From the NCBI RefSeq assembly GCF_003473485.1, contig NC_053049.1:28975292-29039291 (forward strand): 64,000 nucleotides of DNA, given 5' to 3'. Below are positions 1 to 64,000 of this stretch, in pieces. The position numbers and the translations under genes were made by a program. Each line of letters opens with the position of its first letter. Position 1 is the first letter of the stretch. A model generated the notes under the pieces. That model searched no databases. It saw nothing but the letters and a program-made list of their open reading frames with translations, and was not told the origin of the DNA. This DNA comes from Medicago truncatula (Eukaryota; Streptophyta; Magnoliopsida; Fabales; Fabaceae).

Positions 1-235
1 TGATAATCGAATGGTTAACACAAACAAAACAATTTATTACTACTCTATTAAATAAGCATCGTTTAAAATTCAATTCTTACATGTAAATTGATAATCAATT
101 ACTAAGAATTAAATATAACAATTTTCATAATGGCCCTTATTAGTTATTGACTATTAATTGCTATAAATGCGTAATTACTTCAAAGTGATGCATACAAAAT
201 TAAAATTAATATAGGGTAAACTTTGACTAAGCCTA

Positions 236-1080
236 TGTTTGAATGCCCGTTTGCACCCTTAAAAGCACGGCAATTCATTCCAAACTCACTTCTAATGTGC
301 TAAAAAGATGTTTGACTCTTTTAGAGAGAAGCAATTCTTGTTGCTAGAATTGATTCTAGCCAACACTCCAATTTGTAGCTTTTGCGTTTTTGAGAATCAA
401 TTCTCCCATAATTTTGATCTCTGATATATCTTTTTTAATTGCCTTTTACTTAATTGCCCATAGACTGATAATCAAATAAATTCAGCAACTATTGTCACGT
501 TGTTTAAAAGAAATTAATGTTCCACTGGTATAATGCTTATTGGCATACACATGAATTTTGTAATTTAACTCTAGTAATTATTTTGTAGTCAACCAAAAAT
601 TTCTTTTTTTTAATATAACTCTATATAATATTATTTAACATTTCTATATCATATATAGACATTTTGGCTAAGCTTTGTGCATTCATTAATTTTTAAAATT
701 TAATGATCGACTCTATGAAAAAATTTATACCAACAAAAATTAAAATAATTATCTATAGTAGAAAAAACATATTTAATATTTAATTTCTATTATGGACAGT
801 TATTTAAATTTATGTTGTATATTTTAAAATGTTTAAATTGAAACAAAAAATTGTAAATATATTGTTTAAATACACCCCTTTTGGTAATTATACCTCCAAA
901 AGCAATTTTTATCTCAACTATCTAAACAAAATAAATTAATAAGAATCACTTCTATATAAAGGTATCCAAACACAAATCAATTTACACTCAACTCACTTTT
1001 AACCAAAATCAATTCTACCAAAATCAATTTTGACAGAATCAATTCTAGTCACCGCCACACCAAACACACACATAAATTAA
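236..1080. mobile_element. Inverted-repeat DNA element (MITE-like), diverged
   Basis: The two ends read as diverged inverted copies. Both carry 'agaattgattct'-type words and a 'gtttg(a/g)atgc / caccaaacacaca' terminus, near 240-380 and 950-1075. No protein remains inside. This is the general form of small non-autonomous legume elements. Ends are approximate and no target duplication was established. Bases 1-235 and 1081-2010 are AT-rich and show no gene I can support. Confidence 0.4.
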
Positions 1081-2014
1081 TTTATGTTGCATTGCAAAAG
1101 TAAAATAAGAAAAATGTTAACATGTGTCACACATAATAAAGTATCAAAAGTAAAAATTATGTATTTTTTTTTACAAAAAAAGTAGAAATTATGTATTGAA
1201 AATTAAGTTTTTCCTATAAGTATTCATTATTTGTAGAATAATTAAGATGTGTGCTTACATGTTAGCCTAACCCAAATAACAATAATTTTACAACAAAAAT
1301 TCTATACTAAAACAACATTTATTTTGTACCGGATGGAGTATTATCTACGCCATCTATCTATATTTACTATAAAAGCAATTGTTTTGTTCGAATTTTGTTT
1401 AAACAAAAAGGTCTTGTTAACTAGTGCTCCAATAACACTAGTTAAAGAATTATAAAAGGAAATATTGTATTGGAAATTGTGTGTTCTACTTTTTTGAAAG
1501 GTAAACAAGTGTTGTTTTCAATGCAAAATTTGACTTTTTTTTTCTTCTACTTTTAGTTCCTTAACTAGTGTCCTGGGGGCACCGGTTAACATTTCCCTAA
1601 ACAAAATTACTTCTAATATTTCAATTTGGTTCAAAACTTTAAGTTTACTTCATACAAAAACCAGAAAACTAATTACATGTCTTAGCCGAACATTTTTCTG
1701 TTATAAATTTGGTAATGTCTGTCGAAGACAATAGCTTAGAAATCAAGAGAGAATCCACTCTAACTTTCAAATGAGAAACTCAAATTTTATATATTTCAAA
1801 TTGATGATGATGCAGGAAGGAAGTGACCTTATTTATAGCAATCTTAGAGGCCAGATTGTAGTTGATATAGTAATTAATACATCAATTGAAACACAATCTA
1901 GTAAAAATAGACATTGTCAAACATGGTGACTTGTTTGCCTTAAAATCAACAGTAGGGTGGTAGAATGAAAAATGGTAGGATGGTGACTGAAAAGTCTTGA
2001 TCTATATCAAACAA

Positions 2015-3078
2015 TTGGTGGCATTTAGGGTGCACAAGTGTTAAACTTGTGCACCATGCACAAGTTTTTTCTTGACCCTTGGATCACATAAAGAGTACAC
2101 TATTACAATAGTCTCTCAACACTAGATTTTTATGTCACCATCATTCCCAACCATTCTCTCTCCATGAATCTTCCAACCACTATCTTCATCTTCTCTTTTC
2201 CATTCCATGGTGTATTTTTCATTCCAGTTATGTCAATAAAATGGCACATAAAGAAGATCGCTTCTGTTATCCAAATTATGCATTCCATCATACTTCGTCC
2301 GTTTCTAAATATAAACAAAATTGATTTTTTAGGTTCATTCAATTAATGATGTATGTGGTTCATAATATGGACCACATACATCATTAATTCAATGAACCTA
2401 AAAAGTAAATTTTGTTTATATTTAAAAACGGAGGGAGTACTAATTTTGGTACTATCTTGCTCTCAAAATAAAAAATAAAAATTGGTACTATCTTCAACTC
2501 TTGGAAACCATGTGTTTTAATTTTTGTGGGTTTTGTTTTAAACTACTTAGGTATGAGCAAAATTTAGAGTCTATTTTTCCAATTTAAGTCATGCCTTCCA
2601 ACTTCCATTTCTCCCAACAAAAGATTAGATCTACCCTTTTCTATCTGATGGATTTTATGGGACTCAGATAATGAAGATTGAAAAATTTGTTTCTTTTTTG
2701 TTGATTTTTTTATTTATAAAAATAAGATTTAATTATGGAAACAAAAAAATTAAAAGATCCCATATTGCGTTAGGACTTAGGGTAAATATATTTGAGTTTT
2801 TTTCTTTTAGTTTTGGTAAAATAAATAAATAAATATATTTGAGTTTTTTCAGTGGAATATATATTTGAGTTTTAATAAAATTAAAAAAAGTCTTGACCAA
2901 AAGAATAAAAATATATATTTAACTCTTGTAATACAAAAACAAAGACATAGAGAGAGTCATGAAGTGATTTGATCGAGTGTTGAATGACTATTGTAATAAT
3001 GTACTCTTTACGTAATTCAAGGGTCAAGAAATTTTTTTGTGTATGGTGCACTTGTGCCCCTAAATGTCACCCAAACAA
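2015..3078. mobile_element. About 1.06-kb inverted-repeat element, no coding capacity
   Basis: About 110 bp at the left (2015-2130) return in inverted orientation at the right (2960-3078). They share words such as 'cttgacccttg', 'agagtaca' and 'attacaatagtc'. The interior has no protein. It holds a second, nested palindromic MITE at 2290-2440. It looks like a non-autonomous DNA transposon; the family is not assigned. Confidence 0.55.
2290..2440. mobile_element. Stowaway-like palindromic MITE, nested
   Basis: A nearly perfect 150-bp palindrome centred near 2366. Its ends are 'tacttcgtccg' and 'cggagggagta', the familiar plant Stowaway-type terminus beside TA. The arms pair almost base for base, so an RNA across it would fold into a long hairpin. 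Short reading frames on both strands here only reflect the palindrome. Confidence 0.7.
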
Positions 3079-3224
3079 TTTCGTAGATGTAGATGTTACG
3101 AAGTACAAATTTTGTCTCTCCTAAGTTTGGAGCTAGAAGTTTGTGGACCAAATCTTCACACGAGAGATCCAAATAAGGTACTACTTATAAAAAAAACAAA
3201 ATCCGGTAGTATAAGGAGCAATGA

Positions 3225-3514
3225 TAGATATATGCCCTTAATGTGTACACTTTTTTATACCACTTTAAAAAATTTTACTTAATCAAATATATGGTCTATG
3301 TGACCACATTGTTTTAGTTGCGCGACCATTAATTTTTCAGAATTTATTTGATTAACTAAATGGAAAAATAGTTGTCACGCGCATTTAGTTGCGTGACCAC
3401 ATTTTTCAGCTTCTAAATAGTAGTTACACAACTGAAAAAATGTGATCACACAAAATATATTTGGTTAATTGAAATTTTTAAAAGTGGTACAAATACATGT
3501 GTCTCTACCAATCT
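3225..3514. mobile_element. About 290-bp MITE in the P450 promoter
   Basis: About 80 bp at each end are inverted copies: left 'tataccactttaaaaa', right 'tttttaaaagtggtac'. The interior repeats 'gtgaccaca' and 'gttgcgtgacc' words in both orientations. It ends 8 bases before the probable TATA box of the P450 gene that starts at 3571, so it forms that gene's proximal promoter. Confidence 0.5.
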
Positions 3515-3521
3515 TTATTAG

Positions 3522-3530
3522 TATAAAAAT
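3522..3530 (+). promoter_or_regulatory. Probable TATA box of CYP89A-like gene 1
   Basis: 'tataaaaat' lies 41 bases before the chosen ATG. The paralogue at 15620 has a TATA-like word at nearly the same spacing (44 bases), which supports the call. Confidence 0.4.
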
Positions 3531-3570
3531 AGCATGAGATCACCACTGAAACTACAATATAACAAACCAC

Positions 3571-5094
3571 ATGGAGGCAATGGCATGGTTCATAATCACT
3601 GCATTACTTGTTCTTCTTCTATGTCTTATAATATTAAGATTAAGATCCTCACAATCCATTCACCTCCCTCCCGGACCCCTCTACCTTCCTATCATTACAG
3701 ACATCTTCTTGCTCCAAATATCATTCTCAAAACTCAAACCAATTATTCGCAAACTCCATGCCAAACACGGCCCTATTATCACGTTCCATTTCTGGTCTAC
3801 TCCTCACATATTCATTTCCGATCGTTTACTTGCCCACCAAGCCTTAATCCAAAACGCTGTTGTCTTCGCCGACCGCCCCAAGTTCCTTAAGAATCACCAA
3901 TTTAACATAGCTTCGTCTTGCTACGGTCCCACTTGGCATGCTATCCGGAATAACCTCGCATCCATCATGCTTCAACCATCTCGATTCAAATCATTTTCCA
4001 AAGCTCGTAAGTGCGTACTAGACGCACTTATAAGCAAATTAAAATTTGAGGCAAATTTTTTGAATAATTCAGTTGAGCTCATCAACTACATTCGACACGC
4101 CATTTTTTGCTTACTATTTTCCATGTGTTTCGGGGAAAATGTGGATAGTAGGAAAATTGAAAAAATAAAAGACATCCAGAGACGTTTGATTTTGAGCTCC
4201 GGACAGTTGGGTGCTCTAAATTTCTTCCCGAAAATTGTATCTCGCGTGTTGTTTAGAAAACGTTGGCAAGAATTTACGCAACTTCGGAAGTTGCAAAATG
4301 ATTTGTTGGTTGAACTAATACAAGCCAGAAAGAAAGTTATTGAAAAAAATAACGATGATGATGAATATGTTGTTTGTTATGTGGATACTTTGTTGAATTT
4401 GCGGTTACCTGAGGAGAAACGGAAGCTTAACGAAGGTGAAGTTGTTGCACTATGTTCCGAGTTTCTCACCGCAGGAACTGACACAACTTCAACTACACTA
4501 GAGTGGGTTATGGCGAATTTGGTGAAAGACAAACACGTGCAACAGATGCTAGTGGAGGAAATTGAAGAGGTGGTTGGTGAAAGAGAGGAAAGGGAAGTGA
4601 GAGAGGAAGATTTGGAGAAATTGCCATATTTGAAGGCTGTGATTTTGGAAGGGTTAAGGCGTCATCCTCCTACTCACTACACAATTCCACGTGTAGTGAC
4701 GGAGGATATTGTTTTGAATGGTTACTTGGTGCCTAAAAATGGGACTGTGAATTTTATGGTGGCAGATATAGGATTAGATCCAACGGTTTGGGAGGATCCT
4801 ACGGTGTTTAAGCCAGAGAGGTTTCTAAAAGATGCAAAAAATAGAAACGAATTTGACGCATTTGATGTTAGGGGTATAAAAGAGATAAAGATGATGCCGT
4901 TTGGAGCAGGGAGGAGGATTTGTCCTGCCTATAAATTGGCAATGCTCCATTTAGAATACTTTGTTGCTAATTTGGTTTTGAACTTTGAGTGGAAGACTTC
5001 ATTACCAGGAAGTAATGTTGATTTGACAGAAAAACAGGAATTTACAATGGTGATGAAATATCCACTAGAAGCTCAAATTTCTCTCAGGAATTAG
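3571..5094 (+). CDS. Cytochrome P450, CYP89A-like (copy 1)
   Basis: Intronless 507-aa microsomal P450. An N-terminal hydrophobic anchor (about residues 5-24) is followed by the 'LPPGP' hinge. The I-helix oxygen-binding motif AGTDTT is at 301-306, the K-helix ExxR (EGLR) at 360-363, a PERF motif follows, and the heme loop PFGAGRRICPA has Cys451 as thiolate ligand. Length and the single exon fit plant A-type P450s of the CYP89 family. One Arabidopsis member, CYP89A9, oxidises chlorophyll catabolites, but the substrate here is unknown. The loop reads CPA where many plant P450s have CPG; the paralogue shares this. The start at 3571 is preferred because the paralogue starts in the same context (MEA...WFI). 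The gene is convergent with the cellulose synthase gene, 564 bases apart. Family call is firm; subfamily is from remembered similarity. Confidence 0.93.
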   Translation: MEAMAWFIITALLVLLLCLIILRLRSSQSIHLPPGPLYLPIITDIFLLQISFSKLKPIIRKLHAKHGPIITFHFWSTPHIFISDRLLAHQALIQNAVVFADRPKFLKNHQFNIASSCYGPTWHAIRNNLASIMLQPSRFKSFSKARKCVLDALISKLKFEANFLNNSVELINYIRHAIFCLLFSMCFGENVDSRKIEKIKDIQRRLILSSGQLGALNFFPKIVSRVLFRKRWQEFTQLRKLQNDLLVELIQARKKVIEKNNDDDEYVVCYVDTLLNLRLPEEKRKLNEGEVVALCSEFLTAGTDTTSTTLEWVMANLVKDKHVQQMLVEEIEEVVGEREEREVREEDLEKLPYLKAVILEGLRRHPPTHYTIPRVVTEDIVLNGYLVPKNGTVNFMVADIGLDPTVWEDPTVFKPERFLKDAKNRNEFDAFDVRGIKEIKMMPFGAGRRICPAYKLAMLHLEYFVANLVLNFEWKTSLPGSNVDLTEKQEFTMVMKYPLEAQISLRN

Positions 5095-5658
5095 ATTCAA
5101 CAATTGGAGACATTTTATAGGACATGATCAGGATTGTGCACCATTGCAAAGTAAAACAAAAAGTATATCAACCATAAAACAATGGTGCAAACACATTTAG
5201 ATATAAATGACACATTGATGCCATAGAGCAATGATACAAATATAGCAATGTATGGTTAGTTTACAACATCAATCAACCATGGTGTAAATATATGTGTGTG
5301 TCTGTGGTTCTCCCTTGGCTGGTGCTAGGTTCAGTTTCTTTATTAGTTGAATAAATTAAGTCATCACAACCTCACATGGAGCCAAAAAATGAAAAATCAC
5401 AAGTAAACAACTTTTGTTTTGTTCCTCTAATTACAAAATAAGTACAAAGTGCTCTCCCTTGCATGCTATGAGGCATCAACACAGACACGAATACAGTCAC
5501 TAGATACGACACTGACACGTCAACATCAACAATAATTCCAACACGTGTCAAACAACAAACACAATCTTTAATTCGAAGTGTTAGTGCAACATAGCTTGCA
5601 TGTATTTCACAAAACTTTTCTTTTGGCTCACATCATTCATTTGGGTAAATAAACAAAT
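5095..5658. other. Convergent intergenic spacer with a dispersed repeat
   Basis: Spacer between two 3' ends. About 5470-5585 holds a repeat rich in 'gacacg/gatacgac/cacgtgtc' words. It recurs near 7745-7800, 17380-17515 and 39661-39830. No gene is visible. Confidence 0.4.
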
Positions 5659-8600
5659 TCAACAACTAATTCCACATTGCTTAACATCAGGCCCCTTAGT
5701 TTTCAACACAAAAGGGTCGATTCTTACCCAAACCAAAGAAAAGATAGAAGCCAAAAGCACAGACCAAATGACAACAAGAGTTGGTGTTCTATTCTGTCTT
5801 CCCATTAGTCCTTTAAGGAAAGGATAAAGATGAGCAATAACCCATGAAGAAAAGAACAGTTTCCCAATCAATGCTCCCCATTCATGTTCACCACTATTTA
5901 TAGCATCTGTGAAACCAGCAACAATACCGATAATGTTGAATATAGTCACTGTGGTTGGAGGTATTAGTAGTACTGTCCATCTAATGGTGTACAGTTCGTT
6001 AAACTCGCCATCATCGTCTGGTGCCTTCGATACAATGTTGAAATGTGCATTAAATCTACCAAGGAATCTTCCCATTAGGCCTTGTACAATTGCAAAGAGA
6101 TGTGCTGATATACTTCCAATGACCCAAAATTGTTGATTTCTCCACCATTCCTCAAGACTAACTCCACTCCATCTCAATTCAAGAATAGAAGAGGCGAAGA
6201 TTGATATGAATAGAGAAATGAATACCAGACTTGCAAAAGTTCCTACCTGAACAAACAATATCATTTGTAAACACAATGAATAATGGCTTCATTAGTTAAT
6301 AATAAGAGATTCAGGGCCTATTTGGATAAACTTAATTGAACTTATAGCATAAGCGCTTGTCATATAAGTGATCTATAACAATGGATAAATATAATCAAAT
6401 TGAGTTCATGAAGTTATAAACTGTTTTCATAAACTATAAGCTGTTTTCATATAATTTATAAGCCGAAAACAACTTATGTAGGTGTTATAAGTTATTTTCA
6501 TAAGCTTTTCCAAAAAACCTCACAAGTATTTATGAGAAGTATGGATAGCACTTTGTTATATTAACTTTTAAAATATCTCAACAAATATCTACATCAACAT
6601 TATTGAATCCATCATGCATGTATAATTTTTATTTTTTTGCAGTGACAATGTATAAAATAGAAGGAAATTGATTACCGATGGTGTGATGAATTTATCAGTG
6701 AGCAAGCAGACAGCCGGAACGATACAATATATTATGAGAGGCAATGCACTAAAAGGATAGACAGTGCTGTTAATATAGGCAATCCTTTGGAGCAGCTTGA
6801 GTCTTCCTTCTTTAAAACCATACCATATTGGACAGTGGTGGCTGAATAGAATCTCAAGTGATCCTACTGCCCATCTAAGAACTTGGTTAAGTCTTTCTGT
6901 AAGATTGATTGGGGCTGTTCCCCTAAAAGGAGCTCTTTTCGGCATGCAGTATACCGATCTCCAACCACGAGTATGCATCTTTAAACTTGTTAGAATATCT
7001 GATGCTATAGATCCATAGCTCATACCAACCTGTTGATGGAAAAAGTGTATTCATAACAATTTATATGGTTTAACAGTTTAAATATACACCTAAAAGGTCT
7101 TAAGACACCTAAAAATTGTATTGAACTTGTGTTTGAAGTTGCTTAACCATTCAAAGTGTTGTTGAAATTTGTTATCAAACTTGTGTGTTAAAATATTACT
7201 TTTGTTCTATAATATACCTCGTATCCCCACAGTGTCCGGTCTTCGTAGCTACAACTCATGACATGAATGGCCTCTTTAAGCAGGACTTCTTGAGTTGAAG
7301 AAGGATCTACGCCACCTTCTTCTGTCAATGAAGAATTCATGAAGAGTGTAGACTTTCCAAATTTGTTTTCAGTATCCTTATCTAATTGCAATGGCTGCTT
7401 CTCTTCATCAGTTGCTTCTGTTAAAAGAAAAGTAATTGTTATATACATGAAATGGGAAAATAATTTCATTTTGTTAGTTTTTCAAGTGAAATTATTGTCA
7501 CCTATAATGCTCCCATCCTCTTCATTTTCATCCTGTTTTGAGTGAACTTGTACGACTCGAGAGCGTTTTGACGCCTTAGGAGGATCAAAGCCATTTAAAG
7601 CTTTCCTTCTGAATATACAACCTGATCCAATATAAACAGGTCCTTGAATTCCATCTAGGCACCTCAAGTTGATCTGCAGAAAAACAAAATAGAAAGGGTA
7701 ACATGTCATTGTCAAATTTCATTCACATAAATACAATTAAGGTCGCCTATGAAGCACTGACACTCACAATAATGACACTGACATGTAAAAACTGGTAATA
7801 ATTTAAGAAAATGGAAAGACTGAATGTAACCACGTAACATGTCAGGTAGCAAATGAATTTAATCTGTGAAACTTACATCAAATAAAATAGTGTTTTTGTT
7901 GGCATAACGATCATTCCTATCAAGACTATCAAATCTTAGTGGAAACTGAACAAAGGCAATACTATTCCCAAGTTGAATGTCCATAAAGAAACACATGGCT
8001 TCTCTCACAACTTTGCTGTAATTCACATAATGATTGCAGTCCAAGTTGAGCACAAAAGGAGCATTGCTCAATACTGCCGATACACGAAGCTGAATAGACA
8101 AATTAAAAAGATTAGTTTGATGGATTTTAATCAGAAAAAACCAATCAATGTAATGTTGAAATTGAAATGTAAATTACCAAGGCGTTCATTGCACCGGCCT
8201 TTGTGTGATGTTGAAATGCAGGTCTTTTTTCTCTAGAAATGTAGACAAGAGATGGAAGTTCATTTCCTTCACTGTCTCCTCCATTGTGACCAAGAAGTAT
8301 TTGTATCATACTTGGATGATCTTTTGTATTGTTTCCCGGCCATGGTGTTTCATCCTTCATACTCCAACCTTCTGATGGAACTCTCATAGATTTAGCCACA
8401 AGCGCATTTATTCTCACCTTAAACTCTTCATATTCTCTCTGTTAGAAAAGTAACAGGACAATGAAGCTGCTGTAGTATTGCATTGTATATTGTATACTCT
8501 AATAAAACTGAACTGTTGTTGTCCCAAATTGATGTTCAAATAACATTTCTGTAATTTAATAAATGCTATGATACTAACCTTCATAGCACGGCGTTCTTTT

Positions 8601-11547
8601 ACGTATGTGGGTTGAAGCTTATCCTTAAGAAAGTCTATCTTCTCAGAGAAATACTTCTCAGGTGCTCGCGGCTCTGTAGAGAATTGTTTACAGAAAGGTA
8701 CCCATTTTTGCGCGAATTCAGCTGTTTCTTGAAGAGCTTCAAAGGTGAGCATGGAAGCGCCGTCATCAGAAACGTAACATGAAATTTTGTTTGCAGGATA
8801 ATCTAGTGCCAAAATTGAAAGAACAGTATTTGCTGTAACAAGAGGTGGTTCCTTGATTGGATCTGCGGTTGTTATAAAAATATCTATTGGAGAAAGCATG
8901 TTGGGCTTGTTTTCCGGCTCAAACCTGCATTACAATTAAGTCCAGGTGGTATCAGTTCAATGCTAAAAGTTTGACATTGTAAGCTTAGGAGTCGAGTTCA
9001 AATCCCCTCCGAGACAATAGTTGTGAAAGTTAGTTAAACTAGTTAGCTAGTTACACGAGATAGTTGACTATACAAGTCTCATGTACCCCTTGATGTAATT
9101 CATTATTTCATAATCAATATAATTTTCATTTACTTTTCTCTTATCTGTGGCTTCTATTGCACATAGCAATAGAGGAATTCTATCACGAATAGTAATCGAG
9201 ACAGTTATAAAATTGTCATTCAGAGTACAAGTAGTAGAATGAGATCAATCATATGAGAGTAAAATAAGCTTCAGGACCTGACTGAAAGGCGGTCAAGGTA
9301 TGTCTCGCGATCGATGGGAAACCATTTGGGAATCTGATCAACTATCCATGACAATGCAAGCCAGATTTCACATGATACCGATATAAACCAAAGTCCAATT
9401 GCATCAGGTACTGGATGGGAGATTCTGTACTCAAAGAAGAGTAATAGAAGGATGAGCCTAGCCACAACCATCATTCTATAAGGACTGAGTCTTCCTGAAG
9501 GTATTGCTACTTTCCTTGATAGTGGCTGTCTAGTTTCATCTTTCCTGCATGCATCATGTTACACAGCACTAATTAGTCATGTTTGAATAAACAACTTAAT
9601 TAAGTGCTTAAAACATAAGCGCTTATCATATAGTAAGTGTTTATGTAAAAGTTATTTCTTTAACAAAAAGATAAAATAAATGCAGCCTGTTTTCATATAA
9701 GCTATAAGTTGTTATCTTAATCTACCCTGAAGAGCTTATACTAATAATCAGAAATAGCCTATAGACGTGCCATAAGCTGTTTTCATAACCTCTACAAAAT
9801 AGTCTCACAAGTGCTTATGTCAGTAGATAAATTCAAATAATTCAATCTATGTAGGCCCTAATAGTATTAGTGTAAGATGATTTTCCTGTGTAAATGACAT
9901 GCTTATTTCTTTAGCAAAAGATAAAATAAAGTCTAAATATTTTCATATTAGCTATAAGCTGTTTCATAAGTTGTCTCGAACAATCTTACAAGTGTTTATA
10001 CACTAGATAAGCTCAAACAAGTGTTTATGATAATTTTCTAGAGTAAAAGACACAGGCATATATCGTTGTTAAGAGAGTTAGATCACAAGTTTCCTAATTT
10101 CATGATGTATGACATACATACATGGCCTTTTCTGGATCAACCGCGTCAGTTTCAATCAACAGATTTCCTTGCTGCTTCCACTCATCTGTTTTCTCCTTGT
10201 TATCTAATTTTGCACCATCTGCTTCATGAAGATCAACATGATAGTTATATTTATAATTATAATAAACAAGCACCTGTTTTTATTTTATATATTCTTATTG
10301 ACAAGAAGAAAACTAGGGTTACTCCTTCCTCATAAAATAGAAGCATAATTTAAAATTGCCAACTAAGAGGGAAAAAAGTTGAAGCTCATTGAATTAATTA
10401 ATAAATTAATTAAGCTTAATTAAATTTATAGGATAACAAAACATACAATTTTCTCCAATACTGTGAGAATATAGGGGTTGCTCCCTATATTTTGTATCAT
10501 CATCATCAATGCTATTCATATTATCTTGATGCATAAGCTTGTACTTTTCCTCTTCCATTTTAAATTCTTGTTCAATATCATCCACATCTTCTTCATCTTC
10601 ATCTCCCTCCACTCTTGGACTTCCTTTTGCATGGCAAGAAATAACAATAAAAAAGAAAATTATATCATTAGAGAAATCTATGTATATATAGTTGTATACC
10701 ATGCTATATATGAAGCTCATACACATACCAGACACGACACGACACGACGCTGACATTGAAAATACCTTTGATACGCTTGTATCTTGTATGGCATTGAGGG
10801 CAATTTTGAGACCCTTCTTTCCTTTCATACTCATAGCATGGCCTGCAAACAGGGAAGCCACACTCTTCACAAGCTACAAATAAGTCTCCTTCTACTGTAC
10901 GCCCTACAGAATCACCACATATCTCACAATCTTGACCATCCAAGTTTTTCACTGCCTTAGGCTGCATAAACTAAAATTAATTAGAATTGTACATGTTATT
11001 CCAAAAAATAAATTAAATATATTGAATATTACAATACACTTAAAAATGATCACATTAAGTATATTATTTATATATATTTTTTTTCCTAGTATGCTACATA
11101 TAAAAATAACAAAGGGCTTATAAAAAAGGACGTTGGTAATAATTAACTTGTGCTCTAAATTAATTTATGTATGGCTTTAAACAGCCCCCCACGCAAGTGG
11201 ACGGTGGGATGACAATTGCTTTTTTGACATTTAAAACTTCCTAAAAACATAAGTAAAGTACGAAAATACCCCCAACAGTAGTTAACCCGACTTTATAACT
11301 AGAAAATCGATAGCAGTTAACTGCTGTTGGGTTTTTTGATCATTTACTTGTGTTTCTAAGACACATTAAATGTCAGAACAGCAACTGTTCGATGAGATTG
11401 GTCCTCTCGAATTAATCGGTCCTTAGATCAGATACAGAATTTAAAAAAAAAAAAAAAATCTGCATGGTTTACCTCATTTTGTTTTTGGATGACCACAAGT
11501 TCATTGCTGTTAAGAGACCCTGCAAAAAGACCACTCTTAGCTTCCAT
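5659..11547 (-). CDS. Divergent cellulose synthase catalytic subunit (CesA), 12 exons
   Basis: Exons in order: 11547-11473, 10961-10766, 10623-10447, 10218-10122, 9544-9278, 8924-8579, 8438-8178, 8089-7877, 7673-7502, 7417-7218, 7029-6676, 6246-5659. All junctions are GT-AG and phases match, giving 2946 nt and 981 aa. Exon 4 could also start at two later AG sites in the same frame. The protein has an N-terminal zinc finger with eight Cys (37-82), two then about five membrane helices, and a GT2 domain with DDG (324-326) and QVLRW (717-721). CesA makes beta-1,4-glucan from UDP-glucose at the plasma membrane. Oddities: the DxD motif reads D490-C-N492 instead of DCD; the TED motif reads A677-S-D679; the gating loop reads FNIVSK (855-860) instead of FxVTxK; the class-specific region is only about 50 residues. 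The gene is clearly CesA, but catalysis is doubtful. Isoform is not assigned, though the N-terminus resembles CesA7/CesA3 types. Confidence 0.92.
6310..6545. repeat. 'Cataagc' legume repeat in CesA intron 11
   Basis: AT-rich repeat made of 'cataagcgctt', 'ataagctgttttcat' and inverted forms, within the intron 6247-6675. The same family occupies 9575-10030 in intron 4, in two adjacent copies. It looks like a non-autonomous DNA element; termini are not resolved. Confidence 0.45.
8937..9135. mobile_element. SINE-like insertion in CesA intron 5
   Basis: A stretch with 'gagttcaaatccc', close to a Pol III B box, and an upstream 'ggtggtatcag' A-box-like word, then a T/A-rich tail. It lies within the intron 8925-9277. 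A tRNA-derived SINE is plausible, but no poly(A) tail or target duplication was confirmed. A fragment of another retroelement is the alternative. Confidence 0.3.
9575..10030. repeat. Two tandem copies of the 'cataagc' legume repeat, CesA intron 4
   Basis: The intron 9545-10121 is mostly filled by two successive copies (about 9575-9870 and 9870-10030) of the element seen in intron 11. The shared words are 'acataagcgcttatcatat' and 'ataagctgtttc'. No coding content. Confidence 0.45.
11162..11440. repeat. MITE-like repeat in CesA intron 1
   Basis: GC-richer than the rest of intron 1 (10962-11472). It contains the inverted words 'aacagtagttaaccc' and 'gcagttaactgctgttggg', and 'gacatttaaaac' against 'aaatgtcag'. 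Probably a small non-autonomous DNA element; ends are not defined. Confidence 0.35.
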
Positions 11548-14160
11548 GTTGAGTGTGCAAGGGTAGGGAATGGAGATATATTGCTGCAAGTATATATATA
11601 TGTATGAGTTATTGAGATTGTGATTAATTTACATATTTATCATATATATAATAATAACTCGATCTTGTCGTGAAATAGGGAAAAGCTTTGAGGTGTTTGT
11701 TTTAATTTCATGTGTCACATAAAGGTACTATTGTTAGTTGTGGGGTTACAATTGATTATTAATTGAAAATATAGTGCAACTTTATTTATATTGAAAGCAG
11801 GATACGATTTGCCTTGATGAAATATATAGCTTAACGCAGAAAGCCAGATACATCTGTCTGAAGTGGACATGTTTTTTGTTAAAAGAGTTTTTTTGTATTT
11901 TGGAGAGTTCTCAAACAATACTCATAAGACAGTTGTTATTCTTGAATTGAAAACTTGTTAAGGTTAGGTTTCAGTTTCATAATGTTTATATGTAGGTACA
12001 CAACTGTAGAAATTGACACGCTGACTACACAAAAATAATACTAAGAGTGAAATGATTTTCTCATGCTTGATAAAAATCACAAAGTTGTTGTAAAAAACAA
12101 ATCATAAAATCAGTCTTAATGTTTTACTCAAGGATTTGTCTCATAACTAGGGTCGACCCAAATGTAAGGTTATTAAACTCTTGTTTTAGGTCAAGAAACA
12201 AAGCATTATTTTTTATTAGGTTTTATAAACAAAAATGTCATACATATAGACAAAAAATGTTCCATATATATATAAAAAAAAATTCTTTAGACATCTCAAA
12301 ACAAAATTTGCTTTATATCCTACCTGCAAACTAAATTTATTGTGCAGACATTATCTATAACGGATTCAAAAGACATAAATTGTGAAGATATCTTGGGATG
12401 TCTATCGAAAGTTAAAGATATTTTGGTTAGTTAGACAAAATAAATTCACAAAACAAGTTAGTATATACTACATCCGTCCCTAATTATAAAACCCTTTTGA
12501 AAAAAAAATGTCCCTTTTTATAAGACCCCTTTTGTATTTCTATGTACATTAATTATTTATTTACCAACATACCCTTATTTATTTTACATCTTTTTCTTCA
12601 ATCAATAAATATTACGTTGAAAATATAAATTAACTCTCTCTCTCTCTTAAGGATAAAATTGTAAAAACAATAGTGATTATATACAAATTTAATAATACAA
12701 CCAACTTTCTTAATATGCGTAATTTTTACAAAAGACTCCTATATTTAAGGACGGAGGTAGTATTTGAGAAAAAAAAATACACAAATATATTTAGTTCAGA
12801 CAAAAGTAAATCACGTTAATCCTAAACCAAAATTAACATCGTTTAATAGGAGACAATTTGACGTTAATGGAATTTGTATTATTAAAAGGATTAATACAAA
12901 GTTCTTACTATATATAGGTTTCAATCCCATCTTCTTCTCCCCTCAAAAAACATCCCCACGCATTAAATAGATTTTACCTTATCCTTTTTAATCGTGTTTC
13001 GATTTTAGTTAATCCTTTTCCATTTTTAGAATATAACTTGATAGTAGGTAAGCAAAACAACATTCCCATTCACTTTTTTTTTGGCAAATAGGATATATTT
13101 AATTTAAGTTGGATAAAGATCAGTTACCATTTTCTACCATCTAATAACTTATTAAATATTCCACGGCTCATGAAATGATAAGAATGGATTTCGTATAAAA
13201 ATTTTAAAAAAATTGGTATGATAAAATAAAAAGGGATAAAAATCAAATGATATTTCTTTGTCGCATATTATTTATAATAAGTAGTTTAAAAAAAGTGAAA
13301 AAAAAATCATTTTAATCCCTTAAAAATTTGTGAGACACACAATTTGATCTCTAAGAAAAACAAAAAAAAACTTTTGTCACAGTAAAGAAATCGGGTAGTC
13401 CTATAACTATAAACTACGGTAATACTTGTCAAAAAAGTAAATATCAACCACGGTAACAAACGAAATAACTAGATCTAGCTAACAATATTTTTTTTTTAAG
13501 AAAATAAATCTAACAATAGTTTTTTTTTTTTATTAACAATAGTTAAAAATAGATAATTTGTTCAATATCAATAATTAAAAATCTGGTCCTATAAAAGAAA
13601 GGGTCTTTAAATAATATTTTTTTAAAGAAAATAATATTTTTTTTCTTCAAAAATCACTCTTGTTTATTCTATTTTTTCTTTATCATCCAAGCAACCATCA
13701 TCATCATGCATGACATATCAATGTACATACGAACGAACTAACGTGTATTCTATTTTTGGGGCTTTTCCCCTTTTAGCCATACAAAAATATGTATTCTATT
13801 TTTGGTACATTGTTGATAGTACCATTTTTTTGAATATGATACTATAAATTTGTTTTAGAATTTCCAAGTGTTGTGGATTTTGTTAAAACTTTTAATGTTG
13901 ACTTAATATCGTTGACCATTTTAAATCGTTGATCTTTTTTGTAATTATGCGTATTTTTAATTTTATTTATAGGTTATGTATCTTTTTTTTTTTTTTTTCT
14001 GAAAGAATGTTATGTATCTCTTTTAGATTTGCCAAAGTATTGTTTATTCAGGGGTAATATTGTTGATATTTAAATACTGAAAGACTTTGTTTGAATATTA
14101 AAGAAAAAACAAAAATAAATGATTTATTGAATAAAAAGTTATTTATGAACTTGTTATCTC
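11548..14160. other. CesA upstream region, AT-rich, one MITE
   Basis: Holds the CesA promoter side and the Stowaway-like MITE at 12466-12763. Otherwise it is AT-rich with long A and T runs (for example 13490-13540 and 13983-14000). No further gene is supported. Confidence 0.4.
12466..12763. mobile_element. Stowaway-like MITE
   Basis: Termini 'tactacatccgtccc' and 'ggacggaggtagta' are inverted and flanked by TA. The interior 'taattataaaaccctttt' matches the usual legume/grass form. About 298 bp. Confidence 0.65.
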
Positions 14161-14164
14161 TTTT

Positions 14165-14470
14165 TTCTTAGCGTTATCCTTGGCTGGATGGTGTCTCACT
14201 GCAAGTTAGTTGTCGTAGGTTATTTGAGTTAGCAGATAATAAAATGACGACGGTAGCTTAGATGTTTGATTTGGGTTGGGTTGTGAATGGTGAGGTGTAG
14301 AAGTGGCGTAAGATGTTATTTTTCTAGGAGGAGGATCTGGTGAGGGCGTTTGTTCAGCAATTAACCTCAGTTGTTTTGCAAGTGTCTCTGAAGGATCGAT
14401 GAATGTGAAAATTACACTCTTCTAATGGTTACACGGTTAGTAGTGCTTATAACACTAGAAACAACGCCTC
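14165..14470 (+). mobile_element. LINE fragment (end of RT / start of zinc-binding domain)
   Basis: Translation with breaks shows words typical of plant LINE C-termini: 'VSLQVSCRRLFELADNK', then 'WVVNGEV.KWRKMLFF', 'EEDLVRAFVQQL' and 'SSNGYTVSSAYN'. Only about 300 bp survive and there are in-frame stops. It is a dead non-LTR retrotransposon piece between the CesA gene and P450 copy 2. Confidence 0.6.
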
Positions 14471-15564
14471 AGAGAAAAATATTATTAAAAATTGCGATAG
14501 GGAACAAACATCTTATGGGAATCACTAGACGAAAATCCAAAACAACAATATGTATAACGATGAAGGGCATCTTAACTTGTATTCACTTTTGGAATAGAAG
14601 AGTATTTTTTTAATCCTTAATTTTGTTTTTTGTATATTTGATTTTTCTATTAGATTTGATTGTGGCTCTATAATTGATTTTAATTTTAATTTATTTTTAT
14701 ACCTTAAACACATTTTAAACAAAAATCAATTTTGTCAAAAAACCAAAGATCAATTTTAAAAAACCATCTAAATTAAAATCAATTTTCCTTACCCTAAAAT
14801 TAAAAACACACATGAAGTATAAGTATTGTTGGTTCGACGAGTTTAATGGAAGTGTAAATTAAAATTTCAAAATCCAAAAAGAAAAAAAGAAGAAAGGATC
14901 TTGCAAGCGCAATAGTAGCGATAAAATAAACATCAATATTTAACGTGAATACCGTCTAATAACAAGGCAAAACCACAGTACAAACTCCAAAAAATATTCA
15001 ACTATAATAAAAAATATTACAATATTCTTTCAACTCTCTTTCACACATAAAGTATACAATATCATGGTGAGATCCATTCTTATTTAAACACCATGCTATA
15101 TTTGCAGTATTCTCTCAACTCTCATAATTTACTCAACACTCTAAGCTTTGTTTCTTCCATATGTCAACGCCACTATTTATATAGGAAATAAGGGCAATGT
15201 GAATCCAACACATCTTTGTCAAACGTTGCTGCAAAGTAAACATGAAATATGCATCACATTGTCTTTCAACAATTGTTTTTCAACAATATCAGCACCACAA
15301 GTTGTGTCTCTGCACCTCAAGTTACACAAAAGCTTCACTGTACATGGAAGAAAATTCAGCCATGCATAAGACTTTGGCTTGGCAATTCAGCCATACGTGG
15401 TGGTGGGTCCTACAAGTATAGTATAGTGGTACAGAGACGCTGGCAGAGGACGTAAGATCGTATATATCGTACGAATTTGTTAAACCTAAGTTTGTTGCCT
15501 CACGCAAAAGTAACAACACATCACATTATTGCTTAATTGATTACCAATTCTTGGAGTAATGAAA

Positions 15565-15576
15565 TATATAAATATA
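15565..15576 (+). promoter_or_regulatory. Probable TATA box of CYP89A-like gene 2
   Basis: 'tatataaatata' sits 44 bases before the ATG at 15620, matching the spacing in the paralogue. Confidence 0.4.
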
Positions 15577-15619
15577 ACGTGACATGTATCATTCTTGTAA
15601 AACCAATTGAAACTAAAAC

Positions 15620-17119
15620 ATGGAGGCATCATGGTTCATAATCCTTGTTTTTATGTGTCTTTCAATACTTATTATCACAAGTATAAGATCCCTCAAATCA
15701 ATTCAACTCCCTCCTGGACCATTCCATTTTCCTTTCATTTCCGATATCCTATGGCTACGGAAATCATTCCCACAACTCGAGCCAATTCTTCGCAACCTTC
15801 ATGCCAGACATGGCCCTATCATCTCATTCCACTTTTGGTCTACACCTAACATATCGATATCTGATCGTTTCCTCGTCCACAAGGCCTTGGTCCAAAACGG
15901 CGCCATTTTTGCCGACCGACCTAAAGCCCTTTTCCTAAACAAACCACTCAACATCGCCTCCTCTTGTTACGGCCCCACATGGCGCGTTCTTCGCAATAAT
16001 CTTGCCACGACAATGCTTCACTCATCGCGGTTCAATTCCTTCTCTAACACGCGCAAATGTGTCCTTGAAGCACTTGTCAAGCAATTAAAATCTGAAACGG
16101 AATCAAGTCATTCCATTAAGTTCATTGACCACATACATCATGCAATTTTTAGCTTACTAGTTTTTATGTGTTTTGGTGATAAAGTGGACAGCGAGAAAAT
16201 TGAAACCATTAAGCACATCCAACGCCTTTGGATTATAAGCTCCGGAAAATTCGGTGTGCTAAATTTCTTTCCAAAAATGATCTCTCACGTGATTTTCCGA
16301 AAACGTTGGAATGAGTTTTTGCAACTTCAAAAGGATCAAAAGGATGTATTTATTGAACTAATAAGAGCGAGAGAAAAAGAAAGCAATAAAAATAATCTTG
16401 ATCATGAACGTGCCATTTGTTACGTCGATACTTTGTTGAATTTGGAGTTGCCTGAGGAGAAACGAAAGCTTGATGACGATGAGCTTGTTGCGCTGTGTTC
16501 GGAGTTTCTCACTGCCGGAACAGATACAACTTCAACTGCATTAGAGTGGGTTATGGCGAATTTGGTCAAATACAAACATGTGCAACAAAGAATAGTCGAG
16601 GAAATTGGAGTTGTAATTGGTGATAGAGAGGAAAGAGAAGTAAAAGAGGAAGATTTGGAAAAGTTACCTTATCTTAAGGCAGTGATTTTAGAAGGGTTAA
16701 GGCGCCACCCTCCTTCTCACTACTTAATTCCACATGCAGTGACCGAGGATGTGATTTTTAACGGTTACTTGGTGCCTAAAAATGGGACAGTTAATTTTAT
16801 GGTGGCAGAGGTTGGGTGGGATCCAAGTGTTTGGGAGGATCCCATGGCATTCAAGCCAGATAGGTTTGAGGAAAGTAGTAATGGATTTGATGTTACAGGT
16901 CAAAATGAGATAAAGATGATGCCATTTGGAGCAGGAAGGAGGATTTGTCCTGCCTATAACTTGGCAATGCTCCATGTAGAGTACTTTGTGACAAATTTAG
17001 TTTGGAACTTTGAATGGAAGACTTCATTACCAGAAAGTAATGTTGATTTGTCAGAAAAACAGGAATTTACTATGGTGATGAAATATCCATTGGAAGCTCA
17101 AATATCTCCTAGGATCTAG
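15620..17119 (+). CDS. Cytochrome P450, CYP89A-like (copy 2)
   Basis: Intronless, 499 aa, close paralogue of the gene at 3571 along its whole length. Visible: an N-terminal anchor (about residues 5-22), the 'LPPGP' hinge, AGTDTT at 299-304, EGLR in the K helix, and PFGAGRRICPA with heme Cys443. The PERF motif reads PDRF here. Expected to be an ER-anchored monooxygenase taking electrons from P450 reductase; the substrate is unknown. It is eight residues shorter than copy 1; one visible difference is just before the heme loop, where 'ESSNGFDV' replaces the longer 'DAKNRNEFDAFDV'. The two copies lie in the same direction with the CesA gene between them, so a tandem P450 pair was split by, or duplicated around, CesA. 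Confidence 0.93.
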   Translation: MEASWFIILVFMCLSILIITSIRSLKSIQLPPGPFHFPFISDILWLRKSFPQLEPILRNLHARHGPIISFHFWSTPNISISDRFLVHKALVQNGAIFADRPKALFLNKPLNIASSCYGPTWRVLRNNLATTMLHSSRFNSFSNTRKCVLEALVKQLKSETESSHSIKFIDHIHHAIFSLLVFMCFGDKVDSEKIETIKHIQRLWIISSGKFGVLNFFPKMISHVIFRKRWNEFLQLQKDQKDVFIELIRAREKESNKNNLDHERAICYVDTLLNLELPEEKRKLDDDELVALCSEFLTAGTDTTSTALEWVMANLVKYKHVQQRIVEEIGVVIGDREEREVKEEDLEKLPYLKAVILEGLRRHPPSHYLIPHAVTEDVIFNGYLVPKNGTVNFMVAEVGWDPSVWEDPMAFKPDRFEESSNGFDVTGQNEIKMMPFGAGRRICPAYNLAMLHVEYFVTNLVWNFEWKTSLPESNVDLSEKQEFTMVMKYPLEAQISPRI

Positions 17120-19440
17120 GCTCATTTATTTATAGATGAATATGTTGTCTGTGATAAAAACAAAATATATTCGGGTAAAGCCGTCAAGAATACTATGTAC
17201 ACTACTTGATAATGTGAAAAAAGTTGTTGTTGATTGAAATTATTAATTTCTTTTCCCTTCAGGTGTAACGATTAATGTGAGATGAGAATGCCGATTTACA
17301 ATATTTAGGTTGGAATAAACAAAACTAGGATGTGCTTTAGAATCACCATCTTTCATTTTTATGAGAAAGAAGGGTTGTCGAAGATCTATGAAGTACGGAC
17401 ACACAAACACCGAACACGACACGAACACTTATGATAATTTAAGAAAATAATATAATTAAGTGTAATCATAGTCGGTATCGGACGTTGACGCTTGTCCGAC
17501 ATCGAGAGCCTCCTAATCTGATGAGTATGAATAAAATGAAAAAGAAACATTTCCAAGGCATGTAAAGGTGAAACCAACCACATTCTCAGCTTAACCACTT
17601 TTAGCTTTCAGCTTTTAAAACAGATCACCGTTTTTCAAATTAAACTAGAATCCCACTAATTCATTCGATCACAACTACGGTTCAGGTTTCTTAGTCACTA
17701 TGTTTCATCAACACAACACTAATATGTAAGGAGGTTTAATACCCATCGGTTTATCACAGATTTATTTAGAGTTGTGATATTTGAACAACTCATTTTAGAC
17801 AATTTATGCTTATGTGACAACTTCTTTTTTCTCTCTTTTCATTGGTCAAAAAACAATGGAAAGAAAAAAATAAAGAGAGAGAATAAGAGTATAATATGAG
17901 TATGAGAGAGAAAGTTATCAAAAGATTTGTCGTTGTAATTTCTCATTTATTTAACTCTCTGCTACACCCTACCCAAAAGGACAGAGATCTCTGCCTGTAT
18001 TCCCCATTTTACACTATCCAACACCTTTCCATTTCCTTCCAAGTCAAAGTGGTTTCAGCTTTTTTCGTATTTTAATCATATTGCTCTCATTTTAAAATTT
18101 CAAAATGACATTTGTAAAGGCAAGTGTATGCATTTGAGAACTTGGGTGTAGCTCAAATGGGGGTAGTTATAGGAATACACACCACCCATTTAAGTTAAAT
18201 TTCCAATGATAAGAGTATGATAGGAATGGAAAAACCACTGAACTCAATGTCAATGCTCTATAGGCCTTTAAGTAACCACAATCACACTGTTCTGTATGTA
18301 CTGCTATATTTCAATGATTTTTCCTTATGATTGTGAATAATCTATCCAAATACTGATACAATCTATCCAAATACTGTAGGAATAGGATGACTGAAAACAT
18401 TTAACAACCATCTCCGTGGACCGTAACTGCATGGAGAAACTACATTCCAACCTGTTGGCAAGAACAATTTGACAATGATTAAGAGTTTTGAATGTGGCCA
18501 ACTATTCAATGTGGATCTGCTTAGGAAAAGTTTGTTCCAAGCATATCATAACTCAGTTTTGACACATCATATTATGGATTCGCAATGCCTCTGTAAACAC
18601 TACTAATATGTTCTATAATTTTGATACTATGTAACTTTTAATACACATTTTGCTCGATGTCTATTATGAACAAATTTTGATTAACTGTTAAGTGATGTTA
18701 GTGCACATTATGTATACAAAATGCAACAACCACAGTGTAAATTAAGAGCTGAAATGTGAATCAAATGCATTGGTCATTTACTTGGCCAAACAAAGAAAAT
18801 CATCGTGTATTCATAGCGCATAATTACAATTTAAATGTTGTATGAGACTACGAGGCAAATTAGTTTATTTGAAATAAACTGATTTAAATATGAAAAAAAT
18901 CATAGGCCAAGACACTCACCACGGCAAAATCTTCCCAAATCCAAATCAGAAATCTGAGGTTTAGGATTCAAGACTCGCAATAGGAGCTGTTCTTGTACTT
19001 ATCAAGTGGGTCTAGCCTAAAAGAAAAGGATGGAAAAATACATGCTCATACACACAGACAGAAAGAGAATGATTTGACGATAAACATTCAGCCGAGCAGT
19101 TGTTTTTCTGCAGAGGCGTGATGTTATTACTAGTTGAAGAAATCATCCATACTAATTAAACTCTCAAGTTAACTCATAAAAGCTTACAAGTATACTATCT
19201 TTACAAAAATAAGTTAACTTGTATTGTATGTCTTTCTGCATGGTAAACTAATACAACTTCAAGTAATGGAATATTTAGAGTCAATTATATGAGTTCAGTT
19301 TATGGAAGCTCCATTGAGTTTTACAATCTTGATTATACCCCTAAATCTGGTCTAGCTATAACTTTGGAAATGGCAAAACAATAAAAGATGATTTAAAAAG
19401 GTCATTAAACCTCATCTCAACAGTAAGACACTAACCAGTC
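17120..19440. other. Intergenic, dispersed repeats only
   Basis: 17380-17515 is a copy of the 'gacacgaacac' repeat. 17765-17960 is a MITE-like sequence with 'cattggtcaaaaaacaatgg' at its centre, flanked by CT- and GA-rich arms. The rest shows no gene or RNA I can support. Confidence 0.4.
17765..17960. mobile_element. MITE-like GA/CT-armed element, copy 1
   Basis: It has 'tgtgacaacttctttttt', then 'attggtcaaaaaacaatgg', then a GA-rich arm and 'gagtatgagagagaaagtt'. An inverted relative sits at 19440-19610, so this is a dispersed family. Confidence 0.45.
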
Positions 19441-19610
19441 ACTATCTCATGTAATTTTGAAACAACCCTCTCTCATACTCACATGTGTTTTTATTTTCTC
19501 TCTTCTTCTTTCTCTCTCCATTGTTTTTGTCCAATAAAAAGAGGAGAAAAGTAGTTGTCACAAGAGTTGTACAAATATCACTCCTCTTTGTAAAATATGT
19601 TTCAGAGCTG
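19440..19610. mobile_element. MITE-like GA/CT-armed element, copy 2 (inverted)
   Basis: Read on the minus strand it repeats the order of the copy at 17765-17960: 'tgtgacaactacttttctcc', 'attggacaaaaacaatgg', GA-rich arm, 'gagtatgagagagggtt'. A 64-aa frame here is only this repeat. Confidence 0.45.
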
Positions 19611-20147
19611 GATTTGTCTTGATGTATACCATTCACTGTTCAATCTGCTCTTTATTTGATGGATCAGTAATTCTTCAAGAAAGCATGCCAGAGATATATG
19701 CATCCTGTAATAGATAGCATATACATTCAAACAACCAGTAGAAATATTGTGTAACATAAACAACATTGAAATTTAATCTTGAAAAATTACATTAATTTCA
19801 TATTACTCAACAAAAAAAGTGAATTGGTACTATTGATTAGAAGAAAAGGGAAACGTAACATTTGGATTCAAACAAAGGCAAGAACTAGTTAATGTCCCTA
19901 CTAAGTTCCTCCAGTGATATGAAAAGTAATAATTAAAATCCATGTCAAAGAAATTATCGAGACTAACAATGCTGAATTTGTTGACTGTTGTTAACTGCAG
20001 CAAGTAGTTTCAGAGATTAAATAACTATGATTCAAAATTAGTGGATTGGAATACTCAAGATTTGGGCCTTAATCCTTTCTTTCTAATATAGTATGTTTTC
20101 ATTCCAAAATAAAAAATAAAAAATAATGGATGGAAAAAAATAAAATA

Positions 20148-20148
20148 A

Positions 20149-20186
<38 letters not shown>

Positions 20187-20208
20187 TATCAATTCAAATA
20201 TACATAAA

Positions 20209-20276
<68 letters not shown>

Positions 20277-20285
20277 TAATAATAT
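20148..20285. repeat. (TAA)n microsatellite in two blocks
   Basis: Two TAA tracts, about 20150-20180 and 20208-20280. Each is followed by the same unit 'atatcaattcaaatatac' (near 20187 and 20282), so the tract and its flank were duplicated together. A leucine-rich frame on the minus strand is an artefact of the repeat. Confidence 0.9.
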
Positions 20286-20440
20286 CAATTCAAATATACA
20301 AACATGCAGCAAAAAAGGAAAAAGAAAAAGAGAAGCATTGCATAGAGTTCTCTTCTGGATTTAGAAGAGAAAGCTACTAAAAGTTGCCAACAGAAAACCG
20401 CTTTACTACTGTTCTTGTACTCCCAACTCCAAAGTTTATT

Positions 20441-20655
20441 ACAGTAACGCCCCCTCCTTTTCCCGTCGACTATATATAGTTTGAGTTATTTTTCTCGACA
20501 TGAATCACGATAACAATTATACGTTCAACTATTATTAGCATCTCTAACAAAAATTTCACGTTCAACTATTATTATTACAGTAACGCCCACTCCTTTTCCC
20601 TTCGACTATATATAGTTTGAGTTATTTTTTTCGACATGAATCACGATAACAATTA
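20441..20655. repeat. 79-bp direct repeat around a copied PPR fragment
   Basis: 20441-20519 and 20577-20655 are near-identical; both begin 'acagtaacgccc' and end 'cacgataacaatta'. Between them, 20534-20570 matches 33 of 37 bases of 21425-21461, the last coding part of the PPR gene. A fragment of the gene end was therefore copied to its own 3' side. Confidence 0.7.
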
Positions 20656-21373
20656 CAATAGAAGATTGATCAAGAGTCAAGACTCAAGTGAACTAACCTT
20701 AATTACCTTTGCAGAAGGTTATTGCTTCAACTGTCTTTCCTCAAGATACATTATTCTAACGCTGCGGCTGGTACTCCTCCAAATCATGCATATCTGCAAC
20801 ATATGTTCATCAATAAACACGTGCTGTGTTAATTATTTGCTAAATATCAAACATTGATATTCTTAATTATTACTACATGAACCATGTTGTTGCAACTTGT
20901 ATTCCCTATTAACTTTGGAATCACCTTTTATGAGACATTTCCACCTCTCCATTTGAGCATATGTTTGATCAAAAGAATGGAAAGTGAATTTTGATCCTCT
21001 GAAATTTGTTCACTTTTAATGTGATGGATAAGATATGAAGAGTTCATGACTCATTATTTATAAACAAAACAATCCGAGAAGCAGACCATCAAAATATGCT
21101 TATAAATGCACACAAATCATTTAATCATCATACGAAGTGATTCAAATTAAAAATTTCAGTGTTCGTAAATAAATTCACAATATGCCAATTAATGTTTAAT
21201 TCTTACTTCAAAGGAAATTGTTCCAAGAAGTACTGTACCTGCACCTAAGCTCCAATAGCAGTCACCAGGCTTGACATCAACTAACAATAAAATATGCACA
21301 ACCAAATTTCACGGAAAATTGCAAAATTCTAGTATTTATAGTGGCGTGTTCCGTTAAATTTTCATTAGAACCC
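20656..21373. other. 3' flank of the PPR gene
   Basis: AT-rich. No convincing reading frame, RNA or repeat boundary is visible. Confidence 0.3.
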
Positions 21374-23443
21374 TCACCAATAATCACCACAAGAGCATAC
21401 ACCATCCTTAAAATGGTGGAATCTATTAGTATCTCTAACAATAATTTCCCGCTCAACTATTTTGGAGATTAACTTAGCAGCAATATGGCAATCTCCACAG
21501 ACACGAAGGTTTTTGGTAATTCTGATTTGATACTCTTGTGTATTCAAAAGAGCAAAGACAATAGCTAGCTTTTCACTATGAACAGCCAGATGGCCTTCCT
21601 TATCCTCTTCCTCCACATCATGAAGTGCTGAATCTGTCTCAGGTACATATCCTAACTCTTTCATCTTTGCAACTAGCACACCTAGCTCTTCATATATTTC
21701 CTTTGACTGCGGATGCGATGTGTCACCCGCAAGAAATGTATGGACCTGATTGTTTAGCTCCACATTACTGATGCCAGGAGTTTTTCGAATTTTTTTCCTC
21801 TTCATTACTGACCGAATTTCTGTCACTTCTTTCCATCTACCAGCCTTTGCATAAATATTAGATAACAACACATAGTAACCTGATTGCTCAGGAGCCAATT
21901 GAAGTAGGTTGTCAGCTGCTAAAATCCCAATATCCATGTTTGTAAACACCCTACAAGAGCTAAGCAGTGTCGCCCAAACTCTTTCATTTGGCTCAATTGG
22001 CATTTGTTTGATAATATTATAAGCCTCGTCTACACGCCCGGCTCGTCCTAATAGATCAACCAAACAAGCATAGTGTTCGATTCTTGGTGTTATTCTATAA
22101 TCATCTGTCATCTGTTTAAAGTAAATCCTCCCTTCATCCAATAATCCTGAATGGCTACAAGCCGAGAGAATTGCGACAAATGCGATAGAATCTGGAGCTT
22201 GACCTGAATTTAGCATTTCTGTGAAGAGTGCCACAGCATTACAGCCTTGCCCGGTCATACCATAAGCAGATATCAACGAAGTCCATGAAGCAACATCGCG
22301 GAACTTCATTCTGTCAAACACTCTTTTTGCATCGTCTAAACATCCACACCTAGCATACATGTCTATCAAAGAATTCTCCAGTAGCAAATTTGGACATAAT
22401 TTCTTCTTCTCAACATATTCATGAATCCTCCTTCCTAACAACAATGCCGAAAGATCCCCACATGCTGGAAGAACACTAGCAAATGTGATTGCATCCGGTT
22501 CCACTCTGCATTTCTCCATTTGCAAATACAAATCCACAGCTTGTGTAGGCAACGAGTTTTTCATATAAACTCTTATCATCACATTCCACGATATCAAATT
22601 CTTCCTCTCCAAATTCACAAATATCTTCTCAACATACAAAACATTCTCCGACGAAGTGTTGGCTACAGCTGGCATGAGACTAGCCATCGTACATCCATCT
22701 GGTTTTTGTCCATAATCCTCCATTTCCCTACAAATCTCCAACGCATCATCAAATCGCATATTATGTGCATACCCCGCAACCATCGAGTTCCATGAAACAA
22801 CATCCTTCCATATCATTTCATCAAACACACGCCGCGCCTCAAACAAACACCCACATTTCCCATACATCGCAATTAGACCGTTCCCAACAAACAAATTAAA
22901 ATCCAACCCAACCTTCAACACATCTCCATGAATCAACAACCCATATCTCAAATTTTCCGAACAAGAACAAGCTTTAAGAACACACGGGTAAGTATAATTA
23001 TCGGGTCTAAACCCTCCATTAACCATCTCCCTAAACACAAGCAACCCATCATCATACCTATGATTATTCACATAGCTTCTAATCATAACATTATAGAAAA
23101 CAACATTTCTATCAGACATTTCATCGAACACCTTGCGTGTCAACCCGGGTTCTCCACAAGCAGCATATGATCTCATTAGTTTGATTCCTAGAGATGGATT
23201 TTGATGTGAATTAAGATAAAAAATCATGGTGTGAAGCTTTTTCAAAGTTTTGATATCTGGGTTTTGGTCTAGTGCTTTTGCTAGAAGTTCCAAAGCTTGT
23301 GAGGATTTGTTGAATGAAGAAAGTAATGCTTGTAATTCAGAAATGTGACGAGATAGTTTATGAAATGGTAGCATTTTACATATATCTCTGTCAATCATGA
23401 ATAACGATATTTTCGTAGTATATAGTAGAGGGAAAAACACCAT
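21374..23443 (-). CDS. PLS-DYW pentatricopeptide repeat protein, At3g49142-like
   Basis: Intronless, 689 aa. An N-terminal leader (about 1-60) may be an organelle transit peptide. PPR units follow from about residue 80 with typical 'WNVMIRVYMKN' and 'NSLIDMYARCG' repeats, then E/E+ segments and a complete DYW domain. The DYW deaminase motifs HSEKLA (622-627) and CGDCH (649-653) are present, and the protein ends in GDYW. Such proteins bind one organelle RNA each, and the DYW domain edits C to U. From memory the sequence follows Arabidopsis At3g49142 almost throughout (e.g. 'LACSCSE'-type and 'LAPEQSGYYVLLSNIYAKAG' regions), so orthology is likely. The first Met is used; later in-frame Mets at residues 16 and 24 are alternatives. 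The edited site is unknown. Confidence 0.93.
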   Translation of the reverse strand: MVFFPLLYTTKISLFMIDRDICKMLPFHKLSRHISELQALLSSFNKSSQALELLAKALDQNPDIKTLKKLHTMIFYLNSHQNPSLGIKLMRSYAACGEPGLTRKVFDEMSDRNVVFYNVMIRSYVNNHRYDDGLLVFREMVNGGFRPDNYTYPCVLKACSCSENLRYGLLIHGDVLKVGLDFNLFVGNGLIAMYGKCGCLFEARRVFDEMIWKDVVSWNSMVAGYAHNMRFDDALEICREMEDYGQKPDGCTMASLMPAVANTSSENVLYVEKIFVNLERKNLISWNVMIRVYMKNSLPTQAVDLYLQMEKCRVEPDAITFASVLPACGDLSALLLGRRIHEYVEKKKLCPNLLLENSLIDMYARCGCLDDAKRVFDRMKFRDVASWTSLISAYGMTGQGCNAVALFTEMLNSGQAPDSIAFVAILSACSHSGLLDEGRIYFKQMTDDYRITPRIEHYACLVDLLGRAGRVDEAYNIIKQMPIEPNERVWATLLSSCRVFTNMDIGILAADNLLQLAPEQSGYYVLLSNIYAKAGRWKEVTEIRSVMKRKKIRKTPGISNVELNNQVHTFLAGDTSHPQSKEIYEELGVLVAKMKELGYVPETDSALHDVEEEDKEGHLAVHSEKLAIVFALLNTQEYQIRITKNLRVCGDCHIAAKLISKIVEREIIVRDTNRFHHFKDGVCSCGDYW

Positions 23444-23527
23444 GCATATAGTTGAATATTCAGGTATGAAGAGAATATAATAAGGTACTGTAAGACTTTC
23501 GATCCAATGGTGAATAAGGATCGTTTA

Positions 23528-24321
23528 TCATAGACTATGAAGCCCATATACGTATCAGATACATCTAGATACGAGGGATGGCGCAGTGGAAAACCAACTT
23601 ATGCGGGCTGTTTCTATTATATTTGGTATATATATAATTGGACTAAGTAACGATGATTTTTATTTATACTCCCTCCGTCCTAAATTGTATGTCGCTTTGA
23701 AAAAAAATTTGTCCCAAATTATATGTCACTTTACAATACCAATGAAATATTTATGTTACTTTTTCTATTATATCCTTAACTATTAATTACTCTCTCTTCT
23801 TTCAATTATTTCATTTATCTTTTCCATACCATTTATTAGGGATAATTTTGTAAAGCAACTCATAATTTTTGTTCCCCACGCAATATTAATTACATTTCTT
23901 AATACGTGTGAAATGGCCAAAACGTCTTACAATTTGGGACGAAGAGAGTAATATATGTAAGTGATTAATTGTCGCTTTCTTTATTATCAATATTACTTAC
24001 ATTTATATTTCTATTGTTGCCGCTGTCCGTTTTGTGTCTCTTTGTTTGTTTGAGAACGATGTTATTGTTGATTGTTGTGTGGAGACAATTTTTTTGTTGT
24101 GCCTTATCGTTTTTCTATGTCAGTTTGGTCTAGGTTTTGCGCCAATTTTTTTGCATTTGAGTTTTAGTCCATATTTTGTAATTTGAGTTCTAATATGTAG
24201 TTTAAATTTAATTTTTTTTATTGAAGTATCCCAGCCGTATCATATCTTGAATTTTAAAATTTTCCCGTATCGATCTATGAGTGTTGTATCGTATCATGTA
24301 TCTGGGCTTCATAGATCATAG
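23528..24321. mobile_element. Inverted-repeat element upstream of the PPR gene, with nested MITE
   Basis: Left end 'catagactatgaagccca' and right end 'tgggcttcatagatcatag' are inverted. Both are followed inwards by 'gtatc/gatac'-rich sequence. The interior holds the Stowaway-like MITE 23667-23951. It starts about 85 bases before the PPR start codon and so forms its promoter region. Confidence 0.5.
23667..23951. mobile_element. Stowaway-like MITE, nested
   Basis: Termini 'tactccctccgtcctaaat' and 'atttgggacgaagagagta' are inverted and abut TA. About 285 bp, without coding capacity. Confidence 0.7.
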
Positions 24322-25992
24322 ATACCTATGATAGGAACCCACAATAGAAGTCAATTTACTATGTTAAACATCAAATTTACTATGTTTTTTGACCCAGATT
24401 TTTTTTACTATGTTTTATTTTAATAAAAAATTTACTATGTTAAATACAAGAGTTTAATTTATATATATCACTTTTTTTAAAAAAAAAATTATATATATAT
24501 ATCGCTAGTGCGCAAAAGCATTACACATAAATTAAAAATGTTGTCAAATTATTGAATGTGTTAAAAATATATAATATCTCATACTTTATTCATTGATGTA
24601 ACAACACATCATTGAATATATCTATAAACTTTTTGTACACTGTGGATATTTATAAATCAAACTCTACTCTAAATTATATTATATTTTATATTAATGTGTA
24701 TTTTTAAAATGTGTGTAAGTTGTAAAAGATAGTATATTTAATTTTTTTTTTTGTTTTCTACTTTTTCAGAAAATAAAATAAAAATTGCTTGATTTTGGCT
24801 ACTACGACTTTTTTTGAGCAACTATGCATTTACTTTTTTTGATTTTCATGAGTTGACAAATTTTAATAACATAACATCTTGTCAAATGGCTAAGTGGATA
24901 TTAGAAATTTTAAGAAAATATATAACACAAAATAGGAAGAGCATATGACATGATTTTCCACCTTCTTTGAATATGTTGGATTTACAGTAGATTTGTTGGA
25001 ATTACGGTCATCATGATGTTGCAAAAGCTGTACTTTGGAATTTCGGCAAAATCATGGTACCACAATGATTATGATTTTGTCGAAATTTCAAAGTAACTCT
25101 AAACATACAATTCTTCATTTCCCTCAAAACTAATAACCCTAGAGTAGCACTAATCCATCTCAACCCATCTCCATTAAAATGAATTTTATTTTAAGACAAA
25201 GTTTATACAAACATATTTTCACCTCTTAATTATATATAGATTTAATGCAGATGATAACTGACTGAAAAGGTATTGATTGGGTTTTCGGACCCTACATCAA
25301 TATTGTTCATTGAGCCTAAACATAATTCAAAATCTAATCAATTGCTAATGATGATAAACTTTAGTAACAATGACGGTTACACACCATACAAGAAGAACAA
25401 TAGAAAGATTGAGGAACAAGTTACTAAATATTTATGATGAATAGTGAAGGAGAGAGCTAATGAAAAGTCTCTTAACATCATATAATGTATTTTCAATCTC
25501 TTCAAATAAAGTAAAATGTACATAGTATATATGAAACTGAAAAATGTGGATGCCGTTTCAAATTCCTTTATCAAAGTAAACAGTTTCAACTTTTCTTTTT
25601 CTCAGTTTTTCTCTTTTTCTTAAATTATATAACTCAAATTCTTGTGTTGCTTTCTCATAAAAATCCATGTTGGTGAAGGATGTATTATGAAGTATTCTTC
25701 TAATCTAACTTCACACTTTCTCCACATTCACTCCATACAAGATTCCCATACATTTAGTTGGTACACACCGTCAGTGTAATAATTGAATATGATTGGATGC
25801 ATACATGGATGGTGTATACAAATTAAATCCATTTATAAAAGTACTTTCATAAGGGAAAAACTCTCTCAAATGCATACCAAGTATACTATCACAATGTGAT
25901 TAACTTCATGTAACTATCTTTTATAAGGGAGAATCAATATTTATTGAGTATTTGGTTTGTTAGTTTCTATCACCATATAGTCACCAATCACC
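24322..25992. other. Kinase upstream region with one short hairpin
   Basis: No gene is supported. 25033-25093 forms a hairpin with 23-base arms ('ctttggaatttcggcaaaat' against its near-perfect reverse) and a loop of about 15 bases. The rest is AT-rich. Confidence 0.4.
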
Positions 25993-27996
25993 ATGCCATT
26001 TGGTTTGGTCTCAGCTTGGAACAAACGGCGGCGAAGCAAGTCTCGAGATCATTCAGACCCTTGTATTAATTCATTTTCCTTTCTCTATTTATCATGTTGC
26101 ACGTAAGGCTGTACTAAGTGGTCTTTCGTTGCACGATTAACTTTGTAACATTTTACACATTCAATATCTTTCAGGGATTTATAAACCTGCAGAGGTTTGG
26201 CAACTTGAAGATCAAACACCACAACCTACTAAAAGGAGGCATGGATCAAATGTTTTCACACTCAAGGAGATGGAAAGTGCAACATATTCATTCAGTGATG
26301 ATAATCTTATCGGAAAAGGAGGATTTGGAAGGGTCTACAAGGGCACTTTGAAGTCAGGAGAGGTAATGGTTTTAAATTGCGGCTGTGGTAACACTGCAAT
26401 CTTCATATTGCAATAAAATGCAGACAAATATGACTGATGCAACCACAATTGCAGTGTTGCTGCAGAGAGTTCTAAAACTGTTATATTGCAGCTGCAATTT
26501 TTAAATAATGATAATAATATATCTTGGAAGTGCTGTCACTGAATCATAGTATGTAAATGTTTCTCCAAATGAAGGTTGTAGCAATAAAGAAAATGGAAAT
26601 GCCTGCAATTGAGGGAGAGCGTGAATTTCGTGTAGAAGTTGACATATTAAGCAGGCTCGACCACCCAAATCTTGTTTCTTTGATAGGGTATTGTGCTGAT
26701 GGGAAGCATAGATTCCTAGTATATGAATATATGCAAAATGGAAACCTGCAAGATCATTTGAATGGTATGTCATGTACCCAAAATCTACATGATCTCGAAA
26801 ATTTCTTACATTAAATTAAGCTTTTTAGTAAATCAGTATTTTAATTCTTGGAATTGTAAGGGTAAGTCAATTTAGTCCTTCGAATTTCTGAAATAGTAAA
26901 TGTAGTCTTTTAAGTTGAACAGTCAATTTATTCATTAGTTTTGATAGATGTTCACTAAAGAGATATTTAGATGGAAGGACTAAATTGATTGAGGCTCCTT
27001 CGTTTAAGGTACTAATTTTCTATTTCATAAATTTGAGGGACTAAATAATTCTAACTTTATTATTTCGAGGACTAAAATGCTGATTTATTCTTCGCGTATC
27101 TAACCACTATCTATCTAATTATAGGAATCAGGGAAAGAAAAATGGATTGGCCTGAAAGACTAAGAGTGGCATTAGGAGCTGCAAAAGGGCTTGCTTATCT
27201 TCACTCAAGTTCTTGTGTTGGAATTCCTATTGTTCATAGAGATTTCAAATCCACCAATGTTCTTTTAGATTCCAATTTTGAAGCAAAGGTACAAATACTT
27301 AACTCCTAACAACGTCGTGTTTACTATCCATAATCTTCTATGAGTAAAAATCAACAACCATTTTGTAGATATCAGATTTCGGGTTTGCAAAGCTAATGCC
27401 AGAAGGACAAGAGATACATGTAACTGCCGGAGTACTCGGCACATTTGGGTATTTTGACCCCGAGTATACATCGGTATGCATAGCTAAATTTCATTTGCAA
27501 AAAAGTTTTGTTCTTATGGCTTATTAAAGTGATATTGACGACCATTTTATTCCATGAGCAGACTGGGAAACTAACTCTACAAAGTGATGTTTATGCTTAT
27601 GGTGTTGTTCTTCTGGAGCTTTTGACAGGACGTCGCGCTGTAGATCTAAACCAGGGTCCAAATGATCAAAACCTTGTACTACAGGTAGGTGTTAAAAGTT
27701 GCCTTCACAATTGATTTTATTGGATCGATGGTTTTAATATATTTGACATGGATTTATAGGTTAGGCACTTATTGAATGACGGCAAGATGATCCGTAAGAT
27801 GATTGATGCAGAGATGGCTCGAAATTCTTACACCATTGAATCAATATCCATGTTTGCCAATCTTGCATCGCGATGTGTCCATCCTGAGAGTAACGAGAGA
27901 CCTTCAATGAAAGATTGTGTCAAAGAAATTCAAATGATTATCTATACAAATACAAAAGGCTTGGGAATGGTTATGCATAGCTTAAGAATGCTCTAG
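25993..27996 (+). CDS. Receptor-like cytoplasmic kinase, PBL28-like, 7 exons
   Basis: Exons 25993-26062, 26175-26362, 26575-26764, 27125-27288, 27369-27473, 27562-27684 and 27760-27996 join in phase to 1077 nt, 358 aa. Kinase motifs: glycine loop [11 protein letters not shown] (70-80), VAIK with Lys91, HRD ending at Asp189, DFG 207-209, then the [10 protein letters not shown] activation/P+1 segment. There is no transmembrane helix or ectodomain, so it is an RLCK (Ser/Thr kinase acting under membrane receptors). The N-terminus [13 protein letters not shown] and the '[18 protein letters not shown]' stretch match Arabidopsis PBL28/At1g24030 as I recall it. The linker after Lys91 is a few residues shorter than in that protein. 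All expected catalytic residues are present. Exon 3 uses an unusual purine-rich acceptor (aaatgaag). Confidence 0.92.
26828..27090. mobile_element. MITE in kinase intron 3
   Basis: Ends 'aaatcagtattttaattct' and 'aggactaaaatgctgattt' are inverted. The interior has 'tttagtccttcgaatttctg' and 'aaatttgagggactaaa' in opposite orientations. It fills most of the intron 26765-27124. Confidence 0.6.
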
Positions 27997-29940
27997 TGTT
28001 AAAAATGTGTAACCATGGTTTCCTATCGATTTGAACAAATTAAACTATTCTATTTTTTGTAGTAGGTTCTTTTGTTCATGTTTAGATATCGAACTGAATG
28101 GTGTGACCAAGAAATATTTGTCATGGTTGTACATAAAGTCAAATAAGTATTTAATTTACCATTTTACCAATTTTCTATGTCGGTTTTGATTTTGGAATGA
28201 TTGAATTTCTGAAAGCAATTTGATTTGTCACATAGTTAAATGAACTTAGATTAGTGCCTTACAATTATCGTCCCTGGCAAATATTTAGCAACACCCTTTT
28301 TTCCACGGGTATGTAGACCATGGCAAACTCAACTTAGCTTTCATTCATTCTACGTTAGTGTACCAATGTCGTTTGAAGGACTATCTTTTTTAGAAGATAA
28401 TTATTTATTTATATTGATAATTTATAATAGTACATTATGAGAATATTGACTAAAAATAATATGTGGTTTTTTACTTGATTGAGAATATTACCAAAAAAAA
28501 TAAAATAAAAAAATAAATACTAAAAATGTATTCTGATCATGACACTTATCATAAGATATATAGAAGGAGAATCTAATCATAAACTACGATACTCCATCAC
28601 ACCATTTTTCCTTGACTGATTAAGCCATAGTACTAGTAAAAAGTACTTCTAAGGCTCTACTTAGGTACCGTTTGGCCAGACTTTTTTTCGATCTAAAAGC
28701 TACTTTAAAATAAAGTTAAGATAAAGCTCTTTAAGAAAAAGGCTAAAGTTGTTTGGTGTCTTTATTTTTTTTTAGTTCTAAATTATTTTTAAGTTAAAAG
28801 CTGTTTGGCAAAATATTGTACAAAACTTTGAATTTATTATTTTTTTGGTGGTGTCTGGGGTTCGAACCCAGGACCTTGCATATATTTATGCATTTTTTAT
28901 AAATAAAAAACTTTGAATTTATTATGAATTAACATAATAAATAAAAAAAATGTCTAAAAAATCAAAATCAAAATATTGATAATGGACCGACCCGAAATTC
29001 TGGTCCGGTCCAAAATATAGATTAATGAACCAGCCATTAACCCGACCCATTTTTAACAGCTCTAACCGCTGCCACCCATTAAAATAGCGGGTAAAGAAAA
29101 TACACAATGAAAGGGTATAACATATTAAGATATACAAGATTAATCATATGTATATTTTCTTGACATGAAATCAAATGTAGCACATCCATTCAAACATTGG
29201 AATCAAATCACACAACTTTGATTTTGTTTACTCCATGAAAGACGACAATTTTGAAACAGTCCTGGGATATTGTTGGGGGTAGGTCAAGCAAGCATTCCCC
29301 AAAAAATAAAAGGTTTGGTTTTTAAACAACCAGGTCAATCACAACCACTCGTTATAATTTGAAAGTTTTAATTCAATCCTTTCATCTCTTACTCCTTAAT
29401 CAATCAGATCATTTTATTCAGTTCATTTATTCGATATGTGGTTTGAAAGTGAGACGCTACCTTTTACAACTCATTTTATTCCTTTTGGTGGTTGACGGCT
29501 AAAAATGAAAATTTTGTTTTAGGCTATTATAATTGGTGATTGACGTTTACTTGTTTAGACATCAGTTAATTTTGTCTTTTTATCTTATTTCTTGGATGGT
29601 TTATTGTAAATTTTAATGGTCTTTTTTAATATGTCTTATGCTAAAAAGACTACTTTGTTGGTGTTAATATATTCTATTTTTATTTGTTAAAAACAAAAAG
29701 TATTCTTCCTCTTCCCCGGGATACATCCCATGTATAAAATATATTCTGCTATGAGAATCCATTTTAATTGGGATCTCCCTCAACTCTATAATATTGTGCA
29801 CACTCTTAGCTCAAAAAAAATAAATAAATTAACATTTTAAGGTGTTCAAGTCTTCAAAAGAAGGTGTTTGGTCTCATTCGACCTAAATTGGAGAAGTACT
29901 TCGTATATTATGGACGGACAATGTCTGGAGTACTATTAGA
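27997..29940. other. Intergenic, repeat scraps
   Basis: 28665-28815 carries 'accgtttggccagactt' against 'aaaagctgtttggcaaaat', part of a diverged element. 28850-28890 carries 'ggggttcgaacccaggacc', a Pol III B-box-like motif common in legume repeats. No gene is seen. Confidence 0.35.
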
Positions 29941-29951
29941 GACTATGTATT

Positions 29952-30484
29952 TGTATTTCCTAGTGTGTTTGGATAAAGTAATTGATAAATTTTAAAGAAT
30001 TTAAAATTCTAGGCAATTTAAATGATTCAATTAAACTACTTTCATTTCTCAATACTTTTGTTTGGATGGAGTAATAAAAAATTTCACTATCAATATTTTT
30101 GGGCAACTTTTATAAATTTTAATTTTTATCGCCAAATTTGAAAATTGAAATTAGGGGTCAATATGTAAATTTCAAAAACTTTAGGGGTGGTCAAATTATA
30201 ATTTTTGAAAATTTTGAGGGGCCAATTTGCAATTTTTGGGGTCAAATTGAAAATTTTGAAAAATATGAGGACCAAAACGCAAAATTTGAAAAATTATAAC
30301 AATAAAGAGTTTTGAAATTCTTAGCTTTAAAGTGTCATTTCAAATTCTCTAAATTTGACTTGAATAAAATACTTCATAAATTTCCATCATTTTGAAAATT
30401 CTTCAAATTATTATCCAAACAATGGAATTCACCTCAAAGTATTTGAATTCCCTCAAAACATTCCCTCATCCAAACACACACTAT
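29952..30484. mobile_element. Inverted-repeat element ('gtgtgtttggat' family), copy 1
   Basis: The left terminus 'gtgtgtttggataaagtaat' and right 'ccctcatccaaacacacac' are inverted. The interior has repeated 'gggtcaaattg' units in both directions. Non-coding, about 530 bp. Confidence 0.6.
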
Positions 30485-30780
30485 GTGAGTGTGTTTGGAT
30501 GGGGTAATTGAGAAATTTTGAAGATTTAGAATTCTAGGGAATTCAATTGCTTTCGTTCTTAAATGTTATTGTTTGGATGAAGTAATAAAAAAAAAATTAT
30601 TGTCGTCATTTTTTTCCAACTTTTATAAAAATAAAAAAAAATTGGGCCAAATTTGAAAAATGAAATTAGGGGTCAATTTGCAATTTTTTATAAATTTATA
30701 GGGGTCAAATTGAAAATTTTGGAAAGTTTGAGGACCAAATTGCAAATTTTCAAAATTTATAACAATGAAGAATTTAAGAG
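30485..30780. mobile_element. Same element, truncated copy 2
   Basis: Begins 'gtgagtgtgtttggatgggg' directly after copy 1 and follows its left half ('attctagggaattcaatt', 'aggggtcaatttgcaattt'), but lacks the inverted right end. Confidence 0.55.
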
Positions 30781-30842
30781 AGTGAGGGCAAAAGTAACCA
30801 CAAAAAGAATGTAAGAGAGAGAGTGATACATGACCCACTAAG

Positions 30843-32536
30843 GTAGCATTTCACATGGGAAGGGCAATCCCTTCCCACCATGGGAAATGTGGTTTTTTAC
30901 CTGCAATAGCAAGTCAAACAGGTTGCCATTGGTTTTGTTTGGAATTGCACTTGAGACAAAAAAATGATTAATGGACTTATTAAAAACTTAATTGTTTGTT
31001 TTTTTATTTCTTTTTCATCTTCATCTTCTTCCTCACCCTCTTTTTTCTATCTCATCTTTTTTCCAGCAACACAACATCAACACAACAACAACACAACAAT
31101 CTCTTCTTCTCTTCTTTCCTGGTTGTTCCAATCCATCCCCTTCTCATCAATTTTCAATTTTTGGATCAAGCATCAACAACACATCAATTACAACACATCA
31201 TTAACAACAACAACAACACAAAATTCTTCTTTAACCCAATTCCAAACCAGAAAAACAAAATCAAATGAAATTTGATTCGGAAACAACAACAACTTCAACG
31301 TAAAACAACAACAACAACTTCTTTAAAAACAAATCATCAAATTAAAAATCAACCCAGATTGCTTCCTCTTCCAATCGAAAATCAAACCCAAGTGGTTAAA
31401 AATCAATTCCATGTATGAAGAATCAAAAACCCATATTCAAAAATTCTCTCTTTCAAAATTCGAAAATCCTCTCTTTCAATTTCTTGACTGTGTTGCTGTT
31501 TCTTGATTGGAGGGGTGGAGGGTATGATCTGGAAGAAAAGAAATAGAGAGAAGAGAAAAGAGAAGAGAAGGAAGAAGAAAAGGAATAACAAAAAGAGAGA
31601 AAGTGGGATAGAATAGAAGGAAGAAGAGAATAGAGAAGAGAATGATGAAGATAATAGAAGGAAGAAGAAAAGAAAGAAGATAAACAGAGAAGGTGGGAGA
31701 TAAGAGAAGGAAGAAGAGAGAAGGGGATTACGCTGGAGAAGAAGAGAGAAAAAGAAATGAGATTTTTTTTTTTTTAATTTATCATTAAGGGTATTTTAGG
31801 TATTTCATCTTTTTAACATAATTTTAAAAATTAAAAATTATGACGTGTCAATGCCATTTCACCAATTACTACACAGTCAGCGTGCCACATCAGCTCATTA
31901 ATCCAGTCAGATGACATCAGGGGTGTAAACCAAAGAATCTTCATTTTACAAGGGGATTACACTCACAAAATGAGGTGTACCAGTACTCCTGCTTCTTAAT
32001 TTTATAAATGAACAATAATATTTTATGTAGTAAATAGCTATTTGTCAATATTTATATTTTATAGAACAACATTTCATAATAAAAAACATTATTTAATTAT
32101 TTATAGGAATCATAGTAACTTTTTTTACATATTATCGTAAAAAATAATGAATGTTTTCAATTATAAGTGATAAAAATTTAAAAAAATAAAAAATTATTTC
32201 GTTGACACTTTTGATGAATAAAATTTAGTTATTATAATTATAAATGATAAAAAAAAAAAATTCCTTCAAAAAACAACTCATTTAACTATGAATTTAAAGA
32301 GTGAGTGTACCGGTACACTCAAATATAGTGGGTGTACCATATAATTTGCCTAATTAAAATAACATTTTCCCTATAGGTGGGGTCTGACAAATTTTTGTTA
32401 AAGGATGAAAATCAAAAAGTTATAAAAGGGTTATAGGTGATCAATCTTAGCCATTCAATTTGTTTATTAAGATATCTATGGTCCAAATTCACCCTTCCCA
32501 TGATGGGAAAGTAATCCACCTTTCCATGTGAACACA
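30843..32536. mobile_element. About 1.7-kb inverted-repeat element before F-box gene A
   Basis: Left end (30843-30893) has 'tttcacatgggaagg' and 'ccaccatgggaaatg'. The right end, read in reverse (32536-32480), has 'gttcacatggaaagg' and 'cccatcatgggaagg'. Between lie a CT-rich block (about 31000-31100), CAA-rich sequence, then a long GA-rich block (31540-31760). No conserved protein is found; the frames in the CT/CAA block are low complexity. It ends 123 bases before the F-box A start codon. Confidence 0.5.
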
Positions 32537-32658
32537 CACCACCATCTAATACTGCAGCACCATCTAATACTGCAGCATTCATCTTTAACTATTCATTCTC
32601 ACTCACATTACATTTCTTCCCAAGACTCTGTTTCAAGAAGACTTCAATAACCTCTTTT

Positions 32659-33921
32659 ATGGAGGATAAAAAATCAGATAAGATTCTTCCGGCAATGCAA
32701 AATCCAACTACCCCTTCTATGGAAAACCCAGCTAGTGAGAACAGAGTTACTAACCATATTCCCAGAGACCTTCATTTCTCTGTTCTTTCTAATCTTCCAT
32801 TTAAATCCGTCAACCGATTTTCTTCTGTTCACAGATCTTGGTATCATTTGCATGAAAACCCTGCTTTCCTAAACATGTTTTTGGCTTCAGAATCTCATTA
32901 CAATGATCATCCTGATGTGAAGCTTTTATTTAACACAAATATGACTTTGAGCCCTAGGCTGTATCTATGCTCAGGTGAGCACTTTAAGATTGAATCTGAA
33001 TTGGAGATGGAGTTTCCATCTTCATTCCTTAACAAGAATCTTTCCATATTAGGTTCAGCTATTCATGGTGTTATCTGTCTATACGAAGTTAGCAATCAGA
33101 ATAATGTCATAGTGTGGAATCCTGTTAATGGCCAAAAACATGTCCTTCCTACCAACCATGCTGAGAACTGTATCTCTAACGTTCTTGTTCATGGATTTGG
33201 TTATGACCATGTTCATCAAGATTTCAAGGTTATACAATATGTGGTTAACAATGGTGTTAAATGTCTTGGTAGTAGAGATCAAAGCAACTCCTTTTGGCAG
33301 GTGTATAGTCTGGTAAATAACAAGCATACAAAGATTGAAGTTGCTTTCAGTGTTCCCTTTCTTCATTATAAGCCTTACGATGGTATGGAAGTTTACTTGG
33401 ATAATGTGTGCTATTGGCTGGGCAGAATCAGCGAAGATGATCAACTTTATCTTGTCTCATTCAATTTGGCCAAGAATAAGTTTTTAACAAATACACCCTT
33501 GGATAATAAATGGGTCCGTTACTATGATGAGTACGACTTTGATGTAACGGAACTCTTTCTAAAGTTGGTGGTGATACATGGCTCTGTTGCTATGATTATA
33601 CAGCATACCGATCCGTTTTCTTTTAGCATATATATTTTGGGTGAGATTGGTATGAAAGAAACATGGACAAAACTGGTCAATGTTTCACCTCTGCCTTCCA
33701 TGAAGGATTCTATAGCAGCTGGGAAAAAGGGCGTTATATTCTTTAAAGCATATGAAAAGGATGGAAAGGTAGCTTGTTACGATTTAACTACCGGGGCGGT
33801 TGAGGAACTTAATTTTGGAGCAGGAAAGAATATTCGCCAAATCGTGCTTTACAAGGAGAGCGATCGTTCTCTTTCAGAAAAGAGAAAGAACACCTGTCTA
33901 CTTGAAGGTATAAATAGTTAA
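32659..33921 (+). CDS. F-box protein A (F-box plus associated interaction domain)
   Basis: 420 aa if read through. An F-box lies at about residues 36-80 ('HFSVLSNLPFKSVNRF', 'SVHRSWYHL'), followed by an F-box-associated domain with 'GSAIHGVICLYEV', 'VIVWNPVNGQ' and 'HGFGYDHVHQDFKVIQYV'. Such proteins are substrate receptors of SCF ubiquitin ligases; the target is unknown. The family is the kelch/FBA type expanded in legumes. The end is uncertain: a splice donor (gaag|gtataaat) at 33907/33908 and acceptor (tttatgcag) ending at 34435 would replace the last four residues by five (ESSQS) and stop at 34450-34452, giving 421 aa. Gene D has the same intron in its 3' UTR. Closest relatives in the window are C and D. 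Confidence 0.85.
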   Translation: MEDKKSDKILPAMQNPTTPSMENPASENRVTNHIPRDLHFSVLSNLPFKSVNRFSSVHRSWYHLHENPAFLNMFLASESHYNDHPDVKLLFNTNMTLSPRLYLCSGEHFKIESELEMEFPSSFLNKNLSILGSAIHGVICLYEVSNQNNVIVWNPVNGQKHVLPTNHAENCISNVLVHGFGYDHVHQDFKVIQYVVNNGVKCLGSRDQSNSFWQVYSLVNNKHTKIEVAFSVPFLHYKPYDGMEVYLDNVCYWLGRISEDDQLYLVSFNLAKNKFLTNTPLDNKWVRYYDEYDFDVTELFLKLVVIHGSVAMIIQHTDPFSFSIYILGEIGMKETWTKLVNVSPLPSMKDSIAAGKKGVIFFKAYEKDGKVACYDLTTGAVEELNFGAGKNIRQIVLYKESDRSLSEKRKNTCLLEGINS

Positions 33922-34810
33922 CTGCTTTTTCTGTTAAAGCTTTTACCAATTAATTCTGCTTACTTTTTTTCTATAACATATGGGACTGATTTTTAGTGCT
34001 CCATAAGTCTATATCATATAACTGTGGCTTGCTCTTCTTAAGGAATATCATATCTCTTAGTAGAATATATGTTGGCAAGTCAGTAACTTTAGTGTACCAT
34101 AAAATTAATCTATTTTTGTTTCCGCGTTGCAATTGTCCACCACTATGTGCGTTCCTTCACTTTCACATTTTGTAGCTTTGAAATTATTGCCGTTGGTAAT
34201 CGTTAGGAACAGAAGAAATATGTTTCTGATATGTTACTAAATAAGCACTTGATGTGTATATGTTCGGTATATGCCTGATAAACTATAACTAACTGATGCA
34301 AATGAAGTATAGGAAACTCTTTTTCTGTTTTACTTTCTACATTTTTGTTTGGATTTAGTTAGCACTTGCAATCTGTAGATTATCAAGGCGAAAGTTTTCA
34401 ATCTGTGACTTATATGTTGCTTTTTCTTTATGCAGAATCTTCACAAAGTTAAACATCGAAGATATGCAAGGTTTAATTTGACCACTTCTAGAACTTTGGC
34501 ATAGACAAACTTTATTGTGTAATGGTTAGGTTCTTTTGAACAAACTTTGGCAGAAGCACGCAGCTTAGTTTTGTGTGAATGTTTCGGTTCTTTTTTAGGA
34601 AACTTTGGTAGAAGAAAACTTTTTTTATGTAATGGTTCTATATTTGTTATTATCGATACCTTCATTGCTTCAAATGGTTCTATATTTTTAACAAAACAAA
34701 TTATGTCCATACATATGCATTTAGATTGCCGGGTGAATTTCTTCAATTCTGTTTTAAAACTGTGGCATTGGGAGTAAGACTTTAGGTAACTTTTGAGTTG
34801 TTTCAATTTT
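33922..34810 (+). other. 3' intron and 3' UTR exon of F-box gene A
   Basis: 33908-34435 is a probable intron. 34436 to about 34800 is a terminal exon, homologous to 61213-61500 downstream of gene D. Both begin with '(g/a)atcttcacaaag' after 'ctttatgcag'. A 121-aa minus-strand frame over this stretch is antisense noise. Confidence 0.55.
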
Positions 34811-35435
34811 CAAATAAGACATTGAATATTTGACTTCCTTGGCATATGACAGCATTGAAGTAACTTTACCTGTAGAGGTTTAGATTGGTAGTTTTTTTTA
34901 CTGAGATTCAGATTTTTATTATAGATAGACATATAAAGTGATTTGTAATGTAGAGGAATTAAGTTAACATGGCTTTAAATTTTTAAGTTTTTATTATTAA
35001 TATTATTATTATTATTAGGAAATAAACTTCATATCTTATGGCTGTATAAACCAGAGTATTTCAATAGTGAAGTTGAAAATTCTTATACTTGTAGGCGTGT
35101 TAATATTGTATCTCTAGTCCCTACAAATGTAGAATGCTGATCTCAAACTGTTGGCAGCATTTTTATTAATCGTGCATATACCAAATCAACTAAATACTTG
35201 GTCAAAGAAGTCCTTATAATCTTGTCCCAAATATGTTATCATCCATATGTTCATGCTGTATAAGTGTCTAGTTTTAAGTGTAACGGGGTTTTGCCGGTGA
35301 GCCACCACATTATAAAGTGTTGGACGTGATGAGTTGTTGAAGGCCCAAATTCTAAGAGCTAAAAAATTATAAATTGCAGAAACTAGGGAGTTGTGCAAGA
35401 TAGGTTCCTCCAGGACTTTAATAAAACTAACCGTT
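34811..35435. other. Intergenic, nothing recognised
   Basis: AT-rich, with a short ATT run near 34995-35020. No gene or element was recognised. Confidence 0.3.
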
Positions 35436-35439
35436 GATA

Positions 35440-36130
35440 ACTAGCATTAAAGTAAAATCAGTGTATGTTGCTAAAAAATGATTAGAAGGTTACACAGCAA
35501 AAGAAGCTTACAAGGTTTTATTATCTGGAGCATCAAGTGTTTCCAACCTGCCGTTGGCATAAAGCAATTCCTTCAAAGATATCGATATTGGTGTGGAGAT
35601 TGTTTCACAATAAGATTGCTACAGAAGATAATTTATATAGAAGTGGAGTGATTAATCAGGAGATGCTGCAAGGAGTGGGAAATTTTAGAGGAGAAGAATC
35701 GATTAGTCCCTTATTTTTTTAGTGTCTGGTATTCGCTAAAGTTTGGTACAAAACCTGCAATTGGTTTGGAATCCATTCTGCTTTGCACAACGATTGTTTG
35801 GCTTAGCTAGATCAGTTTGTGGTTTGATTGATAGCGGTAGATCCTATTCAAAGAGAGTTAGAGTGATGTGGCTCGCCTGCGTATGGAGCATTTGGACGGC
35901 AAGAAACAATAAAATATTCCAAAACAAGGAAATATGCATTGAAAAGATGATTGAGGAAGTAAAATTGTCGTCTTGGAATTGGCTAAGCTTTAAATAAAAT
36001 AGCCTAGATTATAAAATTTCTCAGTTTAGGTCTGTTCAGGCAGTAGTTGATCCGTGGAGGGGCTGGTCTGCAATTTTCATTTTTCTGCATCTGTTTTCAA
36101 CCAATATTGGTGTTGGAAGAACGAAAGGCA
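35440..36130 (+). mobile_element. LINE 3' fragment (zinc-binding RT-associated domain)
   Basis: Broken frames show 'YTAKEAYKVLLSG', 'IPSKISILVWRLFHNKIAT', then 'VMWLACVWSIWTARNNKIF' and 'EEVKLSSWNWLSFK'. This is the zf-RVT C-terminus of plant L1-type LINEs. The copy has internal breaks and no complete enzyme. Confidence 0.75.
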
Positions 36131-37082
36131 TGGAATTTGTATTTCTTTTTAATCGATTTTTCTATTTTGAGTTTTAATCATGTTACAATTCTTTTATGCT
36201 TTGTCTCATTTTGATCTAGCTATTCTATTCAAAAGCTGAATAGATCATGGAATTATTACCTGCATAAATGCCGGAAGCTTTCGACAAAAAACTATAAAAA
36301 ACGAAATCAAGGTAACTTAATTGGACTTGACGTAGCGAAATCATGGAATTATTATCTGTTAATGTTCTTATACAGTTTTGTACTGTTACGGTGGTGTGTT
36401 CAATACAAGACAGACATGATCTAATGTTGTTCTTCCTCATGAGGCTATCAAAAAATGATTTGCTAGCATTAAGAAGTGATTAAACATAACAAGGTTCGAA
36501 TGTGTTCCTCACTGTGTACGTAATTAGTATTAATGTGCACTAATTTATATTCTATTTTATCCTTCATTTTATCTCGTCAATCTTTTTATGCCTGTTCTGC
36601 CAATTTTTAGATTCACTTCCTTCACTCAATTCTACATGTATGGATCATTATTAACAAAGCCTCTTGATATTTTTTTCTTCATTTTCTTTTTGATTCATTC
36701 TCTCTTTATTACCAATTTTAGTATTTATATGATGATCATAACAAGGATTTTTACTCAAAAAAGGCTTCAACTAAAGATTGTAGAAGAATCTAAACTTTTA
36801 TTTTGCAAAATTTTGTACTAAAAGTGATTTAATTTTTCCAACCTAAATTACTCAAGTCCTTTTGTATCTCTCCTTTTTTTTTTGGATATATATACACATT
36901 TTGGGGTTGCAGCTCTTTACTGCACCTCTTTTTTTGGTTAAAAAAATGATGCTAAAAGATAAATAAAAAGAAGTAATAGATAATTTATGCAATTATAAAA
37001 ATTAAGTTTTAAAAGATAAGATATAACAAAAACAAAACAAAAATATAAAATATATTTAGTTTATTGAGATATTTATGCTACA
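36131..37082. other. Intergenic, AT-rich
   Basis: 36230-36260 and 36320-36350 repeat 'catggaattatta(c/t)ctg', a small local duplication. Otherwise nothing was recognised. Confidence 0.3.
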
Positions 37083-37990
37083 CTAGCTAGCGAACCGCTC
37101 TATTTATTGCGCGAATGTTTAAAAATTATGAACGGTGTTTTTTTTTTATGAGATTTTGATTTTGATTAAAACTTAAAAAAATATAAATGTTTGTTGATTT
37201 CAAATTTTAATAAAAATTAAACTAAATATGATTATCTATTTCAACGACACCAACAATAATACAATATAACAAAAAAATAATAATCTAATTTTTTTTTTAA
37301 TGACACCAACAACAATTTTATTATAGAAAAAGTTGTTTAAGGGTATAATTGAAATGAAGAAAAAGTAAGTATAAATATATTCATATAGTTTGTTACACTT
37401 TTTAAATGATAAAGGAAAAAAACAAAAAATATATATATTTATATCGTGTTTGTTACATTTATTTTAATGTTTAAATTTATTCTTATCTAATTTTTTTTTT
37501 AACTAGGGTATTGCAAAGTGCAAACAACCCTCAAAATATATAAATAAAGATAGAGTACAAAAAGGAGGAATGAGATCAGACCAAAACTTCCTCAAGGAGT
37601 GGAAAATCAAAAGTTAGGAAAACCAGTTTTGTTCCTACCAAGTGATTCACTTGCAAACAAAGGAACATGATCCCAAATAACAAAGGAATCCATAGTTAAA
37701 CCAAAGTTTACAAGCGAATATGCAACTTGACTTCCCTCCCTATAAATATGAAAAACTATACGACACATGTTTCTAAGAAGGACTCTAACATTATCCCATG
37801 TTTCTGACTTGTCAAGGGATAGAAGAAGAAAACTTAAAAGCATTTACAACAAGGGAAAAATATGTCTATTCTTATCTATTTGTTACATGTGTTGTTTGTA
37901 TTGAAAATTGAGGGTAATTTTGGAAAGAAAAATCCAACCCAAAAATGCTGAAAGGGGTAGTTTTCTTTATACATAGTATAGAAGTATAGA
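37083..37990 (-). mobile_element. Non-autonomous Helitron with a LINE insert
   Basis: On the minus strand it starts with TC after A (37990) and ends with a hairpin-bearing tail and CTAG before T (37083), the Helitron end rules. Its 5' part 'ctatgtataaagaaaactac' recurs at 38020 and, in altered form, at 40957 and about 46060. Its 3' half matches 46068-46460. Without the LINE insert (37490-37866) it is about 530 bp and non-coding. Confidence 0.65.
37490..37866 (-). mobile_element. LINE 3' end inserted into the Helitron
   Basis: Minus-strand translation has RNase H/LINE end words 'MCRIVFHIYREGSQVAYSL' and 'VIWDHVPLFASESLGR'. It is flanked by identical 12-bp duplications 'tattcttatcta' (37478-37489, 37867-37878). 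A T run follows the left one, which is the A tail of a minus-strand insertion. The copy is heavily 5'-truncated. Confidence 0.8.
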
Positions 37991-37994
37991 TAAT

Positions 37995-38023
37995 ATCATG
38001 TATTTATTTTATAAATACATGAT
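37995..38023. repeat. Perfect 13-bp-arm hairpin between two Helitron 5' ends
   Basis: 'atcatgtatttat', ttt, then its exact reverse complement. The Helitron to the left and Helitron-like sequence to the right (38020-38140) are inverted copies of each other around it. Confidence 0.8.
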
Positions 38024-38453
38024 AAAGAAAACTACCCTTTCAACACATTTTTGGGTTGAACTTTTCTTTCCAAAAATACCCTTAATTTTTAATTATAATT
38101 TTAAATACAAATAACACATGTAACAAATAGATAATAATAAATTTTAATTGAAGGAGAAAACTTACACACAATTCCTTATAAGTTGTTTTTAGTTTATAAG
38201 GTATTAGAGCCAATTTTAAAATAACATATGAATTACTAATCCATGTGACTAATCGTCCTCGTTAACCATAGATCAAACTCACAAAAAACTAAAACTCATG
38301 TTATTTTTATCAGCCGATTTTATGTTGTACATCTGTGTTGTTCCCCTTAATATAACCGACAAAGATTGTCTAGTATTTTAATATCCCTTCCACAAAAAAC
38401 AGTATTTCCATATTATTTTACTATTTTATTAAGCTACTCTTCCTTAACCTTTG

Positions 38454-38955
38454 ATCAATTGTAACAAACGTGAGCAAAAAATAATGGTAAATATTAGTCT
38501 TTAAATCCTTTAAAAAAAAAACTAGAAACAAATGTGACAAAAAAATATTGTTAAAGATTGGACTTTAAATCCTCTAAAAAATATATTAGTAACAAACGTG
38601 AGCAAAAAAATTGTTAAAGATTGGACTTTAAATTCTCTAAAAAAAAATATTAGTAACAAATGTGAGGAAAAAATCCTCTAATAAAATATTAGTAACAAAC
38701 GTGAGAAAAAAAATCATGTTGAAGATTTGACTTTAAATCCTCTAAAACAAATATTAGTAACAAACGTGAGCAAAAAATAATAATGTTAAAGATTGGACTT
38801 TAAATACTCTAAAAAAAAAAAAGATCATAACAAATGTAAGCAAAAAAAATGTTAAATATTGAACTTTGAATCTTCTGAAAAAAAAATTAGTAACAACGTG
38901 ATCAAAAAATAATGTTAATTACATTGGACTTTAAATACTCTTAAAAAAAGATTAG
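38454..38955. repeat. Minisatellite, about 62-bp unit, about 8 copies
   Basis: Imperfect tandem units containing 'ttagtaacaaacgtgagc' and 'gttaaagattggactttaaa' with variable A runs. It lies inside the presumed Helitron that begins at about 37996. No similarity to a CRISPR: the whole unit repeats, with no unique spacers. Confidence 0.8.
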
Positions 38956-39660
38956 GACTCAAAATATTTTAGAAAAAGATTTGTTAGCACTATATTAAAT
39001 ATTAATAAGTAGGGTTCTCACGGTTAATGGTTCGTTCCCGCATTGCTTAGTTTTTCTCAACCTTTCTTAGCCCTCTTAAGTTTTTCTCTTTTTCTTTCAT
39101 GTTACAACTAATCAAAGTCGATTAATCTAATGGATTATATTTGACTTTGTTTTTTTTTTTTTTTAAACAACTATATTTGACTTTGTTGGTTTATAAGTGA
39201 TTATGATTCAAACTGTTTACGATTAATTTTAAGGATTATTTGACTTTACAGATTTATAGTTGCTTATACAAACTATGATAGCGTGACTTTTTTTTTATCT
39301 AAACTGAACCGTTTTTTTAATTATTATTAAATAACGGGAAAATAAGCAATAACATTTCTTGGCGTTAAGCTCCTTCCACTGCCGTTTAAAGGAATAAAAG
39401 CATCACTTTTTTCTTTGTGATTCCAAAACGTTCTGCATGTATACAATTGATACACTGCTCCCATAGCCCCCATCCAATATCCAACCAAATCTAATGAAAT
39501 CAAAGTGTTAAAACCATTTAAATAATTCAAAATTGTTAAACCATAATCACACTCTGTTACCAACAACTAAAAATAGAAACACTAGAAAGTTTAAACCACC
39601 ATCTTTTGTTTTTGGTTACATTCAAACCACCATCTGAGAGGCCATTAAAAGAGAGGACTA

Positions 39661-39835
39661 CTAAGAAGTATGGATACGAACAACGACATCAGATACAACA
39701 CAGATACTGACACGCCAATAATGTTGATAATTTGAGAAAATCACATAATTTAGGGTAATTATATTTGTGGATCCGGATGCAACACGTGTTCAGACACATT
39801 TAATATGAGGAGTGTATGTGATTCATATGCGAGGA
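39661..39835. repeat. Dispersed 'gacacg' repeat
   Basis: Shares 'gatactgacacg', 'tgataatttgagaaaatcac' and 'acacgtgttc' words with copies at about 5470, 7745 and 17380. Class unknown. Confidence 0.4.
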
Positions 39836-40029
39836 GTAATTAATATCATAATTCATAATCACAGTATAAAAGAAAAAAATCAAATTGAAGTGTAAATAGA
39901 ACCGGTGGATTAAAGATAGATAAATCGGGTAGAAAGAAACAAAAGGCTAGCTACACTACCATATCAACAGGAATTCCTAAATTCAATTGCTCAATGAAGT
40001 ATTCCACCACATATTTTAAAGGTAAAAAC

Positions 40030-40460
40030 TTTGATGTTGTTGCGAAACATAGACCTTAGATATGGTCTGTGTAATGGGACACGATTGTTATGTCGTGGTT
40101 TCTTTAAGAATATGTTGGATGTGGAAATCCTAACAAAAAGCAATGCTGGAAAAAGAGCATTCTTTCCCAGAATTAAATTAAAAACAAATGCGAGTTCAGG
40201 ACTTCCCTTTTTGCTTAGTAGAAAACAGTTTCCCATTAGACTAAGTTTTTCTATTACCATAAATAAGTCACAAGGGTAGACCATTCTCAATGACGAAATC
40301 GATCTTCCACGACATGTTTTCAGTCATGATCAATTATATGTAGCTTTATCAAAAGGAATTTCTCAAAATTTAACAAAAGTTCTCATTAAAGAAGAGAAAA
40401 TAGAAGGAGAAGATGGAGACTTTACAAAAAATGTAGTTTTTAAAGATATTTTTTTTATCA
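40030..40460 (+). mobile_element. Helitron Pif1-like helicase C-terminal remnant
   Basis: Translation gives 'NIDLRYGLCNGTRLLCRGF', 'LPFLLSRKQFPIRLSFSIT', 'INKSQG', then after a break 'LPRHVFSHDQLYVALSKGI'. These are the last conserved motifs of the Helitron Rep-helicase. The upstream helicase and Rep domains are absent. It may belong to the element whose 5' end is at about 37996. Confidence 0.8.
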
Positions 40461-40639
40461 TAACATGTCATTTATACATTTATGTTATGATGTTACTAAT
40501 TACTATTGAAATAAACAATAAATGATCATTATTTTATCTTAATTTTATATGCAGGCAAACTAAAATATGTTGAGTTCAAAAATAATTTTGTTATAAATCT
40601 ATATATCAATCATTTTCATTAATATTTAAAAATTTAAAA

Positions 40640-40760
40640 ATTTAAGGCTAAAATATGGTTTTAGTCCATGCAAATATGCCTCATTTTAGTTTTAGTTCCT
40701 GTAAAAAAAAATTGTTTTTGGTCCTTGCATTTTTTATTCTCACATTGATATCCTATTCGT
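40640..40760. repeat. Half of a 'tttagtccatg' MITE
   Basis: Has 'ggctaaaatatggttttagt' and 'tttttggtccttgcatttt' but no inverted partner end. Confidence 0.35.
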
Positions 40761-40829
40761 TACACACATACACACATTGTTGAGATATATACACACACAT
40801 ATATTGATATCCTATTTGTTACATATTTG

Positions 40830-40957
40830 TTAATATTTAAATTTATTTTTATTTATTTGTTTCAAGTTTTATTTGTATTGAAAATTGAGAGCATATTTGA
40901 AAAGAAAAAGTCAAACTATAATATTTGAAATAGTTGTTTTTTTATATATAGTATAGA
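40830..40957 (-). mobile_element. Helitron 5'-end fragment
   Basis: On the minus strand it starts TCTATACTATATATAAA at 40957 after A and continues as in the Helitron at 37990 ('tcaattttcaatacaaat'). Only the 5' end is recognisable. Confidence 0.55.
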
Positions 40958-41407
40958 TATAAATATATAGTATTGATTCATCACAATAATTTACTTAATT
41001 AACCCTTTAACTTTTTTTTACAATCCTTTAAATTAAAAGATACCATTATTTCTCTAAAAAAAAAAACGATAACATTGTTTAATCTCGTATAAATATTTAG
41101 CCACCGTAAACTAACTCCCGGTGAAAAAGAGAGTTTTGTTTGTTGTGGAACTTGTCAAAAAGAGAGTAAAACACTTATTTTATTCGAAAAAACAGGGTTT
41201 CCTTTTTTTTTTCTTTTCTTCAACACAACGTGAAAACCCTTATTTTCAACCTCAGTTGTTTCATCTATCACAAAATAAAAGTTCCTTGTTTTAATCGAGT
41301 GCTACCTTTTTTTTTATAGCCACGGTTTCCTTTAGGGATTATTGTGGGAAGGGAACGTATGTTGGAATTGATTGGCGGCACCTTGGAGAAGTTTGAGTGA
41401 GAAATCA
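40958..41407. other. Upstream region of F-box gene B
   Basis: AT-rich with several A/T runs. No element or promoter motif can be defined with confidence. Confidence 0.3.
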
Positions 41408-42592
41408 ATGGCTCCAAACAATGAAAAGGTTAGCAGTAGCTTATATATTCCTGAAGATGTTTCCTTCATTATTTTCTCTAAACTATCCCTCAAATCTCTC
41501 AAGCGGTTTACTTGTGCGTGCAAATCATGGTCTCTTTTATTTGAAAACCCTAGTTTTATGAATATGTTCCGCAAAAATTTCATATCTATGCATCAGTCAT
41601 TGTACAACAACACTTATCTCTTTCTAAATATAAAGGAGATATGGCCATGTCCCCAAGATGATGGTTCAGAGTTGTATTTGGTTTCTGGCGACAAATTTGA
41701 GAACAGTTTTGAATTGAAATGGCCAGATTCACTTCCACTGGACGCGGATGAGATTTATTTGTTTGATTCTGGATTTAACGATATTATTTGCTTTTCTGAT
41801 ATTCGTCATGCAAGGGTTGCATTATGGAATCTAGATACTAAGCAATTGGAGACTGTTGCTCGAAGCCCTGCTCAAGTTTTACCTTCTTCTACTCCTTGGT
41901 TTGTTGTTCATGGATGTGGTTATGACCATGTTAATGATGACTATAAGATCATTCGTTATGTTCATACTTATAATTATATACCTTATGACAAAGTTGACTG
42001 GACTTATATGCCAATGAAGCCACACCCTTTTTGGGAGATTTATAGCATAAGAAATCACTCTTGGAAGAGACTTGATTTAGACGATATGGCTAGAGGTACA
42101 GGTCGTAAGGTGTACTTGAATGGATTATGTCATTGGTGGGCGATGAGAGATGATAATTACATGGTTTCTTTTAACTTGAGCACTGAGATGTTTTCTACTA
42201 CACTGTTACCCTTGGATATGCAAGATAGATATCATGATGAATGGGTGGATATGGGCAGGAGATACTTAGACTTGGTGGTGTTAAATGGGTTTGTTGCTAT
42301 GATCTTAAAGCATGTAAAGACAGCAGCTTTTCACATATATGTTTTGGGTGAACCTGGTCATAGAGAATCATGGACTAAACTCTTCATAGTCGGACCCTTG
42401 CCTAATGTTTGGCGTCCTCTTGGAGCAGGAAAAAAAGGTGATCTATTCTTCGTTAAAGATGATGATGGACTAACTTGTTTTGATTTAAATACCCAAAGAA
42501 TTGATGATTTTGGTGTTAAAGGGGAGTCTTTATATTGTGACTTTGAAATTTATCAGAAAAACTTTCTTCCGATTGGTCGGAAAAAAAATTAA
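41408..42592 (+). CDS. F-box protein B (F-box plus associated interaction domain)
   Basis: 394 aa from the ATG at 41408 (MAPNNEK); the frame is open upstream but has no earlier ATG close by. The F-box is at about 14-60 ('VSFIIFSKLSLKSLKRF', 'CKSWSLLFENPSF'). The associated domain has 'HGCGYDHVNDDYKIIRYV', 'FWEIYSIRNHSWKRLDL' and 'KVYLNGLCHWWAM'. Predicted SCF substrate adaptor, target unknown. It is more distant from A, C and D than they are from each other. The fragments at 47180-47425 (middle) and 52131-52260 (C-terminus) derive from this lineage. No conserved 3' intron was recognised. Confidence 0.88.
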   Translation: MAPNNEKVSSSLYIPEDVSFIIFSKLSLKSLKRFTCACKSWSLLFENPSFMNMFRKNFISMHQSLYNNTYLFLNIKEIWPCPQDDGSELYLVSGDKFENSFELKWPDSLPLDADEIYLFDSGFNDIICFSDIRHARVALWNLDTKQLETVARSPAQVLPSSTPWFVVHGCGYDHVNDDYKIIRYVHTYNYIPYDKVDWTYMPMKPHPFWEIYSIRNHSWKRLDLDDMARGTGRKVYLNGLCHWWAMRDDNYMVSFNLSTEMFSTTLLPLDMQDRYHDEWVDMGRRYLDLVVLNGFVAMILKHVKTAAFHIYVLGEPGHRESWTKLFIVGPLPNVWRPLGAGKKGDLFFVKDDDGLTCFDLNTQRIDDFGVKGESLYCDFEIYQKNFLPIGRKKN

Positions 42593-43130
42593 TTATTTTT
42601 TCATTCCCAAGTTCAAAGCTTTTATCCAAGAGGGTTTTAAGTATAATATCTACTTTATGCCATTTGATTGCCTAGAAATTTTAGAGTGGTCAATGGATAT
42701 CCGACTTTAAAAGATATCATGCACAAGTTTCTGGCGTAAAGGGACTCATTTAAACTAAAGGGTAAATACCTCATTTCATATATATAATATTAGCGAATTC
42801 CGGTTTTAGTCCATGTAAAAAAAAAAGATTTAGATTTTGTCCCTGTAATTTCAAATTTTTCCACTTTTGATCCCTCATTCCACCACGTCAGCAGAATCTG
42901 CATACATGACACGTAAAATGAGGGATTAAAAGTGGAGGAATCTGAAATTATAGGAACCAAAAGTGTGAGGAGTTTGAAATTACAAGGATGTAATTTATAA
43001 GAGTCTCCTGTAGGTTAACCAAAACCTTGAGTTCGAATCTAGCATTGAACATACATCAACGTTAAAACTCTCACAGAGTGTTCGTCGAGTTCCACAAAAC
43101 TTGATCGGTCTCCGCAGTTACACGCTGAGG
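42593..43130. repeat. F-box B 3' flank with MITE and SINE-like pieces
   Basis: 42593-42750 recurs in altered form at 53080-53160. 42790-42985 is a MITE-like inverted pair ('tttttccacttttgatccct' against 'agggattaaaagtggagga'). 42990-43130 has a B-box-like 'gagttcgaatct' and may be a SINE scrap. Confidence 0.4.
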
Positions 43131-43851
43131 ATAATTGATAATTGGAGTTATTTGTTGGAAGTGGGTTCGGTTCCGATTCAGTTTGGTTATGTTTTTCTTC
43201 AAGAAGACACTAAACAATATTTTTTTTTTTTTTTTAAGGAACACCAGTTTATATATTAAAATATATATATCTATCGACCTAATTTTGGCTCTTGAAATCG
43301 CAATTAAATATTTTTTTTAGTTTTCTATTTCTTAAAAATAAAACCCAATTTTATTGGATTCACTTTAAACTCGAAAGGAAATATTAAAACGTGATTTTAA
43401 TAGCCACAGAAAGACATTTAGATGTATTTTACTTTGTTCTAGTTTCCGTTAGAAAATGTTTAAAGTATTTTTTTTAACAAAAACGGGACCATAAGATGAT
43501 TGAACCGTATAATTTCTCTTATTTGCCAATGTTGTTGTTTTTTTATTTTTATTTTAGGGAATTTGCCAATGTTGTTTTAAATACTGTTTTTCACATTTTG
43601 TTATCAGGTAGAAGATTTTTCCATCCTAATGCAGTTTTTTATGTTATGAATTCGAACTTAAAATTCCACAATAAACTTAGATGCGTGGAGCAAAATGAAG
43701 TAGCAACTAAAATAAGAGTAGTTTCAAGCAGTAACAACAACATCAAACCTAGATTTAAGTGTGAAGCAAAACCAGCGGCGAAGGGCTTCAGTACCATGGG
43801 TTAGCATTGGCTATCCCAAAAGAAGAAGAAAAATCTTGAATATTTAACTTA
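43131..43851. other. Intergenic with F-box 3'-flank remnant
   Basis: 43585-43640 ('aatactgtttttcacatttt', 'catcctaatgcag') matches 47655-47720. This is part of the duplicated F-box 3' flank. A 102-aa frame here has no recognisable domain. Confidence 0.35.
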
Positions 43852-44338
43852 GGGTTAAATATGTTTTTGGTCCCTATAAATATGTCAATTTTTCGTTTTA
43901 GTCCCTCTAAAATTTTCCTTCAACTTTTAGTCCTTATAAAATTTTCAATCACTACTTTTGGTCCCTATTTTTAATTTAATTTTTGTATTTTTCTAATGAA
44001 ATTGCGCAGAAATGTGTATAATATTCTAAAAAAAATTAGAATTTTTTAACAAAACACAAATTAAATATGAATTTTTAACCGTAAAACATATATAAATTCA
44101 TATTAAATTCATATTTTGTTAAAAAATTCTAAATTTTTTTTGGAGTATTCTTGTAATATTTTGAATATTTCTGGAAAATTTTATTAAAAAATATGAATTC
44201 TACATATGAGTTTACTTTAAAAGAGGGACCAAAAGTGAAGATTGAAAATTTTATAGGGACTAAAAGTTGAAGGAGAATTTTAGAGGGACTAAAACGAAAA
44301 TTTGACATATTTATAGGGACCAAAAACATATTTAACCC
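43852..44338. mobile_element. Mutator-like MITE with 9-bp target duplication
   Basis: Long inverted ends: 'gggttaaatatgtttttggt' on the left, its reverse complement on the right, extending over 100 bp. It is flanked by the identical 9-bp 'tttaactta' at 43843-43851 and 44339-44347. A 9-bp duplication is the Mutator signature. 487 bp, non-coding. Confidence 0.85.
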
Positions 44339-44854
44339 TTTAACTTAGGTATGTATATAGCTACCCCATTAAGATATTATTTGGTCACTCCAAACAATTT
44401 TGTTGGTTAAAATAGAGATGGTATTATAAAAATATTGATAATCTATTTAGTTTAAAAACTCCTTAGAGTTCAACTTTTATAAATAACTATTTTTCTTTTT
44501 GGTCAAATAAATAACTATTGTTAGCTTTTATTTTCTTTGTTGCAATTTCATTAAATATGAGTAAAATTAATTAGGTTTTATATATTAGTGTTTAATTTAT
44601 TCTTTTCTTTATATTTGGCCCCCTCATAAAAACAGTGGTAGCTTCGCTACTGAGAAAACCACAATAATATTCAAGCAACAAAAATAAATGATAAGAGAAA
44701 ACAACATACAATATATTTTGTTTACCCCGGTTGGACCAATTTGTCCCACATACGGGCAATGATGGATCCAAAAATTTTAATCGGTGCGGGCAAGATTATA
44801 TATCGTAGTTTTTATTTATTTATAAAAAATACACATTAGTTTATGAGTGTTAAA

Positions 44855-46066
44855 AACAAGAATATCTATATCGTGTTTGTTACATTTTTTTAATATTTAA
44901 ATTTATTCTTATCTATTTGTTAGATGTTATTTAAATTGAAAATTATATTTTTGGTGAATGAAAACTTGATTTTTGATTGAATTTTTTATGGAATTGTTTT
45001 CTTGGAAGAACCACCACTCTCTGCAACACCACCACCAGATCTTCTTCGTACCTCCTTTGATTCTTGATTCGTTGAACGGTGATGGCGATTTTCTGGTCTT
45101 TGTAAGGGGTTTTTCAAGCAGCCGCCGTCGCGGATCTGCACGTTGGCTTTCCAAAACTACTGCGGCCTGTTGATGGTTGTGGTGGTCGGTTTCAGCTCAA
45201 TGATTGTTTGTGTGTTTGATTCACAAAACGTGTTCTTCGTTAAAAGCTTGGTCTTGTTATCATGGATTTGGTTGGTTTAAAGGTTATGTTCTCATATCCT
45301 GTTATATTTCAGATCCGGTATGTCCTTCGGCAACTCCTTGTGTCGGAGGATACATATGGTTTTGGGCTCGAAAGGGCTGGTATAGCTGCTGTGTGATTGC
45401 AAGGGCTATTGGTTCGTGAATTCTTCTGTGTTGACAGTTGATTCATACACCATTATTCACAAGGTTACTTTGGTGTCATATATGTGGTCATGTCTTTGAT
45501 TTCGTTGATTATGATTCAGAGCTGTTGAGTTATGCAGGTTTCAGAGATATGGTGATGCATCGATGCTTTTAATATATGTCGCAGTCATTGTGGCTGACTT
45601 CAGACTGCTTTGGAATCCTCGTCATTCGTATGATTGACATTGGACTAATTGGACCTGAATGAGTCTCTGTTGCTTGTTGCCTCGTTGCAGGGAGTTGTTG
45701 GTTCTTTTCATACACCAAATAGCTGACCTTTGTTTACTTAGGATTAATCATCGGAGGCATTTTATGTGTGGTTTATATTGCTTGTAATGCATGTTCGGGT
45801 TGTCATGCACATTTGTGTGTTTTTATTGGGTTAGGTCTATGTCCCCCCAATTTTTTTCCTGTATTTCTTTTTTCTTTTTTTAATAATATATATGAGCACT
45901 AGACACAAGATTACAATATAGATGATATATCACCTATTCTCTTTCTTGTTGTTTTTATGCTCTGGCCTTATAAAAAAAAGTTATTTAAATTGAAAATTGA
46001 GGACATAATTGGTAACTGAAAAAGTCAGCTCAAAAGAGCTAAAAGATATTGTTTTCTTCATATATA
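44855..46066 (-). mobile_element. Helitron 5' part split by a retroposed insert
   Basis: 44855-44944 plus 45980-46066 together read like the 5' part of the Helitron at 37990 (shared 'tgtttgttacattt', 'ttattcttatctatttgtta' and 'attgaaaattgagg' words). The very 5' terminus is degenerate and abuts the CTAG end of the next element at 46068. Confidence 0.5.
44945..45979 (+). mobile_element. Retroposed insert (LINE end or processed transcript) with 19-bp duplications
   Basis: Flanked by an identical 19-bp direct repeat (44926-44944 and 45980-45998, 'gttatttaaattgaaaatt'). It ends in 'cttataaaaaaaa'. This is the signature of target-primed reverse transcription on the plus strand. The 1035-bp body has only short broken frames, some Trp/Cys-rich, and a 3' part 'ggtctatgtccccccaat' like plant LINE 3' tails. 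No domain is recognisable. Confidence 0.65.
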
Positions 46067-46067
46067 A

Positions 46068-46640
46068 CTAGCGAAAAGATAGGCACTCACGTGTCCATCT
46101 TTCTGTTTTTTTACTGCGCTAACCTTTGAAAATTATCAATGGTGTTTTTTTTTTTTTATAAATTTTTAATTTCGATTAAAAGTAAAATATAAATGTTTTT
46201 TGTTTTCAAATTATAACAAATCAAACTATCAAAAAAAAAAAAAAACAAATCAAACTAACAATGATTATCTATTTGAATAAAACCAACAATATAACAAAAA
46301 AATATAAACTAAGTTGTTATTTTTTTAATGACACCAACAACAATCTTTATTATAGAAAAATTATTGTTTAAGGGTATAATTGTTATAATGAAAAATAAGT
46401 ATAGATACACTCATTTAGTTTGTTACACATTTTAAATGATAAAGGAAAAAAGTGGACATTTGTGTTTGTTACACTCATTTAATTTGGTTTGTTAGAACTA
46501 GAAAGCAACAAACATTTACATTTTTGGTTTTAATCAAAATCAAACTTTAAAAAGAAAAAAACATAGTTCATAATTTTCAAATTTTAGTGCAGTAAAAAGA
46601 GCGGAAAGACGGGCACGTGATTGCCCCGTCTTTTCGCAAG
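46068..46640. mobile_element. Element with Helitron-like 3' ends on both sides
   Basis: Left, read on the minus strand, ends '...cttttcgCTAG' before T. Right, on the plus strand, ends '...cttttcgCAAG' before T. Each is preceded by a GC-rich hairpin ('agacgggcacgtgattgccc' on the right). The two ends are inverted copies for about 140 bp. The left 400 bp match the Helitron 37083-37490. Confidence 0.6.
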
Positions 46641-47179
46641 TATTAAAGATTAATTTTGGGTTGACTTTTCCTCTTTCCAGATATCTAAACTTTTAGAATG
46701 ACGACTTGAATAGTTCATTAGGTCTTGAAGTCTCACTTATATGCTGAAGTAGCTCGGGTCAAATACTTTAGTTTGGGCTTTAGAACAAAGCATATCGGTT
46801 CAGCTAATCTGCAAAATAGAATCAACGACAAATATGGAAGTCCTAAAATGTCGGAACATCTTTAGTATCGTCCAAAACAATAACAAATATTTCATAAAAT
46901 ATAAATACTACTTTAGGAATATTTCACAACTGATTTTTGTAAAGATATGCGCGTTGCTTGGTCAATAAGATAAGGAAATATTGTTTCCTTAAACCATAAG
47001 TGGCGCACGTACAAATAGGCATGAACCTAGACACACTGAACCGTGCCATGATGTTGGAACATCATATCCAACATCTTACGGATATGCCTAAACACATGTT
47101 AGAAGATTGGTTCTAACAACACAAACAAGGATATTTGTTTTAACAATAATGCAACTAATACAAATACCCAACATATAAT
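46641..47179. other. Intergenic, nothing recognised
   Basis: No gene, repeat end or RNA can be supported. Confidence 0.3.
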
Positions 47180-47425
47180 GTTGTTATGACCATGCCAATG
47201 GCGACTATAAGATTATCCGTTATGTTGATACTTATCATTATAAACCTACTGACAAATTTAACTGGACTTATATACCAACAAGGCCACGCTCTTTTTGGGA
47301 GATTTATAGCGTAAGCAGTCACTCTTGGAAGAGACTTGATTTAGAGGATATGCCTGGAGGTAAAGGTCGTAAGGTGTACTTGAATGGATTGTGTTATTGG
47401 TGGGTGATGAGATATAATACATATA
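47180..47425 (+). pseudogene. F-box B-type gene fragment
   Basis: One frame reads 'YDHANGDYKIIRYVDTYHY', 'FWEIYSVSSHSWKRLDL' and 'GRKVYLNGLCYWWVM'. It is collinear with the middle of gene B (about residues 177-260). The F-box, the N-terminal third and the C-terminus are missing, and no start codon fits. It is followed to about 47770 by sequence shared with 52920-53350, a family 3' flank. A duplicated and truncated copy. Confidence 0.85.
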
Positions 47426-47859
47426 GGGCCGGTCCTAGGGCATAGGCCGCGAGTGCAACCAAATAAAATGTATCTGATTTAACCTCATCGATCAGTACAT
47501 TCTTCATGCCATATCTTTGTAACTATGTATCTGCTTTTCTCATATGTTCGAAGTAAATACAGTCTATAAATAATGTGAAATTTCCGCCTCTGCCAATCTG
47601 TGCTTCAAAAGTGATTTATTAAATATACAAAACATTTAATTTATTTGCTGATGTTGTGTTAAATACTGTTGTTCACATTGTGTTAGCTGGTAGATGAAAT
47701 TTTCAATCCTAATGCAGTTCCTTTATGCAGTTGATGCCTTGTTTTTCTCATTCATCAGAAGTAGCTACTGAAGAAAAAGATATTATGTAATCCCTTGTTG
47801 TTTTCCATATTCACTCTTGAACTAGATGCTTTTGAAGGAAGCTTGAAACTGATAAACAA

Positions 47860-48440
47860 TTGCTTTATCAAGAAGAGTTTTTGAAAATTCAAAAAGAAAA
47901 ATACAAGAAGATAGAGAGACTGTACAAAAATTGTAGTTTTGTTTTTTGGGTTAATGGTGCTTTACCCCTTGTAATATATGTCATTTTTGGTTTTCCCTCC
48001 TGTAAATTTTTTTTTTTTGATTTAACCCTCTGTAAATTTGGTCATAAAAAAACGACTTTATTTTTTTTTTCCAGAAGTTTTTTCGTTTTTTTATGACCTA
48101 TTGGGGGGTATTCCAAATTTTTTTTTTTTACAGGGTAAATCAAAAAAAATATTTTACTGGAGGGATTACAAAAAATGACCTATATTACAGGGGGTAAAAC
48201 ATCATTAACCCTTTTTTTTTTAAAGCAAAAATGTTGGTTTTTATTTTAAAGAAAAAATTTTAGTTTATAAAAATATTTTTTTATCGCAGTCATATGATTT
48301 TTCCTTTAGATAAGAAGTAATTTATATATTTATGTTATCATGATCCTAATTGTTATTCGAATAAACAATAAATTATCGTTATTTTATTTTATTATATATA
48401 CAAACAAACTAAAATACGTCGATCGAGTTAATAAATAATT
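47860..48440 (+). mobile_element. Helitron tail remnant with nested MITE
   Basis: 47885-47940 and 48215-48440 match the end of the helicase remnant and its 3' flank at 40385-40600 (shared 'atttatgttat', 'gaataaacaataaat', 'aaacaaactaaaata' words). A MITE at 47949-48211 interrupts it. Confidence 0.5.
47949..48211. mobile_element. MITE nested in the Helitron remnant
   Basis: Inverted ends 'gggttaatggtgctttaccc' and 'gggtaaaacatcattaaccc', each followed inwards by 'cttgtaatatatgtcatttt'-type sequence. About 263 bp, between T runs. Confidence 0.75.
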
Positions 48441-49740
48441 TTGTTATATACTTTGACAAGAATAATTTCAATTAAAATTTAAAATTGTAATCAAAATTAT
48501 ACAAACAAACATAATAATTTTTCATCAAGATTGTTAGCATTTGTTCAAATTTTCCGTCATCAATTTTGGTCCCTTGAATACTAAAGAAAATTTTAGACTA
48601 AAAATTCTATTGCTAAAATATACATTATGTTTTTACTTAAAAAAAAACAAAAATTTTGTTATATACTTTGACAATAATCTTTGTCGTTTTACGCTGTTGA
48701 CATGGATGTTGTGAGTTTGTTCACAAATTCATCCATTTTGTTTTTAGCAAATTTGCATTGTATCGATGTACTCAATCAATTTGAATGAATGATTATCATT
48801 TATTTTAGTAAAAAAAATGTTAAATATGCATTTAATCTTATTAGAACTAAAAGATAATGTATTTATGTATTTTTTTTGTCGCACTAAGACAAGGAAATCA
48901 CGAAAGAAAAAACAAAATAGATGTGAAATAACTTATTTTTCTATAGTGGATCACTATACGTGATCCACAAAAGACCATACATTGAAATTGATGTTTATCG
49001 TTAGATTTTGTGTTCCACAATATCTTAAGATCTACCCTCTAACAAATATTTTTCTCTTTCTTCCCTAAGACACTCTTCTCTCTCCTCACTGACAATATCG
49101 CAAAAGTCTTAAATGATCCTTATAGACCTAACATCCCTAACGTGATGGCGTTAAAGAGCCTTCGAGTAGGGTACTTTGGTCCGTAGTAGCCTTCTTTTTC
49201 AGATAAATGGGGGCAATGTACATGCACACGCTCTGACCGTCAAGTTAGTAATTTCCATGGATGATAGGTATATTCGGATAAAAGTAAGCATACATGAATC
49301 AATGCCTCGAAGTTAGTACATTTATAGTGTAATCTTAGGGTTTTTGTCCTTGAACCTATGCTTGGACAGCTATCCTCAAGGGACAGTTGGATTCCTTAAG
49401 TGGTAGCTATGAATAGATTGTGATAAGATAGCCTCAGATCCAGAGTGTCTGGTCCAGATTGCCTCGAAGGGCTATCATTCCTATGTCGTGATGAGACAGG
49501 TCCACGCGATGGTCCTTATCGAACTTTATGGAGGGATATGCAAATTACAAATATAGCCTTGCAATAAAACTAAATTTAATTTGTTAACATTTTAAATTAA
49601 TATTTATTATATTCTTGTAATTTTGATAGCTTTTAATTTTTATATTTTTTAAATTACATATTTGCCCATGTGAAAAAATGATACATATTTTAAAATAGAA
49701 AGATTAATATTATTATTATTATTATTTTGGTTACAACAGA
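48441..49740. other. Intergenic, unclassified diverged sequence
   Basis: 49080-49560 is less AT-rich than its surroundings and has no long frame. It could be a worn non-coding part of a retroelement, but no ends or repeats were found. The rest is AT-rich. Confidence 0.25.
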
Positions 49741-49901
49741 GTTTATTAAAAATAAGAAAAGAAAAGAAAGTATTACAAACACCTTTTCATTCGCTACATC
49801 TTTTCTCTTGCAAAGAAAGACTCACTCTTGAAGAAGATCTGAGAAGAAACGGTTACAACACACACACACACAAACACTTCAAGAGCTCAAGAACTCCTTC
49901 A

Positions 49902-51038
49902 ATGGCAAATCCACCAACTGGCAAGAGTAATGGTACGTTTGTTACTAATGACATTGCTTTCTCTGTTCTCTCCAAGCTTCCTCTTAAATCTATCAAGCGA
50001 TTTTCTTCTGCTTGCAAATCTTGGTCTCAAGAGTTTGAAAAACCTAGTTTCTAACAAAATTTCTTCAACAATCTTGTTTCCAAATCTCATGATGATGATG
50101 ATGATGTGAAACCTCTCTTTAACATCAACGATAGGTTGTATTTGCGTTCTGGTGACAATTTTCAGGATGAAAAAGAATTGGATATGAATCTGCCATCTGC
50201 ATTTGATGCTAGGCATTTTCATATTTTAGGTTCTGCTATTCAGGGTGTTCTTTGTCTCTATATTGTTGGCAATCAGAAAAATATAATCTTGTGGAACCCT
50301 GATGTTAGTGGTCAATATAGAGTCCTTCCTACTGACTATGCCGAGGACCTAGGGTCTCGAGACGAAGACTTCGTCCCTAATTTTCAGGTTCATGGATTTG
50401 GTTATGACGCTGCTAATCATGATTTCAAGGTCATTCAACTTGTGAAGTACTTTGGCTATCATGAAACCATCTCCTTTTGGCAAGTGTATTGTCTCCGCAG
50501 TAACACGTGGACAAAACTTAACATACCTAGTGGTAATCAGATTCCATTTCATCAGTATTACCCTAATGGTTTGGAGGTTTACTTGGATGGTTTTTGCCAT
50601 TGGTTGGGCAGAGTCGCATATGGTCAACTTTATCTCGTGTCATTCAACTTGACCAATTATAAGTTTTCAGTTGCAGCTGCACCTGTCGATGTAGGTGTAA
50701 CTGAACAGTCTTTGAAATTGGTGGTGTTAAATGGGTCTGTTGCTATGATCAACCAACATGCTGATCCTATGTCTTTTAGCATATCAATTTTGGGTAAAAT
50801 TGGTGTCAAAGAATCATGGACAAAACTTTTCAATGTTGCATCTTTGCCTTCTTTTAAGGATCCTATCTCAGCTGGGAAGAAGGGTGTTATATTCTTCAAA
50901 GGAGATGAAAACAATGGTAGAGTAGCTTGTTTTGATTTAACTACCAGGATGATTGAGAAGGAAATTGATTTTGGAGCAAAAAAGAATATTCAGCAAATCG
51001 TATTTTACAAGAACAGAAAGAACACCGGTCGTCATTGA
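49902..51038 (+). pseudogene. F-box gene C, interrupted by a nonsense codon
   Basis: From the ATG at 49902 an F-box reads for 50 codons ('IAFSVLSKLPLKSIKRF', 'SACKSWSQEFEKPSF'). A TAA at 50052-50054 then stops it, where A has 'FLNMF' and D has 'FLKMF'. The same frame stays open to 51038 and encodes a complete F-box-associated domain ('GSAIQGVLCLYIV', 'VHGFGYDAANHDFKVIQLV'), with no other stop in 328 codons. It is 3' closely related to D. Either a young pseudogene, or only a short F-box peptide is made. Polymorphism or an assembly error is possible. The leader has a short CA run at about 49858. Confidence 0.85.
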
Positions 51039-52135
51039 GCTGAAGGTATAAATGGTTAACTGTTTTTGCGAGTTTTTACTAGTTAATTTTGTGCACCATA
51101 GTTTATGCTGCCAATTTGTCTGGAGTTATTAGGCTTCTCTTTGAGTTTAGGGGTCTCAATTAACTTCATATGTATACCCTGTCATTGCCCTCACTGCTAA
51201 CAATATATGGGTCTTTGGTTGCATGTCGTTACCAGTTACTACTTATTGCATTTTACGGTATGCAATTACTATGGCATGTGTGACTGATTTTTGGTGATTT
51301 TAGTGATTCAATGTTACTAGGAATTTGGTCGGCTGCAATTTGTTCAAATGTTACTAGGAATTTTCCCCCATTCTGTTTTAATATTGTGTCATAGGGAGTC
51401 AGTCAGATTTTAGATAACTTCTGACGATTCTATTTTTATGATAAGTGAAAACTGTAGATGGTTCAAAGCATGGAAATACTGATTTTATTTTTTATTTTTT
51501 GGTAAGGAACCTAGTCTAAACACAGATCAAAGTATATGATTCTGCTCACAGAAGGTCCTTTAAAAATGTGCCAAAGTTGAACTTTTCCTCTAATCAGAAA
51601 ACTAATACAGTCATCTTTATCAACTGAACACGGAAGAAAACCGTTGCATGGTAGCAGTAGTTATTAGACAGATAGACTGATTAAACCTTATATCTCTGCA
51701 TACAAATCTAGTTAGTAATTAGAAGATAAATAGGGTAATCCTTTTCAACTAACTTCCTGCATTTAAATTTATTTACTGTCTGATTCACTTGCAGCATCCC
51801 CTAAAATATATATGATTTTCATTGTGACCTTAAAGTTTAAAACATCTTCCTAAAAAATCCTTATCCTACAAAATATTAATTTCAATTTAGGCATTTAAAA
51901 TTATTCTCAGTAGTTTTGCATATTATCAACTATTAAGTAAGCAATCAATATCACCTCTGCAGTACAACTATTTTGGGAAGTTTACAAGACTCACCACAAC
52001 TTCTTTGTCCATCGCTATTCCTTCCTAGAAAAACCCATGTGCCACAGAAAAAAGATAAGGTTATGATTAGTCTTTTTATAAAGAGTGACATCCCACGTAC
52101 CTTACAATACATTTTTGTAAGGTTGAGTTATGAGT
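51030..52135 (+). repeat. F-box 3'-flank duplication, copy C
   Basis: Collinear and almost identical with 57745-58861 downstream of gene D, from 'gctgaaggtataaat' to 'tttgtaaggttgagtta'. Together with the coding regions it shows that C and D arose by one recent block duplication. Confidence 0.9.
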
Positions 52136-52260
52136 GTTAAAGGGGAATTTGATTGTGACTCGCCAATTTATTCGAAAAACTTTCTTCCGATTGGCCAAAA
52201 ATGTAATTAGTTAATTTTTCTTTCCCAAGTTTAAAGGTCCCAAGAGAGTTATAAGTACAA
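52131..52260 (+). pseudogene. F-box B-type C-terminal fragment
   Basis: Contains 'gtgttaaaggggaatttgat' and 'aactttcttccgattgg', matching the last codons and 3' flank of gene B (42515-42640). One frame gives 'YSKNFLPIG', as in B. It begins exactly where the C/D block duplication ends. Confidence 0.75.
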
Positions 52261-52559
52261 TTATTAGAATTTAGGATTTTATTACAAGTTGAATATTATG
52301 AAGTCGTTGCAATGCAAATAGGCGTTTCCCATATTATATTTACTATCAAGTGTATAAGAAAGAAATTATTGGCTTAAGAATCTTTCTTTACCATTTTTAT
52401 TTCCACGCTCTTATCTTTTTTCTATTGTATGATGTTCTTCTTTCGATTCAAATTGTTTGCAGGGTCTTTTTTGAATTCTCTCAATTTTCATGTAGAAATC
52501 ATTTATAATTTGGAAAGTTTTTCCAATCTAATTTTACCGTAATAAAAAACCCAATCCGT

Positions 52560-52920
52560 GAGAAGCATGCGATAGTAGGCCGAATAATCACGAGCTCGGC
52601 ACAAGGGCGAGCAGGAGGAACATCTCCCCCTTATCTGATATTAAAAGGTCATGTGTATATGGCACTTTGACTAAGTACCCCCTTTTTACATATGCACTGG
52701 ATTCGGTCAAGAGAGACTGCACCATCCTATGATTCTGAATCTGAACCAACTCCCCACACTGTAAATAAGAGGCTTCATGCCTCCCTCATTCACAATGTTG
52801 AAAGAAAACTATATATGTAAGCTATGACTCCTTAAAAGATGCTGGAGACGTCACTATCAACTCAAAGAGCACCTCTTTGTCGTCGCCATAGCAGGAGGGT
52901 CTCTACTGCTCTACAATAAT
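52560..52920. other. Unclassified GC-richer stretch, possibly an old LTR-element remnant
   Basis: Less AT-rich than its surroundings, with a 'tgtaaataagaggcttcatg' motif resembling plant LTR sequence. No paired repeat, primer-binding site or coding part is seen, so the call is weak. Confidence 0.2.
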
Positions 52921-53560
52921 GAATAAAACATATCTGCTTTAACCTTAGTATATTCTTCATACCATATCTCTGTAACCATGTTTGCTTTTGATCTCTCTTT
53001 TTGTTTACTTATATGTTCGAGGTAAATTACACCGGCTTGTACAAGCGATTTGATTGCAGTCAATCAAGTTAAAGAAATTTTAGATGGCGAATGGATACTA
53101 GACTTTAAAAGATTGAATTTGAGTTTTCAAGCATCATGCACAAGTTTCTGAAATGTAATGGAAAATTTAGAAATTACAGTCTATAAATTATGTGAAATTT
53201 TCTCCTCTCACATTCTGTACTTCAAAAGTGATTTATTCTATAATTGCATGTTTTTAAGGATAACAGTACATGTATGCCATGGAAGAGGCTATTAACTGGT
53301 AGATGAGTTCCTTTATATATGCATGGCTGTTGATGCATATTGCTGCCTTGTTTTCTTTATTGATCAGAAGTATGTAGCTACTAAAAAAATAATTTGTAAT
53401 CCCTTGTATAAAAATAATTATGAGGAACAAAATTCTTTAATTGCTTCCGTAGAAAAAATAATTATGTAATCCCTTATATAAAAATAATTTGTTTTCCCGG
53501 TTGTTTTTCATCTTCACTAGGGACTTTGTAGGAAGCTTGAAACTGATAAACAATTGCATC
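52920..53560 (+). repeat. F-box 3'-flank copy, B type
   Basis: Shares 'cttcataccatatctctgta', 'acagtctataaattatgtga' and 'cttcaaaagtgatttatt' with 47490-47630. It also shares 'gactttaaaaga' and 'catcatgcacaagtttctg' with 42700-42735. No coding part. Confidence 0.65.
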
Positions 53561-53846
53561 AATTGGTTCTTCTTCTCATTCTAAACCACTTGAGACTAAA
53601 TAACTAATTGTTTCGTTATATTTCTTGTTATTTGAATCAAAGATTTTGTAATGTAATGATTTTGCTATTTTGATGCAGTGGTCGTGATTGTTTTAATTAA
53701 TGTTACTAGCATGTGTTTCCAATCTAATTTGCAACTAGAATTGTAATAATGGTATAGTTAGATTTTGAAGCTAAGGGTAAGTGTTCTTTTCTGGACAATT
53801 ATTACTTGGAGGAGTTGCACTCATAGTCCATTTTTTAAAAGTTACT

Positions 53847-54465
53847 AGGATCGTTTGGTGCGCAGGATAGGGAGACAGGATATGATAAAATTATCATATC
53901 CTACTCAAATTTCTTGTTTGGTGCACCAATAGGAAAGGGATAAATTAAACCTTTTCTATATAAATTAAACATTTCCTAGGGTCATTTGGTGCGGAGGATA
54001 GGAAGATAGGATATGATAATATTATAATAATCTCTCCCAAAAGAATTTAGAATTTTTTAACAAAACATGAATTTAATATGAATTTTTATATTATTTATGG
54101 TTAAAAAATTCATATATAATTTATGTTTACTTGAAAAATTCTAATATTTTTTTAGGAAATGTTTTTACAATATTCTACACATTTATGTACAATTTCATTA
54201 AAAAATACTAAAATTTACTTTAAAATAGGGACCAAAAGTAGTGATTTAAAATTTTATAGGGACTAAAACGAAAAGTTGATATATTTATATGAACCAAAAA
54301 CATATTTAACCCAAAAAATAATATAACAATTTTCTAATGTTTGTTGATCAGCGATAAAAAATAAAATAAAATAAAATAAATATCCTGTCACTATCATATC
54401 ATATCCTTATCCAACCTTTTATCCTATCATGTTTCTATCATATCCTACGCACCAAAGGGATGATG
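53847..54465. mobile_element. Inverted-repeat element with nested Mutator-like MITE half
   Basis: Ends 'ggatcgtttggtgcgcagga' and 'tcctacgcaccaaagggatg' are inverted. 'atatgataaaattatcatat' and 'atcatatcatatcc' words line the interior. About 54035-54312 is the right part of the MITE family seen at 43852, so one element sits in another. Confidence 0.65.
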
Positions 54466-54625
54466 AATAAGGTAAAGAAATTGAGGAATGAAGGTTGTTG
54501 AAATGAGTGAATAGGTAAAAACTCTCTGAAATTGTAATTTTTGTAAAAAATCCTCGCTTTTAAGAAACTTGAAAAACACCCTTGAAATTGTCAAACGTTA
54601 GTCAAATTAACCCCCTCTGTTTGTT

Positions 54626-55039
54626 TTGGCTATTAAATCATATGACGTGGCAATTAACTGTACACGTGGCACTTCCACATGCATTGGGGCATTATGCTTC
54701 TCTTTAAAGAACTCTTTTCTCACATTCTTGAAAGATGCACAATGCATTCTTTCCGCCATTACTAATAGAACGAAAGAGATCGATTTTGTTTTTCAAAATA
54801 GAATCTCGAACATGGAAATTAAGCTGCACAACATGCAAGATTTGTTTAATGCTACTAAAAATACATGCCATACTGGGATGGGTGTTGAATTAAGAAGTAG
54901 AAAGGTTCTAACGCCTTTAGAAACTAAGAAAAAGTGGATAACGGAAGAACCTCCTTTAATCTTTATCGAAGAAGAACCCCGTCCTGAAGAAGAAATTCCT
55001 GATGATTCGGTTGAGCAACAACTAGAAGACAAAACGTGA
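54626..55039 (+). CDS. Small unrecognised frame, 137 aa
   Basis: Open frame with an acidic C-terminal third ('EEEPRPEEEIPDDSVEQQL') and no domain I recognise. The 54.5-56.5 kb stretch is repeat-rich and a LINE RNase H fragment follows 80 bases later, so it may be part of that insertion or chance. Listed because it has a proper ATG and a biased composition. Confidence 0.2.
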   Translation: MAIKSYDVAINCTRGTSTCIGALCFSLKNSFLTFLKDAQCILSAITNRTKEIDFVFQNRISNMEIKLHNMQDLFNATKNTCHTGMGVELRSRKVLTPLETKKKWITEEPPLIFIEEEPRPEEEIPDDSVEQQLEDKT

Positions 55040-55079
55040 AGAAATAACAATTGAAGAAGAAACCGCAATACCTCCTCCC

Positions 55080-55570
55080 AAACCCACTAGAACTCCATAC
55101 CCCCGTGTGGAGTTTGGCTTCCTGTGGAGGTATTTTCAGGGACCGTATATATAGGGATTTATCTTGGCAGTTTTGCAAGCAATCTTGGTGATTTGTTTGT
55201 TTTTGAGGCGGAACAGACAGGTACTATTCTTGCTTTGGGATATGGGGCTTCCCACTCTTGGCACAATATTTGGATAGAAAGCGATTCGACTTCAGCGGTT
55301 CAGGACTTTAAGAATGTTGACTTTGTTTCTTTCCGTCAACGGAACCGTTGTCATAATTCTTTTCATTTGGGCCTTCAAGCTATTTCCTCTCATATTTATG
55401 GGAGGGAAATAGTTGTGCGGATAAAATAGTTGAGTATGGGTATGCGGTTGTGCGTACTGTTTGGTTAGACTGCCTTCGTCTTTGTTGGCTGATTTTTTCC
55501 GTGACCGTGTAGGTTTACCGAACTATCAATTTCTTTATATTCATGGTTGCACAATTATTTTTCTGAGGGT
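55080..55570 (+). mobile_element. LINE RNase H fragment
   Basis: 'SCGGIFRD', 'IYLGSFASNLGDLFVFEAE', 'ILALGYGASHSWHNIWIES' and 'DSTSAVQDFKNV' form the RNase H domain found at the C-terminus of plant LINEs. They keep the catalytic-type ESD. The following 'DRVGLPNYQF' is also typical. It is cut at both ends and lacks RT. Confidence 0.8.
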
Positions 55571-55738
55571 CTTGGCCTAGTCCCCCGCCCCCAACATTAA
55601 CCAACAAATTATCATCCATCACCACCAACAACAATGAACATCAACAAAAATCCTCCATGATTGCTTACCAAAAAACAATATCCTTGAAAGAAATATGTTT
55701 TTATAATTAAATAATATCCCAACTAGGTTAGCAGTCAT

Positions 55739-56359
55739 CCAATCACCTAACTCAACCAATCACCGAACCCAACCCACTTTTTTGGGTGGATTTGATGGGT
55801 TTTTTTGGGTTGATCCAACCCATAAACACTCCTAGCTAAAATTGCAAAAGGGGGTAAACATAGAGGACTCGAAAGTAGTTATTTTTTTAAGACCAAAATC
55901 GCAACATTTGGATACTTAGGGGGCCAAAACAGTAATTAAGCCAAGCACCTCAGGATCATACCACCTAAAAAAATTGCATTTTCTTCTCACAAAATATTTT
56001 CCCACATCCATGAAACCTCCTCCCAGGATTTTCTTCAATCCAAGCAGTGACTAACGGGGAATTAACACCACAATGACAAACAACCTTGGTTCGATGCTTC
56101 AAGGAAGACCCACTGACCAATGAAGATGAATATCTATGGGTTTATCATTTTTAAAAACCATATTCACCCAATCACCCAACACAACCCACTTTTTTGGGTG
56201 GGTTTGACGGATTTTTTTGGGCCGACCCAACCCATGAACACCTCTAGCTAAAATTGCAAAAGGGGGTAAACACATAGGACTCGAAAGTAGTTATTTTTTT
56301 TAGATCAAAATCACAACATTTGGATACTTAGGGGGCCAAAACAGTAATTAAGTCAAAAA
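55739..56359. repeat. About 190-bp direct repeat upstream of F-box gene D
   Basis: 55758-55940 and 56175-56359 are about 90% alike ('cccaacccacttttttgggt', 'gcaaaagggggtaaacat', 'tacttagggggccaaaacag'). The spacer is about 230 bp. The 3' copy ends 200 bases before the gene D start codon. Confidence 0.8.
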
Positions 56360-56557
56360 TAAAATAATTAAAACATAAAATTAATTATTTATATATTTAA
56401 TTGAAATGTTTACGTGCCACATCACTAATAATGATTATTACATCTTCGTTAAACACACACACCGTTTCATTACTAACTAACTAACTACTATATCTAATCC
56501 ATTCCCACTCAAATTCATTCTAACATTCTTCATAACAAACTCGTTCGAGAACCTTCT

Positions 56558-57754
56558 ATGGCGGAAGCTCCGAGATCTGAGAAGGTGATGGTTCCTCCAA
56601 TGGCCGATCCATCAAGTGAGAACAAAGCAACTGAACGCATTCATTTTTCCATTCTCTCTAAACTCCCCATTAAATCTATCAACCGTTTTTCCACTGTTCG
56701 CAAGTCTTGGTCTGGATTGTTTGAAAACCCCGATTTCTTGAAAATGTTCTGCAAGAATCTCGTTTCTAAATATCATGGTAATAATGGTGATGATGTGGGA
56801 CTACTCTTCAACATCAATTCCAAGAATTTGAGCTTGCTTTCTGGTGACAAGTTTAAGCCTTTGAATATGGTGAATCTGCCATCTCAATTTGTTGATTATA
56901 ATAAGCATCTTGGTATTTTAGGTTCTGCTGTTGACGGTGTTATTTGTCTTTATGATGTTTACAATCAGAAAAATATAATACTGTGGAACCCTTCAAATAA
57001 TGAAAAGCGTGTTCTTCCTACTAACTATGCTGAGGATCTAGGTGGTATAGATGACTGCATCCCTAATATTTGTGTTCATGGATTTGGTTATGACACTGTT
57101 CATCGTGATTTCAATGTCGTTCAATATGTGATTAATGATAACGTTTACTCTGATGGTAGTTTAGATCAAACTGACTCGTTTTGGCAAGTGTATAGTCTGA
57201 AGAGTAACAAATGGAAACCATTAGATGGTGTTCGTCTTCCATTTCTTCAGTATAACCCTAATGGTTTGGAGGTCTGCTTGGATGGTGTTTGTCATTGGCT
57301 AGGCAGAAAAGAAACAAATAGTCAACTTTTTCTTGTGTCATTCAACTTGGAGGCATTCAACTCGGCACTTACACCAGTGGATGCAGATGTAACTGAATCG
57401 TCTTTGAAATTGATGGTGTTAAATGGGTCTGTTGCTATGATCACACAACATGCTGATCCTATGTCTTTTAGCATATCAATTTTGGGTCAAATCGGTGTCC
57501 AAAATTCATGGACCACATTTTTCAATGTTGCATCTTCGCCTTCCATTAAGAATCCTATTGCTGCTGGTAAGAAGGGTGTTATATTTTTCAAAGGAAATGA
57601 AAAAGATGGTAAAGTAGCTCGTTTTGATTTAACTTCCGGGATGATTGAGAGGGTAATTGATTTTGGAGCAAAAGAGAATATTCAGCAAATCGTATTTTAC
57701 AAGGAAACCGACCAGATCCTTTCAAAAAAGAGAAAGAGCACCCATCGTCATTGA
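56558..57754 (+). CDS. F-box protein D (F-box plus associated interaction domain)
   Basis: 398 aa. The F-box is at about residues 26-72 ('IHFSILSKLPIKSINRF', 'VRKSWSGLFENPDF'). The associated domain has 'GSAVDGVICLYDVYNQKN', 'HGFGYDTVHRDFNVVQYV' and 'VCLDGVCHWLG'. Predicted SCF substrate receptor; target unknown. It is the intact sister of C. The stop TGA is followed by gctgaag|gtataaat, the donor of an intron shared with gene A. Its acceptor would be at about 61212 (ctttatgcag), giving a 3' UTR intron of about 3.45 kb. Such an intron could trigger nonsense-mediated decay if it is more than about 50 nt past the stop; here the donor is only about 10 nt past, so decay is not expected. Confidence 0.9.
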   Translation: MAEAPRSEKVMVPPMADPSSENKATERIHFSILSKLPIKSINRFSTVRKSWSGLFENPDFLKMFCKNLVSKYHGNNGDDVGLLFNINSKNLSLLSGDKFKPLNMVNLPSQFVDYNKHLGILGSAVDGVICLYDVYNQKNIILWNPSNNEKRVLPTNYAEDLGGIDDCIPNICVHGFGYDTVHRDFNVVQYVINDNVYSDGSLDQTDSFWQVYSLKSNKWKPLDGVRLPFLQYNPNGLEVCLDGVCHWLGRKETNSQLFLVSFNLEAFNSALTPVDADVTESSLKLMVLNGSVAMITQHADPMSFSISILGQIGVQNSWTTFFNVASSPSIKNPIAAGKKGVIFFKGNEKDGKVARFDLTSGMIERVIDFGAKENIQQIVFYKETDQILSKKRKSTHRH

Positions 57755-58861
57755 GCTGAAGGTATAAATAGTTAACTGTTTTTGCGAGTTTTTACTAGTT
57801 AATTTTGTACACCGTAGATTATGCTGCCGATTTGTCTAGAGTTATTAGGCTTCTCTTTCAGTTTAGGGGTCTCAATTAATTTTATATGTATACCCTGTCA
57901 TTGCCCTCACTGCTAACAATATATGGGTCTTTGGTTGCATGTCGTTACCAGTTACTACTAATTGCATTTTACGGTATACAATTACTATAGCATGTGTGAC
58001 TGATTTTTGGTGATTTTAGTGCTCCAATGTTACTAGGAATTTGGTCGGCTGCAATTTGTTCAATTTCTGATGCCTTCATTGCTTCAAATGTTACCAGGAA
58101 TTTTCCCCCATTCTGTTTTAATACTGTGGCATAGGGAGTCAGACTTTAGATAACTTGTGAAGATTCTATTTCTATGATAAGTGAAAACTGTAGATGGTTC
58201 AAAGCATGGAAATACTGATTTTATTTTTTATTTTTGCTAAGGAACCTAGTCTAAACACAGATCGAAGTATATGATTCTGCTCACAAAAGGTCCTTTAAAA
58301 ATGTGCCAAAGTTGAGCTTTTCCTCTAATCAGAAAACTAATACGGTCATCTTTATCAACTGAACACGGAAGAAAACCGTTGCATGGTAGCTGTAATTATT
58401 AGACAGATAGACTATTAAACCTTATATCTCTGCATACAAATCTAGTTAGTATTTTGAAAATAAATTGGGAAATCCTTTTCAATTTATTTCCTGCATTTAA
58501 ACTTATTTATTGTCTAGTTCACTTGCAGCATCCCCTAAAATATATATGATTTTCATTGTGACATTAAAGTTTAAAACATCTTTCTATAAAATCCTTATCC
58601 TACAAAATATTAATTCCAATATAGGCATTTAAAATTATTCGCAGTAGTTTTACATATTATCAACTATTAAGTAAGCAGTCAATATCACTTCTGCAGTATA
58701 ACTATTTTGGGAAGTTTACGAGACTCACCACAACTTCTTTGTCCATCGCTATTCCTTCCTAGAAAAACCCATGTGCCACAGAAAAAAGATAAGGTTATGA
58801 ATAGTCTTTATAAAGAGTGACATTCCGCATACCTTACAATCCATTTTTGTAAGGTTGAGTT
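57745..58861 (+). repeat. F-box 3'-flank duplication, copy D
   Basis: Partner of 51030-52135. It lies inside the presumed 3' UTR intron of gene D. Confidence 0.9.
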
Positions 58862-59149
58862 AGGCCAAATTCAAACTCTACGATGATATCAGAGTGTACT
58901 GGTTTGAGCCACATAAAGCTGAATAGTAGTGACGCCCCTCATCTTAAAAGTCGGACATCCAAAACAATGAACGCGGAATTTCCAGCACTTGCTATTATAT
59001 TTTGTGCTTGATTGCTGGTATTAAAGAATTTGGTTATCATTGCATCATCAAATCCTTCTTTATTAGGCTTTTTTCTATCTCATAGGGAGTAAGACTTTAG
59101 GTGCAACTTGTGAAGATTCCATTTATATGATGGAGTCCATGTCAGCATG

Positions 59150-59835
59150 GCCTTTTTTCTATTGAATGGCAGCTTTATTTTAGTATTTTTCAATATTACA
59201 TGTCAGCATGGCCTGCCTTACACTTACCATCAGATGAGCCATTTGAAGTATAAATCTTAAATGTGAGAATTATAAGATGGATCAAAGCATGGAAGTACTA
59301 AATTTTTAGCTAAGGAACCTAGTTTAAACACAGATCAGAGTTTTAGGTTCAAATCAACTAGCCACCTTGAGTAGTAAACAATAAATGGCTCTGGAGTTGC
59401 TGCAGAGTTTCCCTCGTTAGGTCAACTACAAAGCTTTAATTATAAAAAGATTCTGCTCACAAAAGGTCCTTTAAGAAATAACAGAGTTGAGCTTTTCATC
59501 ATCAAAAAACTAACACAGTAATTTTTATCAACTGAACATGGTCGAAAACCGTTGCATGATAGCAGTGGTTATGAAACAGATAGATTGATTAAACCTGAAA
59601 TCTCTGCATACAAATCTAGTTAGTATTTTGAAGATAAATTGGGAAATCCTTTTCAATTTATTTCCTGCATTTAAACTTATTTATTGTCTGGTTCACTTGC
59701 AGCATCCCCTAAAATATATGATTTTCATTGCGACATTTAAGTTTAAAACCTCTTCCTATAACTGAAGATTTTATTAAGCATTTAAACTTATTCTCAGTAG
59801 TTATGCATATTATCAATTTATTAAGCAAGCTATCA
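59150..59835 (+). repeat. Orphan F-box 3'-flank copy
   Basis: Repeats parts of 58200-58690 in order: 'cacagatca(g/a)ag', 'tctgctcacaaaaggtcctt', 'gaaaaccgttgcatg', 'cagcatcccctaaaatata'. No F-box coding region precedes it. It is a remnant of an extra gene copy or a local duplication. Confidence 0.75.
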
Positions 59836-59929
59836 ATATCACTTTCTTCTGAAATATAACTATGTTAGTAGTAAGTGTACGTGACTCAATGCAGCTTCTT
59901 TGTCTATCACGATAAGTCTAATATATAAC

Positions 59930-60240
59930 TCTTGCTTGCTCTTCTTGAGGAATCTTAGTAGTTAGTATGATATATGTTCGTACCACGTAAGTCTGTAACT
60001 TTGGTGCATCATAAAATTAGTTTGTGTTTGTTTCTGCGTTGCTATCGTCCACCACCGTGCGTGTTTCTTCACTTTGACAATTTGTAGCTTTGAAATTATC
60101 GCGGTGGGAAATCGTTAAGAACGCGAGAAAAATGTTTCTGATGCGTTATGAAACGAGCACTTAAATGTGTATATGTACGGTAAATGCCTGAGAAACTGTA
60201 ACTTTATGTTTGGATCCAATAGTACGTTTGAAACGGAAAT
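59930..60240 (+). repeat. Sequence shared with F-box A 3' intron
   Basis: Matches 34020-34290: 'cttgctcttcttgaggaat' against 'cttgctcttcttaaggaat', 'aatttgtagctttgaaatta', 'ataaaattag/aat'. It supports a common 3' intron in the A and D lineages. Confidence 0.75.
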
Positions 60241-61212
60241 TGTACAGGATACACTTTACAACATAGTTATAAAGTGCTTATATAGTTACTGGTGTTCTTT
60301 TGTAACCAAGTGCTTATAGACAAACAACTCCATCAGAAGTGAAGAAATTATGAACGGTACTAAGTTGTAAAGGATACACACCATACGCTACCAAGTTCTT
60401 GAGAGTTATGTTGCCTTTGGATTGAGTTCTGATGAGAGGTCCAGAAACATGGGATTTCATGTGGTTAAATAGCGGATAAATAACATACTTGAAAATCTAT
60501 GCTATGCACTTCCACTAGTTCACTCCTTGTATGCTTGATTTTTGGTTTCTTAGTTAGTTTGTGTTTTTGCATCTATTTCATAGTTATGTCTTGATTTTGG
60601 TTTTTATGGGTATGCTTGATTTTGGTTATCGATGTGCCTATCATTGTTAAATGCTTCATTAATTAATGGCTGCTACTATAATGGAATTAGTTCATTGTTA
60701 AATATTACTGATGTGCCTTTTTGTTTTTGCTGTTGTTTTGACTCTTCATAGATATTCTCTGTTGCATTTTTTAATGCTATCGTTCTTGCTTCTTCATATG
60801 GTAATAATATTGTTAGCAATTTTATTCGACTAATATAAGCATTTGTCGCTGATTGAGAGAGCTTGTGCATTAAGGTTTCTGATGGCTTCTCAGTTCTCAA
60901 TCATTCCTTATAATTATGTAGAAGCTTGTTTTGTTCTTATTCATTCATCAATCAATAATGTTGTATGTGTGGATGAGGATTAGCAATTTAGCATCTGTAT
61001 CTCAGTCAGTGTATACACAATTAAGCTTGTTGAATCACGTGATGCCAAACATTTAATCAGCATTGATATATTTATCTATTTTGATGTGTTTAATTATCCC
61101 TTTTGTGTGGATTAGTTTGGACTTACAATCTGTAGATTATCAAAGGGAAAGTTTGCAATATGTATATATTAGATTTCATCATTGACTTATATGTTGCTTT
61201 TTCTTTATGCAG
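60241..61212 (+). other. Rest of the presumed gene D 3' intron
   Basis: AT-rich; no independent gene. The last 100 bases, 'caatctgtagattatcaa' then 'ttgctttttctttatgcag', match 34368-34435 before the gene A 3' exon. Confidence 0.4.
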
Positions 61213-61500
61213 GATCTTCACAAAGATGAACATGGAAAGCTTCTTGTTCCTTTTACTTTATGGTCCAAAGACGAGTTATGAACAAGTTGTAATGGTTGAG
61301 TTCTTTTTTACCATTCCTAGTAACTTTGGCGTACGCAAACTTTGTAGTGTAATGGTTCGGTTCGTTTAACAAACTTTGACAGAAGCAAGCAACTTAGCTT
61401 TCTGTGAATGTTTTGGTTCTTTTTAGGAAACTTTGGCAGATGCAAACTTTAGTGTAATGGTTTGGTTCGTTTTTACCACTCCTAGTAATGCATCGTTATT
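61213..61500 (+). other. Probable 3' UTR exon of F-box gene D
   Basis: Starts 'gatcttcacaaag' after 'ctttatgcag' and is homologous to 34436-34690 ('gaatgttttggttctttt', 'aggaaactttggcaga', 'taatggtt(c/a)ggtt'). Confidence 0.5.
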
Positions 61501-62200
61501 TTCCTCAATATTCACTTGTTGTGGTTTATTTTCCCTTTCATCATGCACTATCATTGAAATTTGTTGATGTTGTTTTTGATATTTCTCTTGCACTTCAACT
61601 TGTTGTTCTTGTGTGAAATCCTTTTCTGTTTTACATTCTACATTTCTTAATTCACTCATCTCTTTTTGCAAACATTGTTTATCATTATTCTTCATTATAA
61701 TCTCTGGTTCCTCCCTTACTTCAGTATAGTCTCATTCACCTTTGCAAACTTTTCGTTTTTCGCACCATCTCTTGAAACTTCGTGTTTTTCTTCCATCAAA
61801 TATTCCAATATTAACATCCTCTTCCTCACTTAACTGATCAATGGACTCAATTTTTTATTTCTAATTTCTTTCACGATTATTTCCTTAATTCCATTCGCAC
61901 TCTTCTCAATTTCCTCTTGCATCATTTCCTTTATTTGTTTCCACATCTATCTTTTTTAATCTTCCACCTTCACCCTGTTCCACAAAATATTCAGTCTCTT
62001 TGCTCACCACATTTTTTTTTATTCTTGCATCTTAATATTCAATCCTTCAATTTCCTTTGACGTACTTTTAGGTAAGTTCTTAGGAAACTCTTTCTTTATA
62101 GTTACCATTCCATAATCAAATCTTTCTTTATTAGGCTTTTCTCTATCATATTCTTCATCTCTATCTTTAGTTTCCATTTAGGCTTTACAACTTTTTTTTT
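61500..62200. other. Low-complexity stretch with broken Lys/Glu/Gln-rich frames
   Basis: On the minus strand, short frames rich in K, E, Q and N ('EVQEKYQKQHQQISM', 'MVTIKKEFPKNLPKS') are broken by many stops. It may be the remnant of a coiled-coil-like coding segment or CT-rich non-coding DNA. No family is recognised. Confidence 0.25.
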
Positions 62201-62209
62201 TTTTTTTTG

Positions 62210-62450
62210 GTACAAACTTTACAACTTTCTTTAATATTGTGGCATTGGGAGTAAGACCTTGGGTAACTTCTGAAGATACCATTTATACGATAGTCTAAAC
62301 ACAGATTAAAGTTTTAGGTTTAAATCAACAAGGCAGTTTTAGTAGAAAGTACTAAATGGCTCTGAAGTTACTGCAGTGTTTCCCTCATTAGGTCAACAAC
62401 AAAACTTTGATTATGACAGATTCTGCTCACAAAAGGTCCTTTAAAAATTT
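62210..62450 (+). repeat. Second orphan F-box 3'-flank copy
   Basis: Matches 59310-59480 in order: 'aaacacagat(t/c)a', 'aatggctctg(a/g)agtt', 'gtttccctc(a/g)ttaggtcaac', 'ttctgctcacaaaaggtcct'. A LINE fragment follows directly. Confidence 0.7.
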
Positions 62451-62880
62451 GCAGCAAAGAACATATCCCAGTGGCTCGACTGACCACTGCTAAGCCGAAC
62501 AGCCATCGCAATCGGACAGTCATGCATGACATGCAGCGACGTTTTGACAGTCTCTTTGCAATGAACACAGCGCTGCTCCCAGATGCATAGAACTCAACCT
62601 ACCAGTAGTCTATTAGTCAACACTCGATCATGTTCGAGCAACCATTTAAAACACCGAATTCTCTCCAGAACACCAATTTCCCACAATCTAGTCTATGAGT
62701 TAGGATCAGACCCAAAACCACTCAGCATATATCCTGCCCGTACTCGATACCAGGCGGAGGAATATCACAAATTCTGTTCACAAAAACATCGACAGCCAAT
62801 CCTGCAACTCGTTGATCCGCCAGTCACCATTGGAATCTACCAATTCAGCCCTTGCAACGTTTAGAGCATAAAAATATGGA
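62400..62880 (-). mobile_element. LINE fragment (zinc-binding RT-associated domain)
   Basis: Minus-strand frames show 'VNRICDIPPPGIEYGQDI', 'RIRCFKWLLEHDRVLTNRL' and 'CVHCKETVKTSLHVMHDCP'. This is the zf-RVT region of a plant LINE. Breaks are present and the RT domain is missing. The left boundary against the F-box flank repeat is uncertain by tens of bases. Confidence 0.75.
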
Positions 62881-63487
62881 TGACTCAATAACATATTTAG
62901 GACAAACTTTGCTATCATCTGAAAATTTGAGCTTTAGAACTAACTAAACTCTAAAAGTGAGAATTGGTCAAGCCTTATAAAGACTTCTTTGCAGATGTAT
63001 TTACTTGATTTGGTAAAAGGACGATAAATAACAAAAATACAGTGCTTGGATTAGGAAGGGAAAAATCAATAAAAAAATGCTGCCAACCATAAGAATTGCC
63101 CCCTACAAGTATAAGAATTGTCAATTTTACTAATTGAAATACTCTGACAGATATGCGGCCAACCATCAGATTCAAAGTATAATAATAAACCTTAAAAATT
63201 TAAAGCCATACGAACTTCATATACATCACGAATCGCTTTATATGATTATCTGTAATAACAATTTAAATCATTCGGTAAAAATAATTAATAACAATCTAAA
63301 TATTCACAATTATTTTTTACTTAAATGCAGTCCTATGCTAAGGATGTCAAATATTCATGTCTTATTCAAAATAATTGAATGAGCAAAAAAACTCTAGCTT
63401 GGATACAAGCAACAATGTACGAATATAAAAAGAATTAAAAACTAAATGTTCTTTCTATGCATGTACACTGCGCCTCTTATAACCACT
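62881..63487. other. Intergenic, MYB 3' side
   Basis: AT-rich. No gene, RNA or repeat is supported. Confidence 0.3.
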
Positions 63488-64000
63488 TCATGATTGAGCA
63501 TATGTATGTAGCATGGCATATGTCATAGGACCCAGGTTCATTGGTACCCCTGGCATAACTGTCTCAGAAACTGGTCCAAGACCATAATCCATGTCTCCGG
63601 GAGCAGTCAAATTCACTGTAGTACCAACTGCAGATACAACTGGTCCTCCTATAGGTTGCCCGATCCTAGGAGCAGCGTGTATTCCAGCAGGTGGGGATGG
63701 AGGATTATCAAGAGTTTTGATTCCAGCAGGTGGGACTGGAGGAGCTTGTTCGGCTGATTGTCCAGCAGAATTTGCAGCAGAATTGCTTGCTTGACCGGTA
63801 ATTGGTCCTTGAGGTGCTGAAATGTCTCCATTTTTGACAAAGGTGACATCATGTATGCTGGATCGCCTTCTTTCTTTCTTCTCTTTCATTGAATCCTGAC
63901 GAATTTTGTATTTCTGAGCATGGCTTGCTACTTGTGTAGGTGTTCTTGTCACCACACTGTACCTTGATATACTTCGCCAGTCACCCCATCCATGGTTCTC
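63488..64000 (-). CDS. MYB-related transcription factor (SHAQKY type), 3' part
   Basis: The frame is open to the window's right edge, so the N-terminus is outside. The visible part starts ENHGWGDWRSISRYSVV, then TRTPTQVASHAQKY, the third helix of the second MYB repeat in DIVARICATA/SRM1-like factors. 'RRRSSIHDVTF' follows, then a Pro/Ala/Gln-rich tail to the stop at 63488-63490. These factors bind GATA/I-box-type promoter sites in the nucleus. The usual F after SHAQKY is K here (KYKIRQ). About 170 codons are seen. GTG at 63955 is not the start, because MYB sequence continues upstream. Confidence 0.85.
   Translation of the reverse strand, partial: ENHGWGDWRSISRYSVVTRTPTQVASHAQKYKIRQDSMKEKKERRRSSIHDVTFVKNGDISAPQGPITGQASNSAANSAGQSAEQAPPVPPAGIKTLDNPPSPPAGIHAAPRIGQPIGGPVVSAVGTTVNLTAPGDMDYGLGPVSETVMPGVPMNLGPMTYAMLHTYAQS

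Follow-up and report, generated by a model that had tools for sequence, protein, structure and literature searches.

A cellulose synthase gene whose DxD motif reads DCN within an open reading frame raises the question of whether its product still makes cellulose, whether the gene is a decaying duplicate or whether the protein persists in a role other than catalysis. Such a gene, here called the window CesA, is present in the window, i.e., the whole 64,000-nucleotide stretch of Medicago truncatula DNA that was analysed.

Gene structure and descent

Splice-aware alignment of the window CesA (Table 1) gave exons that join into 981 codons with no internal stop and GT-AG borders at 11 of 11 introns, in agreement with a sequence-only reading of this DNA, which had described 12 exons and an open frame of 981 residues. 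The aligner was unable to model frameshifts; a hidden frameshift is argued against by the unbroken alignment to a cotton CesA (in the part displayed) and by six exon lengths identical to those of L013, a motif-intact CESA7 of the same genome. Pfam matches were to PF03552 (Cellulose_synt, 1103.7 bits) and PF14569 (zf-UDP, the N-terminal RING, 130.3 bits), and all 14 columns that are invariant in the N-terminal/RING segment were unaltered. The best PDB match was cellulose synthase 7d5k, which we take to be cotton CESA7. Both L013 and 7d5k resemble the window CesA in class, RING finger and overall alignment.

Table 1. Coordinates of the window CesA and of its motifs, in window numbering.
Feature	Position	Strand	Remarks
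CesA gene	5659..11547	-	12 exons, 981 aa, ATG to TGA; spliced alignment, Pfam, PDB match
Exon 2, RING zinc finger	10766..10961	-	Pfam and invariant-column comparison
Uridine-groove motif STVDP, here TTADP, residues 289-293	8858..8872	-	alignment
DDG motif, residues 324-326, intact	8759..8767	-	alignment
DxD motif, D490-C491-N492 (GAC TGC AAT)	8033..8041	-	counterpart of Asp460/Asp462 of PttCesA8
YVGTG motif, here YIGSG, residues 558-562	7620..7634	-	alignment
Class-specific region, exon 9 part	7502..7577	-	extends into exon 10 (7417 and lower)
VTED motif, I676-A677-S678-D679	6997..7008	-	last Asp retained
QVLRW motif, residues 717-721, intact	6871..6885	-	alignment
Gating loop FxVTxK, F855-N-I-V858-S-K860	6025..6042	-	Thr854 counterpart is Val

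In a protein tree of 13 CesAs and 2 of the 8 CslD genes from the same genome, the window CesA was sister to L013 (UFBoot 91), with a branch length of 0.36 as opposed to 0.07 for L013. The gene lies on contig C8 of the searched genome (430 Mb, 42 contigs). The main text of PMC4118957 describes nine CesAs from M. truncatula, 981-1098 aa in length, including MtCesA7-B (Medtr8g063270), with low identities of 63-64%, and a CESA7-A/B clade with 100% support. MtCesA7-B shares with the window CesA its location on chromosome 8, its CESA7 clade and its long branch, and the 981 residues of the window CesA equal the lower end of the length range given there for all nine proteins. By inference from class and clade, chromosome and length, the window CesA is the published paralogue MtCesA7-B, and L013 is apparently MtCesA7-A. 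The window CesA is a CESA7 by descent, CESA7 function being a separate matter.

Catalytic motifs and the donor pocket

Unlike the motif-intact CESA7 proteins, which keep their catalytic motifs, the window CesA has Asn492 (codon AAT, 8033-8035, in GAC-TGC-AAT read from 8041 to 8033) in place of the second Asp of the DCD expected of a CESA7, and its TED reads ASD (7005 to 6997), the Thr and Glu being gone. Both motifs are as the sequence-only reading had given them. The damage is wider than DxD and TED. Thus, the gating loop FTVTxK has become FNIVSK, with the loss of both Thr and, in the alignment, a one-residue insertion immediately ahead of it; the uridine groove is altered (Table 1); and the class-specific region contains no Cys, as opposed to four in that of L013, so that the cysteine cluster is absent. 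Activity may persist because DDG, the first Asp of DxD, the last Asp of TED, QVLRW and the gating Phe and Lys are kept, as is the uracil Asp.

Published work bears on several of these positions. Asp460 and Asp462 of PttCesA8 are reported to contribute to Mg2+ coordination, and among poplar CesA8 gating-loop mutants only V853L and T854S retained approximately 30% of activity (PMC10592267); activity was therefore not retained by T854A. The class-specific region is reported to be needed for isoform-isoform contacts and to bear cysteines postulated as acylated (PMC12077881). Asp-to-Asn changes elsewhere in Arabidopsis CesA1 give the rsw1-20 and any1 phenotypes (PMC8306620).

A search of the genome returned at least 36 loci with a DxD exon (at least 13 CesA, at least 8 CslD and at least 15 other Csl), and both Asp of DxD were kept at 34 of the 36 loci returned, the exceptions being the window CesA (DCN) and L019 (DYN). 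L019 (G000:C3:1222500-1232499) is a full-length CESA6-type gene with a RING finger and with QVFQW in place of QVLRW; its TED is kept and, in raw reading frames, its class-specific exon is intact and cysteine-rich. It is apparently the published MtCESA6-F (Medtr3g007770), which PMC4118957 reports to have altered GT2 motifs, as have chickpea and bean CESAs (XP_004499618.1 and ESW20735.1). L019 is thus, like the window CesA, a legume CESA with changed GT2 motifs that include an Asn for the second DxD Asp; unlike the window CesA, it belongs to the CESA6 clade, represents a separate loss and keeps both TED and a cysteine-rich class-specific region. The two genes together show that motif loss has occurred more than once within one genome.

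Other departures from the usual pattern were also noted. A CESA4-type copy, L016 (G000:C1:34169000-34178999), has DDS, DCDQY, QVLKW and a gating Thr-to-Arg change. Its RING exon was found neither in this 10-kb locus nor in the adjoining 10-kb locus L029, so that L016 may be truncated and its standing as a third pseudoenzyme is uncertain. Near L016, at 3752-3708 of L029, the opposite strand encodes a CesA-like N-terminal peptide (E 0.015), perhaps a first exon that has moved, perhaps a chance match. L015 (G000:C7:50442700-50452699) is a CESA3-type duplicate (low dS of 0.17, omega approximately 0.35) in which all motifs are intact, and a CslD-like exon in a diverged context (L035, G000:C5:44473000-44476000) has DFD in place of DCD. 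Two loci with poor CslD models, L028 and L025, were excluded from the family alignment.

The extent of the pocket damage was evident from a comparison of donor-pocket and gating columns that were invariant in ten motif-intact paralogues, the UDP-glucose-binding residues of poplar CesA8 being taken from PMC10592267 and mapped through the alignment. In the window CesA, 9 of 20 such columns were altered, as opposed to 56 of the 355 columns that are invariant outside this set (one-sided Fisher test, p 0.0029). In poplar numbering the nine changes are S258T, V260A, D462N, V529I, T531S, T674A, E675S, V853I and T854V; V673, also named for poplar, varied among the motif-intact paralogues. Some of the nine are mild, and V260A is present in CslD as well; in our judgement D462N, T674A, E675S and T854V are the serious ones. 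Corresponding counts for motif-intact paralogues were 1/21 for L013 and 0/20 for each of L010, L020 and L015, and the enrichment was not significant for L019 (4/20, p 0.13) or L016 (4/20, p 0.10).

Over the whole protein, altered invariant columns were concentrated in the catalytic part of the window CesA (48/239 vs 17/152 in other parts, p 0.025) and of L019 (31/239 vs 8/152, p 0.015), with no such concentration in L016 (24/239 vs 11/136, p 0.58), while those of L015 fell mostly outside the catalytic part (13/252 vs 23/175). Of columns invariant across the superfamily, 40 of 281 were altered in the window CesA.

Selection, age and the fate of the protein

Branch-specific omega was fitted with a codon model to 710 core codons of 13 CesAs, with no CslD and with the class-specific region of L019 excluded, by a purpose-written program in place of a standard one. 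Catalytic (406 codons) and TM+PCR (304 codons) partitions were also fitted, and these partition tests were picked once the motifs were known. The omegas are approximate because dS is near saturation on the branches concerned (0.93 for the window CesA and 1.3 for L019). On the window CesA branch, omega was 0.148, approximately 2.6-fold above a background of 0.056 (from the fit without the branch set apart), and both equality with background (2dlnL 29.7) and omega = 1 (2dlnL 56.6) were rejected. The sequence-only reading had named dN/dS near 1, with no transcripts, as a result that would count against it; averaged over the branch, constraint is relaxed relative to background but omega stays well below 1. 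Relaxation was strongest in the catalytic partition (0.185 vs 0.033, p 1e-8) and was also noted in TM+PCR (0.127 vs 0.060, p 0.013).

The pattern was clearer for L019, in which omega was raised in the catalytic partition only (0.093, p 0.002; TM+PCR 0.052, p 0.71) and was indistinguishable from background over the whole core (0.073, p 0.21). L016 was relaxed in both partitions (catalytic 0.132, p 1e-7; TM+PCR 0.111, p 0.04). A raised omega proves nothing on its own about catalysis because values were also raised for motif-intact L010 (0.127 when fitted alone, p 0.019 vs background) and L015 (0.35 for the whole core, 0.173 in the catalytic partition). Moreover, the 0.148 of the window CesA is an average over the whole branch, including the time before the loss, and cannot show constraint after it.

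Reading-frame integrity bears on age. Neutrality over the dS of the branch predicts approximately 121 nonsense lesions in the window CesA, and none was found. The longest neutral time compatible with zero lesions (95%) allows approximately 1.09 pocket changes, and the probability of four serious ones in that time is 0.025 without indels and 0.0019 if an indel rate of 5% of the substitution rate is allowed, the full span for four serious changes being 0.025 to 0.0004. Most of the pocket changes thus probably arose under continuing constraint on the frame. This argues against a very recent loss, with moderate strength because the outcome varies with the choice of serious changes. The suggestion in the sequence-only reading that the loss might be very young is disfavoured, as is a plain pseudogene, by omega, by the integrity of the frame and, with moderate strength, by the excess of pocket changes. 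Neither a frame lesion nor an omega near 1 was found for the gene; what it combines, absent catalytic residues and an open frame, is what the sequence of a pseudoenzyme would be expected to combine.

Transcripts, for which the sequence-only reading had advised a search, are reported for the alfalfa counterpart. In RT-qPCR with primers designed on Medicago genes, MsCesA7-B transcript levels followed those of MsCesA4 in stems under stress (correlation 0.93) and clustered with those of CesA4, CesA7A and CesA8 in leaves (PMC4118957, PMC4519941). By analogy, the window CesA is likely to be transcribed.

These findings bear on what the gene now is. A non-functional relic, i.e., a slowly decaying duplicate whose frame is open by luck or because the loss is recent, would account for the raised omega, for the superfamily-invariant columns that have changed and for a class-specific region without Cys, but is improbable given the missing nonsense lesions, the number of serious pocket changes and the joint transcription of the alfalfa counterpart with CesA4. 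An error of assembly at codon 492 is conceivable in so far as a single base separates AAT from an Asp codon; with TED, the gating loop, the uridine groove and the class-specific region altered too, the enzyme would look damaged even after correction, and such an error is very improbable as an explanation. It also seems unlikely that the window CesA is still an enzyme of an altered kind, whether metal-independent, slow, specific for another donor or forming another glucan. Bacterial GT6 members that are metal-independent and have the DxD metal site replaced provide a precedent (PMC3961637), the uracil Asp, the last Asp of TED, QVLRW and the gating Phe and Lys are in place, and omega in the catalytic partition is below neutrality (the comparison with omega = 1 having been made for the whole core); however, TED lacks Thr and Glu and the gating loop lacks both Thr, and in poplar CesA8 activity was not retained when the gating Thr was replaced by Ala (PMC10592267). 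In the other degenerate copies, L016 and L019, the set of altered motifs is partly a different one, a pattern that resembles loss rather than a single new chemistry.

Our preferred reading, held with about even confidence, is that the window CesA is a CESA7 that is mostly inactive and has been retained as a partner in the secondary-wall complex; a non-catalytic subunit role, the other option raised by the sequence-only reading, would fit the comparisons best. The gene would be an old paralogue of secondary-wall CESA7 in which the ability to synthesise cellulose is mostly or wholly gone, and its protein would still be made and would serve as a pseudoenzyme partner of active CESAs. This supposes a protein that is inactive but folds and trimerises, and a constraint that persisted after catalysis was lost. 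By joining CESA4/CESA8 complexes in secondary-wall cells, it might influence how these are assembled or trafficked, how active they are or how many chains they make.

A laboratory parallel is found in soybean CesA trimers inactivated with tetrathionate, which are reported to stay trimeric, to bind other isoforms and to raise their activity (PMC12077881). They are an inactive CesA that influences active isoforms, as proposed for the window CesA, which differs in being a natural variant; by analogy, a natural inactive CESA7 could stimulate CESA4 or CESA8. The partner reading is weakened for the window CesA because its class-specific region is divergent and lacks Cys, and the relaxed TM+PCR constraint also counts against it. 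L019, with its cysteine-rich region, would be the better candidate for such a role.

Relation to other CESA genes and the surrounding DNA

This gene has apparently been published already, and altered motifs have been noted in legume CESAs before, so that the view of the sequence-only reading that such a pseudoenzyme was not described holds in part only. According to the main text of PMC4118957, every MtCESA except CESA6-F has D, D, DxD and QxxRW; MtCesA7-B is thus given there as DxD, whereas the window CesA has DxN and an altered TED. The Asn, and the motif damage as a whole, is passed over in that main text. A search of open-licence literature on inactive or pseudoenzyme CESAs, covering titles and the starts of abstracts, returned nothing on this gene. 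What is added here is the recognition of several catalytic lesions, the pairing of the gene with L019 and evidence against simple decay as a pseudogene.

Altered superfamily-invariant columns were shared more often than expected between the window CesA and L016 (8 vs 3.1, P 0.005) and between L016 and L019 (6 vs 2.4, P 0.02). Before this count, the L016 list was cleared of nine columns in the RING segment that were altered in or absent from that gene. The overlap between the window CesA and L019 was within chance (6 vs 4.6, P 0.29), and no altered column of L015 was common to any of the three. Indications of same-site convergence are mixed, and convergence is not claimed for the Asn pair of the window CesA and L019. 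The spread of a defective cassette among the three genes by gene conversion was also considered; no sign of it was seen in 60-residue windows, in which the fractions of identical codons shared with degenerate copies were, by eye, generally not above those shared with the nearest normal paralogue.

A broader proposal, that legumes have repeatedly made CESA duplicates (a CESA7 here, the CESA6 L019 and perhaps the CESA4 L016) into non-catalytic complex subunits that set activity or determine how many glucan chains a microfibril contains, is quite doubtful. If natural CESA pseudoenzymes do join the complex, they would offer a genetic handle on the number of active subunits needed and on the chains per microfibril. 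Published work presents the gene as a normal CESA7 of the secondary wall, and expression studies that equate it with cellulose-making capacity would need correcting if the preferred reading of an inactive CESA7 is true.

Several other reading frames were noted in the window. Four similar frames (32515-33921, 41372-42592, 50055-51038 and 56498-57754) lie beyond the CesA; Pfam assigned an F-box to the one at 32515, F-box and FBA_1 to that at 41372 and FBA_1 alone to that at 56498, while the frame at 50055-51038, which by eye seems N-terminally shortened, gave no match in Pfam at E values up to 0.001. A single open frame on the minus strand (21374-23524) encodes a PPR protein that carries E, E+ and DYW deaminase domains. 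Two open cytochrome P450 frames, alike by eye, flank the window CesA, one on each side (3550-5094 and 15617-17119).
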